Below, one piece after another: positions 1 through 64,000 of a stretch of DNA of 64,000 nucleotides. Numbering within the stretch: position 1 is the first letter of the stretch; the number at the start of each line of letters is the position of its first letter. The notes under the pieces were generated by a model, which was not told the origin of the DNA, made no database searches, and was given only the letters and a program-made list of their open reading frames with translations. The stretch is from an uncultured Schlesneria sp. (lineage in GTDB: Bacteria; Planctomycetota; Planctomycetia; Planctomycetales; Planctomycetaceae), in NCBI GenBank assembly GCA_903840265.1, contig CAIMFH010000177.1:62001-126000 (forward strand). Direction: 5' to 3'. The translations under genes and the position numbers were made by a program.

Positions 1-2
1 GA

Positions 3-461
3 GATTCGATCGTGAATCATGGTAGCCCAGCGAGATCGATCCGCAGCGGCAAGACGTTCTTCGTCGTCAGCAAGTCGCTCGACAAAGTCCCCGACGACAA
101 TCCGGGTTTCGACAAAGCGCTCGGGCATCCGCTGGAGATCGTGCCCGAAGCCAGTACGGTGACTCCAATGGGGCCCGACGTACCGATCCGAGTCAAAGTG
201 CTGTTTCGAGGGGAACCACTGAAGGACGCTCGCGTCTCATTCATTCCACGAGGCGCGACGTTGTCCGAGGGTCTCGACGCGAACTTCGAACGAAAGACCA
301 ACGAAAACGGACGCTGCTTCTTCATCCCCAAGGAGGGGAACTACTATTTGGTGGTCGTGCATCACAAGACGGACGAAAAAGGAACGGACTACGAATCGAC
401 GGCGTATTCAGCGACATTGACGGTGTTTGTCCCCGAGGTCTGCCCGTGTTGCGGCGAGTAA
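3..461 (+). CDS. DUF4198-like protein, C-terminal part (5' end outside window)
   Basis: The reading frame is open to the left edge, so this is the C-terminal part of a longer gene; the in-frame GTG at 12 need not be its start. The visible part is a beta-rich domain with the segments VRVLFRGEPLKDARVSFIPRG-like (VKVLFRGEPLKD, ARVSFIPRG), then a TNENGRCFF turn and a YYLVVVHHKT strand, which resemble DUF4198 (periplasmic, carboxypeptidase-regulatory-like fold). It ends in a cysteine pair, CPCCGE. The molecular function is unknown. The family assignment is inference from the look of the strands, with moderate confidence. Confidence 0.6.
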   Translation, partial: DSIVNHGSPARSIRSGKTFFVVSKSLDKVPDDNPGFDKALGHPLEIVPEASTVTPMGPDVPIRVKVLFRGEPLKDARVSFIPRGATLSEGLDANFERKTNENGRCFFIPKEGNYYLVVVHHKTDEKGTDYESTAYSATLTVFVPEVCPCCGE

Positions 462-622
462 TCTGTGTCGGGAATGGCCATTTTCTCATTTCGGAGAATC
501 CCATTTTCAGGCGACCGCGCAGAAGACTCGACAGCGAAGCATATTCCGTTCAGAATAGGTTCGCCTGGCGGCAGGTGTGACTGACGATTTGGTTTGCTTA
601 TTCGATGGGAGAGTTTTGTTTC

Positions 623-898
623 ATGGATACTCACGGTAGCGCGGCAGTGGTGGAAGGTGATCACGGACACGCAGTTCCCGAGAGTGGCGAACGGTTCGAG
701 AAGGCGGAACTCGAGTACTTCGTCGATTCCGATCGAGAAACGGGCAAGAATATCGGGAAGCTGCTGGCTTTCGTCTTCTTGATTTCGTTCGTCCTGATGA
801 CCGGCGTCTGCACGTGGATGTACACGCACAACAACCACAGCCATGATCCTCAAGCCGGTGTTGGCGAAGACCCCAGCGCCACAGCCGAACATCACTAA
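623..898 (+). CDS. small single-pass membrane protein, hypothetical
   Basis: A 91-residue protein. A hydrophilic acidic N-terminus (EKAELEYFVDSDRETG) is followed by one membrane segment, about residues 45-67 (LLAFVFLISFVLMTGVCTWMY), and a short His-rich tail (THNNHSHD). The ATG at 623 is preferred over the one at 605, because GGGAGAG lies about 9 nt before it. Nothing identifies a partner or function. It lies between the DUF4198-like gene and csrA, all on the plus strand, but the gaps of 161 and 538 bases argue against one operon. Confidence 0.6.
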   Translation: MDTHGSAAVVEGDHGHAVPESGERFEKAELEYFVDSDRETGKNIGKLLAFVFLISFVLMTGVCTWMYTHNNHSHDPQAGVGEDPSATAEHH

Positions 899-978
899 CA
901 CACGCGAAGAGCAATTCAACCAGAAGCACGATCGAGCGGGTGACGTTGTCCCCGCTCTCGTCATTTTCAGGAACACCT

Positions 979-1005
979 GTCATTCCCGCGCAGGCGGGAA
1001 TCCAT
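979..1005 (+). repeat. REP-like palindrome, copy 1
   Basis: GTCATTCCCGCGCAGGCGGG followed by AATCCAT. The core is an inverted repeat, ATTCCCGC...GCGGGAAT. Copy 2 at 1088-1111 is nearly identical on the opposite strand, so the pair could fold together as a REPIN-like doublet. Repeats of this form are common in bacteria and are often moved by RAYT transposases; no such gene is in the window. Confidence 0.75.
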
Positions 1006-1087
1006 CTGTTCCGCAGTGAATCTTCGTCAGCCGTCACTGCAGGACGAGATCTGTACCTCCGGCATCGCCACCTCTCTCGACTCACTT

Positions 1088-1111
1088 GATTCCCGCCTAC
1101 GCGGGAATGAC
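1088..1111 (-). repeat. REP-like palindrome, copy 2 (inverted)
   Basis: Read on the minus strand, it begins GTCATTCCCGCGTAGGCGGG and matches copy 1 with a single difference over 24 bases. The two copies are 82 bases apart and in opposite orientation. Confidence 0.75.
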
Positions 1112-1436
1112 GGCTAGCTGACTGAAAGCTGCTCACTTCACCTCGATTGCAACTCTCGTCCCGTTTGCAGTCTGGAGTTGTAACTTCTTCCTTCTCTGCA
1201 AGGTCAATTTCTGCCGGAAAGCTGTCGCAGTCGGCAGAATTCGCCGAAGCAGGCCGCTTTGGAGACTCTTCAAGGGCTATTTCGCAATTCGGAAGGCCGG
1301 CATCGAGGTTTGGCATCACGCTTGCTTTTACATCTCACATCACCCGGCCAACCTCAAACGACAACAAGGATGAACGACCCGGTGATCACAAACGGATTCA
1401 CGAACTTAGCTGGCAACTCGGAAAGGACAGATTCAA

Positions 1437-1700
1437 ATGTTGGTGCTCACTCGCAAGCGAACTGAATTGATCAAGATCGGCGACGATATTGTCATCACCG
1501 TGATTCATACTTCGCGTGGATCAGTGAAGCTGGGGATTCAAGCACCATCGGATGTCCGCGTGTTGCGAGGCGAATTGAATGATCGGGCCGAGGACGCTCA
1601 CCATGGCCCGGTCTATTCGGCCGATCATGTGGCGAAGCAATTTAGTGCTGAATACGTAGCTGAGCTGGAAGACCAGGTTCTGGTCAGTCTGGCAAAGTGA
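1437..1700 (+). CDS. csrA: carbon storage regulator CsrA
   Basis: An 87-residue CsrA/RsmA family protein. It is an RNA-binding translational regulator that binds GGA motifs in mRNA leaders. The family pattern is clear: it starts MLVLTRK, continues with IGDDIVITV, then VKLGIQAPSDVRVLRGEL. The RNA-contacting residues Leu4 and Arg6 near the N-terminus and the Arg in VLRGEL are present. The tail after residue 60 is longer than the usual CsrA of about 60-70 residues. AAAGGA lies before the ATG, and a strong intrinsic terminator follows directly, so it is probably a monocistronic unit. Confidence 0.95.
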   Translation: MLVLTRKRTELIKIGDDIVITVIHTSRGSVKLGIQAPSDVRVLRGELNDRAEDAHHGPVYSADHVAKQFSAEYVAELEDQVLVSLAK

Positions 1701-1704
1701 ACAG

Positions 1705-1736
1705 ACGGTGCCCCAAGGGGGCGGGGCACCGTTTTC
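1705..1736 (+). terminator. intrinsic terminator of csrA
   Basis: ACGGTGCCCC (1705-1714) pairs perfectly with GGGGCACCGT (1723-1732), and a run of T follows (1731-1735). It starts 4 bases after the csrA stop codon. Confidence 0.85.
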
Positions 1737-1808
1737 TAGTGCGGGTCGCACTTCCATGTCGCGTTGAGACATGGGTTAGTCACAGTGGTCTTCCGCTCGC
1801 GGGAGGCC
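1737..1808 (+). repeat. dispersed intergenic repeat, copy A
   Basis: Begins TAGTGCGGGTCGCACTTCC, continues with GTCGCGTTGAGACATGGGTT and ends near CCGCTCGCGGGAGGCC. It is closely similar to copies at 14826 and 58818 and a partial one at 58129. It contains the small palindrome GTGCG-GGT-CGCAC. It starts right after the csrA terminator. Confidence 0.8.
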
Positions 1809-1833
1809 AAAGTGACGTGGGACACGTACTAAA

Positions 1834-1864
1834 CAACCGGGATTTTCGCGGCCAATCCCGGTTG
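1834..1864. other. perfect 11-bp stem hairpin
   Basis: CAACCGGGATT (1834-1844) and AATCCCGGTTG (1854-1864) form an 11-bp perfect stem with a 9-base loop. There is no clear T run, so it could be a secondary terminator or a leader structure of the small gene at 1911. Confidence 0.6.
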
Positions 1865-1910
1865 TCTGGTTCTGGATCGGATTTCCACACCATTCCAAGG
1901 AAGGGTCGTC

Positions 1911-2102
1911 ATGAAGACCAGTCAACACGCAATCGGGAACGTTTGGGACGATGCATCATTCCGCGAAGAATTCGCCGAACCCGCCATGGTCATTGACACC
2001 GTTCGCGATGCCGAACGCCGTGCGACCATGGTCTTTGATCTCTTGCTCACGTATTTGAGCGATGCAGAGTTAGCTGTCACTCGGCATCGCCCCGCGGCTT
2101 AG
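1911..2102 (+). CDS. small hypothetical protein, 63 aa
   Basis: A short ORF with a good ribosome-binding site (AAGGAAGG about 7 nt before the ATG). The protein is soluble and probably helical (FREEFAEPAMVIDTVRDAERRATMVFDLLLTYLSD). I do not recognise a family. Its last codons run into an interleaved-stem RNA structure (2086-2163). The neighbouring ribBA is convergent. The coding call rests on the start context only. Confidence 0.45.
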   Translation: MKTSQHAIGNVWDDASFREEFAEPAMVIDTVRDAERRATMVFDLLLTYLSDAELAVTRHRPAA

Positions 2103-2163
2103 CCTGTGCTCGAAGCGGCTCGCACCTGACAACACACCGGGGCGATCGAAACGAGCCGCTTCG
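2086..2163. other. interleaved-stem RNA element (pseudoknot or alternative hairpins)
   Basis: Stem A: ATCGCCCCG (2086-2094) pairs with CGGGGCGAT (2138-2146). Stem B: CGAAGCGGCTCG (2111-2122) pairs with CGAGCCGCTTCG (2152-2163). Both are perfect (9 and 12 bp), and their arms alternate as A-B-A'-B'. They can therefore form a pseudoknot or two mutually exclusive hairpins. The element overlaps the end of the small gene at 1911 and lies just beyond the 3' end of ribBA on the other strand, so it may act as a terminator for either. Confidence 0.55.
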
Positions 2164-2180
2164 TCGCAGGTTAATCGCCA

Positions 2181-3434
2181 TCACTCATCCGGCAAGGCTG
2201 TTGTACCTGGCAGCAGGTGTCCCATCTTGTCTCGCTTGGTCGCCAGGTACTTGTCTCGCTGGCTTTCGTGAGGCGCGATGATCGGAACTTGGCCTTCCAG
2301 CACCAGATCGAATCCTGGAAACGCATTCACTTTTTGCGGGTTATTCGTCAACAGCCGCACTGCGGTCAAACCCAGGTCTTTCAGGATCTGCAGACCAACG
2401 CCGTAGTCTCGAGTATCCGCCTTGAAGCCGAGTTTGTGATTCGCTTCCACCGTGTCGTAACCCTGGTCTTGAAGTTGATACGCTTTCAACTTCGCCAGCA
2501 GCCCGATTCCGCGTCCTTCTTGCGGCAGATAGACGACGGCACCGGTTCCTTCGGCATGAATCATTTTCATCGCCATGTGCAACTGGTCGCCGCAGTCACA
2601 TCGCAGTGAATCCAGCACGTCTCCGGTAAAGCACGAAGAGTGAACTCGGACCAGCGGGGCAGGGACCGACGACAGATCGCCCCAGACGATCGCCAGCGGT
2701 TGCTGATCTTCGTGCTGAACCGAATACGCGATCACTTTGAAATTGCCGTAGTGCCGTGTTTCGAAGGGAACTTCGACTTCACGTTTGACCAACTGTTCGC
2801 GCTGTCGGCGATAGCGAATGATCTGTTCGATCGAGATGAGAGGGATTTTATGTTTGAGGGAAAGTTCGCGCAGCTCGGCCATATCGGCCATCCCGGTTCC
2901 CTGATCACTGCAGATTTCGATCAAGGCCCCGACCGGTGTCAGCCCGGCCATGCGCAGCAGGTCGACAGTGGCTTCCGTATGGCCAGCTCTTCGCAGGACG
3001 CCGCCGTCTTTCGCCAGCAACGGGTTAATGTGCCCTGGGCGAACAAACTCGGCCGCGCGACTGTTGGGCTGTGCCATCGCCAACAACGTTCGCGTCCGAT
3101 TCAGGGCACTCACGCCGCTGCCCGCTTCGCGGTGATCAATCGGAGTCAAAAAGTGAGTCTGGTTTGGAGCGTTGTTCCGATAGCTGTCGACAATGGGAGA
3201 CAATCCCAGGCGATCGGCGACTTCGCTTAGTAGCGGGGCGCAGAGCACACCGGCCCCGCGCCGCAGCATGAAGTCGACCAGTTCCGGCGTCACCTTTTCG
3301 GCAGCGCAGATGAAGTCTCCTTCATTTTCGCGTTCTTCCGCATCCACCACGATGACCAATTGTCCGGCCTTCAGCGCGGCCAAAGCATCTTCGAGTGAAT
3401 CAAACGCATCGGAGTTGGAGTCGACAGGGATCAT
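2181..3434 (-). CDS. ribBA: bifunctional 3,4-dihydroxy-2-butanone-4-phosphate synthase / GTP cyclohydrolase II
   Basis: A 417-residue RibBA fusion that supplies both precursors of riboflavin: DHBP from ribulose 5-phosphate (N-terminal half) and the pyrimidine from GTP (C-terminal half). DHBP synthase motifs: ERENEGDF near residue 35, GVLC and RRAGHTEA (about 147). GTP cyclohydrolase II motifs: the zinc cysteines in SCFTGDVLDSLRCDCGDQ (about 265-285), PQEGRGIGL, YDTVEANHKLG and LLTNNPQK. All key residues are present and the length is normal. There is no obvious Shine-Dalgarno before the ATG and no FMN riboswitch upstream. Confidence 0.95.
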   Translation of the reverse strand: MIPVDSNSDAFDSLEDALAALKAGQLVIVVDAEERENEGDFICAAEKVTPELVDFMLRRGAGVLCAPLLSEVADRLGLSPIVDSYRNNAPNQTHFLTPIDHREAGSGVSALNRTRTLLAMAQPNSRAAEFVRPGHINPLLAKDGGVLRRAGHTEATVDLLRMAGLTPVGALIEICSDQGTGMADMAELRELSLKHKIPLISIEQIIRYRRQREQLVKREVEVPFETRHYGNFKVIAYSVQHEDQQPLAIVWGDLSSVPAPLVRVHSSCFTGDVLDSLRCDCGDQLHMAMKMIHAEGTGAVVYLPQEGRGIGLLAKLKAYQLQDQGYDTVEANHKLGFKADTRDYGVGLQILKDLGLTAVRLLTNNPQKVNAFPGFDLVLEGQVPIIAPHESQRDKYLATKRDKMGHLLPGTTALPDE

Positions 3435-3927
3435 GGTTCGAAGGAGTCTTTGCAGGGAGACAAACTGGACGATTTCGTGATGCCGGTATTGTATGCGCTT
3501 TGTCTACTCATCGCCCGGCCTGGCAGAAAATCCCACATGACTCAGGCCGAAATGGATAGAATTCCGCAAACGCCGTCCGACAGACGCCATTCGCAATGGG
3601 CGCTGTTTCTCCCCTCTAAACCCGACAATTGGCACGATTGCACTCCTTACACAGACTCCACCTTCAACGAAAAGTCACCCTGCCCGATACGACAGACTTG
3701 ATCGCAACAGCTTGACAAAGCAGCAGATGCCGATATGTTGGTGGTTGCGACTGAAAATAAACCCGCCGAATAGCCTTCCCGTTCCACCCGACGCCATGCG
3801 TCTCCACCCGCTTGAAACGCCGGTTCGACCCCGAAATCTTTCCGTCGGCTAAATGACACTAGATCACCTATATCCCCGCCTATTGAACATCCAGTAATTC
3901 GACGCCCTGCGGCATGAGGAGTTGACC
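3435..3927. other. divergent intergenic region between ribBA and the DUF1549/1553 gene
   Basis: About 490 bases between divergently transcribed genes, so it should hold both promoters. I see no gene, repeat or strong hairpin. A short plus-strand frame at 3450-3701 lacks a ribosome-binding site and any family resemblance. Confidence 0.5.
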
Positions 3928-6453
3928 ATGCACGAAAGAGCATTGCGATCTTGGCAAATGACGGCGAGCGCAATGGCAGTCGCCATGATGGCTTTGGTCG
4001 GATCTTCAGCCTCAGCCGCGGCTCCCAAAGGACTCGGTGATCCGGGACAGTTAACACAACTGCGTCTGGAACCGAATGCCGACGGCAAAGGAGTGATCCT
4101 CCGCAGCCGTGACGGTCGCCAACAACTCTTCGCCACGGGGGTTTACTCCAGTGGCCAGCTTCGCGATCAAACTCGCCAAGTTCAGTTCACATCTGAACCG
4201 GCTGGCGTGGTCCAGATCGACAGCACGGGGTACATGACCCCTCTGAATGACGGCAAAACGACCGTGAAAGCGATTGCCTCGGGCAACGTGACAGCCTTAC
4301 TCCCGGTCGAAGTGACCGGAGTTGCGGTCGACGTGCCGATCAACTTCGCAAACCAGATCGTCCCCATCTTCACCAAGCTGAACTGCAACAGCGGTGGCTG
4401 TCACGGTAAAGCCAGCGGCCAGAACGGCTTCAAGCTGTCGCTGCTCGGTTTTTATCCCGTGGAAGATCACGAATTCCTCGTCAAAGAAGGCCGTGGACGA
4501 CGCGTCTTTCCACCGTCACCCAGCCAGAGCCTGCTGCTGACCAAGCCCGTCGGTAAGTCTCCGCACGGTGGCGGCAAACGCATGGACGTCGACAGCTACG
4601 AATACCGGTTGATCTACCGGTGGATCGAGCAGGGGATGCCCTACGGTTCGGAAAAAGATCCGATCGTTGTCGGAATCAAATGCCTGCCCGAAGGCCGGGT
4701 GATGGATCGCGGTACCGATCAGCAGATCACCGTGATGGCCAGCTATAGCGACGGATCGACCGAGGACGTGACGCGGATGGCCCTGTTCGAAGCCAACGAT
4801 CCTGAAATGGCCGAAGTCACAACAGCCGGTCTGGTGAAGACTCTCGATCTGGCTGGCGAAGTCGCGATCATGGCTCGCTATCAGGGTCAGGTTTCCACGT
4901 TCCGGTCGACGATTCCACTCGGTGCAGAGATCGCCCAAAAGCCAGTTCTGAAGAACTTCATCGACGAAGCAGTCGTCGGCAAGCTGGATGTTCTGGGGAT
5001 TCCGGCCTCACCAACGGCCGACGATGGCACGTTCCTGCGTCGAGTCTACATCGACATCACCGGCACCCTCCCAACCGAAGTTGAAGACGCCGAATTCCTC
5101 GCCAGCAACGATCCACAGAAGCGAGCGAAAGTCATCGATCGCTTGCTCGACTCCCCCGCCTATGCCGACTATTTCGCCAATAAGTGGAACCTGGTTTTAC
5201 GCAACAAGCGTCGTAACAACGACGGGTTGGCACCTACGTACGCGTTCCACAACTGGATCTGGTCCAGCCTCTACGACAATAAGCCCTACGATCAGTTCGT
5301 CCGCGAAATCCTGACCGCCACCGGTGACGCTGATGACAATCCGCCAGTCGCCTGGTATCGCGAAGTGGATCAGCCGAACGAGCAAGTCGAAGACGTATCC
5401 CAATTGTTCCTCGGCCTGAGGATCCAGTGTGCTCGCTGCCACCACCATCCATTCGAAAAATGGAGTGAAGACGACTACTACGGTCTGGCCGCTTTCTTCA
5501 GCCGGGTTGGTCGCAAGAACATCATTGGCGGGAACAATCAGGTTCGCGACAAGCGCATTTTCTCGATCGACAATCAAGGACCAGCACAAGCTCGTAACGA
5601 GCGGTCAGGCAAGATGCTGGCACCGACTGGTTTGGGAGCTCCCGCTCTGGTCGTGAAGCCCGATGATGACCCTCGTATCCTGCTCGCCGACTGGATGTCC
5701 GATGCGAACAATCCGTTCTTCGCCAAGGCACTCGTCAACCGCTACTGGAAACACTTCTTCAGCCGCGGCATTGTCGAACCCGAAGACGATATGCGGGAAA
5801 CGAATCCACCGTCCAACCCGGAATTGCTGAACAAGCTCGCCCAGAACTTCGTCGCTCACAAGTTCGATCTGAAAAACCTGGTCCGCACAATCTGCAATTC
5901 GTCGACGTATCAATTGAGCTCGCTGCCCAATGAATACAACCTGAAAGACAAGCAGAATTTCTCGCGGTATTACCCCAAGCGTCTGCCAGCTGAAGTGCTG
6001 TATGACGCCTTCCATCAGGTGACGGCCACGGGCCAGAACTTCGGCGGAATGCCTGCCGGTACCAAGTCGATGCAGTTGCCTGATCCAGGCGCTGCTCAGA
6101 ACGTCTACTTCCTGAAGGTGTTTGGCCAACCGCAAGGGGACACCGCTTGCGAATGTGAACGATCACAGGAAGCCAACCTGGCTCAAAGCCTGCACCTGCT
6201 CAATAGCAGCGAAGTTCAGAACAAGATCTCTGACGGAAACGGTCGCGCAGCAAAGTTTGCGGCCCAAAAGGAACGACCGAACGAAGAAAAGATCAGCGAA
6301 CTGTATCGCTGGGTCTACAGCCGCCAACCAGATGCCGACGAAATGAAGATCGCGTTGGCTCACCTGGAAAAGCATAAAGACAACCAAAAACTGGCGTTTG
6401 AAGACATCATTTGGGCACTGGTCAATTCGAAAGAATTCCTGTTCAACCACTGA
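3928..6453 (+). CDS. DUF1549/DUF1553 exported protein with Ig-like and cytochrome-type domains
   Basis: About 841 residues, with an N-terminal signal peptide (AMAVAMMALVGSSASA). The order is an Ig-like region (about 45-130), a Planctomycete cytochrome-like segment with CNSGGCHG (about 153-159), DUF1549 (about 330-520) and DUF1553 to the end. DUF1549 is seen in TFLRRVYIDITGTLPT and in CARCHHHPFEKW (about 501), which contains a true CXXCH. The first motif is CX4CH rather than CXXCH, so haem attachment there is uncertain. Family members are abundant in planctomycetes; a redox or polysaccharide role has been suggested but not proven. ATG 3928 has GAGGAG before it. It heads a three-gene set with the genes at 6567 and 10008. 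Confidence 0.9.
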   Translation: MHERALRSWQMTASAMAVAMMALVGSSASAAAPKGLGDPGQLTQLRLEPNADGKGVILRSRDGRQQLFATGVYSSGQLRDQTRQVQFTSEPAGVVQIDSTGYMTPLNDGKTTVKAIASGNVTALLPVEVTGVAVDVPINFANQIVPIFTKLNCNSGGCHGKASGQNGFKLSLLGFYPVEDHEFLVKEGRGRRVFPPSPSQSLLLTKPVGKSPHGGGKRMDVDSYEYRLIYRWIEQGMPYGSEKDPIVVGIKCLPEGRVMDRGTDQQITVMASYSDGSTEDVTRMALFEANDPEMAEVTTAGLVKTLDLAGEVAIMARYQGQVSTFRSTIPLGAEIAQKPVLKNFIDEAVVGKLDVLGIPASPTADDGTFLRRVYIDITGTLPTEVEDAEFLASNDPQKRAKVIDRLLDSPAYADYFANKWNLVLRNKRRNNDGLAPTYAFHNWIWSSLYDNKPYDQFVREILTATGDADDNPPVAWYREVDQPNEQVEDVSQLFLGLRIQCARCHHHPFEKWSEDDYYGLAAFFSRVGRKNIIGGNNQVRDKRIFSIDNQGPAQARNERSGKMLAPTGLGAPALVVKPDDDPRILLADWMSDANNPFFAKALVNRYWKHFFSRGIVEPEDDMRETNPPSNPELLNKLAQNFVAHKFDLKNLVRTICNSSTYQLSSLPNEYNLKDKQNFSRYYPKRLPAEVLYDAFHQVTATGQNFGGMPAGTKSMQLPDPGAAQNVYFLKVFGQPQGDTACECERSQEANLAQSLHLLNSSEVQNKISDGNGRAAKFAAQKERPNEEKISELYRWVYSRQPDADEMKIALAHLEKHKDNQKLAFEDIIWALVNSKEFLFNH

Positions 6454-6481
6454 TGCCACGGACAACTGCCTGAACCTTCGC

Positions 6482-6513
6482 AGAAGCCCGGTTGCATCAC
6501 GAGCCGGGCTTCT
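6482..6513 (+). other. hairpin between the first two genes of the large exported-protein set
   Basis: AGAAGCCCGG (6482-6491) pairs with CCGGGCTTCT (6504-6513). A pyrimidine-rich CTCGTCTCC follows instead of a T run. It could be a weak terminator or an mRNA-stabilising stem that lowers expression of the downstream genes. Confidence 0.55.
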
Positions 6514-6566
6514 CTCGTCTCCTGCCTGCCGACTGCCCGCCAAAATTCGTTCATTAGGACTCGACC

Positions 6567-9500
6567 ATGCGAAAGAGCGTTCCTTTCGACTGTCGCCGTG
6601 TTAGCCGGTGTCTGGTGATACTAGCCGGACTGCTGTTGTGTTCAGCTTCAACGGCGATGGCGCAGTTGCCCTCGACGCGCCTGTTTGCCCTCTTTCCCAC
6701 CGGCGGGCAAGCAGGGACCGCTGTTGATGTCACCATCACCAGTGGCCTGGAACTGGAAGAAATCCAGCGATTGTTGTTCAACCATCCGGGAATCAACGCG
6801 GCCCCAAAGATGCAGGATGTCGCTGGCAAACAGCAGCCAGTCGCCAACCAGTTCGGCGTCTCGATCTCGGGTGACGTTCCGCCCGGTAACTACGAAGTCC
6901 GCACCGTGGGCTTTTTCGGGATCAGTAATCCGCGCACATTCGTCGTCGGTTCACGAAAAGAAATTAGCGAAACCGAACCGAACAACACGCGCGAGCAGGC
7001 ATTCGCCGTCGAACTCAACCAGGTCATCAACGGCAAGATCAACGGCGCCACGGATCTCGACTGGATGAAGTTCACTGGCAAAGCGGGACAACGCATCATT
7101 GCCGACTGCGTGGCTCGACGATTGGACTCCCGCCTCGACGGTTATCTGGAACTGCACGACGCCAATGGCCGACGCTTGGCGGAAGCTCGCAACACGTTGG
7201 TCAGTCGAGATGCTTTGCTTGATGTCACCCTTCCGTCAGACGGGGAATATTTCCTGAAGGTCAGGGACTTCGTCAATGCTGGCGGAGAAGACTACTCCTA
7301 CCGGATGAACCTGACGACGGGACCATTCATCGACTTTGTGATGCCCCCCGCAGGGACACCTGGATCGAACGGTCAGTACACCCTGTATGGCCGCAACCTG
7401 CCGGGTGGACAACCGGCCAATATCGCCGTGCAGGGACGACCACTCGATAAGCTGAGCGTCTCCATCCCGCTGCCAGCTCAAGCCGATGCCTTGGATCCCA
7501 AGATCCTGATGGGCCCGTTCTCGGCAGGCATGGATGCGGTGCCGTTTTCCCTGGAATCGTCGAATGGACGATCCAACACGGTCATGATTTTCCTCAGTGG
7601 TGCGCCACCGGTTCTGGAAGTCGAACCGAACAACACCGGCGTTCAAGCCCAGAAGATTGTGGTTCCCGGCGAAGTGGCCGGTCAGTTCCAGGCTCGCGGT
7701 GACATTGATTGCTTCACCTTCGATGCCAAGGCGAAAGAGTCATTCTGGGTCGAAGTCGTCTCTCATCGTGCCGGTTCAGCAGCGGATCCGGTGGTCGTCA
7801 TCGATCAGGTCAAGACGAACGACAAGGGCGAAGAGATGCTGACCCGGATTAGCGCGCTGGACGACGATCCCACCAATCCCTTGCCCAACCTGTTTGATAC
7901 GCTCAATGACGATACGTCGGTAAAGTTCGTTGCGCCGGCTGACGGAACGTACCGAATCACGATGCGCAATCGTTACGGTTCAGCCGGCGATCCATCTCTC
8001 GTCTATCGATTGATCCTCCGTCCCGAAACACCCGACTTCCGCGTGGTGGCGGTCCCCAGTGCATTGACGCCCCCTGGACAGCGACAGGCTGCCCCGTCAG
8101 GAATTACGTTGCGTCGTGGCGACACCTTCCCGATCAGCGTGATGGCTCTGCGTCGCGATGGATTCACGGGACCGATCACTGTCTACGCAGAAGGACTACC
8201 CGCAGGCGTCACCTGTCCTGAGGTGACACTAGGAGCCACTCCCAGCAGTGGAATCATGACCTTCACGTCGACAGAAGATGCCCCGTTGTTTGCGGGCACG
8301 ATCAAGCTGGTGGCTAAGGCCCGCGTCGACGCACCGCCAGCCGTCGAAGCGCTGGTCGCGGCTCAATTGGTTGCGAAGACTTCGACCGATGCCCTCGCCG
8401 CAGCAGACAAAGCGTTGATGAAGCCAACCGAAGAGTTCGCGAAGGCCAACGAAGCCTTAATCGCCGCCAAGTCAGAATTGGCAGCGAAGCCAGAAGACGA
8501 GGGATTGAAAAAGAAAGTGGCCGATGCCGAAGCCAAAGTGACCGCCACGGCCGCGGCACACAAAGCGGTCGTCGATGCTCGCGCTGCCGCCGATCAGAAA
8601 TTGAAAGAATCACAAGTCGCAGTGCAGCAGGCCGAAGCCGCTCGCGTTGCCGCCGCGAAGGACGTTATCCATCCCGCTCGCTATGGCACGGTCTTATGGA
8701 ACGCTCCGCAAGCGAATCAACCGACCGAGACCCGAGTCGCACAATCGATCGAACTTTCGATCATCGAAGAGCCTTCGCCAATTCAACTGACAACCACAGT
8801 CCATCGCGTGGAAGCGAATCACAATCGACAGATTCTGGTTCCGGTGAAAGTCGTTCGCCGCAACGGATTCGACCAACCGGTAGCCCTCACATTTGTTGGC
8901 CAACCGCAGAACTCGCAAGTCGAAAACAAGCCGATTGCCAAAGAGAAGAACGAAGAGCTGCTACGAGTCTTTATTCCACCGAACGCTCCCGTCGGCACTT
9001 ACGTCATGTACTTGACCGGTCAGGGGCAGGTCTCTTACCGCAAGAACCCCGCCAAGGCGGATCGGCTGAAGACAGAATTCACCGCTGCCGAACAGGCCGC
9101 CAACGCCGCGGCAGAAGCAGTCAAGACCGCGAATACCGGCAAAGACGCCGCCGTGAAAAAGGCGACCGATGACGCCGCGAACTTGAAGAAGGCGACCGAA
9201 GCGAAACAGGCAGCCGACAAAGTTCTGGCTGATGCCCAGACGGCGGAGAAAGCGGCGGCCGAAGCATTGAAGAATGCCGGCGACGCCGATGCCAAAGCCG
9301 CAGCAGAAAAGAAGCTGACGGAAACTCAGGCCGTCGTCAAAACAGCGACCGATGGGCAAGCTGCCGCCGAAAAAACGCGAGTCGAAGCAGAGACACTCGC
9401 CAAACAAGCTGACGAACTGAAGGTCAAAGCCGAAGCCGATGCGAAGACCGCGGACGAGAAGAACAAGGCCGCGACAGCAGAGAAAGCCGCGGCAGATCAG

Positions 9501-9908
9501 CGGTTCAAAGCAGCAGACACCTACTCCAAAGCGGCCAACATCGCGTTCAACCCGCACACCACTCCGATCATTGTCACGGTCAAGACCGCACCTTACACGC
9601 TGTCGGCCAGTCCCGCCGATGGTGGAAACATCAAAGCCGGCGCGAAGATCGAAGTGAAGTGCGAAGTCAAACGCCAGAATGGATTCGCAGGCCCTGTGAC
9701 CCTGACGCTCCCGCTGCCTCCGAACGTCACCGGCCTGAAAGCCGAGCCAGTGACAATCCCTGCCGATCAATCCGCGGGAGCGCTGGTCATCGAAGCAGCC
9801 TCGGACGCGCAAGAAGCTCAGCTTGCCAATATGGTGATTCAAGCCGTCTCGCAATGGGAAGGTGAAGCGGCCGTCGACCAGCCGGTGACACTGAAAATTA
9901 CCAAATAA
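6567..9908 (+). CDS. exported PPC-domain protein with Ala/Lys-rich coiled-coil inserts
   Basis: 1113 residues with a signal peptide (LVILAGLLLCSASTAMA). Two bacterial pre-peptidase C-terminal (PPC) domains start at the ETEPNNT and EVEPNNT motifs (about 132-250 and 350-470). Beta-sandwich segments with the RRDGFTGPI / RRNGFDQPV / KRQNGFAGPV type of repeat occur at about 530, 770 and 1035. Two long Ala/Lys/Glu/Asp-rich helices (about 602-705 and 829-992) interrupt the beta domains and should be coiled coils. There is no catalytic domain. It follows the DUF1549/1553 gene on the same strand and precedes the WD40 gene, a common planctomycete grouping. It is probably a cell-surface or periplasmic scaffold (inference). 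Confidence 0.85.
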   Translation: MRKSVPFDCRRVSRCLVILAGLLLCSASTAMAQLPSTRLFALFPTGGQAGTAVDVTITSGLELEEIQRLLFNHPGINAAPKMQDVAGKQQPVANQFGVSISGDVPPGNYEVRTVGFFGISNPRTFVVGSRKEISETEPNNTREQAFAVELNQVINGKINGATDLDWMKFTGKAGQRIIADCVARRLDSRLDGYLELHDANGRRLAEARNTLVSRDALLDVTLPSDGEYFLKVRDFVNAGGEDYSYRMNLTTGPFIDFVMPPAGTPGSNGQYTLYGRNLPGGQPANIAVQGRPLDKLSVSIPLPAQADALDPKILMGPFSAGMDAVPFSLESSNGRSNTVMIFLSGAPPVLEVEPNNTGVQAQKIVVPGEVAGQFQARGDIDCFTFDAKAKESFWVEVVSHRAGSAADPVVVIDQVKTNDKGEEMLTRISALDDDPTNPLPNLFDTLNDDTSVKFVAPADGTYRITMRNRYGSAGDPSLVYRLILRPETPDFRVVAVPSALTPPGQRQAAPSGITLRRGDTFPISVMALRRDGFTGPITVYAEGLPAGVTCPEVTLGATPSSGIMTFTSTEDAPLFAGTIKLVAKARVDAPPAVEALVAAQLVAKTSTDALAAADKALMKPTEEFAKANEALIAAKSELAAKPEDEGLKKKVADAEAKVTATAAAHKAVVDARAAADQKLKESQVAVQQAEAARVAAAKDVIHPARYGTVLWNAPQANQPTETRVAQSIELSIIEEPSPIQLTTTVHRVEANHNRQILVPVKVVRRNGFDQPVALTFVGQPQNSQVENKPIAKEKNEELLRVFIPPNAPVGTYVMYLTGQGQVSYRKNPAKADRLKTEFTAAEQAANAAAEAVKTANTGKDAAVKKATDDAANLKKATEAKQAADKVLADAQTAEKAAAEALKNAGDADAKAAAEKKLTETQAVVKTATDGQAAAEKTRVEAETLAKQADELKVKAEADAKTADEKNKAATAEKAAADQRFKAADTYSKAANIAFNPHTTPIIVTVKTAPYTLSASPADGGNIKAGAKIEVKCEVKRQNGFAGPVTLTLPLPPNVTGLKAEPVTIPADQSAGALVIEAASDAQEAQLANMVIQAVSQWEGEAAVDQPVTLKITK

Positions 9909-10007
9909 GTTCCTGCAGTCCGTCGCGGCCTCCCAGGGTCGCCCGGATAAGAAGTTGGTTCCTGATCACAAGAATTCGAATAGCCGTCCTGCCAGCGGAA
10001 CACCATT

Positions 10008-12896
10008 ATGATTCGTCCCGTTCTCGTCGTTGCCTGCCTCGGTTTGATCTGCGTCTCCATGTCTGCCTTCGCTCAGGAAGCGAAGAAAGGACAGATTGAA
10101 GCGGTAGCGGTCAACTTGGGTCGGCCGGTCGAATTCGAAAAGGACATTCAACCGATCCTGGACGAGAAGTGCGTCGCCTGCCACAACGTCGCGATCGCCG
10201 AAAGCAAACTGATTCTGGAAGATGTTCCCGCCATCCTGAAGGGTGGCAAGCGCGGCCCCGCTGTGATTGCCAAGGATCCCACCAAGAGCCTGATGTATCT
10301 CGTCGCGGCCCGCGCCGTTGATCCGGTCATGCCCCCGCTTCCGAATAAGGTTTCGGCCGCAGCATTTACTCCGCAAGAACTCGGTCTGCTGAAAAAGTGG
10401 ATCGAAGAAGGAGCAGTGCAGGGGATGGGCAGCGGGACAACCGTCGTTCCCTGGCAGGCGGTCCCTTCGAATCTCACTTCGATCTATAGCGTCGCTCTCT
10501 CAACCTGGGGACGTTGGGCCGCGTGTGGGCGAGCGAACCAGATCGACTTGTACGACGTGGCGACGGGCGAATACGTCACCCGCCTGCAAGACCCGGCTTT
10601 GCTGACCATCAAGCAGGGCGACAAGGCGTTCTATCCTCACGGAGCCGCTCATCGCGACTTCGTCCATGCCTTGGCCTTCAATCCCCAAGAGAACATCCTC
10701 GCATCGGCAGGCTATCGCGAAGTCAAACTTTGGCAACGTCCTGAAAATGTGCAACGCGGTGCCTATGCAGAAGAGGCCGCGGCAACCGCGTTGGCCGTCT
10801 CGCCCGACGGTAAGTGGTTGGCAATCGGCCGAGCCGACAATTCGATCAAATTGCAGAGCCTGACGGATGCCAATAACAAGAAGGTGCTGGCTGGCCATGC
10901 TGGCCCGGTCATGGGGCTGCAGTTCTCGGCTGATTCGACCAAGTTGTTCAGCGGATCCAAAGACAAGTCCTTGCGATTGTGGAACGTTGCCGATGGTCAG
11001 CAGGCCGGCATCCTGGAAACGCCTCAAGAAGTGACCGCCTTGGCGTTGAACCTCGATGGCACTCGGCTCTTCTCCGGTCATGCTGGCGACCACTTCATCC
11101 GTGGTTGGGCCATTCCATTTGAAGCTCCAAAGCCAGCGGAAGGGGACAAGCCGGCAGAGCCAGTTAAGTCGGTTGTCGAAATGAAGGGACACGGTGGCCC
11201 AGTATCGGCACTGTCACTGCTGCTGCCTGCGGGAACTCAGCTCGTTTCCGCCAGTGCCGATGCGACGTGGCGAGTCTGGGAAATCTCCAACGGCAACGCC
11301 GTTCGCAATCAGAATCACGGTGCACCGATTACAGGTTTGTCTGTGAAAGCCGACGGACTGTTCCTCGTGACGGCTGGTGGTGCCAATGCCCGGTTGTGGA
11401 AGATTGACGGCAACCCGGTGGCCGAACTGAAAGGCAACATCGGAGCTCAGCGCAACGTCCTCAAGATCACCGATGACGACGCCGTCGCCAAGTCACGAGT
11501 GCAATTGGCCGACGCGGGCTTTAAGGCGGCAGAGAAGAATTTCAAGGAACGCGAAGAAGCGACGAAAAAAGCCATCGAAGCCAAAGGGACCATGGAAAAG
11601 GCGTTGAACGAAGCCAAGCCGAAAGAGCAGACCGCTCTGGCCGCCGTTGAAGCGGCTAAGAAAGAGCTCGAAGGAAAGGCCGATGACGCCGGCCTGAAAA
11701 AGAAAGTCACCGATGCAGAAGCGGCTGCCGCGAAAGAAACTGATGCCGTCAAGAAGGCCCAGGAGGCGTTCGATTCCGCCGTTAAGACGATCGCTCAATC
11801 GGAGAAGGGCCAGCAATCAGCGGACGAGCAGCAGAAACAAGCCAAAGCTCTGTTTGATGCAGAAACAGCTGCCGCGAAAGCTGTCGAAACCGTCTTCAAC
11901 CAGGCCAAGGCTGATCTTCCACCGTTGGATGCCAAGCCAGTGAAGTCGGCGACGTTCGTTGGTAACACGATCGCAACGGCCGGCGACGACGGCACGATTC
12001 GCCTGTGGAGCGGATTGAACGGCAAGCCACTGGAAGAGTTGATTGGACATAAAGCTCCGGTGGGTCTGCTGGCCACCGGACCTGATCACCTGCTGATCGC
12101 GGCCAGTGACGACAAGGCCGTGATTGCCTGGGATGCGAACCCCGCTTGGAAACTGATCGCCACCCTCGGTCCACCAGCGGAAAATGTTCTCGACCTGTCG
12201 AAGTCCACGTTCATCAGCCGAGTCCTCTCGCTGGCCTTCAGTCCCGATGGCAAGCTGCTCGCAACCGGTGGTGGCGATCCATCACGCAGCGGTGAATTGA
12301 TCCTGTGGAATGTCGAAACGAAGGCGATGGTTCGCAATCTGATCGATGCTCATAGCGATACGGTGTTCGGCATCGAGTTCTCTCGCGACGGCAAGTATCT
12401 CGTGTCCGGAGCCGCAGATAAATTCGTGAAGCAGTTTGAAGTCGAAACGGGCAAGCTGGTTCGATCCTACGAAGGGCACACTCATCACGTGCTGGGGGTC
12501 AGTTGGAAGGGCGATGGCAGTCGCATCGCCAGTGCCGGGGCCGACAACGCAATCAAGATCTGGAACGTCGAAACAGGCGAACAGCACCGCACGATCCAGA
12601 ACTACTCGAAGCAGGTGACATCGATTCATTTCATCGGAGCGACCGACAACGTCATCAGTGGCGGCGGTGACAAGACCGTCAAGATGCACCGAGCCAACGA
12701 CGGCGGTAACTATCGCAACTTCGGGGGGATGCCCGACTTCGTCTATGCCGTGGCCAGCACTCGAGACGAAGCGATCGTGATTGCCGGCGGCGAAGATGGC
12801 GTGCTTCGCGTCTGGAACGGAACTAACGCGCAAGAGCTCTTCAAGTTCGAACCGCCAAAGTTGCCCGTGGACAATGCTCAAGCAAAAGCCAACTGA
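10008..12896 (+). CDS. c-type cytochrome domain / WD40 repeat protein
   Basis: 962 residues: signal peptide (VVACLGLICVSMSAFA), a Planctomycete cytochrome C domain with the canonical CVACH motif (55-59), then a WD40 propeller. The repeats are recognisable from segments such as LLASAG/VKLW, LFSGSKDKSLRLW, TIATAGDDGTIRLW and RIASAGADNAIKIW. Between two blocks of repeats lies an Ala/Lys/Glu-rich helical insert (about 495-641), very like the inserts in the preceding protein. It should bind haem covalently and act outside the cytoplasm. It is the last gene of the three-gene set and is followed by a terminator. Confidence 0.88.
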   Translation: MIRPVLVVACLGLICVSMSAFAQEAKKGQIEAVAVNLGRPVEFEKDIQPILDEKCVACHNVAIAESKLILEDVPAILKGGKRGPAVIAKDPTKSLMYLVAARAVDPVMPPLPNKVSAAAFTPQELGLLKKWIEEGAVQGMGSGTTVVPWQAVPSNLTSIYSVALSTWGRWAACGRANQIDLYDVATGEYVTRLQDPALLTIKQGDKAFYPHGAAHRDFVHALAFNPQENILASAGYREVKLWQRPENVQRGAYAEEAAATALAVSPDGKWLAIGRADNSIKLQSLTDANNKKVLAGHAGPVMGLQFSADSTKLFSGSKDKSLRLWNVADGQQAGILETPQEVTALALNLDGTRLFSGHAGDHFIRGWAIPFEAPKPAEGDKPAEPVKSVVEMKGHGGPVSALSLLLPAGTQLVSASADATWRVWEISNGNAVRNQNHGAPITGLSVKADGLFLVTAGGANARLWKIDGNPVAELKGNIGAQRNVLKITDDDAVAKSRVQLADAGFKAAEKNFKEREEATKKAIEAKGTMEKALNEAKPKEQTALAAVEAAKKELEGKADDAGLKKKVTDAEAAAAKETDAVKKAQEAFDSAVKTIAQSEKGQQSADEQQKQAKALFDAETAAAKAVETVFNQAKADLPPLDAKPVKSATFVGNTIATAGDDGTIRLWSGLNGKPLEELIGHKAPVGLLATGPDHLLIAASDDKAVIAWDANPAWKLIATLGPPAENVLDLSKSTFISRVLSLAFSPDGKLLATGGGDPSRSGELILWNVETKAMVRNLIDAHSDTVFGIEFSRDGKYLVSGAADKFVKQFEVETGKLVRSYEGHTHHVLGVSWKGDGSRIASAGADNAIKIWNVETGEQHRTIQNYSKQVTSIHFIGATDNVISGGGDKTVKMHRANDGGNYRNFGGMPDFVYAVASTRDEAIVIAGGEDGVLRVWNGTNAQELFKFEPPKLPVDNAQAKAN

Positions 12897-12924
12897 GTTC
12901 GTGCGGTCGAAGGAAGATCATGTG

Positions 12925-12957
12925 CAGCCCAAGGCTTACCCCTTGGGCTGTCTTTTT
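12925..12957 (+). terminator. intrinsic terminator after the WD40 gene
   Basis: CAGCCCAAGG (12925-12934) pairs perfectly with CCTTGGGCTG (12941-12950), and TCTTTTTC follows. It begins 28 bases after the stop codon. Confidence 0.85.
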
Positions 12958-13353
12958 CAGCAGCCACCGACCTGAGCAGCGTTAAATCTTTGTAAGCTGG
13001 TCCTTCCTACCATCATTCCCGTATGGGCGGGTATCCAGGGCCATGTAACGTTGGCGATGCTGCGACTAATTGTCGGACACTCCAGACAGTGACCGTGACG
13101 CGTCGGGATTTGGCGCGAAACACGCGCCGCCCCGATCACCACAATTCTTAATGGCATTCGTGCCGATCAACTCTGTACACATCTTCAATGTCGCGTTGGC
13201 CTGCCCATCTCCATGGCGTGCGGTTTGCTGCTAGTTCATGAGAACTGTTGCGAGCGAACGCGACCTGAATCACCGTATTGCTTACCTGGCTTGAGTTTCG
13301 CTCGCTCCCGAAACGCAGGCGTATCCGCTACTGAAGAATGAGGTGGAGTCCGA
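12958..13353. other. intergenic region with a degenerate REP-like copy
   Basis: About 396 bases without a believable gene. A third REP-like sequence lies at 13012-13038. The remainder should contain the promoter of the gene at 13354. Confidence 0.5.
13012..13038 (+). repeat. REP-like palindrome, degenerate copy 3
   Basis: ATCATTCCCGTATGGGCGGG followed by TATCCAG. It keeps the flanks and the CCCG...CGGG stem of the copies at 979 and 1088 but differs in the loop. Confidence 0.5.
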
Positions 13354-14175
13354 ATGGGGAGTCGGTTGCTCATCACGGCAGCAGTGCTGCTTGTCGCGTT
13401 GATGGGACGCGCGGCAAATGCGAACGAACCACGGACGGTAAAATCAATACAAGAGGTCGATCGGTCGTCGCCAGAACATCCGTTGGAAGAGGAAGAAGTC
13501 GCCATTCCGGATGCGACTCTGCCAGTCAACTGGTCGGTTGGCCGCACGCCGCGCGTGATCCTGATCGTCGATACGACATCTCCAAACTGTCAGCGTGAGC
13601 TCGAACGTTTGCGAAAACCCAACGGCGAATTCGCTGCAATGCAGGCGCGGGGATGGAAGATTGGAACTGGCACTGACAATCATGTGCAGCTGATTGATCG
13701 TCAGGAGGCATCGATCCTCTTGCAGAGTTTGGATGCGGGTGAATTCCCGGTCGTCGCCGGTGTGACGAACGGCGATATCGTTCGCTCTTTTCGAGATGGC
13801 TGCTCAACCCCACTGGACGCCTGGACGTTTGGGTGGTTGCTGAAGGGAGTCAACGAGCGTCCGAAGGCTCCGATTCCAGAAGCGATCCGCGTCGCCACCA
13901 CAAACAGCTATCCGCTACGCGGCAATCATTGGACCGTCGATGGCGATTCGAACCCGACCAAAGAGACACTGGTCTTCCATCTGCGAACCGTCACCCACGT
14001 CAACTACATCCAGACCGACTGGAAACTGGAAGACTGGTCGACCGAGGAACTGCGATCACTGCATGACGACTTGCACGAGAAATATGGCCCAGCCGCGCCA
14101 ACCGCGGCTTACGCACAACCGAATACGGCTGCCGGAAAATTCTCAGGAACCAACAAGGCACTCGGGAAGTTCTAA
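13354..14175 (+). CDS. exported hypothetical protein
   Basis: 273 residues with a signal peptide (LLITAAVLLVALMGRAANA). The segment RVILIVDTTSPNCQRELERL (about 68-87) looks like the first strand and helix of a thioredoxin fold, but the CXXC pair is not there, so redox activity is not supported. The C-terminus is Ala/Gly-rich and low in complexity. GGTGGAG precedes the ATG. I do not recognise a named family. A hairpin after the stop separates it from the convergent lipoprotein gene. Confidence 0.65.
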   Translation: MGSRLLITAAVLLVALMGRAANANEPRTVKSIQEVDRSSPEHPLEEEEVAIPDATLPVNWSVGRTPRVILIVDTTSPNCQRELERLRKPNGEFAAMQARGWKIGTGTDNHVQLIDRQEASILLQSLDAGEFPVVAGVTNGDIVRSFRDGCSTPLDAWTFGWLLKGVNERPKAPIPEAIRVATTNSYPLRGNHWTVDGDSNPTKETLVFHLRTVTHVNYIQTDWKLEDWSTEELRSLHDDLHEKYGPAAPTAAYAQPNTAAGKFSGTNKALGKF

Positions 14176-14248
14176 TTGACCGTTCTCCACTCTGCTCACT
14201 GAAAGTAGTGATGAGTTGGGGTTGCTACGGACTTGGAGGCTTCGACAT

Positions 14249-14276
14249 GGCCGTGTCTTTGATCCGAGACACGGCC
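14249..14276. terminator. bidirectional hairpin between convergent genes
   Basis: GGCCGTGTCT (14249-14258) pairs perfectly with AGACACGGCC (14267-14276). It lies between the ends of the plus-strand gene at 13354 and the minus-strand gene at 14314. There is no long T run on either side. Confidence 0.6.
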
Positions 14277-14313
14277 ACCCCGGGGAAGCGGCGAGGTCAA
14301 GAATGGGTCGCCC

Positions 14314-14781
14314 CTATTGCGGCTTCGACTTCAAATCAAAATCGTAGACGGTACGGCTCGGCACAATATCGACGATCACCTTTGATTTGCGGTTGTACTC
14401 GGCAGGAACAACTTCCTGCGAGCGATCGGACTTCGGTTCGTTTGCGGGATCAGTTTCTCCGCCACCCTCAGATTGATTGAGACCCAAGATCTTTCGCGTG
14501 GTACTGATTTTCACCAGCTTTTCCCCCTGCGTGACCCCCGTCATGTTGGAGTCGAATTGCAATCGATAACTTCCAGAAGTATCGGTCATCGCGTACGACT
14601 GCGTCCCGTTTTGCGGGGACTCAAATGTCACTACGGCGTTGGCCAGCGGCTGCCCGTCGAGTTTCACAGTTCCGGTCGCTTGAACCAGATTCGCCGCCTC
14701 ATAGTTCATCCGCGGCGTTCCATAACAGCCGGTAACAGCGATGAGTGTCAGGAGCGATGTCAAACAAGTCGATTTTGACAT
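14314..14781 (-). CDS. small lipoprotein with carboxypeptidase-regulatory-like fold
   Basis: 155 residues. The signal peptide ends in the lipobox AVTG-C (Cys19), so the mature protein should be lipid-anchored. The segment VQATGTVKLDGQPLANAVVTF followed by TDTSGSYRL is the usual planctomycete carboxypeptidase-regulatory-like beta domain. Such proteins are often encoded next to DUF1559 genes, as here (the DUF1559 gene at 14968 is upstream on the same strand). No enzymatic function is expected. Confidence 0.8.
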   Translation of the reverse strand: MSKSTCLTSLLTLIAVTGCYGTPRMNYEAANLVQATGTVKLDGQPLANAVVTFESPQNGTQSYAMTDTSGSYRLQFDSNMTGVTQGEKLVKISTTRKILGLNQSEGGGETDPANEPKSDRSQEVVPAEYNRKSKVIVDIVPSRTVYDFDLKSKPQ

Positions 14782-14825
14782 GGATTCAGCTTTCTATCGT
14801 CAACAATGCCAACGAGCGATGAATT

Positions 14826-14896
14826 TAGTGCGTGTCGCACTTACGTGTCGCGTTGAAACATGGGTTAGACTAAGCGGTTTTCCGCTCGCGGGACGC
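14826..14896 (+). repeat. dispersed intergenic repeat, copy B
   Basis: Begins TAGTGCGTGTCGCACTTACG, continues with GTCGCGTTGAAACATGGGTT and ends with TTTTCCGCTCGCGGGACGC. It lies between the start of the lipoprotein gene at 14781 and the end of the DUF1559 gene at 14968. It is the same family as the repeats at 1737, 58129 and 58818. Confidence 0.8.
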
Positions 14897-14967
14897 GTTC
14901 TAAGAAAGCGACTCGCAGTGGCGGCCTTACCAGCGCCATGACAAGTCGGTGAGGAATAAGCGGCGAG

Positions 14968-15981
14968 TTAGAATTCGCCAACAATCTCGCCACCCTTCCG
15001 GGTCCCCAGCGAGTGACACAGATTGATGTCGATGTTTTCGGAGAGGAACCGCACTGATCCATCACCCAGCACGAAGAATGCTCCGCCGGTGTGATAGCTG
15101 CCAAATGACATCTCCATCAAGACACCGGAGATCAAGGGATTCAGACGCGAGTTAATCGGCACCACCATCGATCCCGCCACTTCGGTATGTTCGGTCCCTG
15201 ACTTCGCTCCCGGCCTCCATGACGTGGCCACTCCTGCATTGTTAAGTTGCGGCACAAAAAAGGTCCAGTAGTCCATTCCCTGGCCGTCTTTGGAATAGTT
15301 GTATTCCGTATAAGACTCTCCCAGCAGCAGCGTGTTGGAAGAACCGTCTAGCACATCGCGGAGACTTGTGTTGCTAACCCCAAACATGATGCCATCCAGT
15401 TGCCCATTGGTTTCGGACGCTTCGAGCGACGAATAGGGAACGACGTTGTACGGAGCCACGCGAGTACTGGAATCATCTGACGACGAATAGCCGCTCGAAA
15501 CACAGCGATAGCTTGTTGGCACACGATCGGGAATCCCCTGGTTGCTGACGTGTTCAGGCTGTGCCATGCTCGGACAACGAAACACGGGCAGCAATTTGCC
15601 ACAGGCCACTTTGTTTGGCCACGCAAAGTGGGTCGACGTGATCCCCGACCAGTCGTCCGTCCCCGAGTTCACCCACACCAGACTGCTATAGAGGGCTCCC
15701 TGTTCAATCTGCGGCAGGATCAACGCACTCCACGCTTCCTGATTTGATCCCCAAGCATAAGGAAACACGCGAAAAGTGTCGTGATAGTTGTGAATCGCCA
15801 GTCCCAGATTCTTCATATTGTTGCGACAGGAAGTACGTCGCGCGGCTTCTCGCGCTTGCTGCACAGCGGGCAACAACAAGGCGATCAACACGGCAATGAT
15901 AGCAATCACGACCAGCAACTCGATCAGCGTAAATCCACGCTGGCGACGACGGCGCGGCGGCACTTCAACGGGCAAGGGCAT
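14968..15981 (-). CDS. DUF1559 prepilin-like protein
   Basis: 337 residues. After a basic leader (RRRRQRG) comes the type IV prepilin motif [20 protein letters not shown], cleaved after the Gly by a prepilin peptidase, and then the helix [28 protein letters not shown] that typifies DUF1559. The family's C-terminal signature is also present: SYHTGGAFFVLGDGSVRFLSE. These secreted pseudopilin-like proteins occur in very many copies per planctomycete genome; their function is unknown. The ATG at 15981 has AAGGAG 7 nt upstream and is preferred to the TTG one codon earlier. Confidence 0.93.
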   Translation of the reverse strand: MPLPVEVPPRRRRQRGFTLIELLVVIAIIAVLIALLLPAVQQAREAARRTSCRNNMKNLGLAIHNYHDTFRVFPYAWGSNQEAWSALILPQIEQGALYSSLVWVNSGTDDWSGITSTHFAWPNKVACGKLLPVFRCPSMAQPEHVSNQGIPDRVPTSYRCVSSGYSSSDDSSTRVAPYNVVPYSSLEASETNGQLDGIMFGVSNTSLRDVLDGSSNTLLLGESYTEYNYSKDGQGMDYWTFFVPQLNNAGVATSWRPGAKSGTEHTEVAGSMVVPINSRLNPLISGVLMEMSFGSYHTGGAFFVLGDGSVRFLSENIDINLCHSLGTRKGGEIVGEF

Positions 15982-16161
15982 CAAACGACTCCTTCAGAAA
16001 GATGACGAGATAGATTCAAGAGGCAGCGATAAGAGATGCGCGCTGACTGAAGAAGAGCTTAAGCGTTACGATGAAGGCTTAATGAATCGACAGCGAATCT
16101 TCGAAGTAGAGTCAACCGTTGTTGTGAAGTGGAAAGTCACTGACCATGACAATCACCGGCT

Positions 16162-16232
16162 GACTGAAAATGCACGAAGGACGCGAAGAGTGTGGTAATA
16201 GCCACATCCTCATTGCGTCCTTCGATTCAGTC
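16162..16232. terminator. long hairpin downstream of the small lipoprotein gene
   Basis: CGAAGGACGC (16175-16184) pairs with GCGTCCTTCG (16215-16224). The stem is extended by GACTGAA (16162-16168) with TTCAGTC (16226-16232), and an inner GTGTGG/CCACAT can close the loop. It lies between the minus-strand genes at 16258 and 14968 and probably ends the transcript of the first. Confidence 0.6.
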
Positions 16233-16257
16233 AGACGGCAACTTGCCACTCAAGCGT

Positions 16258-16476
16258 TCAGTTCGAGCCTTCGGCACCTGGATCAGACTCGGGGTTTATC
16301 ACTGGTTGCTGAGAATGGGTTGTGACTGGCACCTTCGCATTATGCGCCGTCTCTTCCGCTTCAACCTTGGCAATTTGAGCCTGAATCGCGTCTTCGTCCA
16401 CGACCACCTTGCTACTACCGCAGCCCGGTGCTGCACAAACGCTAAACAACATCAAAAGACAGCAGATTTGTTTCAT
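16258..16476 (-). CDS. small lipoprotein, hypothetical
   Basis: 72 residues: a signal peptide with lipobox AAPG-C (Cys19), then GSSKVVVDED and a short charged, probably helical tail. No domain is recognisable. It lies downstream of a second DUF1559 gene (ends at 16528) on the same strand, 51 bases away, so it is probably cotranscribed. DUF1559 plus small lipoprotein is a common planctomycete pairing. Confidence 0.65.
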   Translation of the reverse strand: MKQICCLLMLFSVCAAPGCGSSKVVVDEDAIQAQIAKVEAEETAHNAKVPVTTHSQQPVINPESDPGAEGSN

Positions 16477-16527
16477 AGTATTTTTCTTCCAGATAACGTT
16501 TATCAGCCTGTCCTCGTCCGGCGAGAT

Positions 16528-17418
16528 TTAGAACTCGCCGACGGGCAAGCGATCATTGCGAACGCAAACGCGGCGGAATGTTTCGGCATCGACGTTGTAG
16601 GAAATGGATCGAACCGATCCGTCAACCAGGACCACATTGAAGGCCCCGTCATGAGAAGACCCAAATCGACCGCTCCAGTAGGGGGCAGCGGGGGTATCAT
16701 TGGGATGCAGGAAGTCAGGCTGTGGGGCGTTGTTAAGAGCGCCCCAGCGAATTTCGTCTTGATCCCAACCCGAATTCACATAGGCTTCGTTGTCGCCACC
16801 GCTGCCACCAAAATTGTTGACGTTCGTCTGCTTTTCGCCGACAAGGATTGTGTTTGACGTCCCGTCGACAAACTGCGCGAAGTCAATCGAGTTCTGGCAC
16901 GAACGTTGGATAATGGCTCCGTTATAGCTCTTCATGGCATCTCCAGCGTTTCCGGCATAGTCTGATTTCGCTGAACTGCCGTATTTTCCTGGACGGCGCC
17001 GGGTGGGACAGAAATAGGCAGGAACTGGAGACGAATAGATCGTCGCGTCCACGGTGACGGCCTGAAGGTTAGCTTGATCGATCATCGGCATGATCTGGTA
17101 CATCCAGTTCCATTCCCCGCGATTGTTGGCGTTACAGCAGTCGCCGCAAGGATAGCTCGCATGATTGGCACCGGTCGTATTGTCGTTTCCACCATCGGCT
17201 AGCACTCGAAAAGTGTCGGCATAGTTGTGGAATGCCAAGCCAATTTGCTTAAGGTTATTTTTGCATTGCGTCCTTCGAGCCGCCTCGCGTGCCTGTTGAA
17301 CAGCTGGCAACAGCAACGCGACCAGCACCGCAATAATTGCAATCACCACCAGCAACTCTATCAACGTGAAACCGCGCACCGAACGCCGGCGAGGGAAGAG
17401 AATCTTGTCACAGTGCAT
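16528..17418 (-). CDS. DUF1559 prepilin-like protein
   Basis: 296 residues from the ATG at 17418, which has AAGGA just upstream; a longer frame to 17565 has no family resemblance. The N-terminus is [16 protein letters not shown] followed by the prepilin motif [20 protein letters not shown], then [28 protein letters not shown]. The C-terminal motif is [20 protein letters not shown]. It is related to the gene at 14968 but clearly diverged, so not a recent duplication. Inner-membrane/exported pseudopilin-like protein of unknown role. Confidence 0.93.
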
Positions 17419-18233
17419 GCTTGATCCTTGAAGCAGATAATGAAGTGAACAGAACTGACCTAACGTCATCTCAGCCGTCCGCGATTTCACGCACGACCCC
17501 CTAAAGCTCAAGCCCGCGAATAGACGAGTTGAACCACGCACCTCGTGTGATTGCGTGACAGCCAATGGGATGAGCTGATCAGACTCATCGCATGAACGTG
17601 GCGGGATTGAATCGTTTTCATGTGAAGGGTCAATTAAGCATTGCTGAAGAAACCCTTAAATCGGAACATCCGCAGCCGTGTGCGTGAAAACGTGAATAGT
17701 CCTTTGCCTGTTTCCTGCAATTCGGCCAAGTCGTATTCATTTGAAACGCCGAATGCAGGGGAGACCTTCAAGCGATTGGTAGACGCCGATGGTTCCACTG
17801 ACGTTCTTCGCACAGCAGGATTGCTCTTTCACAATTGACGCCGATCATCAGCGACCTTGGAGTGCGGTGGCTCGATACCGCTTTGGCTCCAATCGCCGAA
17901 CACCTCACGACCCGACTTGCCGAGCCTGTTAGTTTTTTGACAACGGAACGCCGATCTGCGACCACTACACTCTCAGTAGAATGAGAGGTTGTGTCATGCA
18001 GCCGGGGGAGGGGGTTGTGTCACCAGCCGTGGCGTGAAACCGCTCTCTCGTCTTCCAATTTAAAATTTGCAATTCGCAATTTGCAATGTCCCTTCACACT
18101 AGGCGTCACCATCCTCAACCGCTCTCACTGTTGCGGGCCGGTTGCATCAGTTGAGACAAGCCGCCACACTTTGCAGATTCGTCGATATCGATAGTCCACA
18201 CCTGAATGACAACGAAACCACGGAGCGATCCGC
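17419..18233. other. 815-base divergent intergenic region
   Basis: No convincing gene. It should contain the promoter of the DUF1559 gene (minus) and that of the uronate isomerase-like gene (plus). An AT-rich stretch near 18058-18088 has short direct repeats of AATTTGCAATT. No strong hairpin or known repeat was seen. Confidence 0.5.
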
Positions 18234-19514
18234 ATGTCCGAGCTACTGGCGTCCCGGCTTTGTGATGAATTGACCAAGCTGGTTTTGATCGATCCTCACA
18301 CTCATATCAATCCCCATTCTCCGGCCTCGAAAACGCTGGCGGATATCATGGGATACCACTACTACACGGAATTGGCTCATTCCGCCGGCATGCCGAAATC
18401 GTACATCGAAGAACCGGGATTGGATCCGCGCACGAAAGTGGGGCGGTTGGTTGAGTCACTCTCCAACCTGGACAACACCATCCAAGTGAGTTGGCTGGTC
18501 GAGTTGTGCCGCAAATTCTTTGGCTTCAACGACGACCGGATTACACCGGCAAACTGGGAATCGCTGTACGACACGTCGGCCGCAAAGATGGCCGAGCCCG
18601 ATTGGGAAGACCAGTGCTTGAGGCAGTCAGGAATCGAACGGGTGTTCCTCACGAATGACTTCGACGATCCCCTCGAGGGATTCGACACTCATAAATACAT
18701 TCCTTGCCTGCGAACCGATGATTTGGTGTTTCATCTCGGTAAGCCCGAGGTGCGTGCTCGTTTGGCGAAAGCGACGGGCATCGATTTTGTCGGTGGCACC
18801 ACGCTGCGGCGCGCGATCGGTAAGCTGTTTGAGCATTTTTCGGCGAAAGGTGTCCGAGCCTGCGCGATTTCACTACCGCCGTCATTCGCTCCCGTCGCGG
18901 TGACCGTCAATGAGGCCGACGCCGCACTCAAACTGTTGCTGAAGGGCGAATCCCTCAGTCCCGAAGACGCCACAACGGTCAGTCGTTTCGTGTTTTGGAC
19001 ATTGACCGAGTACTGCGTCGAGTACAAATTGCCGTTTGACCTGATGATCGGAGTCAACCGCCGAGTCTATCCTGAAGGGGTCTTCCAAGGTCAGGATTTG
19101 TTCGACCAGCGAGTCTCTTTGATTCAGTACCAGACGCTCTTTAATGCCTTCCCGCAGGTCAAATTCCCGATTTCGGTGCTCGCTCAAATCAGCAACCAGG
19201 AATTGGTCAGCTACAGCTGGATTTTCCCGAATGTCTACACCAACGCGCACTGGTGGTATTCGAACATCCCGGCCTACATCGAAATCGACACCAAGGCACG
19301 ATTGCAGGCCGTTCCACGCAACAAGCAGGTAGGCTACTACAGTGATATGTACAAGCTGGAATTCGCGTGGCCCAAATTCAGCATGTATCGGCAATGCCTG
19401 TCGCGAGTTCTGGCTCAGGATTTTGTGATCGCACGGCGGTGGAGCGAGGAGCAGGCCCTCTCCTTTGGCCGCCAGGTGTTGCGAGGGAACGTGGAGACGA
19501 TCTTTGGAGTGTAA
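18234..19514 (+). CDS. uronate isomerase-like (UxaC-type) amidohydrolase-fold protein
   Basis: 426 residues. The N-terminal LIDPHTHINPHSP resembles the metal-binding HxH strand of the amidohydrolase superfamily. TNDFDDPLEG, PFDLMIGVNRRVYP and THWWYSN-like (NAHWWYSNIP) segments are in the order seen in glucuronate/uronate isomerases, which interconvert glucuronate and fructuronate. It is shorter than the classical UxaC of about 470 residues. A mannonate dehydratase-like gene (44039), a later step of that pathway, is also in the window but 24 kb away. CGGAG precedes the ATG. The substrate is an inference. Confidence 0.7.
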   Translation: MSELLASRLCDELTKLVLIDPHTHINPHSPASKTLADIMGYHYYTELAHSAGMPKSYIEEPGLDPRTKVGRLVESLSNLDNTIQVSWLVELCRKFFGFNDDRITPANWESLYDTSAAKMAEPDWEDQCLRQSGIERVFLTNDFDDPLEGFDTHKYIPCLRTDDLVFHLGKPEVRARLAKATGIDFVGGTTLRRAIGKLFEHFSAKGVRACAISLPPSFAPVAVTVNEADAALKLLLKGESLSPEDATTVSRFVFWTLTEYCVEYKLPFDLMIGVNRRVYPEGVFQGQDLFDQRVSLIQYQTLFNAFPQVKFPISVLAQISNQELVSYSWIFPNVYTNAHWWYSNIPAYIEIDTKARLQAVPRNKQVGYYSDMYKLEFAWPKFSMYRQCLSRVLAQDFVIARRWSEEQALSFGRQVLRGNVETIFGV

Positions 19515-19704
19515 CCAGTCCTCCTCATTGGCCAATTAATGGCATGGAATCGGTTAACCACCGTTTGCCACCTTGCGGATCGATGGTAAGTTCAATTTCG
19601 ATTCGTATTTAAGTGGTGGGCCGCGTCCTTTCATCATCGGGCACAGATTCATAGAATCTAAGCTCGATCCGGCAGCGTAACTTGGGGATTTCGGGACATC
19701 GATA

Positions 19705-21405
19705 ATGGCAAAGATCGTCTTGTTGCAAGAAGGTCAGGCGATTCCGTTTGATTTGGCAGGGGCCGAAACCGTCATCGGGCGACATCCCGAATGCACGTTC
19801 CAGATCAACTCCAACATGGTGTCGCGCAAGCACGCCAAGGTGACGAAAAGCGGCGAAACCTTCGTCGTTGAGGATTTGGGAAGCGGCAACGGCACCTTCG
19901 TCAACGGAAAGAAAATCGAAGGCCCCACGCCCCTGATTCACGACGACCGCATCAAACTTGGCCCGATCCTGCTTCGCTTTGAATGGCCGGAAACCGCATT
20001 AGCGGTGCCGGCAACCCGGCCACAGCCAGCTCCGGTAACGGCCGCCGAACCAGCTAAAACGGCATTCAACGTCGATCTCAGCGAAGGCGACGAAGACACG
20101 TCGACGATCATGGGGACGTTAGATCGTTCGACCGGTTTCGGAAAGCTGGAAGTTAATCCCGAGGCCAAACTCAAGGGTGTTCTCGAAATCAGCAGGGCGC
20201 TGGCCGGCACCGCCGACCTGAACGCACTGCTGCCGAAGATCCTCGACACCCTGTTCAATATCTTCCCGCACGCCGATCGCGGATGCATTCTGTTTACTGA
20301 CCCAACGACTGGCAAAATGGTGCCGAAGGCGATGAAACATCGCCGGGCTGGTGACGACGAAACCGTCAAACTCAGCCGCACGATTCTGAAAACAGTGCTT
20401 GAAGAAAAAACGGGGATCTTGTCGGCCGATGCGGCCAACGATTCTCGATTCCAAGCTAGTGAATCGATCTCGAATTTGACCATTCGCTCGATGATGTGCG
20501 TCCCACTGCTGAGTCTCTCGGGCGAGCCGATGGGCGTGATCAACATCGACACGCAAAATGCATTCAATCAATTCCGCACTGAAGATCTGGACTTGCTGAT
20601 GGCTGTCGCTGGGCAAGCGGCAATGTCCTACGAACAGGCCAACCTGCTCATCACGGCCATGGAGAAGCAGAAGCAGGACAAGGAAATGAACATCGCGATG
20701 GGTGTTCAGCGGTCGCTGCTTCCGGAGGAACTCCCCAAGCCGCACGGATGGGAAATCTACGCGTCCTACGATACGGCACAGGCCGTGGGGGGCGACTACT
20801 ACGACGCATTCATGCTCGAAGACGGCAAGCATGTCTGCCTCGCCTTCGGCGATGTGGCAGGGAAGGGCGTTCCCGCGTCACTGGTGATGTCGCGAATTGC
20901 GACCGTTGTCACAAATGTGATGACCTTCGTCACCGATGTCCAGGAAGCGATTCTCCGCATCAATCATCAGATGTGTACTCGCGCAGTCGAAGGCCGATTC
21001 GTGACCTTCGTTCTGCTGGTCATCAATCTCGAAACGGGCGAAATGAAGATCGCCAATGCCGGCCACATGCCTGTGATGATTCGCAAAACGGATGGAACCA
21101 TTGAGGAATATGGCGAGGAAGCCGTCGGCGTGCCGATCGGCGTCATCGATGAGTACCCTTACGATGTCCTGATGCGGCCCATTGAGAAGGGCGAAACCTG
21201 CGTCATTTATACAGATGGGGTCAGTGAGGCCATGAATCACGCCAGCGATCTGTACGGTGTGGATCGCTTGCGCGAACTCATGCGGGCCAGCACCGGTGGT
21301 CATGCCGAAGATCTTGGCAAAACCATCCTGGCCGACGTGCGCAAGTTCGCCGATGGCCGTCCACAGAACGACGACATCACGATCATGGTTTTCGGACGGA
21401 AATAA
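19705..21405 (+). CDS. FHA-GAF-PP2C (SpoIIE/RsbU-type) phosphatase
   Basis: 566 residues. An FHA domain (about 22-72) has the phosphothreonine-binding [15 protein letters not shown] and [10 protein letters not shown] motifs. A linker leads to a GAF domain (about 160-315) and a SpoIIE-type PP2C phosphatase (about 335-566) with [19 protein letters not shown] and [13 protein letters not shown] metal-site motifs. Proteins of this kind dephosphorylate STAS anti-anti-sigma factors in partner-switching; a STAS protein is encoded at 60527, but no link is shown. The FHA domain suggests that Ser/Thr kinases recruit it. It lies alone between the isomerase-like gene and a convergent glycosyltransferase. 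Confidence 0.92.
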
Positions 21406-21659
21406 CGCCAGATCGATCAGCAGACTCAGTCGTTGTAGCGATATTGCGTCTACAAGATTTCAGCGTGGCGTTTCGACAGTCGATTGACCCGCTGGCGACG
21501 TGGTGCTGGGATGTCTCGCCACTGCGCGCCGGACACTGGCGGGGCGAACCGCAGAATCGTTTACATCGACAGACGATATCCTGCCTGGCACTTCACCCGC
21601 TCCACTTGCGCCGCGGATTGCCCGCACCGCGAAGAATCTGGTGTCTGCAGGTCGCAAAC

Positions 21660-22910
21660 CTATCTTGCTTGTCTCGTATGGACTGGCAACGAAACCACTC
21701 TTGGTCGCGGCACCGTGATCATCTGACCGCGAGAAAAGACCGCACCGCTCCACTGAGTCGTCGCCATGCCGAGATGATTCAAGATGGCTCGAACCAGCAT
21801 TCCCACAGAGACCAACTGCCCCAGTGGCGCTGTCAGGGACCAGAGCAATCGCCCGCCGACAACGCGAAAGATCATCGCCATATAAATCTGCTGCATGACG
21901 ATCGCGGTCGCCGTTGCAGTCAGGGTTCCGTTCCATCCACTGACGACAGTGCCATTCCAACTGGCGACTGCCAGCCATCCGAACAACGCCCACGTCGGAA
22001 TGATCGAGCAGAGGATCAATCTGGTCACGGACAGCACTAGCGCTTTTCGGGGCAGGGCACCATAGAAAATACGGGACCAGCCGTGCCACGAGGCGCGGAT
22101 GCTTTCGTACATGCAGGTCTGGTAGATGCCGACATTTTGCAGAACGACAACCTTCAGACCACTTGACTTTGCGGCTCGCCCCATGGCGATGTCTTCACTG
22201 ATCTGGGCTCGGAAACGGCACCATCCGCCCAACGCGTCATAGCTATGACGCGAGATCATCAAGAACGCGCCATTGGCGTAGCTCGTCCGCAGCTTCGGGT
22301 TGTTCACTCTCGACGGTTGAAACCAGACCATCATCACGGACGAGCAAACGGGGACAGTCAGGTGCTCCCAGAAAGTATTGAGCACGAAATGCGGCGTCAG
22401 CGACACAAGATCTGCGCCGCGCCGTTGTGCCTCCTGCACTGCCAGCGAAATTCCGGCATCGGACTGGAGTTCACAATCGGCATCCACATACAGCAGCCAA
22501 TCGCCACTCGCCGATTGGCTGCCCACATGCATGGCGTGGGTCTTGCCGAACCAGCCTGATGGCAGATTCTCAATATGGATTACCTGCAACTGGTCAGAAA
22601 ATTCCAGTTCCAATTGATCAAGGATTTCGCCCGTCGCATCCGTGCTGCGATCGTTGATCGCGATGATTTCGAGGTTGGGATAATCCTGCCGCAGCAATGA
22701 TCGCAAACAAAGCTCGAAGCATCCCTCTTCATTGCGACCGGCCACCAAGACAGAGACGCGAGGCAGGCCACGTGGCAGGACCACCTTGTCCGTGCCAGAG
22801 ACAACCTGTCGTTGCCTCAATCCATGGATCATCATGATCAAATAGACGGTCCAAAGTGCCACGACGCACCAGGATCCAACTTCCCAAAATGAGGCACTCA
22901 AGATCAACAT
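21660..22910 (-). CDS. membrane-bound family 2 glycosyltransferase
   Basis: About 416 residues. One N-terminal membrane helix precedes a GT-A domain: VSVLVAGRNE, AINDRSTDAT, the DxD in LYVDADCEL, ISEDIAMGR as catalytic loop, and SWHGWSRIFYG in the place of the QxxRW motif. Several membrane helices follow (about 290-390). The pattern is close to HpnB/CruC-like transferases that act on lipid acceptors; the acceptor here is unknown. ATG 22910 has GAGGG 8 nt upstream and is preferred to the ATG at 22937, which has none. The gene is convergent with the phosphatase gene at 19705. Confidence 0.85.
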   Translation of the reverse strand: MLILSASFWEVGSWCVVALWTVYLIMMIHGLRQRQVVSGTDKVVLPRGLPRVSVLVAGRNEEGCFELCLRSLLRQDYPNLEIIAINDRSTDATGEILDQLELEFSDQLQVIHIENLPSGWFGKTHAMHVGSQSASGDWLLYVDADCELQSDAGISLAVQEAQRRGADLVSLTPHFVLNTFWEHLTVPVCSSVMMVWFQPSRVNNPKLRTSYANGAFLMISRHSYDALGGWCRFRAQISEDIAMGRAAKSSGLKVVVLQNVGIYQTCMYESIRASWHGWSRIFYGALPRKALVLSVTRLILCSIIPTWALFGWLAVASWNGTVVSGWNGTLTATATAIVMQQIYMAMIFRVVGGRLLWSLTAPLGQLVSVGMLVRAILNHLGMATTQWSGAVFSRGQMITVPRPRVVSLPVHTRQAR

Positions 22911-23099
22911 TGGCGTCGCCCTCTGGGATTGGCCCATCGGCAGGGGTTAACGGCGCGCATCGGTTGCGCAGAATAAAAGTCGTGGCAAGGCGACCGTTCC
23001 GTGATCACCCCATGAGATATTGCGACCGACCTCCGCCCGATATTGGTGAGGCGGAAGTCTTCAGAGTCGCAAATAGAAAGTCTCGATGAACTTCAAAGA

Positions 23100-23453
23100 T
23101 CAAATGACATCGACTGGTTGTTCGACGGGCAGGGCATGTTCTGGCTTGGCATATCCCAGGCCACGGACAACTTCCAAGACTTCGCTCCACGTCGGGAACA
23201 TCCGTCCGCTCGTTCGCTTGTATTCGTCCATGGCTTTCATGAATTCAATTTCATCGCCCGAGTAATCGCGTTCGCACGTGGTGGGATCGATCAAACGACG
23301 ACGTTCCACTTGTCGGCGCGGTGCGTTTCGGCGTTCTTCTGCCACAAACGGAACGTCTTTTTTCGGACGACGATCGCCACCAATTCGTCGATTTTGAGCT
23401 CGTCGTTCTGCGACAGCGATCTTTTCCATGTCTTCCATTGCAGCAAACTCCAT
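23100..23453 (-). CDS. small conserved hypothetical protein
   Basis: About 117 residues from the ATG at 23453; a start at 23510 is possible but adds a Pro/Cys-rich stretch over a poly-G tract. It is basic in the middle ([13 protein letters not shown]) and ends in an acidic helical segment, [20 protein letters not shown], then [15 protein letters not shown] believe such a motif recurs in planctomycete proteins but cannot name a family. It could be a nucleic-acid-binding or adaptor protein; that is a guess from the charge. Confidence 0.6.
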
Positions 23454-23660
23454 ATGCGGACATCGAGGGGGGGGGCATTCCATCGCGGGTGTGGGAGCCA
23501 TCCATAGCACGATTATGACCGCTACTCTGAGGGTTGCGCGGAAAACGAAGACTGCGAGGACGTGATAAGAAAGAGAAACACTAACGTCATCAAATCATAC
23601 CGGTTGTATGAATTGTGAGGGCCGCATCGACGCCAGCAGATTGATTGATGAGCCCGGGGC

Positions 23661-25397
23661 TTATTCAATCCGATCCAGGGCGGCACCGAACACGACGCGT
23701 ACACCTTGTTCATCGAACTTGGCGGCCAGAAAGGCGGCGTCAAAGAGCTTTGCGATTTCTTCGATGCGAGACAGATGTTTTTGAATCCGCTGCCGATCAT
23801 TCGTCGAGTCGACTGCCAAATGATTGGCGATCCAGTCACCGCGTTTGGTGACGACATCACGCAACTGAACCAGGTCAATCCAGACCAATTGCGAAGTGCT
23901 GTGAAAGTATCGCTTCTCGTGAGCCGCCAAGCGAGATGTCTGGATTACATCCTGCCCCTTCGAAGCACTACGAGTCGCAATGGCTTGGTGTGATGAAGCC
24001 AGCACCAGTCGCTCTGCGGTCACCAGTGAGGCAGGGGACCAATTCTTGATTCCGCTGATCCATCGCTCCATGCCCTCTTGCGTCGATTTCGCTTCCACTA
24101 GAACCGGCCCGGTTGAAGCACTTCGCTGATGCGATAAGGCGGCACTCAACAATGTCATTCCAAATTGGAGTGCTTGATCCAGATTTCTGGAGAGCGAAGG
24201 ATCTGCACCAATTGAGAAGTCGCCAACCAAGTCAACGGGGGAGAGGTCCGTCGAGACTTCGGAAGCTGGAACCAGCGACAGCGTAAAGTCACGAAGAACT
24301 CGGGGCAAGATCTCTGTGAAGGGATCACGCCCTTGAAAGACGCTCTTCAAAACATTTCGTCCTCGAGCGAAATCATCAGAGTTGTCTTTGGCCACAAAAG
24401 TCAGCCAGAGTTGTACCCAGGGAGTGACATCCATTCGGGATGAGATCGCGATCACCGAATTGGCGGTGATTCGCTTGGTCCAATCGTCGCCACCATCTGT
24501 CGAATTGACGAACTGGCGCCAGGCTGTTGGCAGATCGACTCCTGACGTGTCCGCCGCGACATCCACCACGACCGCATCGTCTAGTCGTACCGCGGCAGAC
24601 AAAGCCGCCACTCGGTTCACGATCTGCAAAATCCAGGCGGCATCTTTTGACTGTCGCAACCCTTCGTCAATCACTCGGTCCCACTTGCGGATGTTCAAGA
24701 ACAGAAACGCGATCGCATCCTGAGGTAATTGAGATCGATTCGCCTTGTAGAGCGGCAATTCACTGAGTGATCGCACCATTGGCGCGGCGCCCGTTTGCTG
24801 TTGGCCCGCAGCACGAAATTCAATCACCTGCTGAATTCGATGCTCGTGATCGGAGAGTGCGATTGTGCGATCAAAGATCACGTAATAGACGATCTCTACC
24901 GAGTTCGCTGACTTGGCACGCCGAACATATGTCTGCCCTTGGAATTCCTTGGACTTAGAGACCTGGCTCGGTTCGAGAGTCGCCCACGTCTGTAGGGCCT
25001 CGGCCAACGCGGCGGCATTGGCGGCCTGGGCAATCACCACTCCTTCCGGGGGCTTTCCCTCAGGCAAGTAGATCGCCAGAACCAATGATTCCGAACACGC
25101 CGCCAGCAGTTGCTCAGTGAGCGACTTGCCCGTGGTCCGACGAACATACTCTTCCAACAATGCCCATTTCTGGAATCCGCCCCCGTCGAGAAACCGCCTG
25201 ACGGGAAGAAACGTTTTGAGACGGGATGCCAGACGTGAGCTTTGAAACTTCGCAAAGGCCGCATCAGGGTGCTGGACTTCAACGCAGACCGCGGCCGTAT
25301 CACCGACGAGGTCAATCGGTGCCACCCCGTTGGCAAAAGCATTAGCGCCGCACATCAGCGGCACGAATGCAAGCAATAGATATCGAATGCAGCTCAT
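23661..25397 (-). CDS. exported hypothetical protein, DUF3352-like
   Basis: 578 residues from the ATG at 25397 (GGAG upstream). Signal peptide: LLLAFVPLMCGANAFA. The body alternates beta strands and helices with PIDLVGDTAAVCVEVQHP near the start, LVLAIYLPEGKPPEGVVIAQ at about 115 and TYVRRAKS, in the style of DUF3352 proteins. No catalytic motif is visible. It lies 44 bases after the anti-sigma factor gene in the same direction, so it is probably the third gene of a sigma/anti-sigma operon, perhaps a sensed or controlled envelope protein (inference). Confidence 0.7.
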   Translation of the reverse strand: MSCIRYLLLAFVPLMCGANAFANGVAPIDLVGDTAAVCVEVQHPDAAFAKFQSSRLASRLKTFLPVRRFLDGGGFQKWALLEEYVRRTTGKSLTEQLLAACSESLVLAIYLPEGKPPEGVVIAQAANAAALAEALQTWATLEPSQVSKSKEFQGQTYVRRAKSANSVEIVYYVIFDRTIALSDHEHRIQQVIEFRAAGQQQTGAAPMVRSLSELPLYKANRSQLPQDAIAFLFLNIRKWDRVIDEGLRQSKDAAWILQIVNRVAALSAAVRLDDAVVVDVAADTSGVDLPTAWRQFVNSTDGGDDWTKRITANSVIAISSRMDVTPWVQLWLTFVAKDNSDDFARGRNVLKSVFQGRDPFTEILPRVLRDFTLSLVPASEVSTDLSPVDLVGDFSIGADPSLSRNLDQALQFGMTLLSAALSHQRSASTGPVLVEAKSTQEGMERWISGIKNWSPASLVTAERLVLASSHQAIATRSASKGQDVIQTSRLAAHEKRYFHSTSQLVWIDLVQLRDVVTKRGDWIANHLAVDSTNDRQRIQKHLSRIEEIAKLFDAAFLAAKFDEQGVRVVFGAALDRIE

Positions 25398-25441
25398 AAA
25401 GACTCCGCCAGCAAAATCAACTCGAATTGTGAAGCCCTGGT

Positions 25442-26146
25442 TCAGCCTCGCGGGACTTCTGGAGGGACCGTCGTCCACAAGAAGTCCATTGCTTGTGTGA
25501 TCTGTGTGCCGATGGATCGCCCAACGGCCGTCACCCCACCTGATGCTTGCGCTTCCTCAGGAACGGCAAGGTTTGAAGTGATATTGGATATCCCCATATC
25601 TCCCCATGGAATCGCTGGCGAGGTGGGAATGACCACGGCCAATTCACGAGCCGTCGCAGTCGTATCTGCCGCTAATCCCTGATATTCCGTCCGCAGGTCA
25701 TCGAACACCGCTGCCATCGACGAAGCGACTTCAGCAGGTGCATCAAGAGAATGTTCAATAATGGGAGCGGGCCGATCGTGCTCCTTCTGAGCCAGCGACC
25801 GATCGATTGATCCCAATCGAAGTGAAACGCCGACCCCCAGCACCGCCAACATGCAGGCGGCCACCGCAACGGGCACCCAACCTCTTCTCGAACTCACGTG
25901 CGATTTCTGAAGTGTCGATGGCGACAATTGCTCACTCAGAAGTTGACTTAAGACGGAAGCGGCCAATGAGGGTGGGGTCTCGACAGGACGCCAACTCACC
26001 ACCGCCATGTTTAACAATTGGTGATCAAGATAGAGCGCACGGCAAGCGTCACACGCACCAACGTGAGCCGCGACCGATTCCGGCAGCGACTCACCGCGTG
26101 TCTCGACCAAGTGCTCGAGCTCTTTTTCAAATGCGGAACAGTTCAT
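25442..26146 (-). CDS. zinc-finger anti-sigma factor
   Basis: 234 residues. The N-terminal cytoplasmic part has the zinc anti-sigma pattern HVGACDACRALY (HxxxCxxC, about residues 32-43) preceded by an ELEHLVETRGESLP helix. One membrane segment (VPVAVAACMLAVLGVGVSL, about 100-120) is followed by an extracytoplasmic domain. GGAGGGGGG sits just before the ATG at 26146. The start overlaps the end of the sigma factor gene by 20 bases, which indicates translational coupling. It should hold the ECF sigma factor inactive at the membrane. Confidence 0.88.
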   Translation of the reverse strand: MNCSAFEKELEHLVETRGESLPESVAAHVGACDACRALYLDHQLLNMAVVSWRPVETPPSLAASVLSQLLSEQLSPSTLQKSHVSSRRGWVPVAVAACMLAVLGVGVSLRLGSIDRSLAQKEHDRPAPIIEHSLDAPAEVASSMAAVFDDLRTEYQGLAADTTATARELAVVIPTSPAIPWGDMGISNITSNLAVPEEAQASGGVTAVGRSIGTQITQAMDFLWTTVPPEVPRG

Positions 26147-26684
26147 GTCCCCCCTCCGTAACAACGCCTCTTGCTCGCAACAGATCCGCCAGTTCGCGTC
26201 TGGCCCGGTGCAACCACGTCTTGATGGTCCCATCCGGGCAATTCATGATTTTGGCAACCTCTTGCAGGCTTAACTCTTGCTGATGAAATAGCAGGAAACA
26301 GGTTCGATATTCGTCTCGCAGTTGTTGTAGCGCCAACTGCAGTTCTTCGGCCAGATCAAATCCCCCCAGTCGCTCATGGCGAGCCGGTGGGTCCACATCG
26401 ACAGCCACAGTTTTCGCCCGTGTCTTACGGCGAGAAAGATGAGTTCGGCAGCGGTTGACGGCGATCGTCAAAATCCAGGGCTTGAGCGGACGAACTTGAT
26501 CCCACTGACTCAAATGGCGTACGGCCCGAGCCAAGGATTCCTGGGCGACATCCTCCGCATCTTGCCGATGGCCTAATTGCCGGAAGCAGAGCGCAAACAC
26601 CCACCCCTGGAACTGCTCGATAAACGTGCGCAGCCCATCATGATCCCCAGCCAAGCAGCGTTCGACGAGTTCCCGGTCGTCCAC
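26127..26684 (-). CDS. ECF RNA polymerase sigma factor
   Basis: 185 residues from a GTG at 26684 (AAAGG upstream). A TTG start at 26768 would lie inside the T tract of a terminator and is unlikely. Region 2: AGDHDGLRTFIEQF, then RQLGHRQDAEDVAQESLARA. Region 4: LQEVAKIMNCPDGTIKTWLHRARREL, a helix-turn-helix for the -35 element. There is no extra C-terminal domain. The overlapping anti-sigma gene identifies its regulator. The target genes are unknown; autoregulation would be usual for the class. Confidence 0.9.
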   Translation of the reverse strand: MDDRELVERCLAGDHDGLRTFIEQFQGWVFALCFRQLGHRQDAEDVAQESLARAVRHLSQWDQVRPLKPWILTIAVNRCRTHLSRRKTRAKTVAVDVDPPARHERLGGFDLAEELQLALQQLRDEYRTCFLLFHQQELSLQEVAKIMNCPDGTIKTWLHRARRELADLLRARGVVTEGGHELFRI

Positions 26685-26766
26685 CGCGCGGTTTACCTTT
26701 CTCTGGAAAGAGATACCCGCATTGAGACTAAGCGGTTTCAGACTGACTAAGTCGAGAGAGTGCAGC

Positions 26767-26815
26767 AAAAAACCAGATTTCGCCGAACTCCCGCAGGAAC
26801 TGGCGAAATCTGGTT
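26767..26815 (-). terminator. intrinsic terminator of the gene at 26843
   Basis: On the minus strand, AACCAGATTTCGCC (26815-26802) pairs perfectly with GGCGAAATCTGGTT (26784-26771), followed by TTTT (26770-26767). The 14-bp stem with a U tract makes it the clearest terminator in the window. Confidence 0.95.
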
Positions 26816-26842
26816 TGAACGGCTCGATACTCGAAATCGACT

Positions 26843-27046
26843 CTATCGAGAGATTTGTTCTCGCGCGAACTGCCGGGCCAGCTTGTAGGCATGTCGCAGT
26901 GCAAAGAGCCGAGTTTCCATCTGCTCTTCCGTGTAATACTTCCCATCGCTGGACGGAAGTCCTGCGAGAGAAATCGTTAACGGCATCAGGTCAAGGAATT
27001 CACGATATCGTCGCTGCTGTTCTGCAACATTCGGGTCCGCTGACAT
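26843..27046 (-). CDS. small conserved hypothetical protein
   Basis: 67 residues, no signal peptide or membrane segment: MSADPNVAEQQRRYREFLDL, then PLTISLAGLPSSDGKYYTEEQMETRLFAL and a basic helical end. GGGAG lies before the ATG. A strong terminator starts 28 bases after the stop, so it is an independent or terminal gene. I recognise the style as a conserved planctomycete protein but know no function. Confidence 0.75.
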   Translation of the reverse strand: MSADPNVAEQQRRYREFLDLMPLTISLAGLPSSDGKYYTEEQMETRLFALRHAYKLARQFAREQISR

Positions 27047-27113
27047 AGGTAAGTCTCCCGTCGGTCAGTCATGGAATGTCAGATTAATCCGCGAAACTCC
27101 GGCATATCGCTCG

Positions 27114-28091
27114 TTACCGGGTCCGTTTCTGCATGTAGTTCTTAATGATATCCGCGGCCGTATTCGATGGCTTTTCCTCTGTCTTCGGCGGACCACCGGC
27201 CGGATCAGGTGCTGCTGGCGGAGGCGGTGCCTTGACCCCGGTCGATTCAGGTGAGGGGAGCTTGACCGCAATCGCCGAGTCACCGGCAGGGGCAGCCGTC
27301 GCCTGCTGCGGCATCTGAGCCTGGGGATACTGCTGCATGGGATAGCCGGGCATCGCCCCTGGATAAGCAGGTTGGCCATATCCTTGCGGATACTGAGGAT
27401 ACCCCATCTGTTGCGGAGGATATCCCATCTGCTGCTGGGGGTAACCCATTTGCTGTTGCGGATAACCCATTTGCTGCGGAGCATAGCCGGGATAAGCAGG
27501 TGCCATGCCGGGATAGCCCGCTGGGGGCACAGGTGCATATCCAGGATATCCCGCTGGGGGCACTGCGCCTGGAACGATTGTCGTGTCCGCCGTCAAACTT
27601 GTCGACGTGTCGGTTGTCGGCATCGCGAAACTGGTCGGTAGTTCGAAGGATGTATCGCTGGAAGCGGGAAGATTGTCCATCGACGGCAATTCGATGGTCG
27701 CTGAAGCCGGCGTCACATCCAATTCCGAGGAGCTGAGCCCCATCAATGGAGCAAGGGGCTCGGGATCGGCAACAGGGACTTCAGAAACGACGCGCTGGCG
27801 GATGACAAGCTCCAAGTCCAGCTTGCCGATTCCGATCTGGTCTCCCGAATTCAACGTTACTTCGCCGTGAAGTGGCTTCCCATTGACCCGAGTGCCGTTG
27901 GTGCTGCCCAGATCGCGCAAACGAACCGCGTAATCATCAAGGGTAAACACGCAATGGTGTCGACTGACCAAATCGCTGTTGGGTCGCAACTGGCAGTCTT
28001 GTTCGCGACCAACCAGAAATTTTTTAGTTGAGAGGGGAATCGTTTTCCCCTGGTGTTTTCCACCAAGAATCTTCAATTCAGCCTGCAGCAT
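27114..28091 (-). CDS. FHA domain protein with Pro/Gly/Tyr/Gln-rich repeat tail
   Basis: 325 residues. The N-terminal FHA domain (about 22-75) has FLVGREQDCQL, SRHHCVF and DLGSTNGTRVNG, so it should bind phosphothreonine peptides. Residues 100-165 are Ser/Thr-rich, a possible phosphorylation linker. Residues 170-255 are low in complexity, with tandem copies of the units PPAGYPG and PQQMGYPQ. The C-terminus has a Pro-rich stretch and a short basic end. There is no catalytic domain; it looks like an adaptor. The repeat tail is unusual and could form a disordered assembly domain (inference). Confidence 0.85.
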   Translation of the reverse strand: MLQAELKILGGKHQGKTIPLSTKKFLVGREQDCQLRPNSDLVSRHHCVFTLDDYAVRLRDLGSTNGTRVNGKPLHGEVTLNSGDQIGIGKLDLELVIRQRVVSEVPVADPEPLAPLMGLSSSELDVTPASATIELPSMDNLPASSDTSFELPTSFAMPTTDTSTSLTADTTIVPGAVPPAGYPGYAPVPPAGYPGMAPAYPGYAPQQMGYPQQQMGYPQQQMGYPPQQMGYPQYPQGYGQPAYPGAMPGYPMQQYPQAQMPQQATAAPAGDSAIAVKLPSPESTGVKAPPPPAAPDPAGGPPKTEEKPSNTAADIIKNYMQKRTR

Positions 28092-28450
28092 GAATCAGGC
28101 ACTCCAGAAAGGCCAAACTAACACCCATCGCCGGCGCGATCGCCAAAGCGTTTCAGCACTGTCCTAAATACCAGGGAGGAAATGCAACAGGCGTTCTTTC
28201 ATTGTTGGTCCTTCAGGAAAACGCGACTCAAAAAGAGTAGTCGCGAGGTAATAAAACCCGAGGAAACAACATCGGAACCGACGTTACGCTACCGCTCCTT
28301 CGAGACACTGTCAACGAGGCCAGAATCGTTAAGAATTGACTAATGAAAATGACGTAACCACTTCACTCTAGCACAGATCACCCAGCAAAACTACAACGAT
28401 CTTTGACACATTTCGAAGCCTCTGGTGTACACGAATTTGAACCGGCGATT
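28092..28450. other. intergenic region upstream of the FHA gene
   Basis: About 359 bases on the promoter side of the FHA gene and the 3' side of the ligase gene. No gene found. A modest hairpin, CGCGACT/AGTCGCG, lies at 28222-28245. Confidence 0.45.
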
Positions 28451-29170
28451 TCAACCTGGGACCAGCGAGATTATTCGCGCCGCCTGCTCTTCCGCGACTG
28501 TCAGCATTCCCGATTCCGAATCGACCGCAACTTCCCGAAGCAACGATTGTCCAAGCTGTTCTGCCAGTCCTGACAGATCGGCGGAGGGTTGCAAATCGGC
28601 AATCCCCAGCAATTCGGGCGTCACTGCTGATGCTTTCAGCAGCAACCCCCCATGTTGCAGAATTGCGCCTCGTCGCCGACGCTGGGCACTGCCGAGCACT
28701 TTATGTCCATTCAGTACCAAGTCGTGCTCATCTTCCCGAGCAAAGCACAGCACAGGCTCATTCGCGTGCTTCGTCGTCGTTCCGCGCAATGTCAGCACGA
28801 CGCCTCGTTTATGAAAAACATCGATAAATGCCTGATGGACGATGCGATACAAATCCATCGGTCGTTCGATGAGCCGCTGCGACACGGGCAACGCCAGACT
28901 GTAGGTCAGTTCGACATCGTGAACGAGCGTCCCGCCGCCGGACAACCGACGGACTTGGGGAAGCTGCGATAATCTGGCATCCCCGAGAAGGTCTTCTTTT
29001 TTCTGGAAATAACCGAGCGAGGCCGTTGGCTCACGCCAGCGATACCACCGAAGTGTGGCGACATCATGGTCAATTGCCGACTGCAGCAAGATTTCATCGA
29101 CCGCCATATTCCAAGAACCGGAATTCGCCTGCGCGTCGATTATCTGCCGCACGTAAGGCAACTGCACCAT
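28451..29170 (-). CDS. lipoate/octanoate transferase family protein (LplA/LipM type)
   Basis: 239 residues of the biotin/lipoate protein ligase fold. VRRLSGGGTLVHD is the family's RRxxGGG motif (about 75-87). PVLCFAREDEHDLVLNGHKVLGSAQ carries the conserved Lys and AQ, and ILQHGGLLL follows. It would attach octanoyl or lipoyl groups to the lysine of GcvH and other lipoyl domains. The separate C-terminal domain of E. coli LplA is missing, which favours a LipM-like octanoyltransferase. Its ATG is 5 bases after the gcvPB stop, so it is in the glycine cleavage operon, next to its likely substrate gene gcvH. Confidence 0.85.
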   Translation of the reverse strand: MVQLPYVRQIIDAQANSGSWNMAVDEILLQSAIDHDVATLRWYRWREPTASLGYFQKKEDLLGDARLSQLPQVRRLSGGGTLVHDVELTYSLALPVSQRLIERPMDLYRIVHQAFIDVFHKRGVVLTLRGTTTKHANEPVLCFAREDEHDLVLNGHKVLGSAQRRRRGAILQHGGLLLKASAVTPELLGIADLQPSADLSGLAEQLGQSLLREVAVDSESGMLTVAEEQAARIISLVPG

Positions 29171-29175
29171 GAGCC

Positions 29176-30645
<1,470 letters not shown>

Positions 30646-30710
30646 AGTCAAATCCAGAATCACAAACAAAAAACGATGAACGAGACGGATGCAAAAAGAT
30701 CGACCGGCGA

Positions 30711-32066
30711 TCAACTGAGGGCAGTGACCAGCCGATCGATTTCTGCCTTCGTTCTCGACTCGGTCACGGCCACCAACAGGCACAGGTCTCGATCGGCTTC
30801 CGAGACCCCTTCCATTGCCGGCAGTCGGCTGAGAGCGGGGCCGATGTCGATTCCGGCGGCTGCGGCCTTACGAATGGCGACGTCAGCACCCAACGCAAAC
30901 TTCAGAACAAACTCTTTGAAGAATGGCCCCGCAAACATGCGTTCGCAGCCTTCCACCTGACACAATCGATCTGCGGCATAATGCGCTTTGCGACAACTCA
31001 ATTCCGCCACTTCTTTCAGACCCAACGGGCCCAGTAGTGACAGGTACACCGTGGCACGCAGGGCCATCAGACCCTGGTTCGTGCAGATATTGCTGGTCGC
31101 TCCTTCACGGCGGATATGCTGTTCTCGTGCCTGCAGATTCAGGAAGAAGCAGCGCTTTCCCTGACGATCGACTGTTTGCCCAATCAAGCGACCTGGCATC
31201 TTCCGTACAAATTGTTGTCGGCATGTCAGAATCCCCAGGTAGGGACCGCCAAACTGCAACGGAGTTCCCAGCGACTGACCTTCGGCAACGGCAATATCAG
31301 CGCCGAGCTCGCCGGGGCGTTTCAACAAGCCGACGCTCAAGGGATCGAAGGATTGAACCAGCAAAGCACCGTGCTGATGCGCCAGCTTCCCGATCGAAGC
31401 CACGTCCTCCAGACATCCGAAGAAATTCGGGTGCTGCACCAGAATGCACGCGGTTTGATCGTTAACCACGGCTTCCAGGTCAGCCAGATTCACCGTGCCG
31501 TCGGGCGTCGGAACTACTACCAATTCGGTTGATTTATTGACCAGATACGTTTGCAGTGTGTGGACGTATTCGGGATTCGTCGAACCCACCACGACCACTC
31601 GACCCAATCGCCCCGTGCAGCGAATCGCCATCAAGACGGCTTCGGCGGCACCGCTGCCACCGTCGTACAGACTGGCGTTGGCGACATCCAGTCCGCTCAG
31701 TTCGGCAATCATCGACTGGAACTCGAAGAACGCCTGCAGCGTCCCCTGGCTCGCTTCGGCCTGATACGGTGTGTAAGCCGTATAGAACTCACCGCGCGAG
31801 GTGATTTCGTCGACGACACTTGGAATGTAATGGTCGTAGGCGCCCCCGCCCATGAAGCAAGCTCGCGACGATGCGCTGGCATTACGAGTCGATAGTTCCC
31901 TCAGATGCTGCTCCAACTCGAGTTCGGTAAGAGCTCGTGGCAAATCCAGGGGTTGCTTCAATTGCAGGTCGGCCGGAATCTGATCCAGCAATGTTTGCAC
32001 TGAATCGACGCCGATTCGCTGCAGCATCTGCTGTTGCTCGTCGGCCGTGGTGAACAAATAGGACAC
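30711..32066 (-). CDS. gcvPA: glycine dehydrogenase (decarboxylating) subunit 1
   Basis: 451 residues from a GTG at 32066, with GGAG 9 nt upstream; the product then begins VSYLFTTADEQQQML, as GcvPA proteins do. A longer frame to 32150 adds 28 unrelated residues. Motifs of the subunit include CFMGGGAYDHYIPS and FYTAYTPYQAEASQGTLQ. It partners GcvPB; it has no PLP lysine of its own, as is normal. The operon order is gcvH, gcvPA, gcvPB; gcvT is not in the window. Confidence 0.95.
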   Translation of the reverse strand: MSYLFTTADEQQQMLQRIGVDSVQTLLDQIPADLQLKQPLDLPRALTELELEQHLRELSTRNASASSRACFMGGGAYDHYIPSVVDEITSRGEFYTAYTPYQAEASQGTLQAFFEFQSMIAELSGLDVANASLYDGGSGAAEAVLMAIRCTGRLGRVVVVGSTNPEYVHTLQTYLVNKSTELVVVPTPDGTVNLADLEAVVNDQTACILVQHPNFFGCLEDVASIGKLAHQHGALLVQSFDPLSVGLLKRPGELGADIAVAEGQSLGTPLQFGGPYLGILTCRQQFVRKMPGRLIGQTVDRQGKRCFFLNLQAREQHIRREGATSNICTNQGLMALRATVYLSLLGPLGLKEVAELSCRKAHYAADRLCQVEGCERMFAGPFFKEFVLKFALGADVAIRKAAAAGIDIGPALSRLPAMEGVSEADRDLCLLVAVTESRTKAEIDRLVTALS

Positions 32067-32171
32067 GCGATCAATCTCCAAGGGATATGGCAGCGGGCCG
32101 TTGCGACAGTCCGTCACATCGCCACGGGATGATAGTGACGTACACGGCAACGACCAGTGACCAAGCGACGA

Positions 32172-32558
32172 CTAATGTTTTTCGGCGTCGCAGTGAGCTT
32201 TATAGGAAGTCTGATTCAACAAGGATGACAGTTCACCGGCATTGCTCAGCCGCACTTTGATCATCCAGCCGCTATCGAACGGGCTGCTCGTCAGCAGGTC
32301 CAAGTGATCGGGCAGCTTTTCGTTACGAGCGATGACTTCACCGCTGACAGGTGAATAGACATCGCTAACCGCTTTCACGCTTTCCACTTCACCGAACGGC
32401 TGGCCTTGAGTGACCTTTTTGCCGATGGGAGGCAGATCCGCGTAAACCAGATCGCTCAGCAGATGAACTGCAAAATCACTGATTCCGATCGTGGCAACAT
32501 CACCTTCGACAGCAGCCCATTCGTGAGTCTTGGTGTATTTCAGAGTGGTGGGGTCCAT
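32172..32558 (-). CDS. gcvH: glycine cleavage system H protein
   Basis: 128 residues, the normal length. The lipoyl attachment lysine is in GEVESVKAVSDVYSPVSGEV (about residue 64). THEWAAVEG near the start and SPFDSGWMIKV near the end are family marks. It shuttles the aminomethyl intermediate between the P, T and L proteins. AAGGA lies upstream of the ATG. The gap of 89 bases to rpiB holds only a small CTCGCGA/TCGCGAG stem, and no glycine riboswitch can be seen. Confidence 0.95.
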   Translation of the reverse strand: MDPTTLKYTKTHEWAAVEGDVATIGISDFAVHLLSDLVYADLPPIGKKVTQGQPFGEVESVKAVSDVYSPVSGEVIARNEKLPDHLDLLTSSPFDSGWMIKVRLSNAGELSSLLNQTSYKAHCDAEKH

Positions 32559-32647
32559 GCAGGCGAAGTCCTTTCGCGTGAGAGAAATTTCAAGAGTGGT
32601 TCCAATCGAAACTCGCGATCAATTCGCGAGGCTCGATCAACATATTT

Positions 32648-33112
32648 TTATGGGCATGGCGGCGAAGGTGCATCGGCCTGCTCGTATTCCGCAATCTTGG
32701 CGATACGACGAGCATGCCGTCCCCCTTCGAACGGGGTCGACAACCAGAGCTCAATCATCCGCGACGCCAAACGCTCGCCCAGCAAGTCTGCCGACAGGCA
32801 CATGACATTGGCATCGTTGTGTCGGCGGCTCATTTCGGCCGAAAGATCGTCGTGACAGAGGGCCGCGCGAACACCTTTGAACTTGTTGGCCACGATACAC
32901 ATGCCAATCCCGGACCCACAGATCAGGATCGCCCGATCAGCTTTTCCCTCCGAGACGGCCCGCGCTGCCTTGGCTCCAAAATCCGGATAGTCGCAGATCT
33001 CGGAATTTGTAGGACCCAAGTCTAGGGCTTCGTGATGCAATTCGATCACCTGGGACAGAATCCTGTCCTTGATGTTGAAGCCACGATGGTCACTGGCAAC
33101 CGCGATTTTCAT
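32648..33112 (-). CDS. rpiB: ribose-5-phosphate isomerase B
   Basis: 154 residues of the RpiB/LacAB family: it interconverts ribulose 5-phosphate and ribose 5-phosphate in the pentose phosphate pathway. MKIAVASDHRG at the N-terminus, ILICGSGIGMCIVANK (catalytic Cys before GSG) and SRRHNDANVMCLSA are the signature segments. It lies between the Sua5-like/phosphatase fusion gene and gcvH on the same strand, so it is probably in the same transcript. The C-terminus carries a short Pro/Cys extension. Confidence 0.94.
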   Translation of the reverse strand: MKIAVASDHRGFNIKDRILSQVIELHHEALDLGPTNSEICDYPDFGAKAARAVSEGKADRAILICGSGIGMCIVANKFKGVRAALCHDDLSAEMSRRHNDANVMCLSADLLGERLASRMIELWLSTPFEGGRHARRIAKIAEYEQADAPSPPCP

Positions 33113-33181
33113 GAGTCCCGTTCAATTACTTGGCGTTGGCGGTCAGTTGACCACATCTCGAGAGCGTGTCTCTGCTGGTCG

Positions 33182-34294
33182 TTAACTGGCCCCGATATCA
33201 TCCAGCAGTTTGAGGATATGTCGTTCGATTTCGGCTTTGCAACTTTCGTATTCCCGACGCGAACCGCCGTAAGGATCGCTCACATCCTGACGCTCTGCCG
33301 ACAGCATCCGCACGCGGCATGCCAACTCGGGAAACTCATTCAGGATGACCTGCTGATGCCCGCGAGTCATCGTGACCACATGGTCCGCTTGAATCAACAA
33401 ACGCTCGGTCACCGGCTGACTTTCGTGCGCCCGCAGATCGATTCCTTCGCCCTCCAAAACCGACACCGCTTCTGCAGAAGCTTGCGCACCGACACCCGCA
33501 GAAAGACCTGCTGACAACACGGCATAGCCGCGGTCCATCAGTTCGTCATCGGGGCATTTTAGTTTCTCGGCCAGACGACGACGAAATAAAGCTTCCGCCA
33601 TGGGGCTGCGGCAAGTATTTCCCGTACAGATGAAGAGATATATTTCGCTGACAAGGCGATCAATATTGCGAGCCGAAATCATCCCCTGATGCACCAGATC
33701 CCATTGTTCGCCTTGAAAACGAACTGTCGTCGTCGGCTCGCCATATCGGCAGGGCCCATCGTCAATCACCAATGCGACTTGCTCACCAAACATTTCAGCG
33801 GCATCGGTCGCATTACGGGCCAACTTCAAATTTTTCCCGCGGTCCGAGGTGACGACCAACGGAGCAGGGCTTAATTGTTGAACATGTAAGATCGCTTCGT
33901 GGGCAGGCACGCGCAAGGCCACAGCTGATCGATCACCCAATAGCAACTGACGAGTGGCCTGCGGGAGCGACTCGAACAACCCGTTAAGTGCCGAAGTCTC
34001 AAACTCGATCGTCAGCGGACCGGGCCATGCTCGACGGGCCAGTTTGTCGGCCGCAGTCGGCATGTTCGGAACATAGTCGTGGGCTTCTTGTGGCGACTTC
34101 AGCGCTAAAACAGTCTCACCCGAGGAAACGGACCGAAGTCGCTCGACCCCTTCCTCGCTGAGTGCCCCAGCAGCCGCGATATAACCTGTCTCTGTCGGAA
34201 ACGCGACCAATTGCCCCTCAGCCAACAGTTGACACGCGCGATGGATCACATCGCGCGGGTCATCAGCGCTGCGGATCTCAATTATCTGCGTCAT
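33182..34294 (-). CDS. Sua5/YrdC-like domain fused to low-molecular-weight protein phosphatase
   Basis: 370 residues from the ATG at 34294. Residues 1-210 resemble Sua5/YrdC threonylcarbamoyl-AMP synthase (LVAFPTETGY, WPGPLTIEF, VALRVPAHEAIL, LVIDDGPCRYGEPTTTVRF). However, the KxR motif after PTET is replaced by SSGETVLALKS, and the SxN motif by TSDRGKN, so this half is probably not catalytically normal. Residues about 215-370 are a complete LMW phosphatase: P-loop CTGNTCRSPMAE and the acid loop DPYGG. A Thr in the P-loop (CTGNT) matches the arginine phosphatase YwlE rather than typical tyrosine phosphatases. It heads a run with rpiB and the gcv genes. Confidence 0.85.
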   Translation of the reverse strand: MTQIIEIRSADDPRDVIHRACQLLAEGQLVAFPTETGYIAAAGALSEEGVERLRSVSSGETVLALKSPQEAHDYVPNMPTAADKLARRAWPGPLTIEFETSALNGLFESLPQATRQLLLGDRSAVALRVPAHEAILHVQQLSPAPLVVTSDRGKNLKLARNATDAAEMFGEQVALVIDDGPCRYGEPTTTVRFQGEQWDLVHQGMISARNIDRLVSEIYLFICTGNTCRSPMAEALFRRRLAEKLKCPDDELMDRGYAVLSAGLSAGVGAQASAEAVSVLEGEGIDLRAHESQPVTERLLIQADHVVTMTRGHQQVILNEFPELACRVRMLSAERQDVSDPYGGSRREYESCKAEIERHILKLLDDIGAS

Positions 34295-34715
34295 TAGGGC
34301 ATCCGAGGAAGATCGAGGTGCAACAGGACCGAGCCGACCGGCACCACCACGATTGTTCCGCCCTGCATCAACAGGCCGGAATTTGTATCCCGGAAGTGTA
34401 CCCCTGCCAGCACGGGGGTTCAAGGAGCGGCCCTCCACACTCAAACGCCAACTTATGCAGCCAACGCAAGTTACAACAACGCGGAATGGAGCCGAGGCGA
34501 CTAATTAGCCACGCGAAATTCCGTGATTGCACAGGCCGCCACAAAGCGAATCCGGGTCGTGGCACTCGATTGAAAACGGAGCGTTTTCGCCGTAGCTTCC
34601 CCGTAATATCCTTATTCCTGGTCAGAACTTCCGGTGATCTACCGCAAAACAAATCGAAGATGATCGATCGATCTGAAACTCTTGCAACTGCGCGATGCAA
34701 TCAATGGAGTGGTCG
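34295..34715. other. divergent region upstream of the MoxR/VWA cluster
   Basis: About 420 bases between the minus-strand fusion gene and the plus-strand cluster, so both promoters should be here. No gene, repeat or riboswitch could be recognised. Confidence 0.5.
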
Positions 34716-35069
34716 ATGTCCGAAATCGAGGAAGTCGTTGGGACGCTGGATCGACTGAATTCCGAACTTCAGGATCTTCTCGTCCGGGGGCTGAGGATCT
34801 GCGGTTCTGAACATCTGCGCCCTCTCCGAGGCATCCACACCGAACTCGATCGTATTGGCGCGACTCACCTGGCCGGGCGACTCACGAAACTGATCTCTGC
34901 CATCGAGTCGGATAGCCGAGAAGCGGCGGTCGATTTGCTGCGGACTCAGGCGTCGTTGCGAGTCTTCGAACGAGTCCTCACCTTGAAAGTCGCCGCGCTG
35001 AAACTCGAATCCATGATGGCCGTGATATCTCACGTTGGTGACGAACCGATTGACGAGGGTGCCGTATGA
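34716..35069 (+). CDS. uncharacterised helical protein, first gene of the MoxR/DUF5682/VWA cluster
   Basis: 117 residues from the ATG at 34716 (GGAG 8 nt upstream; the ATG at 34695 is less well placed). It is all helical in appearance: LDRLNSELQDLLVRGLRICG, then HLAGRLTKLISAIESDSREA and LRVFERVLTLKVAALKLE. By eye, its pattern of Leu and Arg aligns with the first 110 residues of the next gene's product, so the two may be paralogous helical domains. It overlaps that gene by 4 bases (ATGA). No family or enzymatic motif was recognised. Confidence 0.7.
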   Translation: MSEIEEVVGTLDRLNSELQDLLVRGLRICGSEHLRPLRGIHTELDRIGATHLAGRLTKLISAIESDSREAAVDLLRTQASLRVFERVLTLKVAALKLESMMAVISHVGDEPIDEGAV

Positions 35070-36169
35070 ATCTCGCCGCGGCCGACCGAACACTGCTAAA
35101 ACGTCAACTGACCGACCTATCGCGGGCCGTTGAAGAGATGTTGCTGACCGGACTGACCGCCGCCAGCGAATCGACGCGACAAACGCTCGATGTCACATTT
35201 CGAGAAGCCTCGCGACTGCGGCTGTTGCGGCTCGCGTCAACCTTACGCGGCGCGAACGAAGAGATTGGCCGGTACGTCACGCAGCAAAACGAGTTCTCTG
35301 CCAAGCGCTTGTCCTTCTTTTTAAACCGAGCCTGGATGCTGGGGCAGGGGTTGCTGCAGGCGATCCAGAACAATGACGAAGCGGCTCTCTCGCGACTGCT
35401 GTGGACGCAACCAACTCGTCCTGTGGAACGACTGGAAGTCGTGACGCTTGGTGTCGGAAAGAAAGTCGCCAAGGGGTCGTTCTGTGCCTTTGAGTTTCGG
35501 CTGCGGGAAATTTCTGGAGCGAATCCATCACCACTGGTCTGGTCCTGCATCTTCCCACTCAAGGCCGACAACGAAATTCCGCCAGAAGGGTTTCTGCAGT
35601 TGCCTCAAAAGCAGAAGTTTAAGACATCCCTATTTCTGGAACCGAAAGTCCTGACGATCACGAATGCGATGTTCGCAGATGACAGTCACGGCTGCGGACG
35701 AATCACGCTGACGGATACCAGCACTGTGACGGCAGGAGCAGCCTTCGCTGACTGGTCGCGATTCACCACTTGGTCGCCGGAACCACTCGTGAAACGACTG
35801 CAGTCGCATGAGCCCGGCCCGCTGGATCTGGAAATCGAGCTTCAAGATGAAGTGGTGTTAGCGGATTGGACCATCCAAGCACCGCCGGAAGGGGAGCGCG
35901 ATGGGCAGGTGATCTATCCCATCATAAGTTCTCACCTGCAATTCGACGCCGTGGCACCATCAGGCAGCGACGGCACCGCGTTGCGAAAGCAACTGGACGA
36001 TCTGGTGAAGGCGAAAACTCGTCCGCCTTTGTTTGGATTGTTGCACTTTGATCGCGCCCGATTCATCCTGCAGCCTCTGGCACTTCTGACAGAATCGGGG
36101 CCAAATCTGATTACCATGTCGTCCGAGTCAATCAACAGTAAAGCTCTGCTGAAGACGCTGAAGTTCTGA
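35066..36169 (+). CDS. uncharacterised two-domain protein of the MoxR/DUF5682/VWA cluster
   Basis: 367 residues. The N-terminal third is helical (LTDLSRAVEEMLLTGLTAAS, LRLLRLASTLRGANEEIG, FFLNRAWMLGQGLLQAI) and resembles the preceding small protein. The rest is beta-rich (PLVWSCIFPLKADNEIPPEG, LDLEIELQDEVVLADWTIQAP) and ends near PPLFGLLHFDRARFILQPLALL. There is no signal peptide, so it is cytoplasmic. It has no CxC...CxH, so it is not a SWIM zinc-finger protein, the partner I associate with similar clusters in other phyla. Translation is coupled to the upstream gene by an ATGA overlap. Confidence 0.72.
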   Translation: MNLAAADRTLLKRQLTDLSRAVEEMLLTGLTAASESTRQTLDVTFREASRLRLLRLASTLRGANEEIGRYVTQQNEFSAKRLSFFLNRAWMLGQGLLQAIQNNDEAALSRLLWTQPTRPVERLEVVTLGVGKKVAKGSFCAFEFRLREISGANPSPLVWSCIFPLKADNEIPPEGFLQLPQKQKFKTSLFLEPKVLTITNAMFADDSHGCGRITLTDTSTVTAGAAFADWSRFTTWSPEPLVKRLQSHEPGPLDLEIELQDEVVLADWTIQAPPEGERDGQVIYPIISSHLQFDAVAPSGSDGTALRKQLDDLVKAKTRPPLFGLLHFDRARFILQPLALLTESGPNLITMSSESINSKALLKTLKF

Positions 36170-36205
36170 CGTTCAACGTGAGTCTCCCATCGCAGAAAGC
36201 AGCCC

Positions 36206-37378
36206 ATGCCGAAGAAAGCCACCAAGGAAGAAGTTGCCGAACCGGTCGCATCGGTTGCTCTTTCGGATCAGTTGCGAGCTCCTGCAGAAATACGATACGC
36301 CGACCAGCTGGAAGCCTTGCGCCAGAACGATCAGGACGCCAAGCCCCGAGCCTGGCGACTGTCGCCGCGATCGGTACTGGCCTACATCGTCGGCGGCAGC
36401 ACTCTGAAGGCTGAGATCAACGGCAAGAAAGTCGATGTTCCGATCACTCGCAAATTCTTCGGTGAAGATGGCATCGTCGAGCGATCGATCGTCACTCTCG
36501 CCTCCGAACGCGCCCTCTTGCTGATTGGTGAACCGGGGACGGGCAAGAGTTGGCTGTCCGAACATCTGGCCGCCGCCATCAGTGGCACATCCACCTTGAC
36601 GATTCAAGGAACGGCCGGGACGACCGAAGAGCAGATCAAGTATTCCTGGAACATCGCTCGGATTATCGCAGAAGGGCCCAAGCCCGAAAATATGATTCCT
36701 TCACCCACGATGATCGCCATGCGAAGTGGGTCTCTGTTGCGATTTGAAGAAATCACCCGTTGCGTCCCTGATGTGCAGGATTCATTGGTGTCGATCCTGT
36801 CCGACAAGGCGATCGCCATTCCTGAACTGCCCGACGCGAATATGCTGTGGGCAAAGCCGGGTTTCAACGTCATCGCCACCGCCAACTCGCGCGATCAAGG
36901 CGTCAACGAACTGTCGGCAGCCCTGAAACGACGCTTCAACTACATCTATATTCCTGTCATCGCCGATCAGAAGACGGAAGTGGAAATTGTCCGGCAACGG
37001 TCGGCGGAATTAATTGCGCAATACCAGCTTCCCGTGAAGATCAATCCCCCCATCCTACAGATGCTGGCGACGGTATTTCGCGAGATTCGCCAAGGCAAGA
37101 CCGGCGACGGCGTCAGCATCAAGCAGCCAAGTACGACACTCTCCACGGCCGAAGCCATTGGGGTCGCACTGGATTCCGCACTGCATGCGAAGTTCTTCGG
37201 CAGCGGAGCAGTCACTCCCAGCGATGTCGCTCGCAATCTGATCGGCTCGATTGTTAAAGAGGACCAGGCGGATCTTGCTGTTCTGAAGGAATACAACACG
37301 CTTGTCGCCCGTAAGCGAGGAACATCGGACCCCAGTTGGAAAGAGTTCCACGACACGCTGGCCGGGCAATTGGGATAG
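36206..37378 (+). CDS. MoxR-family AAA+ ATPase
   Basis: 390 residues. Walker A is GEPGTGKS (108-115). A Walker B-like strand, LLRFEEITR, lies at about 177-185. Sensor 1 is in NVIATANSRDQG (221-232), and an arginine finger may be in LKRRFNY (240-246). The motif order and the helical C-terminus fit MoxR/RavA-type AAA+ chaperones, which act with a VWA protein on target complexes; a VWA gene is two genes downstream. The first 60 residues are an extension without a recognisable domain. Confidence 0.9.
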   Translation: MPKKATKEEVAEPVASVALSDQLRAPAEIRYADQLEALRQNDQDAKPRAWRLSPRSVLAYIVGGSTLKAEINGKKVDVPITRKFFGEDGIVERSIVTLASERALLLIGEPGTGKSWLSEHLAAAISGTSTLTIQGTAGTTEEQIKYSWNIARIIAEGPKPENMIPSPTMIAMRSGSLLRFEEITRCVPDVQDSLVSILSDKAIAIPELPDANMLWAKPGFNVIATANSRDQGVNELSAALKRRFNYIYIPVIADQKTEVEIVRQRSAELIAQYQLPVKINPPILQMLATVFREIRQGKTGDGVSIKQPSTTLSTAEAIGVALDSALHAKFFGSGAVTPSDVARNLIGSIVKEDQADLAVLKEYNTLVARKRGTSDPSWKEFHDTLAGQLG

Positions 37379-37412
37379 CACATAACTCAATACTGATTTG
37401 CAAACGACGGAA

Positions 37413-39890
37413 ATGCTGCGGGAGTTTCCCTTGCCTGCTGTCACCGAAAATCATCTCGATGCCGATGTGATCGCCGCGCGCGTCGATGCGGTGCTCAACG
37501 ATGACCTGTACTGGTTTCCAGTGCGGCATCACTCAGCAGCGGTGGCTCGTCATCTGGAAGCGGTGATTGCCGAGCGGCATCCCAAGGTCATCTTCATTGA
37601 AGGCCCCGCGCAAGCACAAGAGTTGATTCCGTTCATCGTCGATGGGGCCACGCGACCTCCGATCGCGATCTATTCTTCCTATCGCGACGACGACAACACG
37701 CTTGGCCTGGCAGGAATCGCCAGTGCCGCCGAGAACATTCCGCCTCGCTTCGCCTGCTGGTATCCGATGTTGGCCTACTCGCCCGAGTTCGTGGCGATGC
37801 ACGCTGCAGCGAAGATCAAGGCTGATGTCGTCTTCATTGACCTGCCTCACTTCGCCCAGATCAAACCGCATCCGGGTTCGGCCCCTGCCATCGATCAAGA
37901 TGAAGACAAAGAGCAGCCGGCCCCTTATGCCCCCGTTGGTTCTGAGCATCTGTTCGCTGAAAGCAGCTTCTATCAGTCACTCGCCCAGGCGGCTGGCTAT
38001 AAATCGTGGAATGAAACGTGGGACACGCTATTCGAAAACAACGAACTCGCCGCTGATACCGAGCACTTTCGTCGCGAACTGGCTTCGTTCTGTGCCGCCG
38101 TCCGAGCCACCCTGCCACCAGGTTCGCTCGAAGAAGACGGAACCATTGAACGTGAGCGACACTTTATGCAGACGATTCGCGCAACGATGGCGGATCGAAA
38201 GCTGAAGCCGAAAGACGTCATGGTCGTCTGCGGCGGTCTCCATTTGTTCCTCGATCGCAACGATCTGGAGGCCCCACCTCAACCGCCACCAGGGACGGTC
38301 TATACAACCATCGTTCCCTATTCGTTCTTTCGTATCTCCGAACTCTCGGGATACGGAGCCGGCAATCGAGCTCCGCAGTTCTATCAGACGGGATGGGATC
38401 TGACGCGTTCGGGTCGCGGTGAAGATCTGCTGTCCGAATACGTTGTTTCCGTCTTGAAGCAAGCCAGGCAAGAGGGGTATGCCGCTTCTTCGGCAGACGC
38501 GATCTCGATTACGCAGCACGCTCGCATGCTGGCGGGGCTGCGTGGACGAGCCAATCCCGTGCTAGACGATATTCAAGATGCGATCATCACTTGCTGCTGC
38601 AAAGGAAATCCGGCCGAGGAAGGGCTGCCGCTGCGCCGGGCCATCGACGCGATCAACATCGGGACGAAGATTGGCAAGGTCACCGACAAGATTGGCCGTC
38701 TGCCGATCGTCAACGATTTCTATGCACAACTCAGCGATCTCGAATTGGGAGACCTCTTCGATCACGAGAAGCGAATTAACCTGGATCTCGACAAGCGCCA
38801 ACCGCTGCAAGAGCGGCGCAGTGTCTTTCTGCATCGACTGCGGTTCCTGGAAGTACCCCTCGCAGAAATGCGCGAGCAGGCACAACCCGATGTCGTCTCG
38901 GGACTGCTCTTTCGGGAACGCTGGGCGCTGCGCTGGTCACCTAAGGTCGAACCGGTCCTGGTCGAACAAAACCTGTACGGCGACACATTGGAAACGGCAG
39001 TCCTCTCCAACCTGCAGGAACAACTGGCACTCGCCGGAATGCATGCGGCCGCCGTCTGCAAACACCTGCGTCAATCAATCGATATGGACCTGCCGAATCT
39101 GGTGACAGAAGTACAAACAGTCTGCGGGACAGCGGTCGACGAAGACCCGCAGTTCGTGTCACTCAGCGAAGGCCTGCGACATCTAACGATCATCGAGCGA
39201 TATGCGGTTTATCGAAACCTGCGACGTGTTGAACTGGCAGACTTAATTGAGCGTTGTTTTGATCGAGCTTGTTTCGCAATGCCTGACAGTGCGTGTGCGC
39301 CGGACAATCAGCAGGCGGGCGTGGTACAGAGCCTGCAATCGCTCGCCGAAATCCTGCTGCGTTACGAGCAAGGCGAAGCAGGGCTGGCGCTGGATCGCGA
39401 TGTGTTTGTCGAACATGTCCGCACCTCCGCCGAACTTTCGACGGTGCCGTTTCTGCAGGGCGCTTTTCTGGGGATGCTGGCGGAACTGCGAGAACTCTCT
39501 CCGCAGGAATTGGCTGACCGGGTTTCTGCCTATTCCAAGACCAGCCCCGATCAAATGGTGTTCGCCGGCGATTTTCTGGATGGGATTCTGGCGGTCTCCC
39601 GCACATCAGTGATGCTGGGGGCGGAACCATTGGTGGCAGCGATCGATCAGTTGTTGCGGGCTGCCGAGTGGGATGTCTTCCTGACGATGCTCCCTCGCCT
39701 CCGCGCCGCCTTTGAACGACTTCACGATCGGCAGATCCATTCTCTGGCCAATGTTGTCGCGCGGCGGTATGGACTGTCTCGTGATGAAGGAGATGAGTTG
39801 ACCGAGCTAAAAACATCTGTCGACGCCGCGACGTTGATTGCGGACATTGATCGACAAGTTGCAGAACTCATGACGAAGTGGAGTCTGTAG
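37413..39890 (+). CDS. DUF5682 family protein
   Basis: About 825 residues from the ATG at 37413; a TTG at 37398 is the alternative. Near the N-terminus is the family marker WFPVRHHSAAVARHLEAVI, then PKVIFIEGPAQAQELIPF, and later VMVVCGGLHLFLD (about 274) and QFYQTGWDLTRSGRGEDLL. The alternation of RHHS, EGP and GLH segments resembles the TraB/ChaN-like superfamily, but I cannot assign an active site. The C-terminal half is helical. The family is nearly always encoded with a MoxR ATPase and a VWA protein, as here. It lies 34 bases after the MoxR gene and ends 2 bases before the VWA gene. Confidence 0.85.
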   Translation: MLREFPLPAVTENHLDADVIAARVDAVLNDDLYWFPVRHHSAAVARHLEAVIAERHPKVIFIEGPAQAQELIPFIVDGATRPPIAIYSSYRDDDNTLGLAGIASAAENIPPRFACWYPMLAYSPEFVAMHAAAKIKADVVFIDLPHFAQIKPHPGSAPAIDQDEDKEQPAPYAPVGSEHLFAESSFYQSLAQAAGYKSWNETWDTLFENNELAADTEHFRRELASFCAAVRATLPPGSLEEDGTIERERHFMQTIRATMADRKLKPKDVMVVCGGLHLFLDRNDLEAPPQPPPGTVYTTIVPYSFFRISELSGYGAGNRAPQFYQTGWDLTRSGRGEDLLSEYVVSVLKQARQEGYAASSADAISITQHARMLAGLRGRANPVLDDIQDAIITCCCKGNPAEEGLPLRRAIDAINIGTKIGKVTDKIGRLPIVNDFYAQLSDLELGDLFDHEKRINLDLDKRQPLQERRSVFLHRLRFLEVPLAEMREQAQPDVVSGLLFRERWALRWSPKVEPVLVEQNLYGDTLETAVLSNLQEQLALAGMHAAAVCKHLRQSIDMDLPNLVTEVQTVCGTAVDEDPQFVSLSEGLRHLTIIERYAVYRNLRRVELADLIERCFDRACFAMPDSACAPDNQQAGVVQSLQSLAEILLRYEQGEAGLALDRDVFVEHVRTSAELSTVPFLQGAFLGMLAELRELSPQELADRVSAYSKTSPDQMVFAGDFLDGILAVSRTSVMLGAEPLVAAIDQLLRAAEWDVFLTMLPRLRAAFERLHDRQIHSLANVVARRYGLSRDEGDELTELKTSVDAATLIADIDRQVAELMTKWSL

Positions 39891-39892
39891 TC

Positions 39893-41056
39893 ATGTCCAC
39901 TGACGAACATCTGCTGGCACGCTGGCGACTGGTTCTGGGTCAGGACGCCGAAAGTCATCAGATCACCTGTGGCCGCGATGCGGAATGCACTCGCGTCGAA
40001 GAGCTGGTCGGCTTTTTATTTGAAGAGGGAGGTGCGGGGCAGGGGGGCGGCGATCACGGCGGCGGATCCCATCGCGGGCAGAGTAAGGATCGGACAGGCG
40101 GCATCGGGCCAGGTCATGCCATGAATGTACCTGAATGGGTGGACGCTGTCTCTGAATTGTTTCCTCGGCAAGCTCGCGAAGTCATGGAGCGAGAACTCGT
40201 CCAGCGACGCGGCATTGCCGAATTGCTGGATGAACCCAAGCTGCTGGAGCGGATCGAGCCCAATCTCGAGCTGGTCAAGACGCTGCTGACTCACAAAGAC
40301 CTGCTCAACGAGAAGACGCGCATCTTAGCTCGCAAGATCATTCAACAAGTCGTCGAAGAACTGAAGAAGAAGATGCAAGTCCAGGTTGAGCAGGCTATTA
40401 CCGGGGCCATTCGCCGCGACAAGCATTCGCCCCGTCGAGTCTTTCGCAATCTGGATCTCAAGACGACTTTGCGGCGCAATCTGCAACACTACGACAGTGA
40501 TTCGGGAAAGCTGCTGGTCGATCGCATGTTCTTCTACGCGGCCGAACGCAACAAGCGTCCGTGGCACATCATCATCGCAGTCGACCAATCGGGATCGATG
40601 CTCGATTCCGCCATCTTCTCCGCGGTCATGGCTTCGATCTTCGCTGAACTCCCCGCCGTCAAGACATCGCTATTCCTGTTCGATACCGAGATCGCGGATC
40701 TGACAGATCAAGTCGGCCAACCGGTCGATGTCTTGCTGTCGATCCAGCTGGGTGGCGGTACGGACATCACGAAGGCACTGCAATACGGGGCTCAACTTGT
40801 CCGCGAACCGGTGCGAACGATCGTCGTACTGATCACCGATTTCTTCGAAGGTCGCGACGAAAAGGATCTGATCCAGCAGGTGCGCATCATGGCCGATTCC
40901 GGAGTCCGCATGATCGGCCTGGGAGCTCTCGGCTACGACGCTCGCCCTGCGTTCAACAAAACGACCGCCGCCAAATGCCGCAAAGCAGGAATGGATATTC
41001 TTTCATGTACCCCCGAAAAGCTGGCGGAGTGCATGGGACAGATTATTCGCGGATGA
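39893..41056 (+). CDS. VWA domain protein (CoxE-like)
   Basis: 387 residues from the ATG at 39893 (GGAG upstream). The N-terminal part has a Gly/His-rich loop (GAGQGGGDHGGGSHRG) and a long charged helix. The C-terminal von Willebrand A domain has a complete metal site: IIIAVDQSGSMLDS (DxSxS, about 227), GGGTDITKAL and VLITDFFEG. Such proteins pair with MoxR-type ATPases (compare RavA-ViaA). It is the last gene of the cluster; 30 bases separate it from the convergent gene at 41087. Confidence 0.9.
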   Translation: MSTDEHLLARWRLVLGQDAESHQITCGRDAECTRVEELVGFLFEEGGAGQGGGDHGGGSHRGQSKDRTGGIGPGHAMNVPEWVDAVSELFPRQAREVMERELVQRRGIAELLDEPKLLERIEPNLELVKTLLTHKDLLNEKTRILARKIIQQVVEELKKKMQVQVEQAITGAIRRDKHSPRRVFRNLDLKTTLRRNLQHYDSDSGKLLVDRMFFYAAERNKRPWHIIIAVDQSGSMLDSAIFSAVMASIFAELPAVKTSLFLFDTEIADLTDQVGQPVDVLLSIQLGGGTDITKALQYGAQLVREPVRTIVVLITDFFEGRDEKDLIQQVRIMADSGVRMIGLGALGYDARPAFNKTTAAKCRKAGMDILSCTPEKLAECMGQIIRG

Positions 41057-41086
41057 CGCTGACGCCAAATTGGCCGTAACGACCTA

Positions 41087-43792
41087 TCAGGGCAACAGCG
41101 TGTCCTTGTCTTTGGCATGGACCCGTTCGGGCAGGAAGCCATCCAGATAGCGCGCCGACTTGGAAATACGGATGCCTCCAAAGCGAGCGGGACACGAAAT
41201 TCGGTCATACGAGGTACCGAATTTCCAAGGGGATCGCGATTGCAGTGGGGCCTTCAGCGTTGAACCGCTCGCTTTGCCACCGTCAACATAAAGCGTCAGT
41301 TCGTCCATCTGCTTGACGACGGCCAGATGATGCCACTTGCCATCGTTGATCGACCCGCCTCCGCCGGCACCTCCTTCGCCTCCTCCCACAGCAACACTCA
41401 AATTGGGCTCGGTATTGTCGAGATTCACAATAAAGCTCGACTCTTCGCTCGAGTGCTTCTTCGAAAGCAGGGTCCCCTTCGGTGAGGTCGTCGAGACCCA
41501 GAACTCGATTGTGAAATTATCAGTCGGCGACCAGCGATCGCTACCGGGAATGGCGACCCCCGCAGCGTCACCCTTACTGACCGCATAAGAAGTGCCAAAC
41601 AGCTTGATCAACCGCTGATCGACTTTCAGTTCAACATCCTTCTTTTGCAGTTGCGTCGCCGTGGCGAGCGCCTGCTGCCACGCCTGATCGGCACGTTTCA
41701 GAGTCGACACCTTGACCAGGTCTTTTTCTCGAATGCCCGCTTGCAGCCAGTCATCCCCTAACTGTAACCAGTCGGGCGCGGTTTGCGGCACTGTGATTTC
41801 ACGTTGAGCGATCGAAGCCCAGACTTTGTCGTCGGCCTTCGCCAACAACTTCAGACCTTTCTCCCAATCGTGCTTGTAAAAGCAGACGAAGCGACCCCAG
41901 GCCAAATTTGCCGTCGCATCGTCAGCTTGCGCTTGCAACTTGTCACGAGCATTCTTCACAGCGTCATACGCTTCTTTATGGGCTGTCATTTGCTTGATCA
42001 GAAATGTGGTGTCTTCCTTCAATGATTTATAGACGGGTTTCTTTACCATCTCAGACGCCGCCTTCAGGATGTTAACGGCAGCCACATACTCTTCGGCGGC
42101 AGCAGCCTCGTCGGAAAGTTCAACGAACTTCACAATCAAGGCCTCGGCCTGAGACGGTTCCAGTGCCAGACCGGCCGAACCAACCGCCGTCGCCGCACGT
42201 TGTTTCCAATCGATGGCGTTCACTTCGAACTTGTCAGACAACTCCTTAACAGCTCGAAGAGCCAGATCCAAGTCGCCACCTTGGCCTGCAAATCCGATGG
42301 CTTCTGCCAGGTAGCCAAACTGGTCGTCACCCGTTTGGGCATCAGCTTGCTCAATGAGCGTCCGCGCGAGTGCCGCCTTCGCTTCAGGCTTCTTGGCTTT
42401 CGCAATCTCGGCTCTAAACTGTTCCCGAACGGCCTTTCGCCCTCTGTCTTGGGACATCGCGTCCGGGGCTGGCTTTTTACCTTCAGCCGCGTCCGACTCC
42501 GCAGCCACCTGCTCGCCCGGTTCAGCCACATCGACAACGTTCTTCGCCACCGCTGCCACCGGCACCATGTGCGGACAGATTTCCTCGTCGCCATTGAAGA
42601 ACTGCAACCCCCGGATGATTAAGATCCGACTGGCTCCGGAAGTCAGCGTCAACGACCATTTCGTCGCTTCGGTCGAATCAAAAGTGACGTTCTCGTCGAT
42701 GGACTTCACAGGCTTCTCGATCACCAGCGTGCGAGCTTGATCGTTTGTCTCCAGTCGCATCGCGGTGACTTCATGATGGATGCCGCTATGCTGCGAATGG
42801 ATTGCGACGCCCGTCAAAGTCACCGGAAATGGGAAGGCGATTTCCAGGGTTGCCTTCCCATCGGGAAGCGGCTTCGAATGCCACATCGTGCCCGGGTCAT
42901 AGGTAATGCCCGGGCCTGAGCTAGGCTTGATCTCTTCTCGAACAATATTGACGACCTTGCTGAAAACGTCCTCGCCACCGGTCGTCGTGACTTGCGGATA
43001 GAAATCCGGCTGCCCAGGCAATGTCATGGGACCGAGCGGCACAATTCGTTTGGAGAGCGAATAGCCAAACGGCACATCGCGGATCGGATTGAATGTCGTT
43101 TTCGCAAAGACGCGGTCATTCAGCGCCAAGCCTCGGCGATCCTCGGGAATCAGGGCACCTGGCGTACTGCTTGGCTCAAACCCCTGGCAATGGTGGGCGG
43201 GATTGTAAGACATGATCGAGGCATTCGCCTTCATGTCGTAGCCGTAGACATCGACATGCGCCAGTCCAAACGCATGCCCCAACTCATGCTGAAGGGTTGT
43301 CTGAAAATGAGTGTTATGCGTCAATTCCCAGGACGCGATGTACATCATCCCACCACCGGTGTTGATGCCCCCGTTAATGCTGCGACCGCCACCCTCCGGA
43401 AAGTTGTCTTTCGAGTTCATCAACAGAATGCAGAAGACGTACGGACAGTTGAATCGGTTCAGCCGCAGATGCGTGAGCAATTCTGAGACGATATCAGGAG
43501 CCCCTCGTTCCGGTGGCCTTCGATAAAAATCGAGTGGCTTTTGCCCAGAGACGATTTGAACCGTCGGCTCGGCCAACTCAAAGGTATCTCCATCGAGCAT
43601 CACTCGGTAGCGGTCTTGAGCCAATTGAAGATGCTTCAAAAACAGCTTTTGTTCGTCGGCAGTCGGGCTCTGTTCTCCTAGCGGAACAAATGCGATAGGG
43701 AGGACTTCGATTCGATCGGGAAGCGAATAGTCTGACCCGGTTGCGAAATGAGTCGTCAGTACAAACACCAGTAGCGCAGCGCGACGAAGCAC
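41087..43792 (-). CDS. exported matrixin-type metalloprotease with C-terminal LamG domain
   Basis: 901 residues from a GTG (AAGGGGA upstream), with a short signal peptide (ALLVFVLTTHFATG). The protease part has the zinc site HELGHAFGLAHVD (HExxHxxGxxH, about 174-186) and a downstream SIMSYNP Met-turn, as in matrixins. A beta domain follows (about 260-425), then a long helical region of Ala/Lys/Glu (about 450-710) and a LamG/concanavalin-like domain (about 745-880). It is predicted to be secreted and active. The gene is convergent with the VWA gene. Confidence 0.88.
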   Translation of the reverse strand: MLRRAALLVFVLTTHFATGSDYSLPDRIEVLPIAFVPLGEQSPTADEQKLFLKHLQLAQDRYRVMLDGDTFELAEPTVQIVSGQKPLDFYRRPPERGAPDIVSELLTHLRLNRFNCPYVFCILLMNSKDNFPEGGGRSINGGINTGGGMMYIASWELTHNTHFQTTLQHELGHAFGLAHVDVYGYDMKANASIMSYNPAHHCQGFEPSSTPGALIPEDRRGLALNDRVFAKTTFNPIRDVPFGYSLSKRIVPLGPMTLPGQPDFYPQVTTTGGEDVFSKVVNIVREEIKPSSGPGITYDPGTMWHSKPLPDGKATLEIAFPFPVTLTGVAIHSQHSGIHHEVTAMRLETNDQARTLVIEKPVKSIDENVTFDSTEATKWSLTLTSGASRILIIRGLQFFNGDEEICPHMVPVAAVAKNVVDVAEPGEQVAAESDAAEGKKPAPDAMSQDRGRKAVREQFRAEIAKAKKPEAKAALARTLIEQADAQTGDDQFGYLAEAIGFAGQGGDLDLALRAVKELSDKFEVNAIDWKQRAATAVGSAGLALEPSQAEALIVKFVELSDEAAAAEEYVAAVNILKAASEMVKKPVYKSLKEDTTFLIKQMTAHKEAYDAVKNARDKLQAQADDATANLAWGRFVCFYKHDWEKGLKLLAKADDKVWASIAQREITVPQTAPDWLQLGDDWLQAGIREKDLVKVSTLKRADQAWQQALATATQLQKKDVELKVDQRLIKLFGTSYAVSKGDAAGVAIPGSDRWSPTDNFTIEFWVSTTSPKGTLLSKKHSSEESSFIVNLDNTEPNLSVAVGGGEGGAGGGGSINDGKWHHLAVVKQMDELTLYVDGGKASGSTLKAPLQSRSPWKFGTSYDRISCPARFGGIRISKSARYLDGFLPERVHAKDKDTLLP

Positions 43793-44038
43793 AGGTGTCC
43801 CCTTAGTTCATGCGATATGTTCAATGATGTGGAACGATCCGCGGAACATATCCATTCGAAAGGTTTAATGCCAACGGACCTCTGCTACAGACCACAAGGT
43901 CTCTCAAGGAAGTGGGGCCAGCGAATTCATCAGAATTAACTCGCCGCCCGCTTCGGTCCGCTGGCTCCTTCGTTATCGGCTTTGTTAATATTTCGACAGA
44001 CTGACTCTTCCCATAGACCATGCAAAGGTTGCGCGAAC

Positions 44039-45028
44039 ATGCGACTGGCCACAGTTCTCACGCCGATGTCGTCTACCAATCTGGCTCTGGCCGCTCAGTG
44101 CGGAGTGACCGATGTGGTGGGCCGGTATCCGGGAACAAGCCTGGATGATCTGTTGCAAATGCGCGATCAGATCGAATCGTACGGCATGCGCTTGGCCACA
44201 GTCGAAGGCTACCTCCCGATCGAGAACATGAAGCTCGGTCGTGACGACGGGACCGAGTTGGCGGCGATGAAGTCGTTGCTGCGAAACATGCAGCGCGTCG
44301 GCGTCAAGATCCTCTGCTACAACTTCATGGCCGGATCAGACTGGGTCCGAACTCGACTGGATGCTCCGGAACGAGGGGGTGCTAAAGTGACGGCTTTCAG
44401 CCTCGCAGAGGTTGAGCGAGCCCGCTCGTTGAATCAATCGTCTGGAACTTCCGCAGCAAGTGAGGCGATTACCGCGGACCAGTTGTGGAACAACCTGGAA
44501 CGGTTTCTTCGTGAGTTGATCCCCGTCGCCGAAGAGACCGGCGTCACGATGTGTATGCATCCCGACGACCCGCCGCTGCTGCAGTTGCTCGGCAAAGCTC
44601 GCATCATGAACTCGGTCGAGAACTTTGAGCGACTGGTGGAACTAGTTCCGAGTCCGTCGAATGCCATCTGCTTCTGCCAGGGGACTTTCGCCGCGATGGG
44701 GTGCGACATCCCTGCGTCAATCCGGCGACTGGGCAAGCATATACAATACGTCCACTTTCGCGATGTACGCGGAACTCACGCGGAGTTCGTCGAAACGTTT
44801 CATGACAACGGCCCCACTGATATGGCAGCCGCAATGCGAGCCTACCGCGACATCGAATTCTCGGGTCCGATGCGACCCGATCACGTGCCACAACTTTACG
44901 GCGAAGATGACGGCGAACCAGGATACACGATGCTGGGTCGGTTGTTTGCGTATGGATACATGCGCGGGCTGATGCATGCCACCGAGGGACAGACAGAGAT
45001 TGCAAATCCATCAACTGGCGAGAACTGA
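44039..45028 (+). CDS. mannonate dehydratase-like protein (UxuA family)
   Basis: 329 residues from the ATG at 44039 (AAAGG upstream). A TIM-barrel sugar dehydratase: the family's segments LCYNFMAGSDWVRT, CMHPDDPPL, FCQGTFAAMG, HYVHFRDVRG-like (IQYVHFRDVRG) and RPDHVPQLYGE are in order, carrying the metal ligands His, Cys, His and Asp. UxuA converts D-mannonate to 2-keto-3-deoxygluconate. It is shorter than E. coli UxuA (about 390). It stands between two convergent large genes, and its stop is only 3 bases from the stop of the next gene. Confidence 0.85.
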   Translation: MRLATVLTPMSSTNLALAAQCGVTDVVGRYPGTSLDDLLQMRDQIESYGMRLATVEGYLPIENMKLGRDDGTELAAMKSLLRNMQRVGVKILCYNFMAGSDWVRTRLDAPERGGAKVTAFSLAEVERARSLNQSSGTSAASEAITADQLWNNLERFLRELIPVAEETGVTMCMHPDDPPLLQLLGKARIMNSVENFERLVELVPSPSNAICFCQGTFAAMGCDIPASIRRLGKHIQYVHFRDVRGTHAEFVETFHDNGPTDMAAAMRAYRDIEFSGPMRPDHVPQLYGEDDGEPGYTMLGRLFAYGYMRGLMHATEGQTEIANPSTGEN

Positions 45029-45031
45029 ACT

Positions 45032-48000
45032 TTAAGGCTTGGGAACCACCTTCAAATTGATAGGCATCTCTGCGACCAGCAGATTGCCCGCCGACGTGAT
45101 ACGCAATTTGATGTTAGCCACCGGGGTCTCCGCCGCGACCTTGGGCGCTTTCACCATGATCTCGAACTTATCCTGGTCTGCGGCGATCGTGGCCCCTTGA
45201 ATCACGTAGTCGCCAGGCAGGCCGACCAGTGTCGCTTCGACCGGGCCGCTAAAGCCGGCTGTCCGCTGCAGTTGGCCGGTGACCTTGTGGTCGGATTCCG
45301 CGATGACTGCCAGCGTGGGATCGTCTACTTTAGGTGAAACCGCGTTCTTGATCTCGGCGCGGAACGGTTGCGAATAGGCCGTCGCCAGCACTCGTTCCGA
45401 ATAAGCATGCGGGGTCGCTTCCGCCTTCACGACGAAGTCGATCATCGGTTCCGCGACTTCCAACGGCACGATCAGTTTCACAGATGACTGTTCGGGTTCG
45501 CCCGGCTGAATCATCCTCGCCGCCACGGAGACAACCGGGAAGTTGCCAGCAGCAGGGTTGTTGTTATCTCGTTTACGAACGGGTTCTGTTGATTCCAAGG
45601 TCAGCTTCACCGGCAAGGCGGCAGAACCGTGTCCCGCCTGGCGTTTGAGGATCAGTGGGATCTCAGGCGAGGCTCCACGGAACAGCACCAGTGGAAAATG
45701 TTGCAACTCAATCGAGAGTCCCGTCGATGCCGTCGTACCGACAGCCATGGTGTCGACAAACGTCGGAGCGACAACGCCTGCCTGTAGCCGAGCGGTACTT
45801 TTGATCGCCGGATCCACTCCGCTGGATTCGCCAACGATTCGCAACAACGGAGCGGCACCGTCCGCAGGCTGGCCGGACCTGATCAGTCGCAACAGGACTT
45901 TGCCCTGCATATTCGCCGCGATTTCAGCGGGCGACACGATGACTGAATTGTCGCCGACGACAGCGAGCTTAATTGGTCCTGCGTAACCCGCACGAGTCAC
46001 CTGCATCTCAATCATCGCCGAGCCATCATCGGGAAGATTGATCGTCGGTGTGTTCAGCATCAGCGAAAACGAAGGCTGGCCGGATGGTTCAATCAGCAAT
46101 CGATAGAAACTGCGCGCGCTACCTCGACCAAACAGATCGCGCACCTGGATTTGGATCTGCGAAATACCAGCGGGCACGGCATAGTCCAGTGTTAGATCAC
46201 CGACCACCGGTTGATCACCCGTCATCGCCACGGGATTGCCCTGCGGATGGGCAAGAACCTTCAGCTCTCCCTCCAGATCAGAAGCGATCGTATCCGCTTG
46301 CAAGGTACACCTCAGAGACTGACCGGCAGTCACGTTCAATACGTAGCGATCCTGCTCGCCCTTCGATGAAATGATGCCACTGATCGCAACCGGTTTGAGA
46401 GGCACTTGCGTCGCGTCGACGACTTGCAACGTTCCGTCGGCCGCCTTGGCCGCCTCAACGACTTCGATCCCGCGACTGACGGGCAATGAAGGCAGTGTGC
46501 TGACAACATTGGCTTCGGGAGGGAGGGCGAGCAGCCCCATCCGGCTCTCCGCGGGAACCACAAAAGTACCGTTCAGCCTGGTTCCGGCGGCGAAGCCGGT
46601 ACCAACAGGTTGCACGTCAACCGGACCGGCCGACATCGCGGCGGGTAAGACACAGTCGATCAGCCTGAGATCTCCGACCTTCAACCGGAACGGATTCTGT
46701 CCCGGGGCATTGAAGGTTAAATCGTGCAATTCGACGAAATAGATTCCATCCCTTGGCAGGATGCGTTCGGCTCGGGCATCTCCCTTCAAGGAACTGTGAC
46801 CCCAACCGATTTCGAGCGGAGTCCCTTCGGGAGATCTGATCTCGACCACAGGATTCGCCGCTCCGCCGAGTCGCTTCAGTTCGACATCGGCGACAACTCG
46901 TTGACCCTTCGTTCCGGCGAAGTAAACTCGCTGCTGCTGGCCACCCGACAGCGAACCAAAAAAGGCGGCGGGCAAAGTGGCCGGCTTATCTGGTGTCACC
47001 CCACTGATGGCAACCTCAGGCAGCCGGTCGACAGACAAGGCGACAGACTTGCTGATCCCGACTTGAGATCGAATCCACAAGGGATAGATTCCCGTTGGGG
47101 TGTCTGAGGGAAGATTGACGTTCAGCACGAGGCTGGTCGGGGTCGATCCTTCCGCGACTGCGAAGGCGACTCCGGGCAGGGGAAACACGGCCAGGGGATT
47201 GGGTCCTAGATTGCTCCCTGTTACGACTAGTTGATTGGGCTGCCCGATCTGCACACCCGGTTGAGACAGTCCCGTAATCATGGGAGAAACAGTTGGGACC
47301 GCCTTATCCTGGGCGATCAGGTCCATCACGTTGGCACCGGCCACTTCCAGAAACAATTTCTTCGCTTGCGCGGGATCTAGTGCGGATTGAAACAGTGAGA
47401 ACTCATCAACCACGCAAGACAAATACTCGCCAGCGGTCTCGCTCCGACCAATGGTCACCGGCAGGTTGCTGACCAGACCGGCGACGTTGATATCTTTAAT
47501 CCAGCCTTGCTTGCCGTCGACGTAGCCATTGGCAGAGGACTTCGGCGTCAATGGCTCCCCGTTGACGAAGAACATGATCTTCAGATCATCAACGTCAGTG
47601 TCTTCATCTTGTTGAGGCGCGTCGGCGACTTCGAAGGTGGCGGTGACATAGACCAGCTTGCGATAGGGCAGGGCCTCCTTCGCACTGTAGTTCACGACCT
47701 TGTAGTTCGTCCCATCGTGAATGTAGACCTGGAAGTTATCACCTTGCATCTGAAAGTTGATGCCATAGTTCGTTGACGCTTTGCCGTTATCGACTCCACG
47801 TTTGGCAACCAGACCGTGATAGCTGGCGTCAGTTGGTTCGGCCAGGTTCACGACCAACAGACCGAAGGAAGCTGCGGTCGGGCAACTGACATCCGCGCTA
47901 TTGGCAATCTCCACAAATTGCTGCCGCGCCGCATCCAGTTGAATTGCCTTCTTGCCGCTTTGGTTCCAGAAGGGACTGGGGACTCGCGTAAGATCATTGA

Positions 48001-48181
48001 CGAGCTTCCCTTCGTCAGGGACTTGCCCCACCGTGGCGGTATCTTTCGCGGGACCTGAATCCTCATCGAACGTGTAATTGACGACCGCCTTGGCTCGAAC
48101 AGCCTCGTCTTGAGCGAATGCCGGAATTGTCAGGAGTGATAGAGCACAACCTGCAACAGAAAAACGGAAGACATTCAACAT
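45032..48181 (-). CDS. large exported protein with LamG and PPC-like beta domains
   Basis: 1049 residues with a signal peptide (AGCALSLLTIPAFA). An N-terminal LamG/concanavalin-type domain (about 35-275; VVNYTFDEDSG, then LSCVVDEFSLFQSALDPAQA) is followed by an IPT/TIG-like domain (about 300-380), a PPC-like region (about 400-500) and repeated beta-sandwich segments with RAGYAGPIKL and RTAGFSGPVEATL. The last repeats are like those in the protein at 6567. There is no catalytic motif. It is probably a surface or periplasmic binding protein. It is alone on its strand here. Confidence 0.8.
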   Translation of the reverse strand: MLNVFRFSVAGCALSLLTIPAFAQDEAVRAKAVVNYTFDEDSGPAKDTATVGQVPDEGKLVNDLTRVPSPFWNQSGKKAIQLDAARQQFVEIANSADVSCPTAASFGLLVVNLAEPTDASYHGLVAKRGVDNGKASTNYGINFQMQGDNFQVYIHDGTNYKVVNYSAKEALPYRKLVYVTATFEVADAPQQDEDTDVDDLKIMFFVNGEPLTPKSSANGYVDGKQGWIKDINVAGLVSNLPVTIGRSETAGEYLSCVVDEFSLFQSALDPAQAKKLFLEVAGANVMDLIAQDKAVPTVSPMITGLSQPGVQIGQPNQLVVTGSNLGPNPLAVFPLPGVAFAVAEGSTPTSLVLNVNLPSDTPTGIYPLWIRSQVGISKSVALSVDRLPEVAISGVTPDKPATLPAAFFGSLSGGQQQRVYFAGTKGQRVVADVELKRLGGAANPVVEIRSPEGTPLEIGWGHSSLKGDARAERILPRDGIYFVELHDLTFNAPGQNPFRLKVGDLRLIDCVLPAAMSAGPVDVQPVGTGFAAGTRLNGTFVVPAESRMGLLALPPEANVVSTLPSLPVSRGIEVVEAAKAADGTLQVVDATQVPLKPVAISGIISSKGEQDRYVLNVTAGQSLRCTLQADTIASDLEGELKVLAHPQGNPVAMTGDQPVVGDLTLDYAVPAGISQIQIQVRDLFGRGSARSFYRLLIEPSGQPSFSLMLNTPTINLPDDGSAMIEMQVTRAGYAGPIKLAVVGDNSVIVSPAEIAANMQGKVLLRLIRSGQPADGAAPLLRIVGESSGVDPAIKSTARLQAGVVAPTFVDTMAVGTTASTGLSIELQHFPLVLFRGASPEIPLILKRQAGHGSAALPVKLTLESTEPVRKRDNNNPAAGNFPVVSVAARMIQPGEPEQSSVKLIVPLEVAEPMIDFVVKAEATPHAYSERVLATAYSQPFRAEIKNAVSPKVDDPTLAVIAESDHKVTGQLQRTAGFSGPVEATLVGLPGDYVIQGATIAADQDKFEIMVKAPKVAAETPVANIKLRITSAGNLLVAEMPINLKVVPKP

Positions 48182-48404
48182 GAGATGATGATCCTCAGGG
48201 CAGGGCGAACTCTCGGTGGGTCGCCTGATTTTAAGATCGCATCAGACTCTTTTGAAGTGTAAGAGTCTCGTTATGCGGTCAGAACTTGGAAACAGTTCCC
48301 TTCTGGAAGCCGAACGCCCGGCAATTCAATGTTAGTGAATGCTGGGTATACTTCTCGAACTTTCGATTGCCGCTCTGTCCTTGATTCCCGTTGAGGTTGA
48401 CCGA

Positions 48405-49157
48405 ATGTCTGCATCGCTTCGTATTCTGGCCATTCACGCGCATCCCGATGACATAGAGCTGCAGTGCGCAGGAACATTGCTTCGACTCAAGGAATTGGGC
48501 CACCAGATTTCGATGGCGACGATGACCCCCGGTGACTGCGGCAGCGCTGAACTGGCTGCTGACGAGATCGCTGATGTTCGTCGTGCCGAAGCGCAACGTG
48601 CCGCGGAGATTATCGGGGCCGACTACACCTGCCTGGAGTTTCGAGACCTGAGCATCATCGTTGACAACGACAGCCGTCGCCGCGTGACCGAGGTCATTCG
48701 CCGGACGCGTCCGGATATCGTGATGACTGCTCCGCCTGTCGATTACATGAGCGATCATGAAATGACCAGTCGACTGGTTCGCGACGCCTGCTTCGGTGCC
48801 AGTTGTCCGAACTACAAAACTCAGCAGTGGAATCCAGCCCCTGCCACGGAAAAGATCCCTTACCTCTATTATGTCGATCCGATCGAGGGGACCGACTACT
48901 ACGGGAATTCTCAGCGAACGGACTTCATCGTTGATATCTCAAAGACCATTGAAACAAAGCTGGAAATGCTCGCGTGTCATGCCAGCCAACGGGAATGGCT
49001 CCGACGACAGCATGGCCTCGACGAATACCTGGATGGCTGCCGCCGCTGGTCTGCCGCACGCGGTAAGGAAATCAACGCCGCATTCGGCGAAGCCTTTACT
49101 CAACATCGCGGGCATCCCTACCCGCACGACAACAAGCTGGTTGACTTGTTGAAGTAG
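48405..49157 (+). CDS. PIG-L family deacetylase
   Basis: 250 residues from the ATG at 48405 (GAGG 8 nt upstream). The LmbE/PIG-L zinc motif is [15 protein letters not shown] (His, Asp, Asp near residues 11-14), followed by TPGDCGSAE and [22 protein letters not shown] with the third metal His. It should deacetylate an N-acetylated sugar, as BshB or MshB do; the substrate is not known. It is followed by a hairpin and the convergent purL. Confidence 0.9.
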
Positions 49158-49173
49158 CCGCAAACAATGTCAT

Positions 49174-49211
49174 CCCGGCTCGTTCAGAGGTTCGCTTCTG
49201 AACAAGCCGGG
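49174..49211. terminator. bidirectional hairpin between the deacetylase gene and purL
   Basis: CCCGGCTCGTTCAG (49174-49187) pairs with CTGAACAAGCCGGG (49198-49211) with one mismatch. It lies between two convergent stops and probably serves both. Confidence 0.75.
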
Positions 49212-49224
49212 GTTATCAAACAAA

Positions 49225-52134
<2,910 letters not shown>

Positions 52135-52211
52135 TCGTGTTTCTCGTTGATCTAGAGTGGCTTTGTGTCACGTCGGGCCAGGGGGCTGACGCCCCCCGCT
52201 CGGACGATCTA

Positions 52212-53060
52212 TTACTCGTTATTCTTCAGCCGTTGTTTGCCTTCGCTCAACAGCCGCTTGATTTGCGGCCCGTTCTGGGAAGCCAAGGATTTCTTGTAGG
52301 CTTCCAACTGGTGTTGTACCGCTTCGATTCCCCGGATGACATGCTGGGCATTCTGCAACAGGATGCTGGTCCACAGGTCGGGATCGCCAGCAGCGATGCG
52401 AGTTGTGTCGCGAAAGCCACTGCCGGTCAGAGGTTGGTTGGCTTCGGTCAAGGTCGACGCCAGGGCCGAGGCCACCAAATGGGGCAGGTGACTGGTCATG
52501 GCCAGTGCCTGATCATGATCCCCCGGCGACATCTGGACGGTTCGCATCCCGATCCCTTGCCACAGGCGTTCCACACGATCGACCTGCGCGGTGGCGGAGG
52601 AGGGGAGGGGAGTGACGACGCAGGTTCGACCTTCGAACAGGTTAGCATCGGCGGCTTCAAATCCCTGACGATGTGAGCCAGCAATCGGATGAGATCCGAT
52701 GAAGTTCGGGATGTCCTGGAGAGCATCGCAAATTGGCTGCTTGACGCTACCGACGTCCGTCAACAAGGTTCCGTGCCCCGAATACTGAATAGCTTCGCGA
52801 ACGCCTTGGGCAACTCGGTCCACCGGGGTGCAGAATACGATGACATCGGCCTGCCTGGCGGCAGTTGCCAGGTCTGTCGAGGATTTGTCAATCAGCCCGG
52901 CCTGCCGGGCCAGTTCCAGGCGAGCTGCATCGCGGCCGACCCCGACAATTGTCTGGACAAGCTTTCGACTGCGGAGCGCAGCAGCCAGCGACCCGCCGAT
53001 CAGGCCCACCCCGACGATGACGACAGTTTTTTCCAGCAAATTAGACGACGACTCGCTCAT
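52212..53060 (-). CDS. tyrA: prephenate dehydrogenase
   Basis: About 282 residues from the ATG at 53060; an ATG at 53069 and a TTG at 53090 are in frame, and none has a good ribosome-binding site. The Rossmann motif is VVIVGVGLIGGSLA, followed by GVGRD, TDVGSVK, GSHPIAGSHRQGFEAA and TSHLPHLVASALA, which carry the substrate-binding His residues. It oxidises prephenate to 4-hydroxyphenylpyruvate for tyrosine. There is no ACT or chorismate mutase domain. It lies 77 bases upstream of purL on the same strand and may be cotranscribed. Confidence 0.92.
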   Translation of the reverse strand: MSESSSNLLEKTVVIVGVGLIGGSLAAALRSRKLVQTIVGVGRDAARLELARQAGLIDKSSTDLATAARQADVIVFCTPVDRVAQGVREAIQYSGHGTLLTDVGSVKQPICDALQDIPNFIGSHPIAGSHRQGFEAADANLFEGRTCVVTPLPSSATAQVDRVERLWQGIGMRTVQMSPGDHDQALAMTSHLPHLVASALASTLTEANQPLTGSGFRDTTRIAAGDPDLWTSILLQNAQHVIRGIEAVQHQLEAYKKSLASQNGPQIKRLLSEGKQRLKNNE

Positions 53061-53322
53061 ACGTCGCATTGTAATGAGCCGCGGGGACAAACAAAATCGA
53101 AGGGGACTGATGGTAAGCGGCTGAGGGGCGGGGGACGGAATTGGGCGAGTAGGGCGACTGTTTTGTAGCTAAGGTCGCCAAGACCTTGGGCGAATGTCAC
53201 TGGAAATTGTTCGCACATCGACTTCGGCCCAATCTCTTGGCGAAATTGGCTATCCAGAGAGCTAACCGGGATCCAGTTTGTGATCTTGTGCCGTCAAGCG
53301 GGTGAGCCGATCAAACGCAATT

Positions 53323-53643
53323 TCAATCTTCAGAGGCTGGTTCTGAGGATTGAGGCGGATCGCAGAGGAGCAGCCAGGCTGAGAGCGGCGTCAGGATGAT
53401 GATCAGAAACCAGTAGGCGACGTCCAGCGTTATCGGTGGGCGTTCACTGTGCCAACATGCCAGCGAGATCCCATAGGATGAGGTCGAGCTGAGTCGGTAG
53501 TGTTGATGACCGACATCAAATGCGAAGGAATCAGTGGCGAATTGACTCCGCGCCCACATTGCTGCCAGCGATAAGATAATCGCGAGCATCGCAGAGCCCG
53601 TTTTCCGTCGCCAGCCGTCGGAATGCTCCAATTCATCGCTCAT
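53323..53643 (-). CDS. small membrane protein, hypothetical
   Basis: 106 residues from the ATG at 53643, which overlaps the stop of the gene at 53640 (ATGA), so translation is coupled. Two membrane segments are visible: SAMLAIILSLAAMWA (about 17-32) and VAYWFLIIILTPLSAWLLL (about 75-93). The loop between them contains Phe, His and Tyr-rich strands. There is no family resemblance. It may be a partner of the upstream prenyltransferase-repeat protein. Confidence 0.7.
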   Translation of the reverse strand: MSDELEHSDGWRRKTGSAMLAIILSLAAMWARSQFATDSFAFDVGHQHYRLSSTSSYGISLACWHSERPPITLDVAYWFLIIILTPLSAWLLLCDPPQSSEPASED

Positions 53644-55265
53644 TTTGCAGCTGCGGCCGCGGCAGGGTTTAACGGAATTTCGATCCGGTCTCGTTGATAG
53701 AGCGGAAGGTGGCGGTAGTAGACTTCCAGCGTCAGGAGGGCCAGGCTGGTCATGTACAGTCGGCCGCCCATGTTGCCGTGGCGATCGGCGACATCCCAAC
53801 TACCGTCGGCGTGAGTGCGGCGGACCTGGGTGTTGATCAAGTGATCGCGCATGACTCGATTCCAGCGATTCCATTCTTCGCCACCCCAATGATGCAGCAC
53901 CTGTGTCGCATAGTAGTTGTAGTACATGTCGTCCGGTTCAGGACCGTGCTCATCGAGGAAGTGGACACCCGCTCGCAATCCACCGCTGGTTTCGTTCCAG
54001 TCGAGGTACATCCGGCAGAGCAGACCGGCGGCGGTCATGGAGGGGGTCGGATTACTTTTGCGCTCGGGCATGTACGCGTATTGTGACCCTCGCATGGAGG
54101 CCACACTGCCGAGAAATCGATCGATCCCGCCGAAGACTTTGGGAGGAACTTTGATTCGCGAGAACTGGGCACTCTTGAGCGCCATTAATTCCCAGGCGAC
54201 GACAGAAGTATCGCCCGGTTGACCGGGGAAGTATCGCCAGCCTCCTTGAGTGTGCTGCGTTGCAACCAGAAATTCGATCGCTCCCGCAACGGCGGGACGC
54301 AGTTCGGCATCGTGCGTCATCGCGAAAGCTTCGCTCAGCGCAATCGTGACGAGGCCATGGGTGTAATAGGTGGGCGGTCCCTGCAGATTCCCATAGAAGC
54401 AAATTCCCTTGCCAACTGGGGTGCCTCCCTTCAGCAGATATTCGATGCCACGCCGGACTACGGATTGAGACTCGCCTTCCTGATGTGTCTGGCCGGCACC
54501 GAGAAACGCCAATAAGGCCATGGCGGTCGCCCCATTGGGGTTGTTGGACAGTCGGCCCGGCATCGTGCAATTGCACTCTGGACCATGAATGTGATCGAAG
54601 TTCCAGGAGCCGTCGGGGAACTGATGATTCTTCAACCAGACCAGCCCTCGCGCGACGGCTGCTTCGCTGGCGTCGGTCCCGCCCATTCGCTTCAGCAGCC
54701 CAGCCTTTCCCGCGGCAGTCCGACCCGCAAAATGATCGCCATGGGCATCCTCGGCGACCTGAGAGACTCCATTCTTCTTGGTCTCTTTCGACTTGCTCAC
54801 TGAGGTTGCCGGCGAAGTCATTGCCGCTCGCGGCCGGATGATCGTGGTTTTCTCCCCGACCAGCGTCTTCTGTCCTGGGTTCAATTCAACCGACTCGACA
54901 ACCATGGCGAGGTCATCAATCGCCTCTTCGTCTTCACCGGGGTCCGCGCCTGGTGCTGCTGCCGGCTCCACGTCGGTGACGAGGTCGACATCCAACTCGT
55001 CGCCGATCGGAAGTTCGTTCCCAATAAGGAGCGAATAAAAATGGCCGAGTGCGGCTCGGGCCGGAGCCTCAAAGTAAATCATGCTCAGGATCAGCAAGAT
55101 GACCAGATGGGCAGCAATGCTGACGGATGCCGAGGCGCAGATCGTTTTCCAGGAGGTCTCGCGTTTTGGCGGCGAAGACGAATCTGCCTTAAACCGAAAA
55201 CGCGTGCGGCCTCTCGCCGCTGCCGATTCGGAATTCTCGCCGGATCGGTTGTAACCTGCCGACAT
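53640..55265 (-). CDS. prenyltransferase/squalene-oxidase repeat protein
   Basis: 541 residues. A cytoplasmic N-terminus leads to one membrane segment (VSIAAHLVILLILSMIYF, about 47-64), then an acidic linker and an alpha/alpha-barrel with repeats such as GLVWLKNHQFPDGSWNF, IEFLVATQHTQGGWRYFPG and DGSWDVADRHGNMGGRLYMTSLALLTL. The QxxDGSW-like motifs are those of squalene cyclase-type repeats, but the catalytic DxDD motif is not seen, so it is probably a binding barrel outside the membrane. This protein type is common in planctomycetes. The small membrane gene at 53323 follows with a 4-base overlap. Confidence 0.85.
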   Translation of the reverse strand: MSAGYNRSGENSESAAARGRTRFRFKADSSSPPKRETSWKTICASASVSIAAHLVILLILSMIYFEAPARAALGHFYSLLIGNELPIGDELDVDLVTDVEPAAAPGADPGEDEEAIDDLAMVVESVELNPGQKTLVGEKTTIIRPRAAMTSPATSVSKSKETKKNGVSQVAEDAHGDHFAGRTAAGKAGLLKRMGGTDASEAAVARGLVWLKNHQFPDGSWNFDHIHGPECNCTMPGRLSNNPNGATAMALLAFLGAGQTHQEGESQSVVRRGIEYLLKGGTPVGKGICFYGNLQGPPTYYTHGLVTIALSEAFAMTHDAELRPAVAGAIEFLVATQHTQGGWRYFPGQPGDTSVVAWELMALKSAQFSRIKVPPKVFGGIDRFLGSVASMRGSQYAYMPERKSNPTPSMTAAGLLCRMYLDWNETSGGLRAGVHFLDEHGPEPDDMYYNYYATQVLHHWGGEEWNRWNRVMRDHLINTQVRRTHADGSWDVADRHGNMGGRLYMTSLALLTLEVYYRHLPLYQRDRIEIPLNPAAAAAAK

Positions 55266-55775
55266 GGTGTAGCCAGTCTGGTGCGTGGAAGTTCACATTC
55301 CTACACCCTGATGGATCGATCGTCCGTTTACACTCTACAGAGCCCGTTGCGCAGCGGAACTCTGCTATTTGGATTACGTGAATGAATCCATGGATTCAAC
55401 GGATTCTAGCGAAACGGGAGCACTGATGCTGACTATTTCGCGGCTGACACTGCTTCGGCTCTGCTTTTTCACATTGCAAATATCATCGGGAAGGGGTGGA
55501 GGGGGAACCACGGAACACACGGAAAGTAGCGGAGGGAAGACGGGGACCACGAATCTGTCGAATCTGCACGAATAAGAGGAAGAGGGGTTCTCATGAAGAC
55601 GCTGAGGCACGGGGAAGAGGGAGTGTTGCGAATTGAATTGGAGGAAGGACGAATTGGTCGCTTGCGAAGAGCGTTCAGGCAACGTGCGAAAGCTGGTCAC
55701 TGCGACTAGAATCTGGGAAATCAAGTGAAATTACCGACTTTCGACGTGTGCCTTCATGGAATCGAGTCACTCTTT
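55266..55775. other. 510-base divergent region upstream of cydA
   Basis: It should hold the promoters of the prenyltransferase-repeat gene (minus) and cydAB (plus). Purine-rich, low-complexity stretch at 55490-55600. No gene or hairpin was accepted. A GTG at 55725 would extend cydA into this region by 17 residues. Confidence 0.45.
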
Positions 55776-57119
55776 ATGACGGGTCTGCTTGCTGACCTGA
55801 CCACGGCCAATCAACTGCTGCCCGCGCGGCTGCAAATGGCATTTACGCTGGGCTTTCACATCATTCTGGCCTGCTATGGCGTCGGCCTGCCTGTGCTGAT
55901 GCTGGTGGCCGAGTGGCGTTTTCTGCAGACGGGCGATCGCTTGTGGCAGAAACTGGCACAGCGGTGGTCGAGATCGTTTGCCGTTCTGTTCGCCGTCGGT
56001 GCGGTTTCAGGCACGGTCTTGTCGTTTGAATTGGGACTGCTCTGGCCCGAATTCATGGGCCGTTGGGGGGCGGTGATTGGGCTGCCGTTCACGATGGAGG
56101 GATTCGCGTTCTTTCTGGAAGCGATCTTTGCAGGGATCTATTTGTATGGCTGGGATCGCCTTCCCAAGCGGGTTCACTGGCTGACCGGTTGGCCGATTGC
56201 GATCTCGGGGTTCTTGTCGGCGTTCTTCGTCGTGACCGCCAATGCCTGGATGAACGCTCCGGCAGGGTTTCGGATCGTCGATGGAAAAATCGTCGACATT
56301 GATCCGCTGGCCGCGATGTTCAATGTGGCCAGTGGGGCGCAAGTGACGCACATGATTGTGGCGGCGTACATGGTGACCGGCTTTAGCGTGGCGGCATTCT
56401 ACGCGTTCTGCCTGCTGCGCGATCCGCAAAATGAGTACTGCCGACGAGCGTTCACGCTGGGGTTGTTGCTGGGGTTGGTCTTCGTCCCAGTTCAAATGGT
56501 GGTCGGTGACTGGTCGGCAAAGGTCGTCGCGAAGTCTCAACCGGTGAAACTGGCCGCGATGGAAGGTCAGTTTCAGACCGAGCGACACGCGCCGCTGCGC
56601 ATCGGTGGAATACCGGATCCCGTCGCTCGGGAAACTCGCTATGCCATCGAGATTCCCGGCGCGCTCTCGTTCCTCAGCTATGCCGACTTCAACGCGGAAG
56701 TGAAGGGGCTGAACGATTTTCCGGACAACGAAAAACCACCCGTCATCGTCGTTCACCTGGCCTTTCAAGTGATGGTTGGCATTGGCTCGTTGATGGGACT
56801 GTTGGCAGCAGGCTGCTTAGTGAATTACGTCCGATTTCGATCGTGGCCCAAATCAAAATGGTTCTTGAGAACCGTCGTGCTGATGGGCCCGCTGTCGATC
56901 GTCGCGATGGAGGCAGGCTGGATCGTCACGGAAGTGGGACGTCAGCCGTGGATCGTACATGGATATATGCGGACTGCCGACGCCGTCACGAGAGCGCCCG
57001 GCGTCTGGTCCGTTTTCGCAGGAACGATGTCCATCTATCTGCTGCTGGGAATTGCGACGATTACTTCGCTCGTGCGACTGGCCAGGGTTCCCTTGCAGGA
57101 GGATCTTCATGGGACCTGA
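55776..57119 (+). CDS. cydA: cytochrome bd-type quinol oxidase subunit I
   Basis: 447 residues from the ATG at 55776; a GTG at 55725 is possible. A multi-pass membrane protein that oxidises quinol and reduces oxygen with haems. The haem ligand His is in MAFTLGFHIIL (about 27), the conserved acidic pair in MEGFAFFLEAIFAGIYLYGW and another His in VTHMIVAAYMVTGF. GRQPWIVHGYMRTADAVT is the subunit I signature in the version found in cyanide-insensitive (CIO-type) oxidases. The quinol loop is short. cydB follows with an 11-base overlap. Confidence 0.93.
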   Translation: MTGLLADLTTANQLLPARLQMAFTLGFHIILACYGVGLPVLMLVAEWRFLQTGDRLWQKLAQRWSRSFAVLFAVGAVSGTVLSFELGLLWPEFMGRWGAVIGLPFTMEGFAFFLEAIFAGIYLYGWDRLPKRVHWLTGWPIAISGFLSAFFVVTANAWMNAPAGFRIVDGKIVDIDPLAAMFNVASGAQVTHMIVAAYMVTGFSVAAFYAFCLLRDPQNEYCRRAFTLGLLLGLVFVPVQMVVGDWSAKVVAKSQPVKLAAMEGQFQTERHAPLRIGGIPDPVARETRYAIEIPGALSFLSYADFNAEVKGLNDFPDNEKPPVIVVHLAFQVMVGIGSLMGLLAAGCLVNYVRFRSWPKSKWFLRTVVLMGPLSIVAMEAGWIVTEVGRQPWIVHGYMRTADAVTRAPGVWSVFAGTMSIYLLLGIATITSLVRLARVPLQEDLHGT

Positions 57120-58131
57120 TGACCTGTTGTTGATCGTGATGCTGATCGCGTTGACGCTGTACGCTGTGTTAGGCGGTGCTGATTTCGGTGCGGGCATCTG
57201 GGAATTTACCACGGCTCTGCAGGCGACAGATCGAGAACGTCAGCACATTTACAAAGCGATCGGGCCCGTGTGGGAAGCCAACCACGTCTGGCTGGTCTTC
57301 GTCCTGATGATCTTGATGAACGGGTTCCCGAAGGCGTTCGCGGCGCTTGGCCTGACCTTATGGCTGCCGTTGCTGCTGACGTTGGTCGGAATCATTTTCC
57401 GCGGGGGGGCCTACATCTTTCGTTCGTACGGGGGAGGGCCGAAGCGAGAGCTTCTCTTGTGGGAAGCGATCTTCGCGGTAGCCTCAACGGGGACACCCTT
57501 GTTCCTGGGTGCGGCGGCGGGTGCGATCGCCTCGGGAAAATTGAAGATCCCGACCGAGAATAGCCTGCCATCGGAATTCGTGATCGGCTGGATTTCTCCA
57601 TTGGCGGTCTTTACAGGCTTCTATTCCATCGGCATGTGCGCCTATCTGGCGGCCGTCTTCTTGACTCGAGAAGCGCATGTGATCGGCGACGAGCACCTCA
57701 CCACGATCTGGCGACAGCGATCATTGTCGACGGGCCTGTGGATGGGTGTGCTGTCGTTCGGAGGACTGGTGATGGTGGCCATCGAAGCCCCTCATCTGGC
57801 GGAAGGCTTCGTGACTCGCGGGTGGCCGCTGGTGATCATCTCGCTGGTTTGCGGGATCGGTTCGCTGATCGAAGTCTGGCGTCTCAATTGTTCGCGTGCT
57901 GTCATCGCGGCGTCCGGTGCTGTGACGGCAGTCATCTGGGGCTGGGGGATCTCGCAGTATCCGGCCATCATTCCGCCGAGTATCACAGCGGCTCAGGCGA
58001 AGTCCCCGGACGGTGTGTTGTGGATGATGCTGATTGTGATTTTGACGGGAGGAGTGTTTTTGCTGCCCGCTTTGGGGTATCTCTTTATGCTATTCAAAGG
58101 TGAGCAACTGGATCGCAAGGTGGCGAGCTAG
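57109..58131 (+). CDS. cydB: cytochrome bd-type quinol oxidase subunit II
   Basis: 340 residues from the ATG at 57109, with AGGAGG just upstream; it overlaps the end of cydA by 11 bases. Starts LLLIVMLIALTLYAVLGGADFGAGIWE, the family's first helix, followed by GPVWEANHVWLVFVLMIL and several more membrane segments. It forms the heterodimeric oxidase with CydA. No cydX, cydC or cydD gene is nearby. Its stop codon TAG is the first triplet of a dispersed repeat copy. Confidence 0.93.
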   Translation: MGPDDLLLIVMLIALTLYAVLGGADFGAGIWEFTTALQATDRERQHIYKAIGPVWEANHVWLVFVLMILMNGFPKAFAALGLTLWLPLLLTLVGIIFRGGAYIFRSYGGGPKRELLLWEAIFAVASTGTPLFLGAAAGAIASGKLKIPTENSLPSEFVIGWISPLAVFTGFYSIGMCAYLAAVFLTREAHVIGDEHLTTIWRQRSLSTGLWMGVLSFGGLVMVAIEAPHLAEGFVTRGWPLVIISLVCGIGSLIEVWRLNCSRAVIAASGAVTAVIWGWGISQYPAIIPPSITAAQAKSPDGVLWMMLIVILTGGVFLLPALGYLFMLFKGEQLDRKVAS

Positions 58132-58171
58132 CGCGTGCCGCACTTACGTGTCGCGTTGAAGCATAGGTTAC
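58129..58171 (+). repeat. dispersed intergenic repeat, partial copy C
   Basis: Starts TAGCGCGTGCCGCACTTACG and continues with TGTCGCGTTGAAGCATAGGT, then loses similarity to the other copies near 58171. Its first triplet is the stop codon of cydB. Confidence 0.7.
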
Positions 58172-58223
58172 TGATGTTGAACGTCGATCAGGACTGACCG
58201 CAAAGCAGAGCTTCGAAGACCGG

Positions 58224-58249
58224 CGTTCCCAAGCTGGAGCTTGGGAACG
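58224..58249. repeat. perfect 12-bp-arm palindrome
   Basis: CGTTCCCAAGCT (58224-58235) and AGCTTGGGAACG (58238-58249) with GG between. This type of palindrome is seen in many bacterial genomes as a dispersed element. It lies between the partial repeat C and the gene at 58272. Confidence 0.8.
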
Positions 58250-58271
58250 AGAATAGTAGGCAGAAACGCCC

Positions 58272-58820
58272 ATGAGTGATCAGCTTGTTACTGTAGAATC
58301 TTATCAGTTCCTACCCGAAGCCGAAGCGGTGCGAATGCATCTGGAATCAGAAGGGTTCTCTGCACACCTCGCCGACGCAGAGGCGGTGAGCACGGAATGG
58401 GTGCTTGCCAATGCCATTGGCAACATCAAGTTGCGAGTTCCACAGTCTCAGGCGGACGCCGCACGGGCAGTGCTAAGCGAACTGCGGTCCCGGCGGCTTG
58501 AGCGAAGCCAGTCCCCAGAGAGTGACGCAATTGGTTGTTGTCTATCGTGTGGTGCTTCGCTGCACTCCGACCAATCGAAATGCGGACAATGCGGGTGGTC
58601 CTACACCGACGACGAAGGTGAATCCAGCGAGTTTGCGAATGGAGGCTCGACCAGCGAGACCGCTGTAGGCCATGAAGTGAGCGTGTTGGAGAATCTGCGT
58701 GCGATCAAGCGGCCTTTGATGCTGATCGTTCTGTTACCGATGCTCCTCACATTTGCATTCGTGGCAATCCTCATTTTGGGATGGGTTATTCAGTTGGTGA
58801 CGGGCCTCCCCATCTTCTAG
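58272..58820 (+). CDS. DUF2007 protein with zinc ribbon and membrane anchor
   Basis: 182 residues. The first 70 residues match DUF2007 (putative signal-transducing domain): LVTVESYQFLPEAEAVRMHLESEGFSAHLAD and VPQSQADAARAVL. A zinc ribbon follows, CLSCGASLHSDQSKCGQCGW (about 93-112), then an acidic linker and a C-terminal membrane segment (LMLIVLLPMLLTFAFVAIL, about 153-175). The gene is flanked by repeat copies C and D, and its TAG stop is the first triplet of copy D. Confidence 0.82.
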   Translation: MSDQLVTVESYQFLPEAEAVRMHLESEGFSAHLADAEAVSTEWVLANAIGNIKLRVPQSQADAARAVLSELRSRRLERSQSPESDAIGCCLSCGASLHSDQSKCGQCGWSYTDDEGESSEFANGGSTSETAVGHEVSVLENLRAIKRPLMLIVLLPMLLTFAFVAILILGWVIQLVTGLPIF

Positions 58821-58889
58821 TGCGGGTCGCACTTCCGTGTCGCGTTGAAACATGGGTTAGACACAGCGAGTTTCCGCTGGCGGGACGCC
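58818..58889 (+). repeat. dispersed intergenic repeat, copy D
   Basis: Starts TAGTGCGGGTCGCACTTCCG, continues with TGTCGCGTTGAAACATGGGT and ends with TTTCCGCTGGCGGGACGCC. It is nearly identical to copy A over the first 40 bases. The TAG is the stop of the DUF2007 gene. Confidence 0.8.
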
Positions 58890-58909
58890 GCAATCAGGTG
58901 GAATGCGAT

Positions 58910-60022
58910 CTAAAACGATTGATCCCGAACGTCGCCCGTTCCTTTGACTCGCAGCGGGCTGAAGTCGTATTTGACTCGTCCCAGCACATCATCTGGCTTG
59001 TCGAAATAGGCGCTAAGCAGCTTCTGCAATGCGGGATCAGGCGTCTGCTTTTCGTCGCCTGATTGGAAATGCGACAGTATCAACAGCTGATAGGTTCCGG
59101 CAGGGAGTTCGAGGCGAAACTGGCCAGCCTCGTCGGCCGTGGCGAGGGCACCACCCATCGCGTGGAGCGTTGCGGAGGCGACATGCGCGTCGACTTCGCC
59201 ATCGGCGGGGCGAAACCCGATCACGGACAACTTCGCCTCGCCTTCGCGTTGGATGGGGAAGGCGATCACTCTGGCGCCACGATCAGGCTGGCTCGTGCCA
59301 TCCGCGGATTTATACGTGATGCGACCGCTGACCTGACTGACGGAATTCGGCTTCGCGTCACCTGGCTCGACGGCTGACGCATTCGCCGAAGCGGGGCCAC
59401 GTGATTCGAAGACTTTGACGAATCGCTCGAACAACATTCCGCCCACGAAGGCAATCGCGACGAACAGCAGCGTCCGCGGCAGAGATTTGAGATCTCGTGG
59501 CGGTCGCGATTCCATCGGTCGCACCGGCGAGGGTTTTCGTGGATTCCATTCCGCATCGACTGGTGCCACGGCGGCCAATTCAGCGAGAACATCATAGTTG
59601 ATGGAAGGCGTATGAGCCGCATGAACGTGCTGGGTTTCGAGGCTATCGGATTCGTCGTCATCCTGCATCGGCGGGTTGATGGCAATCGGAGTGGGCGGAA
59701 TCGGGACTTCGATCGGAATTGGCTCGGGGATCAGTTGCGGGATCCCGTTCTCGTCTTCCTCATCAGCATCCACGGCCGTCTCGAAAGTCACTACGACAGG
59801 CGACGAATCGGGGTTGGCCAGTCGAGCGAGTTCCTCCAGCGCGCGTGTGAGTTGGGTATCCTGAAGATTCAATTCCGGCTGTGGCAGTGGTGGCAGACTG
59901 CCATCGAGCAAGGGGACGCGAATGGATCGCCCGCAGGTCGGGCAATCGACAATTCCCCCCGCCTGGGCGCGAGAGATTCCCAGAAACTGACGACAGAAAT
60001 TACAGCGAAATTTGATGGGCAT
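58910..60022 (-). CDS. zinc-ribbon membrane protein with carboxypeptidase-regulatory-like domain
   Basis: 370 residues. The N-terminal zinc ribbon is CNFCRQFLGISRAQAGGIVDC followed by PTCG (about 7-30). A long acidic, Pro-rich linker leads to a membrane segment (TLLFVAIAFVGGMLFERF, about 183-200). A C-terminal beta domain (about 229-370; VSGRITYKSADG, AGQFRLELPAGTYQLLILSHF) resembles carboxypeptidase-regulatory-like domains. The orientation suggests a cytoplasmic zinc ribbon and an outer beta domain. No enzymatic role is visible. It converges with the DUF2007 gene. Confidence 0.78.
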   Translation of the reverse strand: MPIKFRCNFCRQFLGISRAQAGGIVDCPTCGRSIRVPLLDGSLPPLPQPELNLQDTQLTRALEELARLANPDSSPVVVTFETAVDADEEDENGIPQLIPEPIPIEVPIPPTPIAINPPMQDDDESDSLETQHVHAAHTPSINYDVLAELAAVAPVDAEWNPRKPSPVRPMESRPPRDLKSLPRTLLFVAIAFVGGMLFERFVKVFESRGPASANASAVEPGDAKPNSVSQVSGRITYKSADGTSQPDRGARVIAFPIQREGEAKLSVIGFRPADGEVDAHVASATLHAMGGALATADEAGQFRLELPAGTYQLLILSHFQSGDEKQTPDPALQKLLSAYFDKPDDVLGRVKYDFSPLRVKGTGDVRDQSF

Positions 60023-60078
60023 GCTGAGAGGATTCCAGAACGGCTGTCACGAGAACGATCAACCGTATGCGATGCCTT

Positions 60079-60327
60079 TCAATCGTGACCTGCAGGAGGG
60101 TCGCCACGCTGCAATTCGAGGAACGCAAGAATGACAACGAGCGTCACCACGGCCAGTGCGAACAATACTAATGACACCAAGGTCACTCCATGCACCGCTT
60201 CAGCAGCCGCGGCATCACCCAGTGACTTGAGCACGACCGAAAGCATACCACCCAACAGGGCAATGCCCAGAGAGGCGGCGCCACACCACAAGATCTTGCC
60301 GATCCACAACCTCGGTCTCACAATCAC
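60079..60327 (-). CDS. small membrane protein, hypothetical
   Basis: 82 residues with two membrane segments (ILWCGAASLGIALLGGMLSVV and TLVSLVLFALAVVTLVVILAF) separated by a helical AAAAEAVHG loop. The start is a GTG at 60327, with another GTG two codons on, so the start is uncertain. It lies 56 bases before the zinc-ribbon gene at 60022 on the same strand and may be cotranscribed. No family was recognised. Confidence 0.6.
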   Translation of the reverse strand: MIVRPRLWIGKILWCGAASLGIALLGGMLSVVLKSLGDAAAAEAVHGVTLVSLVLFALAVVTLVVILAFLELQRGDPPAGHD

Positions 60328-60526
60328 TCCTCACCGCAGCACACACTGATGACAACTCGGACGCTTCGTCTCGAATCACACAGCAGCGGTCGAGCAGTGT
60401 CAAGGAAGATGGAGAATCAGGGGCGGGCGAGGGGACCTAACAGAGAGGCGTCAGGTCAAAGAATGCGAATGCCACGCCTTTGTCGACGACAAACCGTGGC
60501 ACTCAACCAAATCGAAACGGGAAACG

Positions 60527-60940
60527 CTAAAGAGCAGGGGCCGCAGCGGGAATTGGATCGCAGACGTGCAGCACCTGATCCAACTGAGCCACGCGAAGGC
60601 CTTCGCGGAGTTCGTCGGAGACGTTATGCAGTTCCACGCGCTCAACCGATTTTCGCAGCGACAACAGCGCTCCGAGTGTTCGGCTGGGCAGGAACCAGAC
60701 ACCTCGCATATCCAGAATCAGGACTCGACAAGCATTCTGCTCGATCAGTTCGCGAATGCGATCGTAGTAGGTGTGGATGCAAGCGGCATCTCGCACTCCT
60801 CGATCACCAAAGCCAATCGTAGTAGTCTCGCCTGCTTGCAGGACGCGAAGATTTTCGGCACCGCAGGCTGTCTCGAACAGAATCCCAGAGTCGCCAATGG
60901 AAATCGTCAGGTCATCGTCGTGGAGAATGCTGGTACTCAT
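60527..60940 (-). CDS. STAS domain protein (anti-sigma factor antagonist type)
   Basis: 137 residues. After a 35-residue lead comes a STAS fold: TTTIGFGDRGVRD, then CRVLILDMRGVWFLPSRTLGALLSL, where the Ser in LPSRT is at the place usually phosphorylated in SpoIIAA-type proteins, and VELHNVSDELREGLRVAQLDQVLHV. Such a protein would bind an anti-sigma kinase, or be dephosphorylated by a PP2C phosphatase like that at 19705; no kinase gene is next to it. AGGAG is 7 nt before the ATG. Confidence 0.85.
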   Translation of the reverse strand: MSTSILHDDDLTISIGDSGILFETACGAENLRVLQAGETTTIGFGDRGVRDAACIHTYYDRIRELIEQNACRVLILDMRGVWFLPSRTLGALLSLRKSVERVELHNVSDELREGLRVAQLDQVLHVCDPIPAAAPAL

Positions 60941-61413
60941 TTAGTCGCTCCTAGGGCCCGTGGTCATGCGGTCCATGTTGCAAAACTGGCGTCTCAATTA
61001 GATCGCTGCAAATCGGCGTCGAATTGTGATCGGGGTCGTTGACGAAATGATGTCGGAAGCAGTGGAGACACCATCTACAATGCGGCTCCGGAACCAAACT
61101 GTCAACAAATTTCCTTATGGATTTCCGAACAGAAAGGCTGCGTTTTATTTGGTGGAAAAATGTGGATCCACGCTTCGCACTGGCGTGGGGCGAGATACGT
61201 CGATTGTCGGCGACGGAAACTGTGGTGCTCGCCGCAAAAAAACTTTGCGGTGTTGTCACGACTTGCGAAATATGGGCAAACTCGTCTGGCGTTAGAGCAA
61301 TCATCGCACTAACTTCCCGTCGCATTAATATGCTGAAGTGATCGAAAATAAGGCTCTGATTTTCATCGCTAATGGTCGAATCGAAAGCATCGGTTCACGG
61401 AATGGACACTGTT
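60941..61413. other. divergent intergenic region upstream of the DUF3299-like gene
   Basis: About 470 bases between divergent genes. No gene, repeat or strong hairpin was seen. Frames at 61026-61341 are short and lack a ribosome-binding site. Confidence 0.45.
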
Positions 61414-62097
61414 ATGCGATTGAACAAGCATCTCTCCATCAAGATCTTCATCGCATTGGCCAGCGGTTGCGGTGCCGCTCAGCAAAATAGCGAATACCAT
61501 GCCGTCTCGAAGACTTTGGTCACTCGTTCCGACACCACGACCAGCACCGAAGATCAGACGGTAGAATCACTTAGTGAAACACAGACGTTGATGTCGGTTC
61601 CCGCGGAGCCGTTGTCTGAGCTGCCTGCCTCGGCGCTCGCCTTGGCCAATCCGCGACAAATTGAGCTATTGGTGCCCACAAAAGCATGGGCAATCGACCG
61701 TCAAAATGACGCAATCCGGCTGACTTTTGAGGACTTCAACCTGCTGTCGGTGCTGAACATGGAGCCCGTCACGGAGGATGCAGTTTCGCACATGCCCGAA
61801 TGGCTGCGATCGCTGGATGGAAAGCGAGTGCGACTGCGGGGCTACATGTATCCGACCTACGAATCCGAAGTCGAGCAATTCATCATGTTGCGGGACAATC
61901 TGGAGTGCTGCTTTGGCCCCGGTGCCAAGATTTACGACAACCTTATGGTCGACATGAAACCGGGAACGAAGGCAAAGTACGTGAACATGCGCGAATCGCT
62001 GGAAGTCGTCGGTCGCTTTCGAATCGATCTGAAAGCGGAGCGCGGCTACATCTATGGACTCTATCGAATCGAAGACGCAACGATGGTTAAGCGGTAG
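61414..62097 (+). CDS. DUF3299-like lipoprotein
   Basis: 227 residues from the ATG at 61414; in-frame ATGs at 61372 and 61402 are alternatives, but a start at 61414 gives a normal lipoprotein signal peptide with lipobox LASG-C (Cys19). A Ser/Thr-rich linker follows, then a C-terminal domain with GKRVRLRGYMYPTYESEVEQ, FIMLRDNLECCFGPGAKIYD and ESLEVVGRFRIDL, similar to DUF3299. The paired cysteines after LECC could bind a metal or form disulfides. Function is unknown. It is convergent with the lipase gene. Confidence 0.72.
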   Translation: MRLNKHLSIKIFIALASGCGAAQQNSEYHAVSKTLVTRSDTTTSTEDQTVESLSETQTLMSVPAEPLSELPASALALANPRQIELLVPTKAWAIDRQNDAIRLTFEDFNLLSVLNMEPVTEDAVSHMPEWLRSLDGKRVRLRGYMYPTYESEVEQFIMLRDNLECCFGPGAKIYDNLMVDMKPGTKAKYVNMRESLEVVGRFRIDLKAERGYIYGLYRIEDATMVKR

Positions 62098-62135
62098 TCG
62101 CGGATGACAAGATGACCTCGCCAATCGCCCGAAGC

Positions 62136-62984
62136 TCAGCCTCGGGCCGCGATCAACTGTGTCAGGTAGGAATTGGAAACGCTGTGCATGCTGGCGTTAA
62201 ACGCTCGCAAATTCTCACTGACATTGTTGATGAACCACAGTGCCGTCTTGGCCAATGGCATCCCTTTCAGCCATTCGTGTTCCAGCAGCAGCTCAACTTC
62301 CCCGTCCAGACTCGTCAGTCCAATGGCGCTTTCTTTTAGAGTGAATTGGCGAGGGACCGCGTGCCGATAGCCGCTGGCGAAGGGAACAACTCGCACAACG
62401 GGGTCACCACTGGCAGACCACATCGTCGTCCGATTGCCGCACTTCGAGTTAAAGAACGCGTTGGCAAACTCGGCATCGCCGGGGCGCGGAGCACCATACG
62501 TAAAGACGCCTCGCACCGGCGGTAGACTGGGGTCCAACATCAGTCGGCTGGCCGTAATAAATGCCAGCGCACCGCCCAGGCTGTGGCCGCAAACGAACAG
62601 GCGCGTTCCCTCTTCGCGAACCTGATTGATATAACGCGTCACGTGCTGATAGACCGAATCAGACGCCGCGTGAAATCCCGAGTGAATCAATCCCACACCC
62701 ACTGGATTCGGAATCAAGCGACCGTTTAGATCCGTCCCCCAATCCGCAAACTTTTGCTCTGTACCCCGGAACGAGATCACAATGTCCTTGTTCCAGCGAC
62801 AAAGCAGGGCCTGCGTATCCGTCTTGTTTTCCGAATTGTGCTCGTTGAGCCGCAACTCGTTCTGCAGTTTCTCGAGTCCCGGTTCGTTCATCACCGATTT
62901 GTCGAGATAAGCCGCGGCCGCGAGTCTGGCGAAGAGAATGGACTGATCCAGCAAGTCACTCTTGATCAAATCGCTTGTTGCCAT
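62136..62984 (-). CDS. class 3 lipase family protein
   Basis: 282 residues from the ATG at 62984; a longer frame to 63119 adds 45 unrelated residues. An alpha/beta hydrolase of the lipase (class 3) family: ISFRGTEQKFADWGTDL as oxyanion-side segment, the nucleophile in FVCGHSLGGALAF (GxSxG, about 150), FTYGAPRPGDAEFANAF, then the Asp in SASGDPVVRVVPF and a later His. There is no signal peptide, so it may be intracellular or exported by an unknown path. The substrate is not known. Confidence 0.9.
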   Translation of the reverse strand: MATSDLIKSDLLDQSILFARLAAAAYLDKSVMNEPGLEKLQNELRLNEHNSENKTDTQALLCRWNKDIVISFRGTEQKFADWGTDLNGRLIPNPVGVGLIHSGFHAASDSVYQHVTRYINQVREEGTRLFVCGHSLGGALAFITASRLMLDPSLPPVRGVFTYGAPRPGDAEFANAFFNSKCGNRTTMWSASGDPVVRVVPFASGYRHAVPRQFTLKESAIGLTSLDGEVELLLEHEWLKGMPLAKTALWFINNVSENLRAFNASMHSVSNSYLTQLIAARG

Positions 62985-63236
62985 CCGTGAGATCCAAAGA
63001 TTGTTTCCATTCCGAGTGCAGCACCGTTGAGTTAAAGATACTCGCCCCGTGCTGAAGTTCAATCGGGAAGCATCACAGGGCCATGGCTTTGCCACAATGC
63101 GGGGAGTGTGGCACGCCATGAGTCTTCGAAGGGAGTGGGATTCGCTTCATTCAAGACCACGCCCTTCGCAAAGCCTCAGAGCGTGCCACCCGAATTGAAA
63201 ACCAGGAAGCTTCGCGAAGAACTTGCGGCGAACGCA

Positions 63237-64000
63237 TCAGAAAGGCCAGGGGAGTAACACAGCGTGGTGCTGGAACAACACGGCGCGACCGGCGGCACCC
63301 ACGGCGGGGGTGAAGAACAACATGAAGACGTAAAAGCCAAGGGGGGGCCAGACAAGTAGACCGCACGACAGGCTGACGATCAACCAGGCATTTTTGCGTT
63401 TTCGGTCGGCCCAGGAATAAGCCCAGCCAATCAGCACGCGAGCCGGATAAATCGACACCACAAAGATCGGAGTCAGCATCCAGCGCATATCTTGCGGCAT
63501 TTCAAACAGCTTGAACAGATACAGCGGCAATGCCATCGCATACATGACGATCAGGGACAAGAGAAGAACGATGGGGGCTCGGCGAAACAATGAATAGACG
63601 TGTCCCAAATCGAGGAACGCCTTCATCCGATGCTGGGCCGCGAAGTTCGCCTGCAGGAAGGGGACGACACTGAGAGCACAGACGAGCATCACCCCACCCA
63701 GCAGTGTCACCAGAACCTGTCCCGGCTTCGAAGTATCCTGCAATGCGCTGAATAGGGCAGTCGGAACCAGCAACCAGGCGAACGCACCGAAAAAGCCGCG
63801 AACACCTAAGGAGAAGTGGTGACGCAGTCGCAGTGCCGCGATGAATTCTCGTACGGCGACTCCGGCCGTCTGCGCGTAGTCGCCATTCATCACGCGGCGA
63901 ACCAGCCAGAGGCCATTCAGTGGCGTGGGCCAGAAGAACAGACCCAGGCGCCCCCCCCGAGCGATCGCGAGAACCAGATGAATCGCGACGCCGACAGCGA
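63237..64000 (-). CDS. DUF4013-like membrane protein (5' end outside window)
   Basis: The frame stays open to the right edge, so the start is not visible; a GTG at 63893 lies inside the protein. Upstream residues read through the edge as AVGVAIHLVLAIARGGRL, then GLFFWPTPLNGLWLVRR. The rest has several membrane segments (GAFAWLLVPTALFSAL, LVTLLGGVMLVCALSVVPFL, IVLLLSLIVMYAMALPLYLF, SLSCGLLVWPPLGFYVFMLFF). The pattern is that of DUF4013, a planctomycete membrane protein family of unknown function. Confidence 0.75.
   Translation of the reverse strand, partial: AVGVAIHLVLAIARGGRLGLFFWPTPLNGLWLVRRVMNGDYAQTAGVAVREFIAALRLRHHFSLGVRGFFGAFAWLLVPTALFSALQDTSKPGQVLVTLLGGVMLVCALSVVPFLQANFAAQHRMKAFLDLGHVYSLFRRAPIVLLLSLIVMYAMALPLYLFKLFEMPQDMRWMLTPIFVVSIYPARVLIGWAYSWADRKRKNAWLIVSLSCGLLVWPPLGFYVFMLFFTPAVGAAGRAVLFQHHAVLLPWPF

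Follow-up and report, generated by a model that had tools for sequence, protein, structure and literature searches.

A probable split-SWIM variant of the YehLMPQ-type MoxR cluster in planctomycetes

Background

YehLMPQ-type systems are widespread, with yehM present in 97% of E. coli genomes. In E. coli K-12, the cluster runs yehF-(yehH)-yehI-yehK-yehL-yehM-yehP-yehQ and comprises WGR/DUF4132 genes together with genes for a MoxR ATPase, a DUF5682 protein, a VWA protein, and a SWIM protein; YehF is the WGR protein. We identified the arrangement SWIM-DUF5691-MoxR-DUF5682-VWA, parts of it, or a version with a HEAT protein on replicons of Deinococcus, Hymenobacter, Rhizobium, and Methylosinus and in many planctomycetes. 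The presence of a SWIM protein in DUF5682 clusters elsewhere, which the original prediction on the locus described here had mentioned, is confirmed by E. coli yehLMPQ and by Deinococcus and Hymenobacter plasmids. In the open literature searched, we found no function for YehLMPQ-type systems and no paper that names DUF5682. YehL is 1 of 7 MoxR subfamilies (PMC3893208), and 4 MoxR-vWA conflict systems, without SWIM, have been described (PMC7159879).

We analyzed a 5-gene locus in a stretch of 64,000 nucleotides from an uncultured Schlesneria sp. (the whole stretch is called the window). Like the YehLMPQ-type systems, it has a MoxR of the YehL subfamily, an adjacent DUF5682 gene, and an adjacent VWA gene with a MIDAS, but it has no one-piece SWIM protein in the same cluster and is therefore filed as a variant and not as a plain member.

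Results

Gene content and layout of the locus

Five plus-strand ORFs, encoding P1, P2, a YehL-type MoxR, DUF5682, and VWA, were identified at positions 34716-41056 of the window, with the following features.

34716..35069, plus strand: P1, 117 aa, helical; probable equivalent of the helical domain that ends YehQ-family SWIM proteins (hhalign; adjacency to P2 conserved in about 19 loci)
35066..36169, plus strand: P2, 367 aa; probable equivalent of the SWIM-protein body, the region past the zinc fingers (hhalign, HMM)
36206..37378, plus strand: YehL-type MoxR AAA+ ATPase (Pfam AAA_5 5.9e-35; phmmer match to YehL; tree)
36527..36550, plus strand: MoxR Walker A, GEPGTGKS (sequence)
36740..36760, plus strand: MoxR Walker-B position, RFEEITR, with Asp changed to Glu, a family hallmark (alignment)
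37413..39890, plus strand: DUF5682 protein of the YehM family, about 825 aa (Pfam PF18934 3.3e-113; phmmer match with E. coli YehM)
37521..38243, plus strand: N-terminal domain of DUF5682, suspected TraB/EreA-like fold (weak, convergent, sub-threshold matches)
38370..38601, plus strand: DUF5682 segment resembling the MoxR helical lid (hhalign; Pfam AAA_lid_2 below cut-off)
39893..41056, plus strand: VWA protein, CoxE-like, with complete MIDAS (Pfam VWA_CoxE, PF05762, 2.4e-46)

The genes are closely packed, with a 4-base overlap between P1 and P2, 36 bases between P2 and MoxR, 34 bases between MoxR and DUF5682, and a 2-base gap between DUF5682 and VWA. The starts that give this spacing are 34716 for P1, 35066 for P2, 36206 for MoxR, the ATG at 37413 for DUF5682, and the ATG at 39893 for VWA, and the P1 start is backed by the N-termini of relatives, which read M-S/P-E-I. 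The original prediction had described 5 packed plus-strand genes with this spacing, a MoxR with Walker A and sensor motifs, a DUF5682 protein of about 825 residues, and a VWA protein with a full metal site; all of this was borne out by the ORF coordinates, the Pfam matches given above, GEPGTGKS and the sensor-1 motif IATAN in MoxR, and the VWA MIDAS motifs (DQSGSM at 40583, GGTD at 40754, and ITDFF at 40832). Scans for promoters and terminators gave results at chance level.

The window MoxR matched E. coli YehL at 4e-81 (phmmer), and residues R179, E181, and E182 of its Walker-B position were invariant in 13 aligned YehL-type MoxRs, E. coli included. In the MoxR alignment, Walker A reads GEPGTGKS in P2-type rows and GxPGTAK in the other types. 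Further, the P2-type MoxRs formed a single clade in a MoxR tree (n = 49; support 98/98), which points to a single origin of the arrangement. The bpMoxR profile gave a match below its cut-off (22.6 vs 27).

The N-terminus of DUF5682 carries the motifs RHH...IEGP...SPE...DLP...RE..M...VCGGLH. A TraB/EreA-like fold is suspected here and serves as a lead only: Pfam on 2 other members of the DUF5682 family gave TraB at 0.048 and erythromycin esterase at 0.096, hhalign of the N-terminus with TraB/GumN scored 36.6 (14.3 reversed), and Foldseek with a model of the N-terminus, for which AlphaFold confidence was only 51, placed Ere-type proteins at ranks 5-6, not significant. A search for the TraB family in relatives found none. 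The lid-like segment of DUF5682 scored 41.2 over 64 columns against the MoxR lid (hhalign), and Pfam AAA_lid_2 matched it at E = 0.047, under its cut-off.

Conservation of the gene order

The order P1-P2-MoxR-DUF5682-VWA was identified in about 19 other planctomycete loci from many families and 2 classes and is therefore not due to chance. It holds wherever the contig is long enough, with the exception of locus L169, in which a further SWIM-module gene separates P1 from P2, and locus L044, which has a 950-base spacer from P2 to MoxR. The original prediction had suspected a planctomycete variant and suggested searching planctomycete genomes for the 5-gene order; the order is indeed kept, and the variant stands on these loci and on the MoxR clade. 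No helical partner (DUF5691, DUF4132, or HEAT) was found in 34716-41056 or in the P2-type loci of relatives.

In the planctomycete phylum sample, 2 of 294 genomes had P2 and 31 had DUF5682, and a profile search of the class detected P2 in 18 of 378 genomes. When 84,980 species were scanned with a pattern, 5 P2 loci were returned. Overall, about 21 genomes from 2 classes carry P2. The class profile search, which came later, revealed the pattern scan to be insensitive, and so it does not establish a restriction to Planctomycetota.

P1 and P2 resemble pieces of a SWIM protein

P1 and P2 had no Pfam, NCBIfam, or PADLOC match up to E = 1, and single-protein searches with P2 (phylum sample, plasmids, and PDB) were too weak for naming, so that deeper profiles were needed. 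Profiles of 18 P2 proteins, 20 P1 proteins, and 49 BPS modules were set against canonical SWIM proteins divided into a finger part and a body part. BPS here denotes proteins that end in a SWIM-like module, typically preceded by BRCT, by pentapeptide repeats, by both, or by a basic tail. P2 matched the YehQ-family body over 318 collinear columns (hhalign score 52.1, probability 85.5%; reversed 13.6) and the DUF5691-type SWIM body with a score of 35.5, against at most 20.1 for unrelated families and 21.5 for another SWIM-type family. The profile of 20 P1 homologues matched 65 columns at the C-terminus of the YehQ-family body (hhalign score 41.5, probability 77.9%; reversed 22.7), against 9.9-26.6 for unrelated families, with HEAT11 the highest at 26.6. 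For P1, P2, and BPS together, reversed profiles and unrelated families scored mostly 10-22. Within a small ORF set, the YehQ-family HMM matched homologues of P2 with E-values of 1e-7 to 5e-5, and plain one-way HMMER with SWIM profiles also retrieved several P2, P1, and BPS proteins. These profile comparisons make a good, though not near-certain, case that P2 corresponds to the body and P1 to the C-terminal helical domain of a YehQ-family SWIM protein.

In the structure model of P2, of low confidence (AlphaFold, pLDDT 56), a helical bundle spans approximately residues 5-112, and a beta-rich half comes after it. The top Foldseek matches of this model were mostly OB-fold single-strand-DNA binders (best E 1.2e-3, TM 0.16), and an OB-fold-like P2 may be followed as a lead only. 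A likeness by eye between P1 and the P2 N-terminus gave a marginal profile score of 21-23, and we do not claim them as paralogues. The annotation of a plasmid from Iodobacter shows a YehQ-type protein as 2 overlapping ORFs, which may be a parallel split or a frameshift.

BPS proteins and the zinc finger

Directly upstream of P1, loci L043, L045, and L046 encode 1 or 2 proteins of 844-957 aa with a BRCT-like N-terminus, 2 pentapeptide-repeat blocks, and a conserved C-terminal module that contains CCTQNLxxCGGLxGxLCKH. BRCT was above the Pfam cut-off in 3 of these 5 BPS proteins and weak or missed in the 2 of L043. The ligands C, C, C, and H were invariant in all 49 modules (49/49) with the spacing Cx7Cx7CxH, which departs from the CxCxnCxH ligand pattern of SWIM, and the Pfam SWIM family PF04434 does not recognize the BPS finger. 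In the profile comparison with SWIM fingers, the module scored 50.0 (hhalign probability 94.2%; reversed 12.9), with CKH aligned on CKH, whereas unrelated or reversed profiles reached at most 21.4, this highest value coming from a reversed one.

Most relatives have 1-5 BPS genes immediately upstream of P1. The N-termini of BPS proteins are of several types, including BRCT with pentapeptides, BRCT pairs, pentapeptides with a Lys-rich tail, and nothing. Relatives of family f94 have up to 5 BPS genes in tandem before P1, consisting of pentapeptides with a Lys/Ala/Pro-rich tail, of the module alone, or of a long form, and the BPS paralogues of L160 are 48-66% identical over their last 150 residues, with a remainder of 24 to 650 residues. 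An additional BPS with 2 BRCT domains and no pentapeptides was identified in L169, and L173 has its BPS gene in divergent orientation. L101 has a BPS-P1 pair that reaches the contig end, which fits L044, a locus that starts just before P2. Two genomes, that of the window and its close relative G638 (which contains L042), have a single BPS gene that is unlinked to the operon; in the former this gene is on a separate contig, beside a tad-pilus-like cluster.

G000:C82, about 71249-73780, minus strand: unlinked BPS (same neighborhood in the window genome and G638)

In the class sample (n = 378), 17 genomes had both P2 and BPS, 1 had P2 only, 3 had BPS only, and 357 had neither (Fisher p ~1.6e-25, kinship uncorrected). 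The sole P2-only genome has a 3 kb contig that ends inside P2, and the 3 genomes with BPS and no detected P2 are a counter-point to the association. Both P2 and BPS were identified in the same 2 of 294 genomes of the phylum sample, where the other matches of the BPS search were pentapeptide repeats, with 1 weak exception (G191). Within the genus of the window, the same 3 of 14 genomes have P2 and BPS, which are unlinked in 2 of them. This co-occurrence ties BPS to the operon. The original prediction had presented the 5 genes as the set; they are real, but the set is incomplete, as the cluster of relatives starts 1-5 genes earlier with SWIM-bearing BPS genes.

Discussion

We consider it probable that the locus is a planctomycete split-SWIM variant of YehLMPQ, in which the finger has moved to separate BPS adaptors that serve the machine. 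A MoxR hexamer with VWA would form an ATP-driven remodeling unit that supplies the force, in agreement with the earlier reading of this pair as a machine, and DUF5682, P2, and P1 would make up its platform. The N-terminal modules of a BPS adaptor would bind the target while its SWIM module would presumably dock on P1/P2, and the machine would then pull on or rearrange the BPS-bound target. This target may be DNA- or nucleoid-associated, as suggested by BRCT, pentapeptide repeats, and basic tails in BPS proteins and, by analogy, by WGR/DUF4132 in E. coli-type clusters. The original prediction had given the variant its own target recognition, which is plausible but would reside in the BPS adaptors and not in P1/P2. 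To judge from co-occurrence, the unlinked BPS of the window genome presumably still serves the operon. More tentatively, the family may have arrived at one AAA+ motor with interchangeable SWIM-tagged adaptors, the split having freed the finger tag to be fused to varied DNA-related modules and multiplied in tandem; we hold this as a possibility that we would not yet favor.

P1 and P2 might instead be new non-SWIM target-recognition subunits that replace the SWIM protein, as their lack of database matches and the absence of an adjoining SWIM gene in the window would allow. We regard this as very improbable, and the original claim that 2 non-SWIM proteins occupy the SWIM place fails: both proteins match defined regions of SWIM proteins, the body and the C-terminal domain, with clean reversed and unrelated controls, and the finger is found on BPS upstream or in trans, with a SWIM-bearing gene in 20 of the about 21 P2 genomes. 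Scarcely more credit goes to the view that the unlinked BPS no longer works with the operon and that the window machine acts without a SWIM module. The location of this BPS on another contig, beside the tad-pilus-like cluster, would agree with it, but the genomes of the genus that retain BPS are exactly the 3 with P2, and in 2 of these the gene, although unlinked, is intact and in a syntenic position.

As for stress or conflict, the cluster may be conjectured to act against phages or in conflicts between cells, and so to resemble the MoxR-vWA ternary systems in the literature. The patchy distribution (18/378 class genomes and 3/14 genus genomes), the tandem adaptor arrays with conserved C-termini and differing N-termini, and the proposal of other MoxR-vWA systems as conflict systems (PMC7159879) all speak for it. 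Against these stand the PADLOC results, which were only weak generic ATPase matches, the lack of any recognized nuclease or pore effector in the operon, and the metabolic genes that neighbor the operon in the window. Viral contigs had no DUF5682, and their MoxR matches were short generic AAA+ stretches. Further, yehM had matches in 5284 of the 5426 E. coli genomes searched, in nearly every case as one chromosomal copy, and looks like a housekeeping gene. A phage-defense role is thus not supported, and a conflict role in planctomycetes has a low probability, although we rate it a little above the other alternatives. The cluster might also encode a machine that matures a single enzyme by inserting a cofactor or a metal, as in the NorQ/NorD or CoxD/CoxE pairs. 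This would suit the CoxE-like VWA protein and the remodeling of a linker by NorQD for metal insertion (PMC13036017). No enzyme operon, however, recurred beside the cluster in the loci examined. To our knowledge, the known metal-insertion pairs have no counterpart of the BRCT, pentapeptide, and SWIM partners, which also counts against this reading, and we find it as improbable as a machine without its BPS.

In the open literature searched, no description of a split SWIM protein with tagged adaptors was found. By its nature, a split-SWIM variant separates the platform (P1/P2) from the movable tag (SWIM), and it reveals the modules joined to the tag, namely BRCT, pentapeptide repeats, and basic tails, which point to DNA-associated targets. 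It also offers a direct interaction test for the entire family. If the proposal of interchangeable adaptors is true, the freed finger tag on multiplied adaptors (at most 5 per locus) would give one motor many targets.

Among known systems, RavA-ViaA and NorQ-NorD likewise have a MoxR ring with a VWA partner that is expected to remodel a client. We know of no DUF5682, SWIM, or BPS partner in either of them. They also belong to other MoxR subfamilies (PMC3893208). The MoxR-vWA ternary conflict systems resemble the locus in joining a MoxR-VWA pair to extra components and have been reported in planctomycetes, but their third components are VMAP, iSTAND, FtsH, and beta-propeller, and SWIM, WGR, and BRCT are absent from the text that describes them (PMC7159879). 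No Pfam match above cut-off to VMAP, inactive STAND, FtsH, or beta-propeller was identified among the 5 proteins. The SWIM-DUF5691-MoxR-DUF5682-VWA clusters have the same ATPase, DUF5682, and VWA families, with SWIM equally upstream, but their SWIM protein is intact and in one piece (in Hymenobacter, it is joined to DUF5691) and is accompanied by DUF5691 or HEAT, and their MoxRs form a separate clade. E. coli YehLMPQ shares with the locus a YehL-subfamily MoxR, DUF5682, VWA, and what is probably SWIM-protein material in a single cluster. However, E. coli YehQ is one protein with 2 CxCxnCxH fingers in a cluster that includes DUF4132/WGR genes, whereas the window type has none of these genes, appears to distribute the SWIM protein over 3 or more genes, and carries its Cx7Cx7CxH finger on BRCT/pentapeptide proteins.

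Genes flanking the operon

Two minus-strand genes flank the P1-P2-MoxR-DUF5682-VWA operon and lie outside it.

33182-34444, minus strand: upstream flank, Sua5/YrdC-low-molecular-weight phosphatase fusion
41087-43792, minus strand: downstream flank, putative metalloprotease that bears the sequence HELGHAFGLAH and a laminin G domain

DUF5682 protein and a second gene copy

From the window's DUF5682 protein (37413-39890) and the family alignment A7, this family may combine a TraB/EreA-like N-terminal domain, with the motifs RHH, IEGP, RExxM, and GGxH, with a MoxR-lid-like segment. Each of the two signals is below threshold by the usual limits, yet they are concordant between methods. The window's own genome (G000) harbored a second DUF5682 gene as an isolated 110-aa N-terminal remnant with a gcvT-like gene nearby (G000:C85:64469-64735; L002, L011:18185-18517), which was matched with E. 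coli YehM as the query and not with the window's copy, and which is probably a decayed cluster of a different type.

Variant and interrupted clusters

P2 was split over two frames in L162 (G487; 7146-8318) and L167 (G484; 8425-9564), where the remaining operon genes appeared intact, with a pseudogene and a sequencing error both candidate causes of the break. On an Iodobacter fluviatilis plasmid (L103, 7001-9057), two overlapping ORFs were annotated for one YehQ-type SWIM protein, adjoined by restriction-modification genes. BPS proteins (825-990 aa), which carry a C-terminal SWIM-like module, were identified in L174 (G399), L175 (G471), and L176 (G567), in genomes where P2 was undetected.

A sister lineage (L179; G306:C129, 1260-8637) had the order SWIM-like fragment, VWA, MoxR, and DUF5682-like, and its MoxR formed a long branch just outside the split clade of P2-type MoxRs. 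DUF5682 and VWA shared a single frame of ~1130-1270 aa, an apparent fusion, in L064, L067, and L058. Next to this frame in L064 and L067 were a divergent SWIM protein and another protein, 1690-1937 aa in length. L052 (G024) is a further case in which no SWIM gene is linked to the DUF5682 cluster: the SWIM and DUF5691 genes that L053 and L054 of the same genus keep upstream of MoxR are missing there.

MoxR motifs

Every YehL-type MoxR aligned (A5; 13 sequences, including E. coli) had R-x-E-E, not D-E, at the Walker-B position (window 36740-36760). In the same alignment, P2-type MoxRs had GEPGTGKS, whereas the other YehL-type MoxRs had GxPGTAK at the same place.
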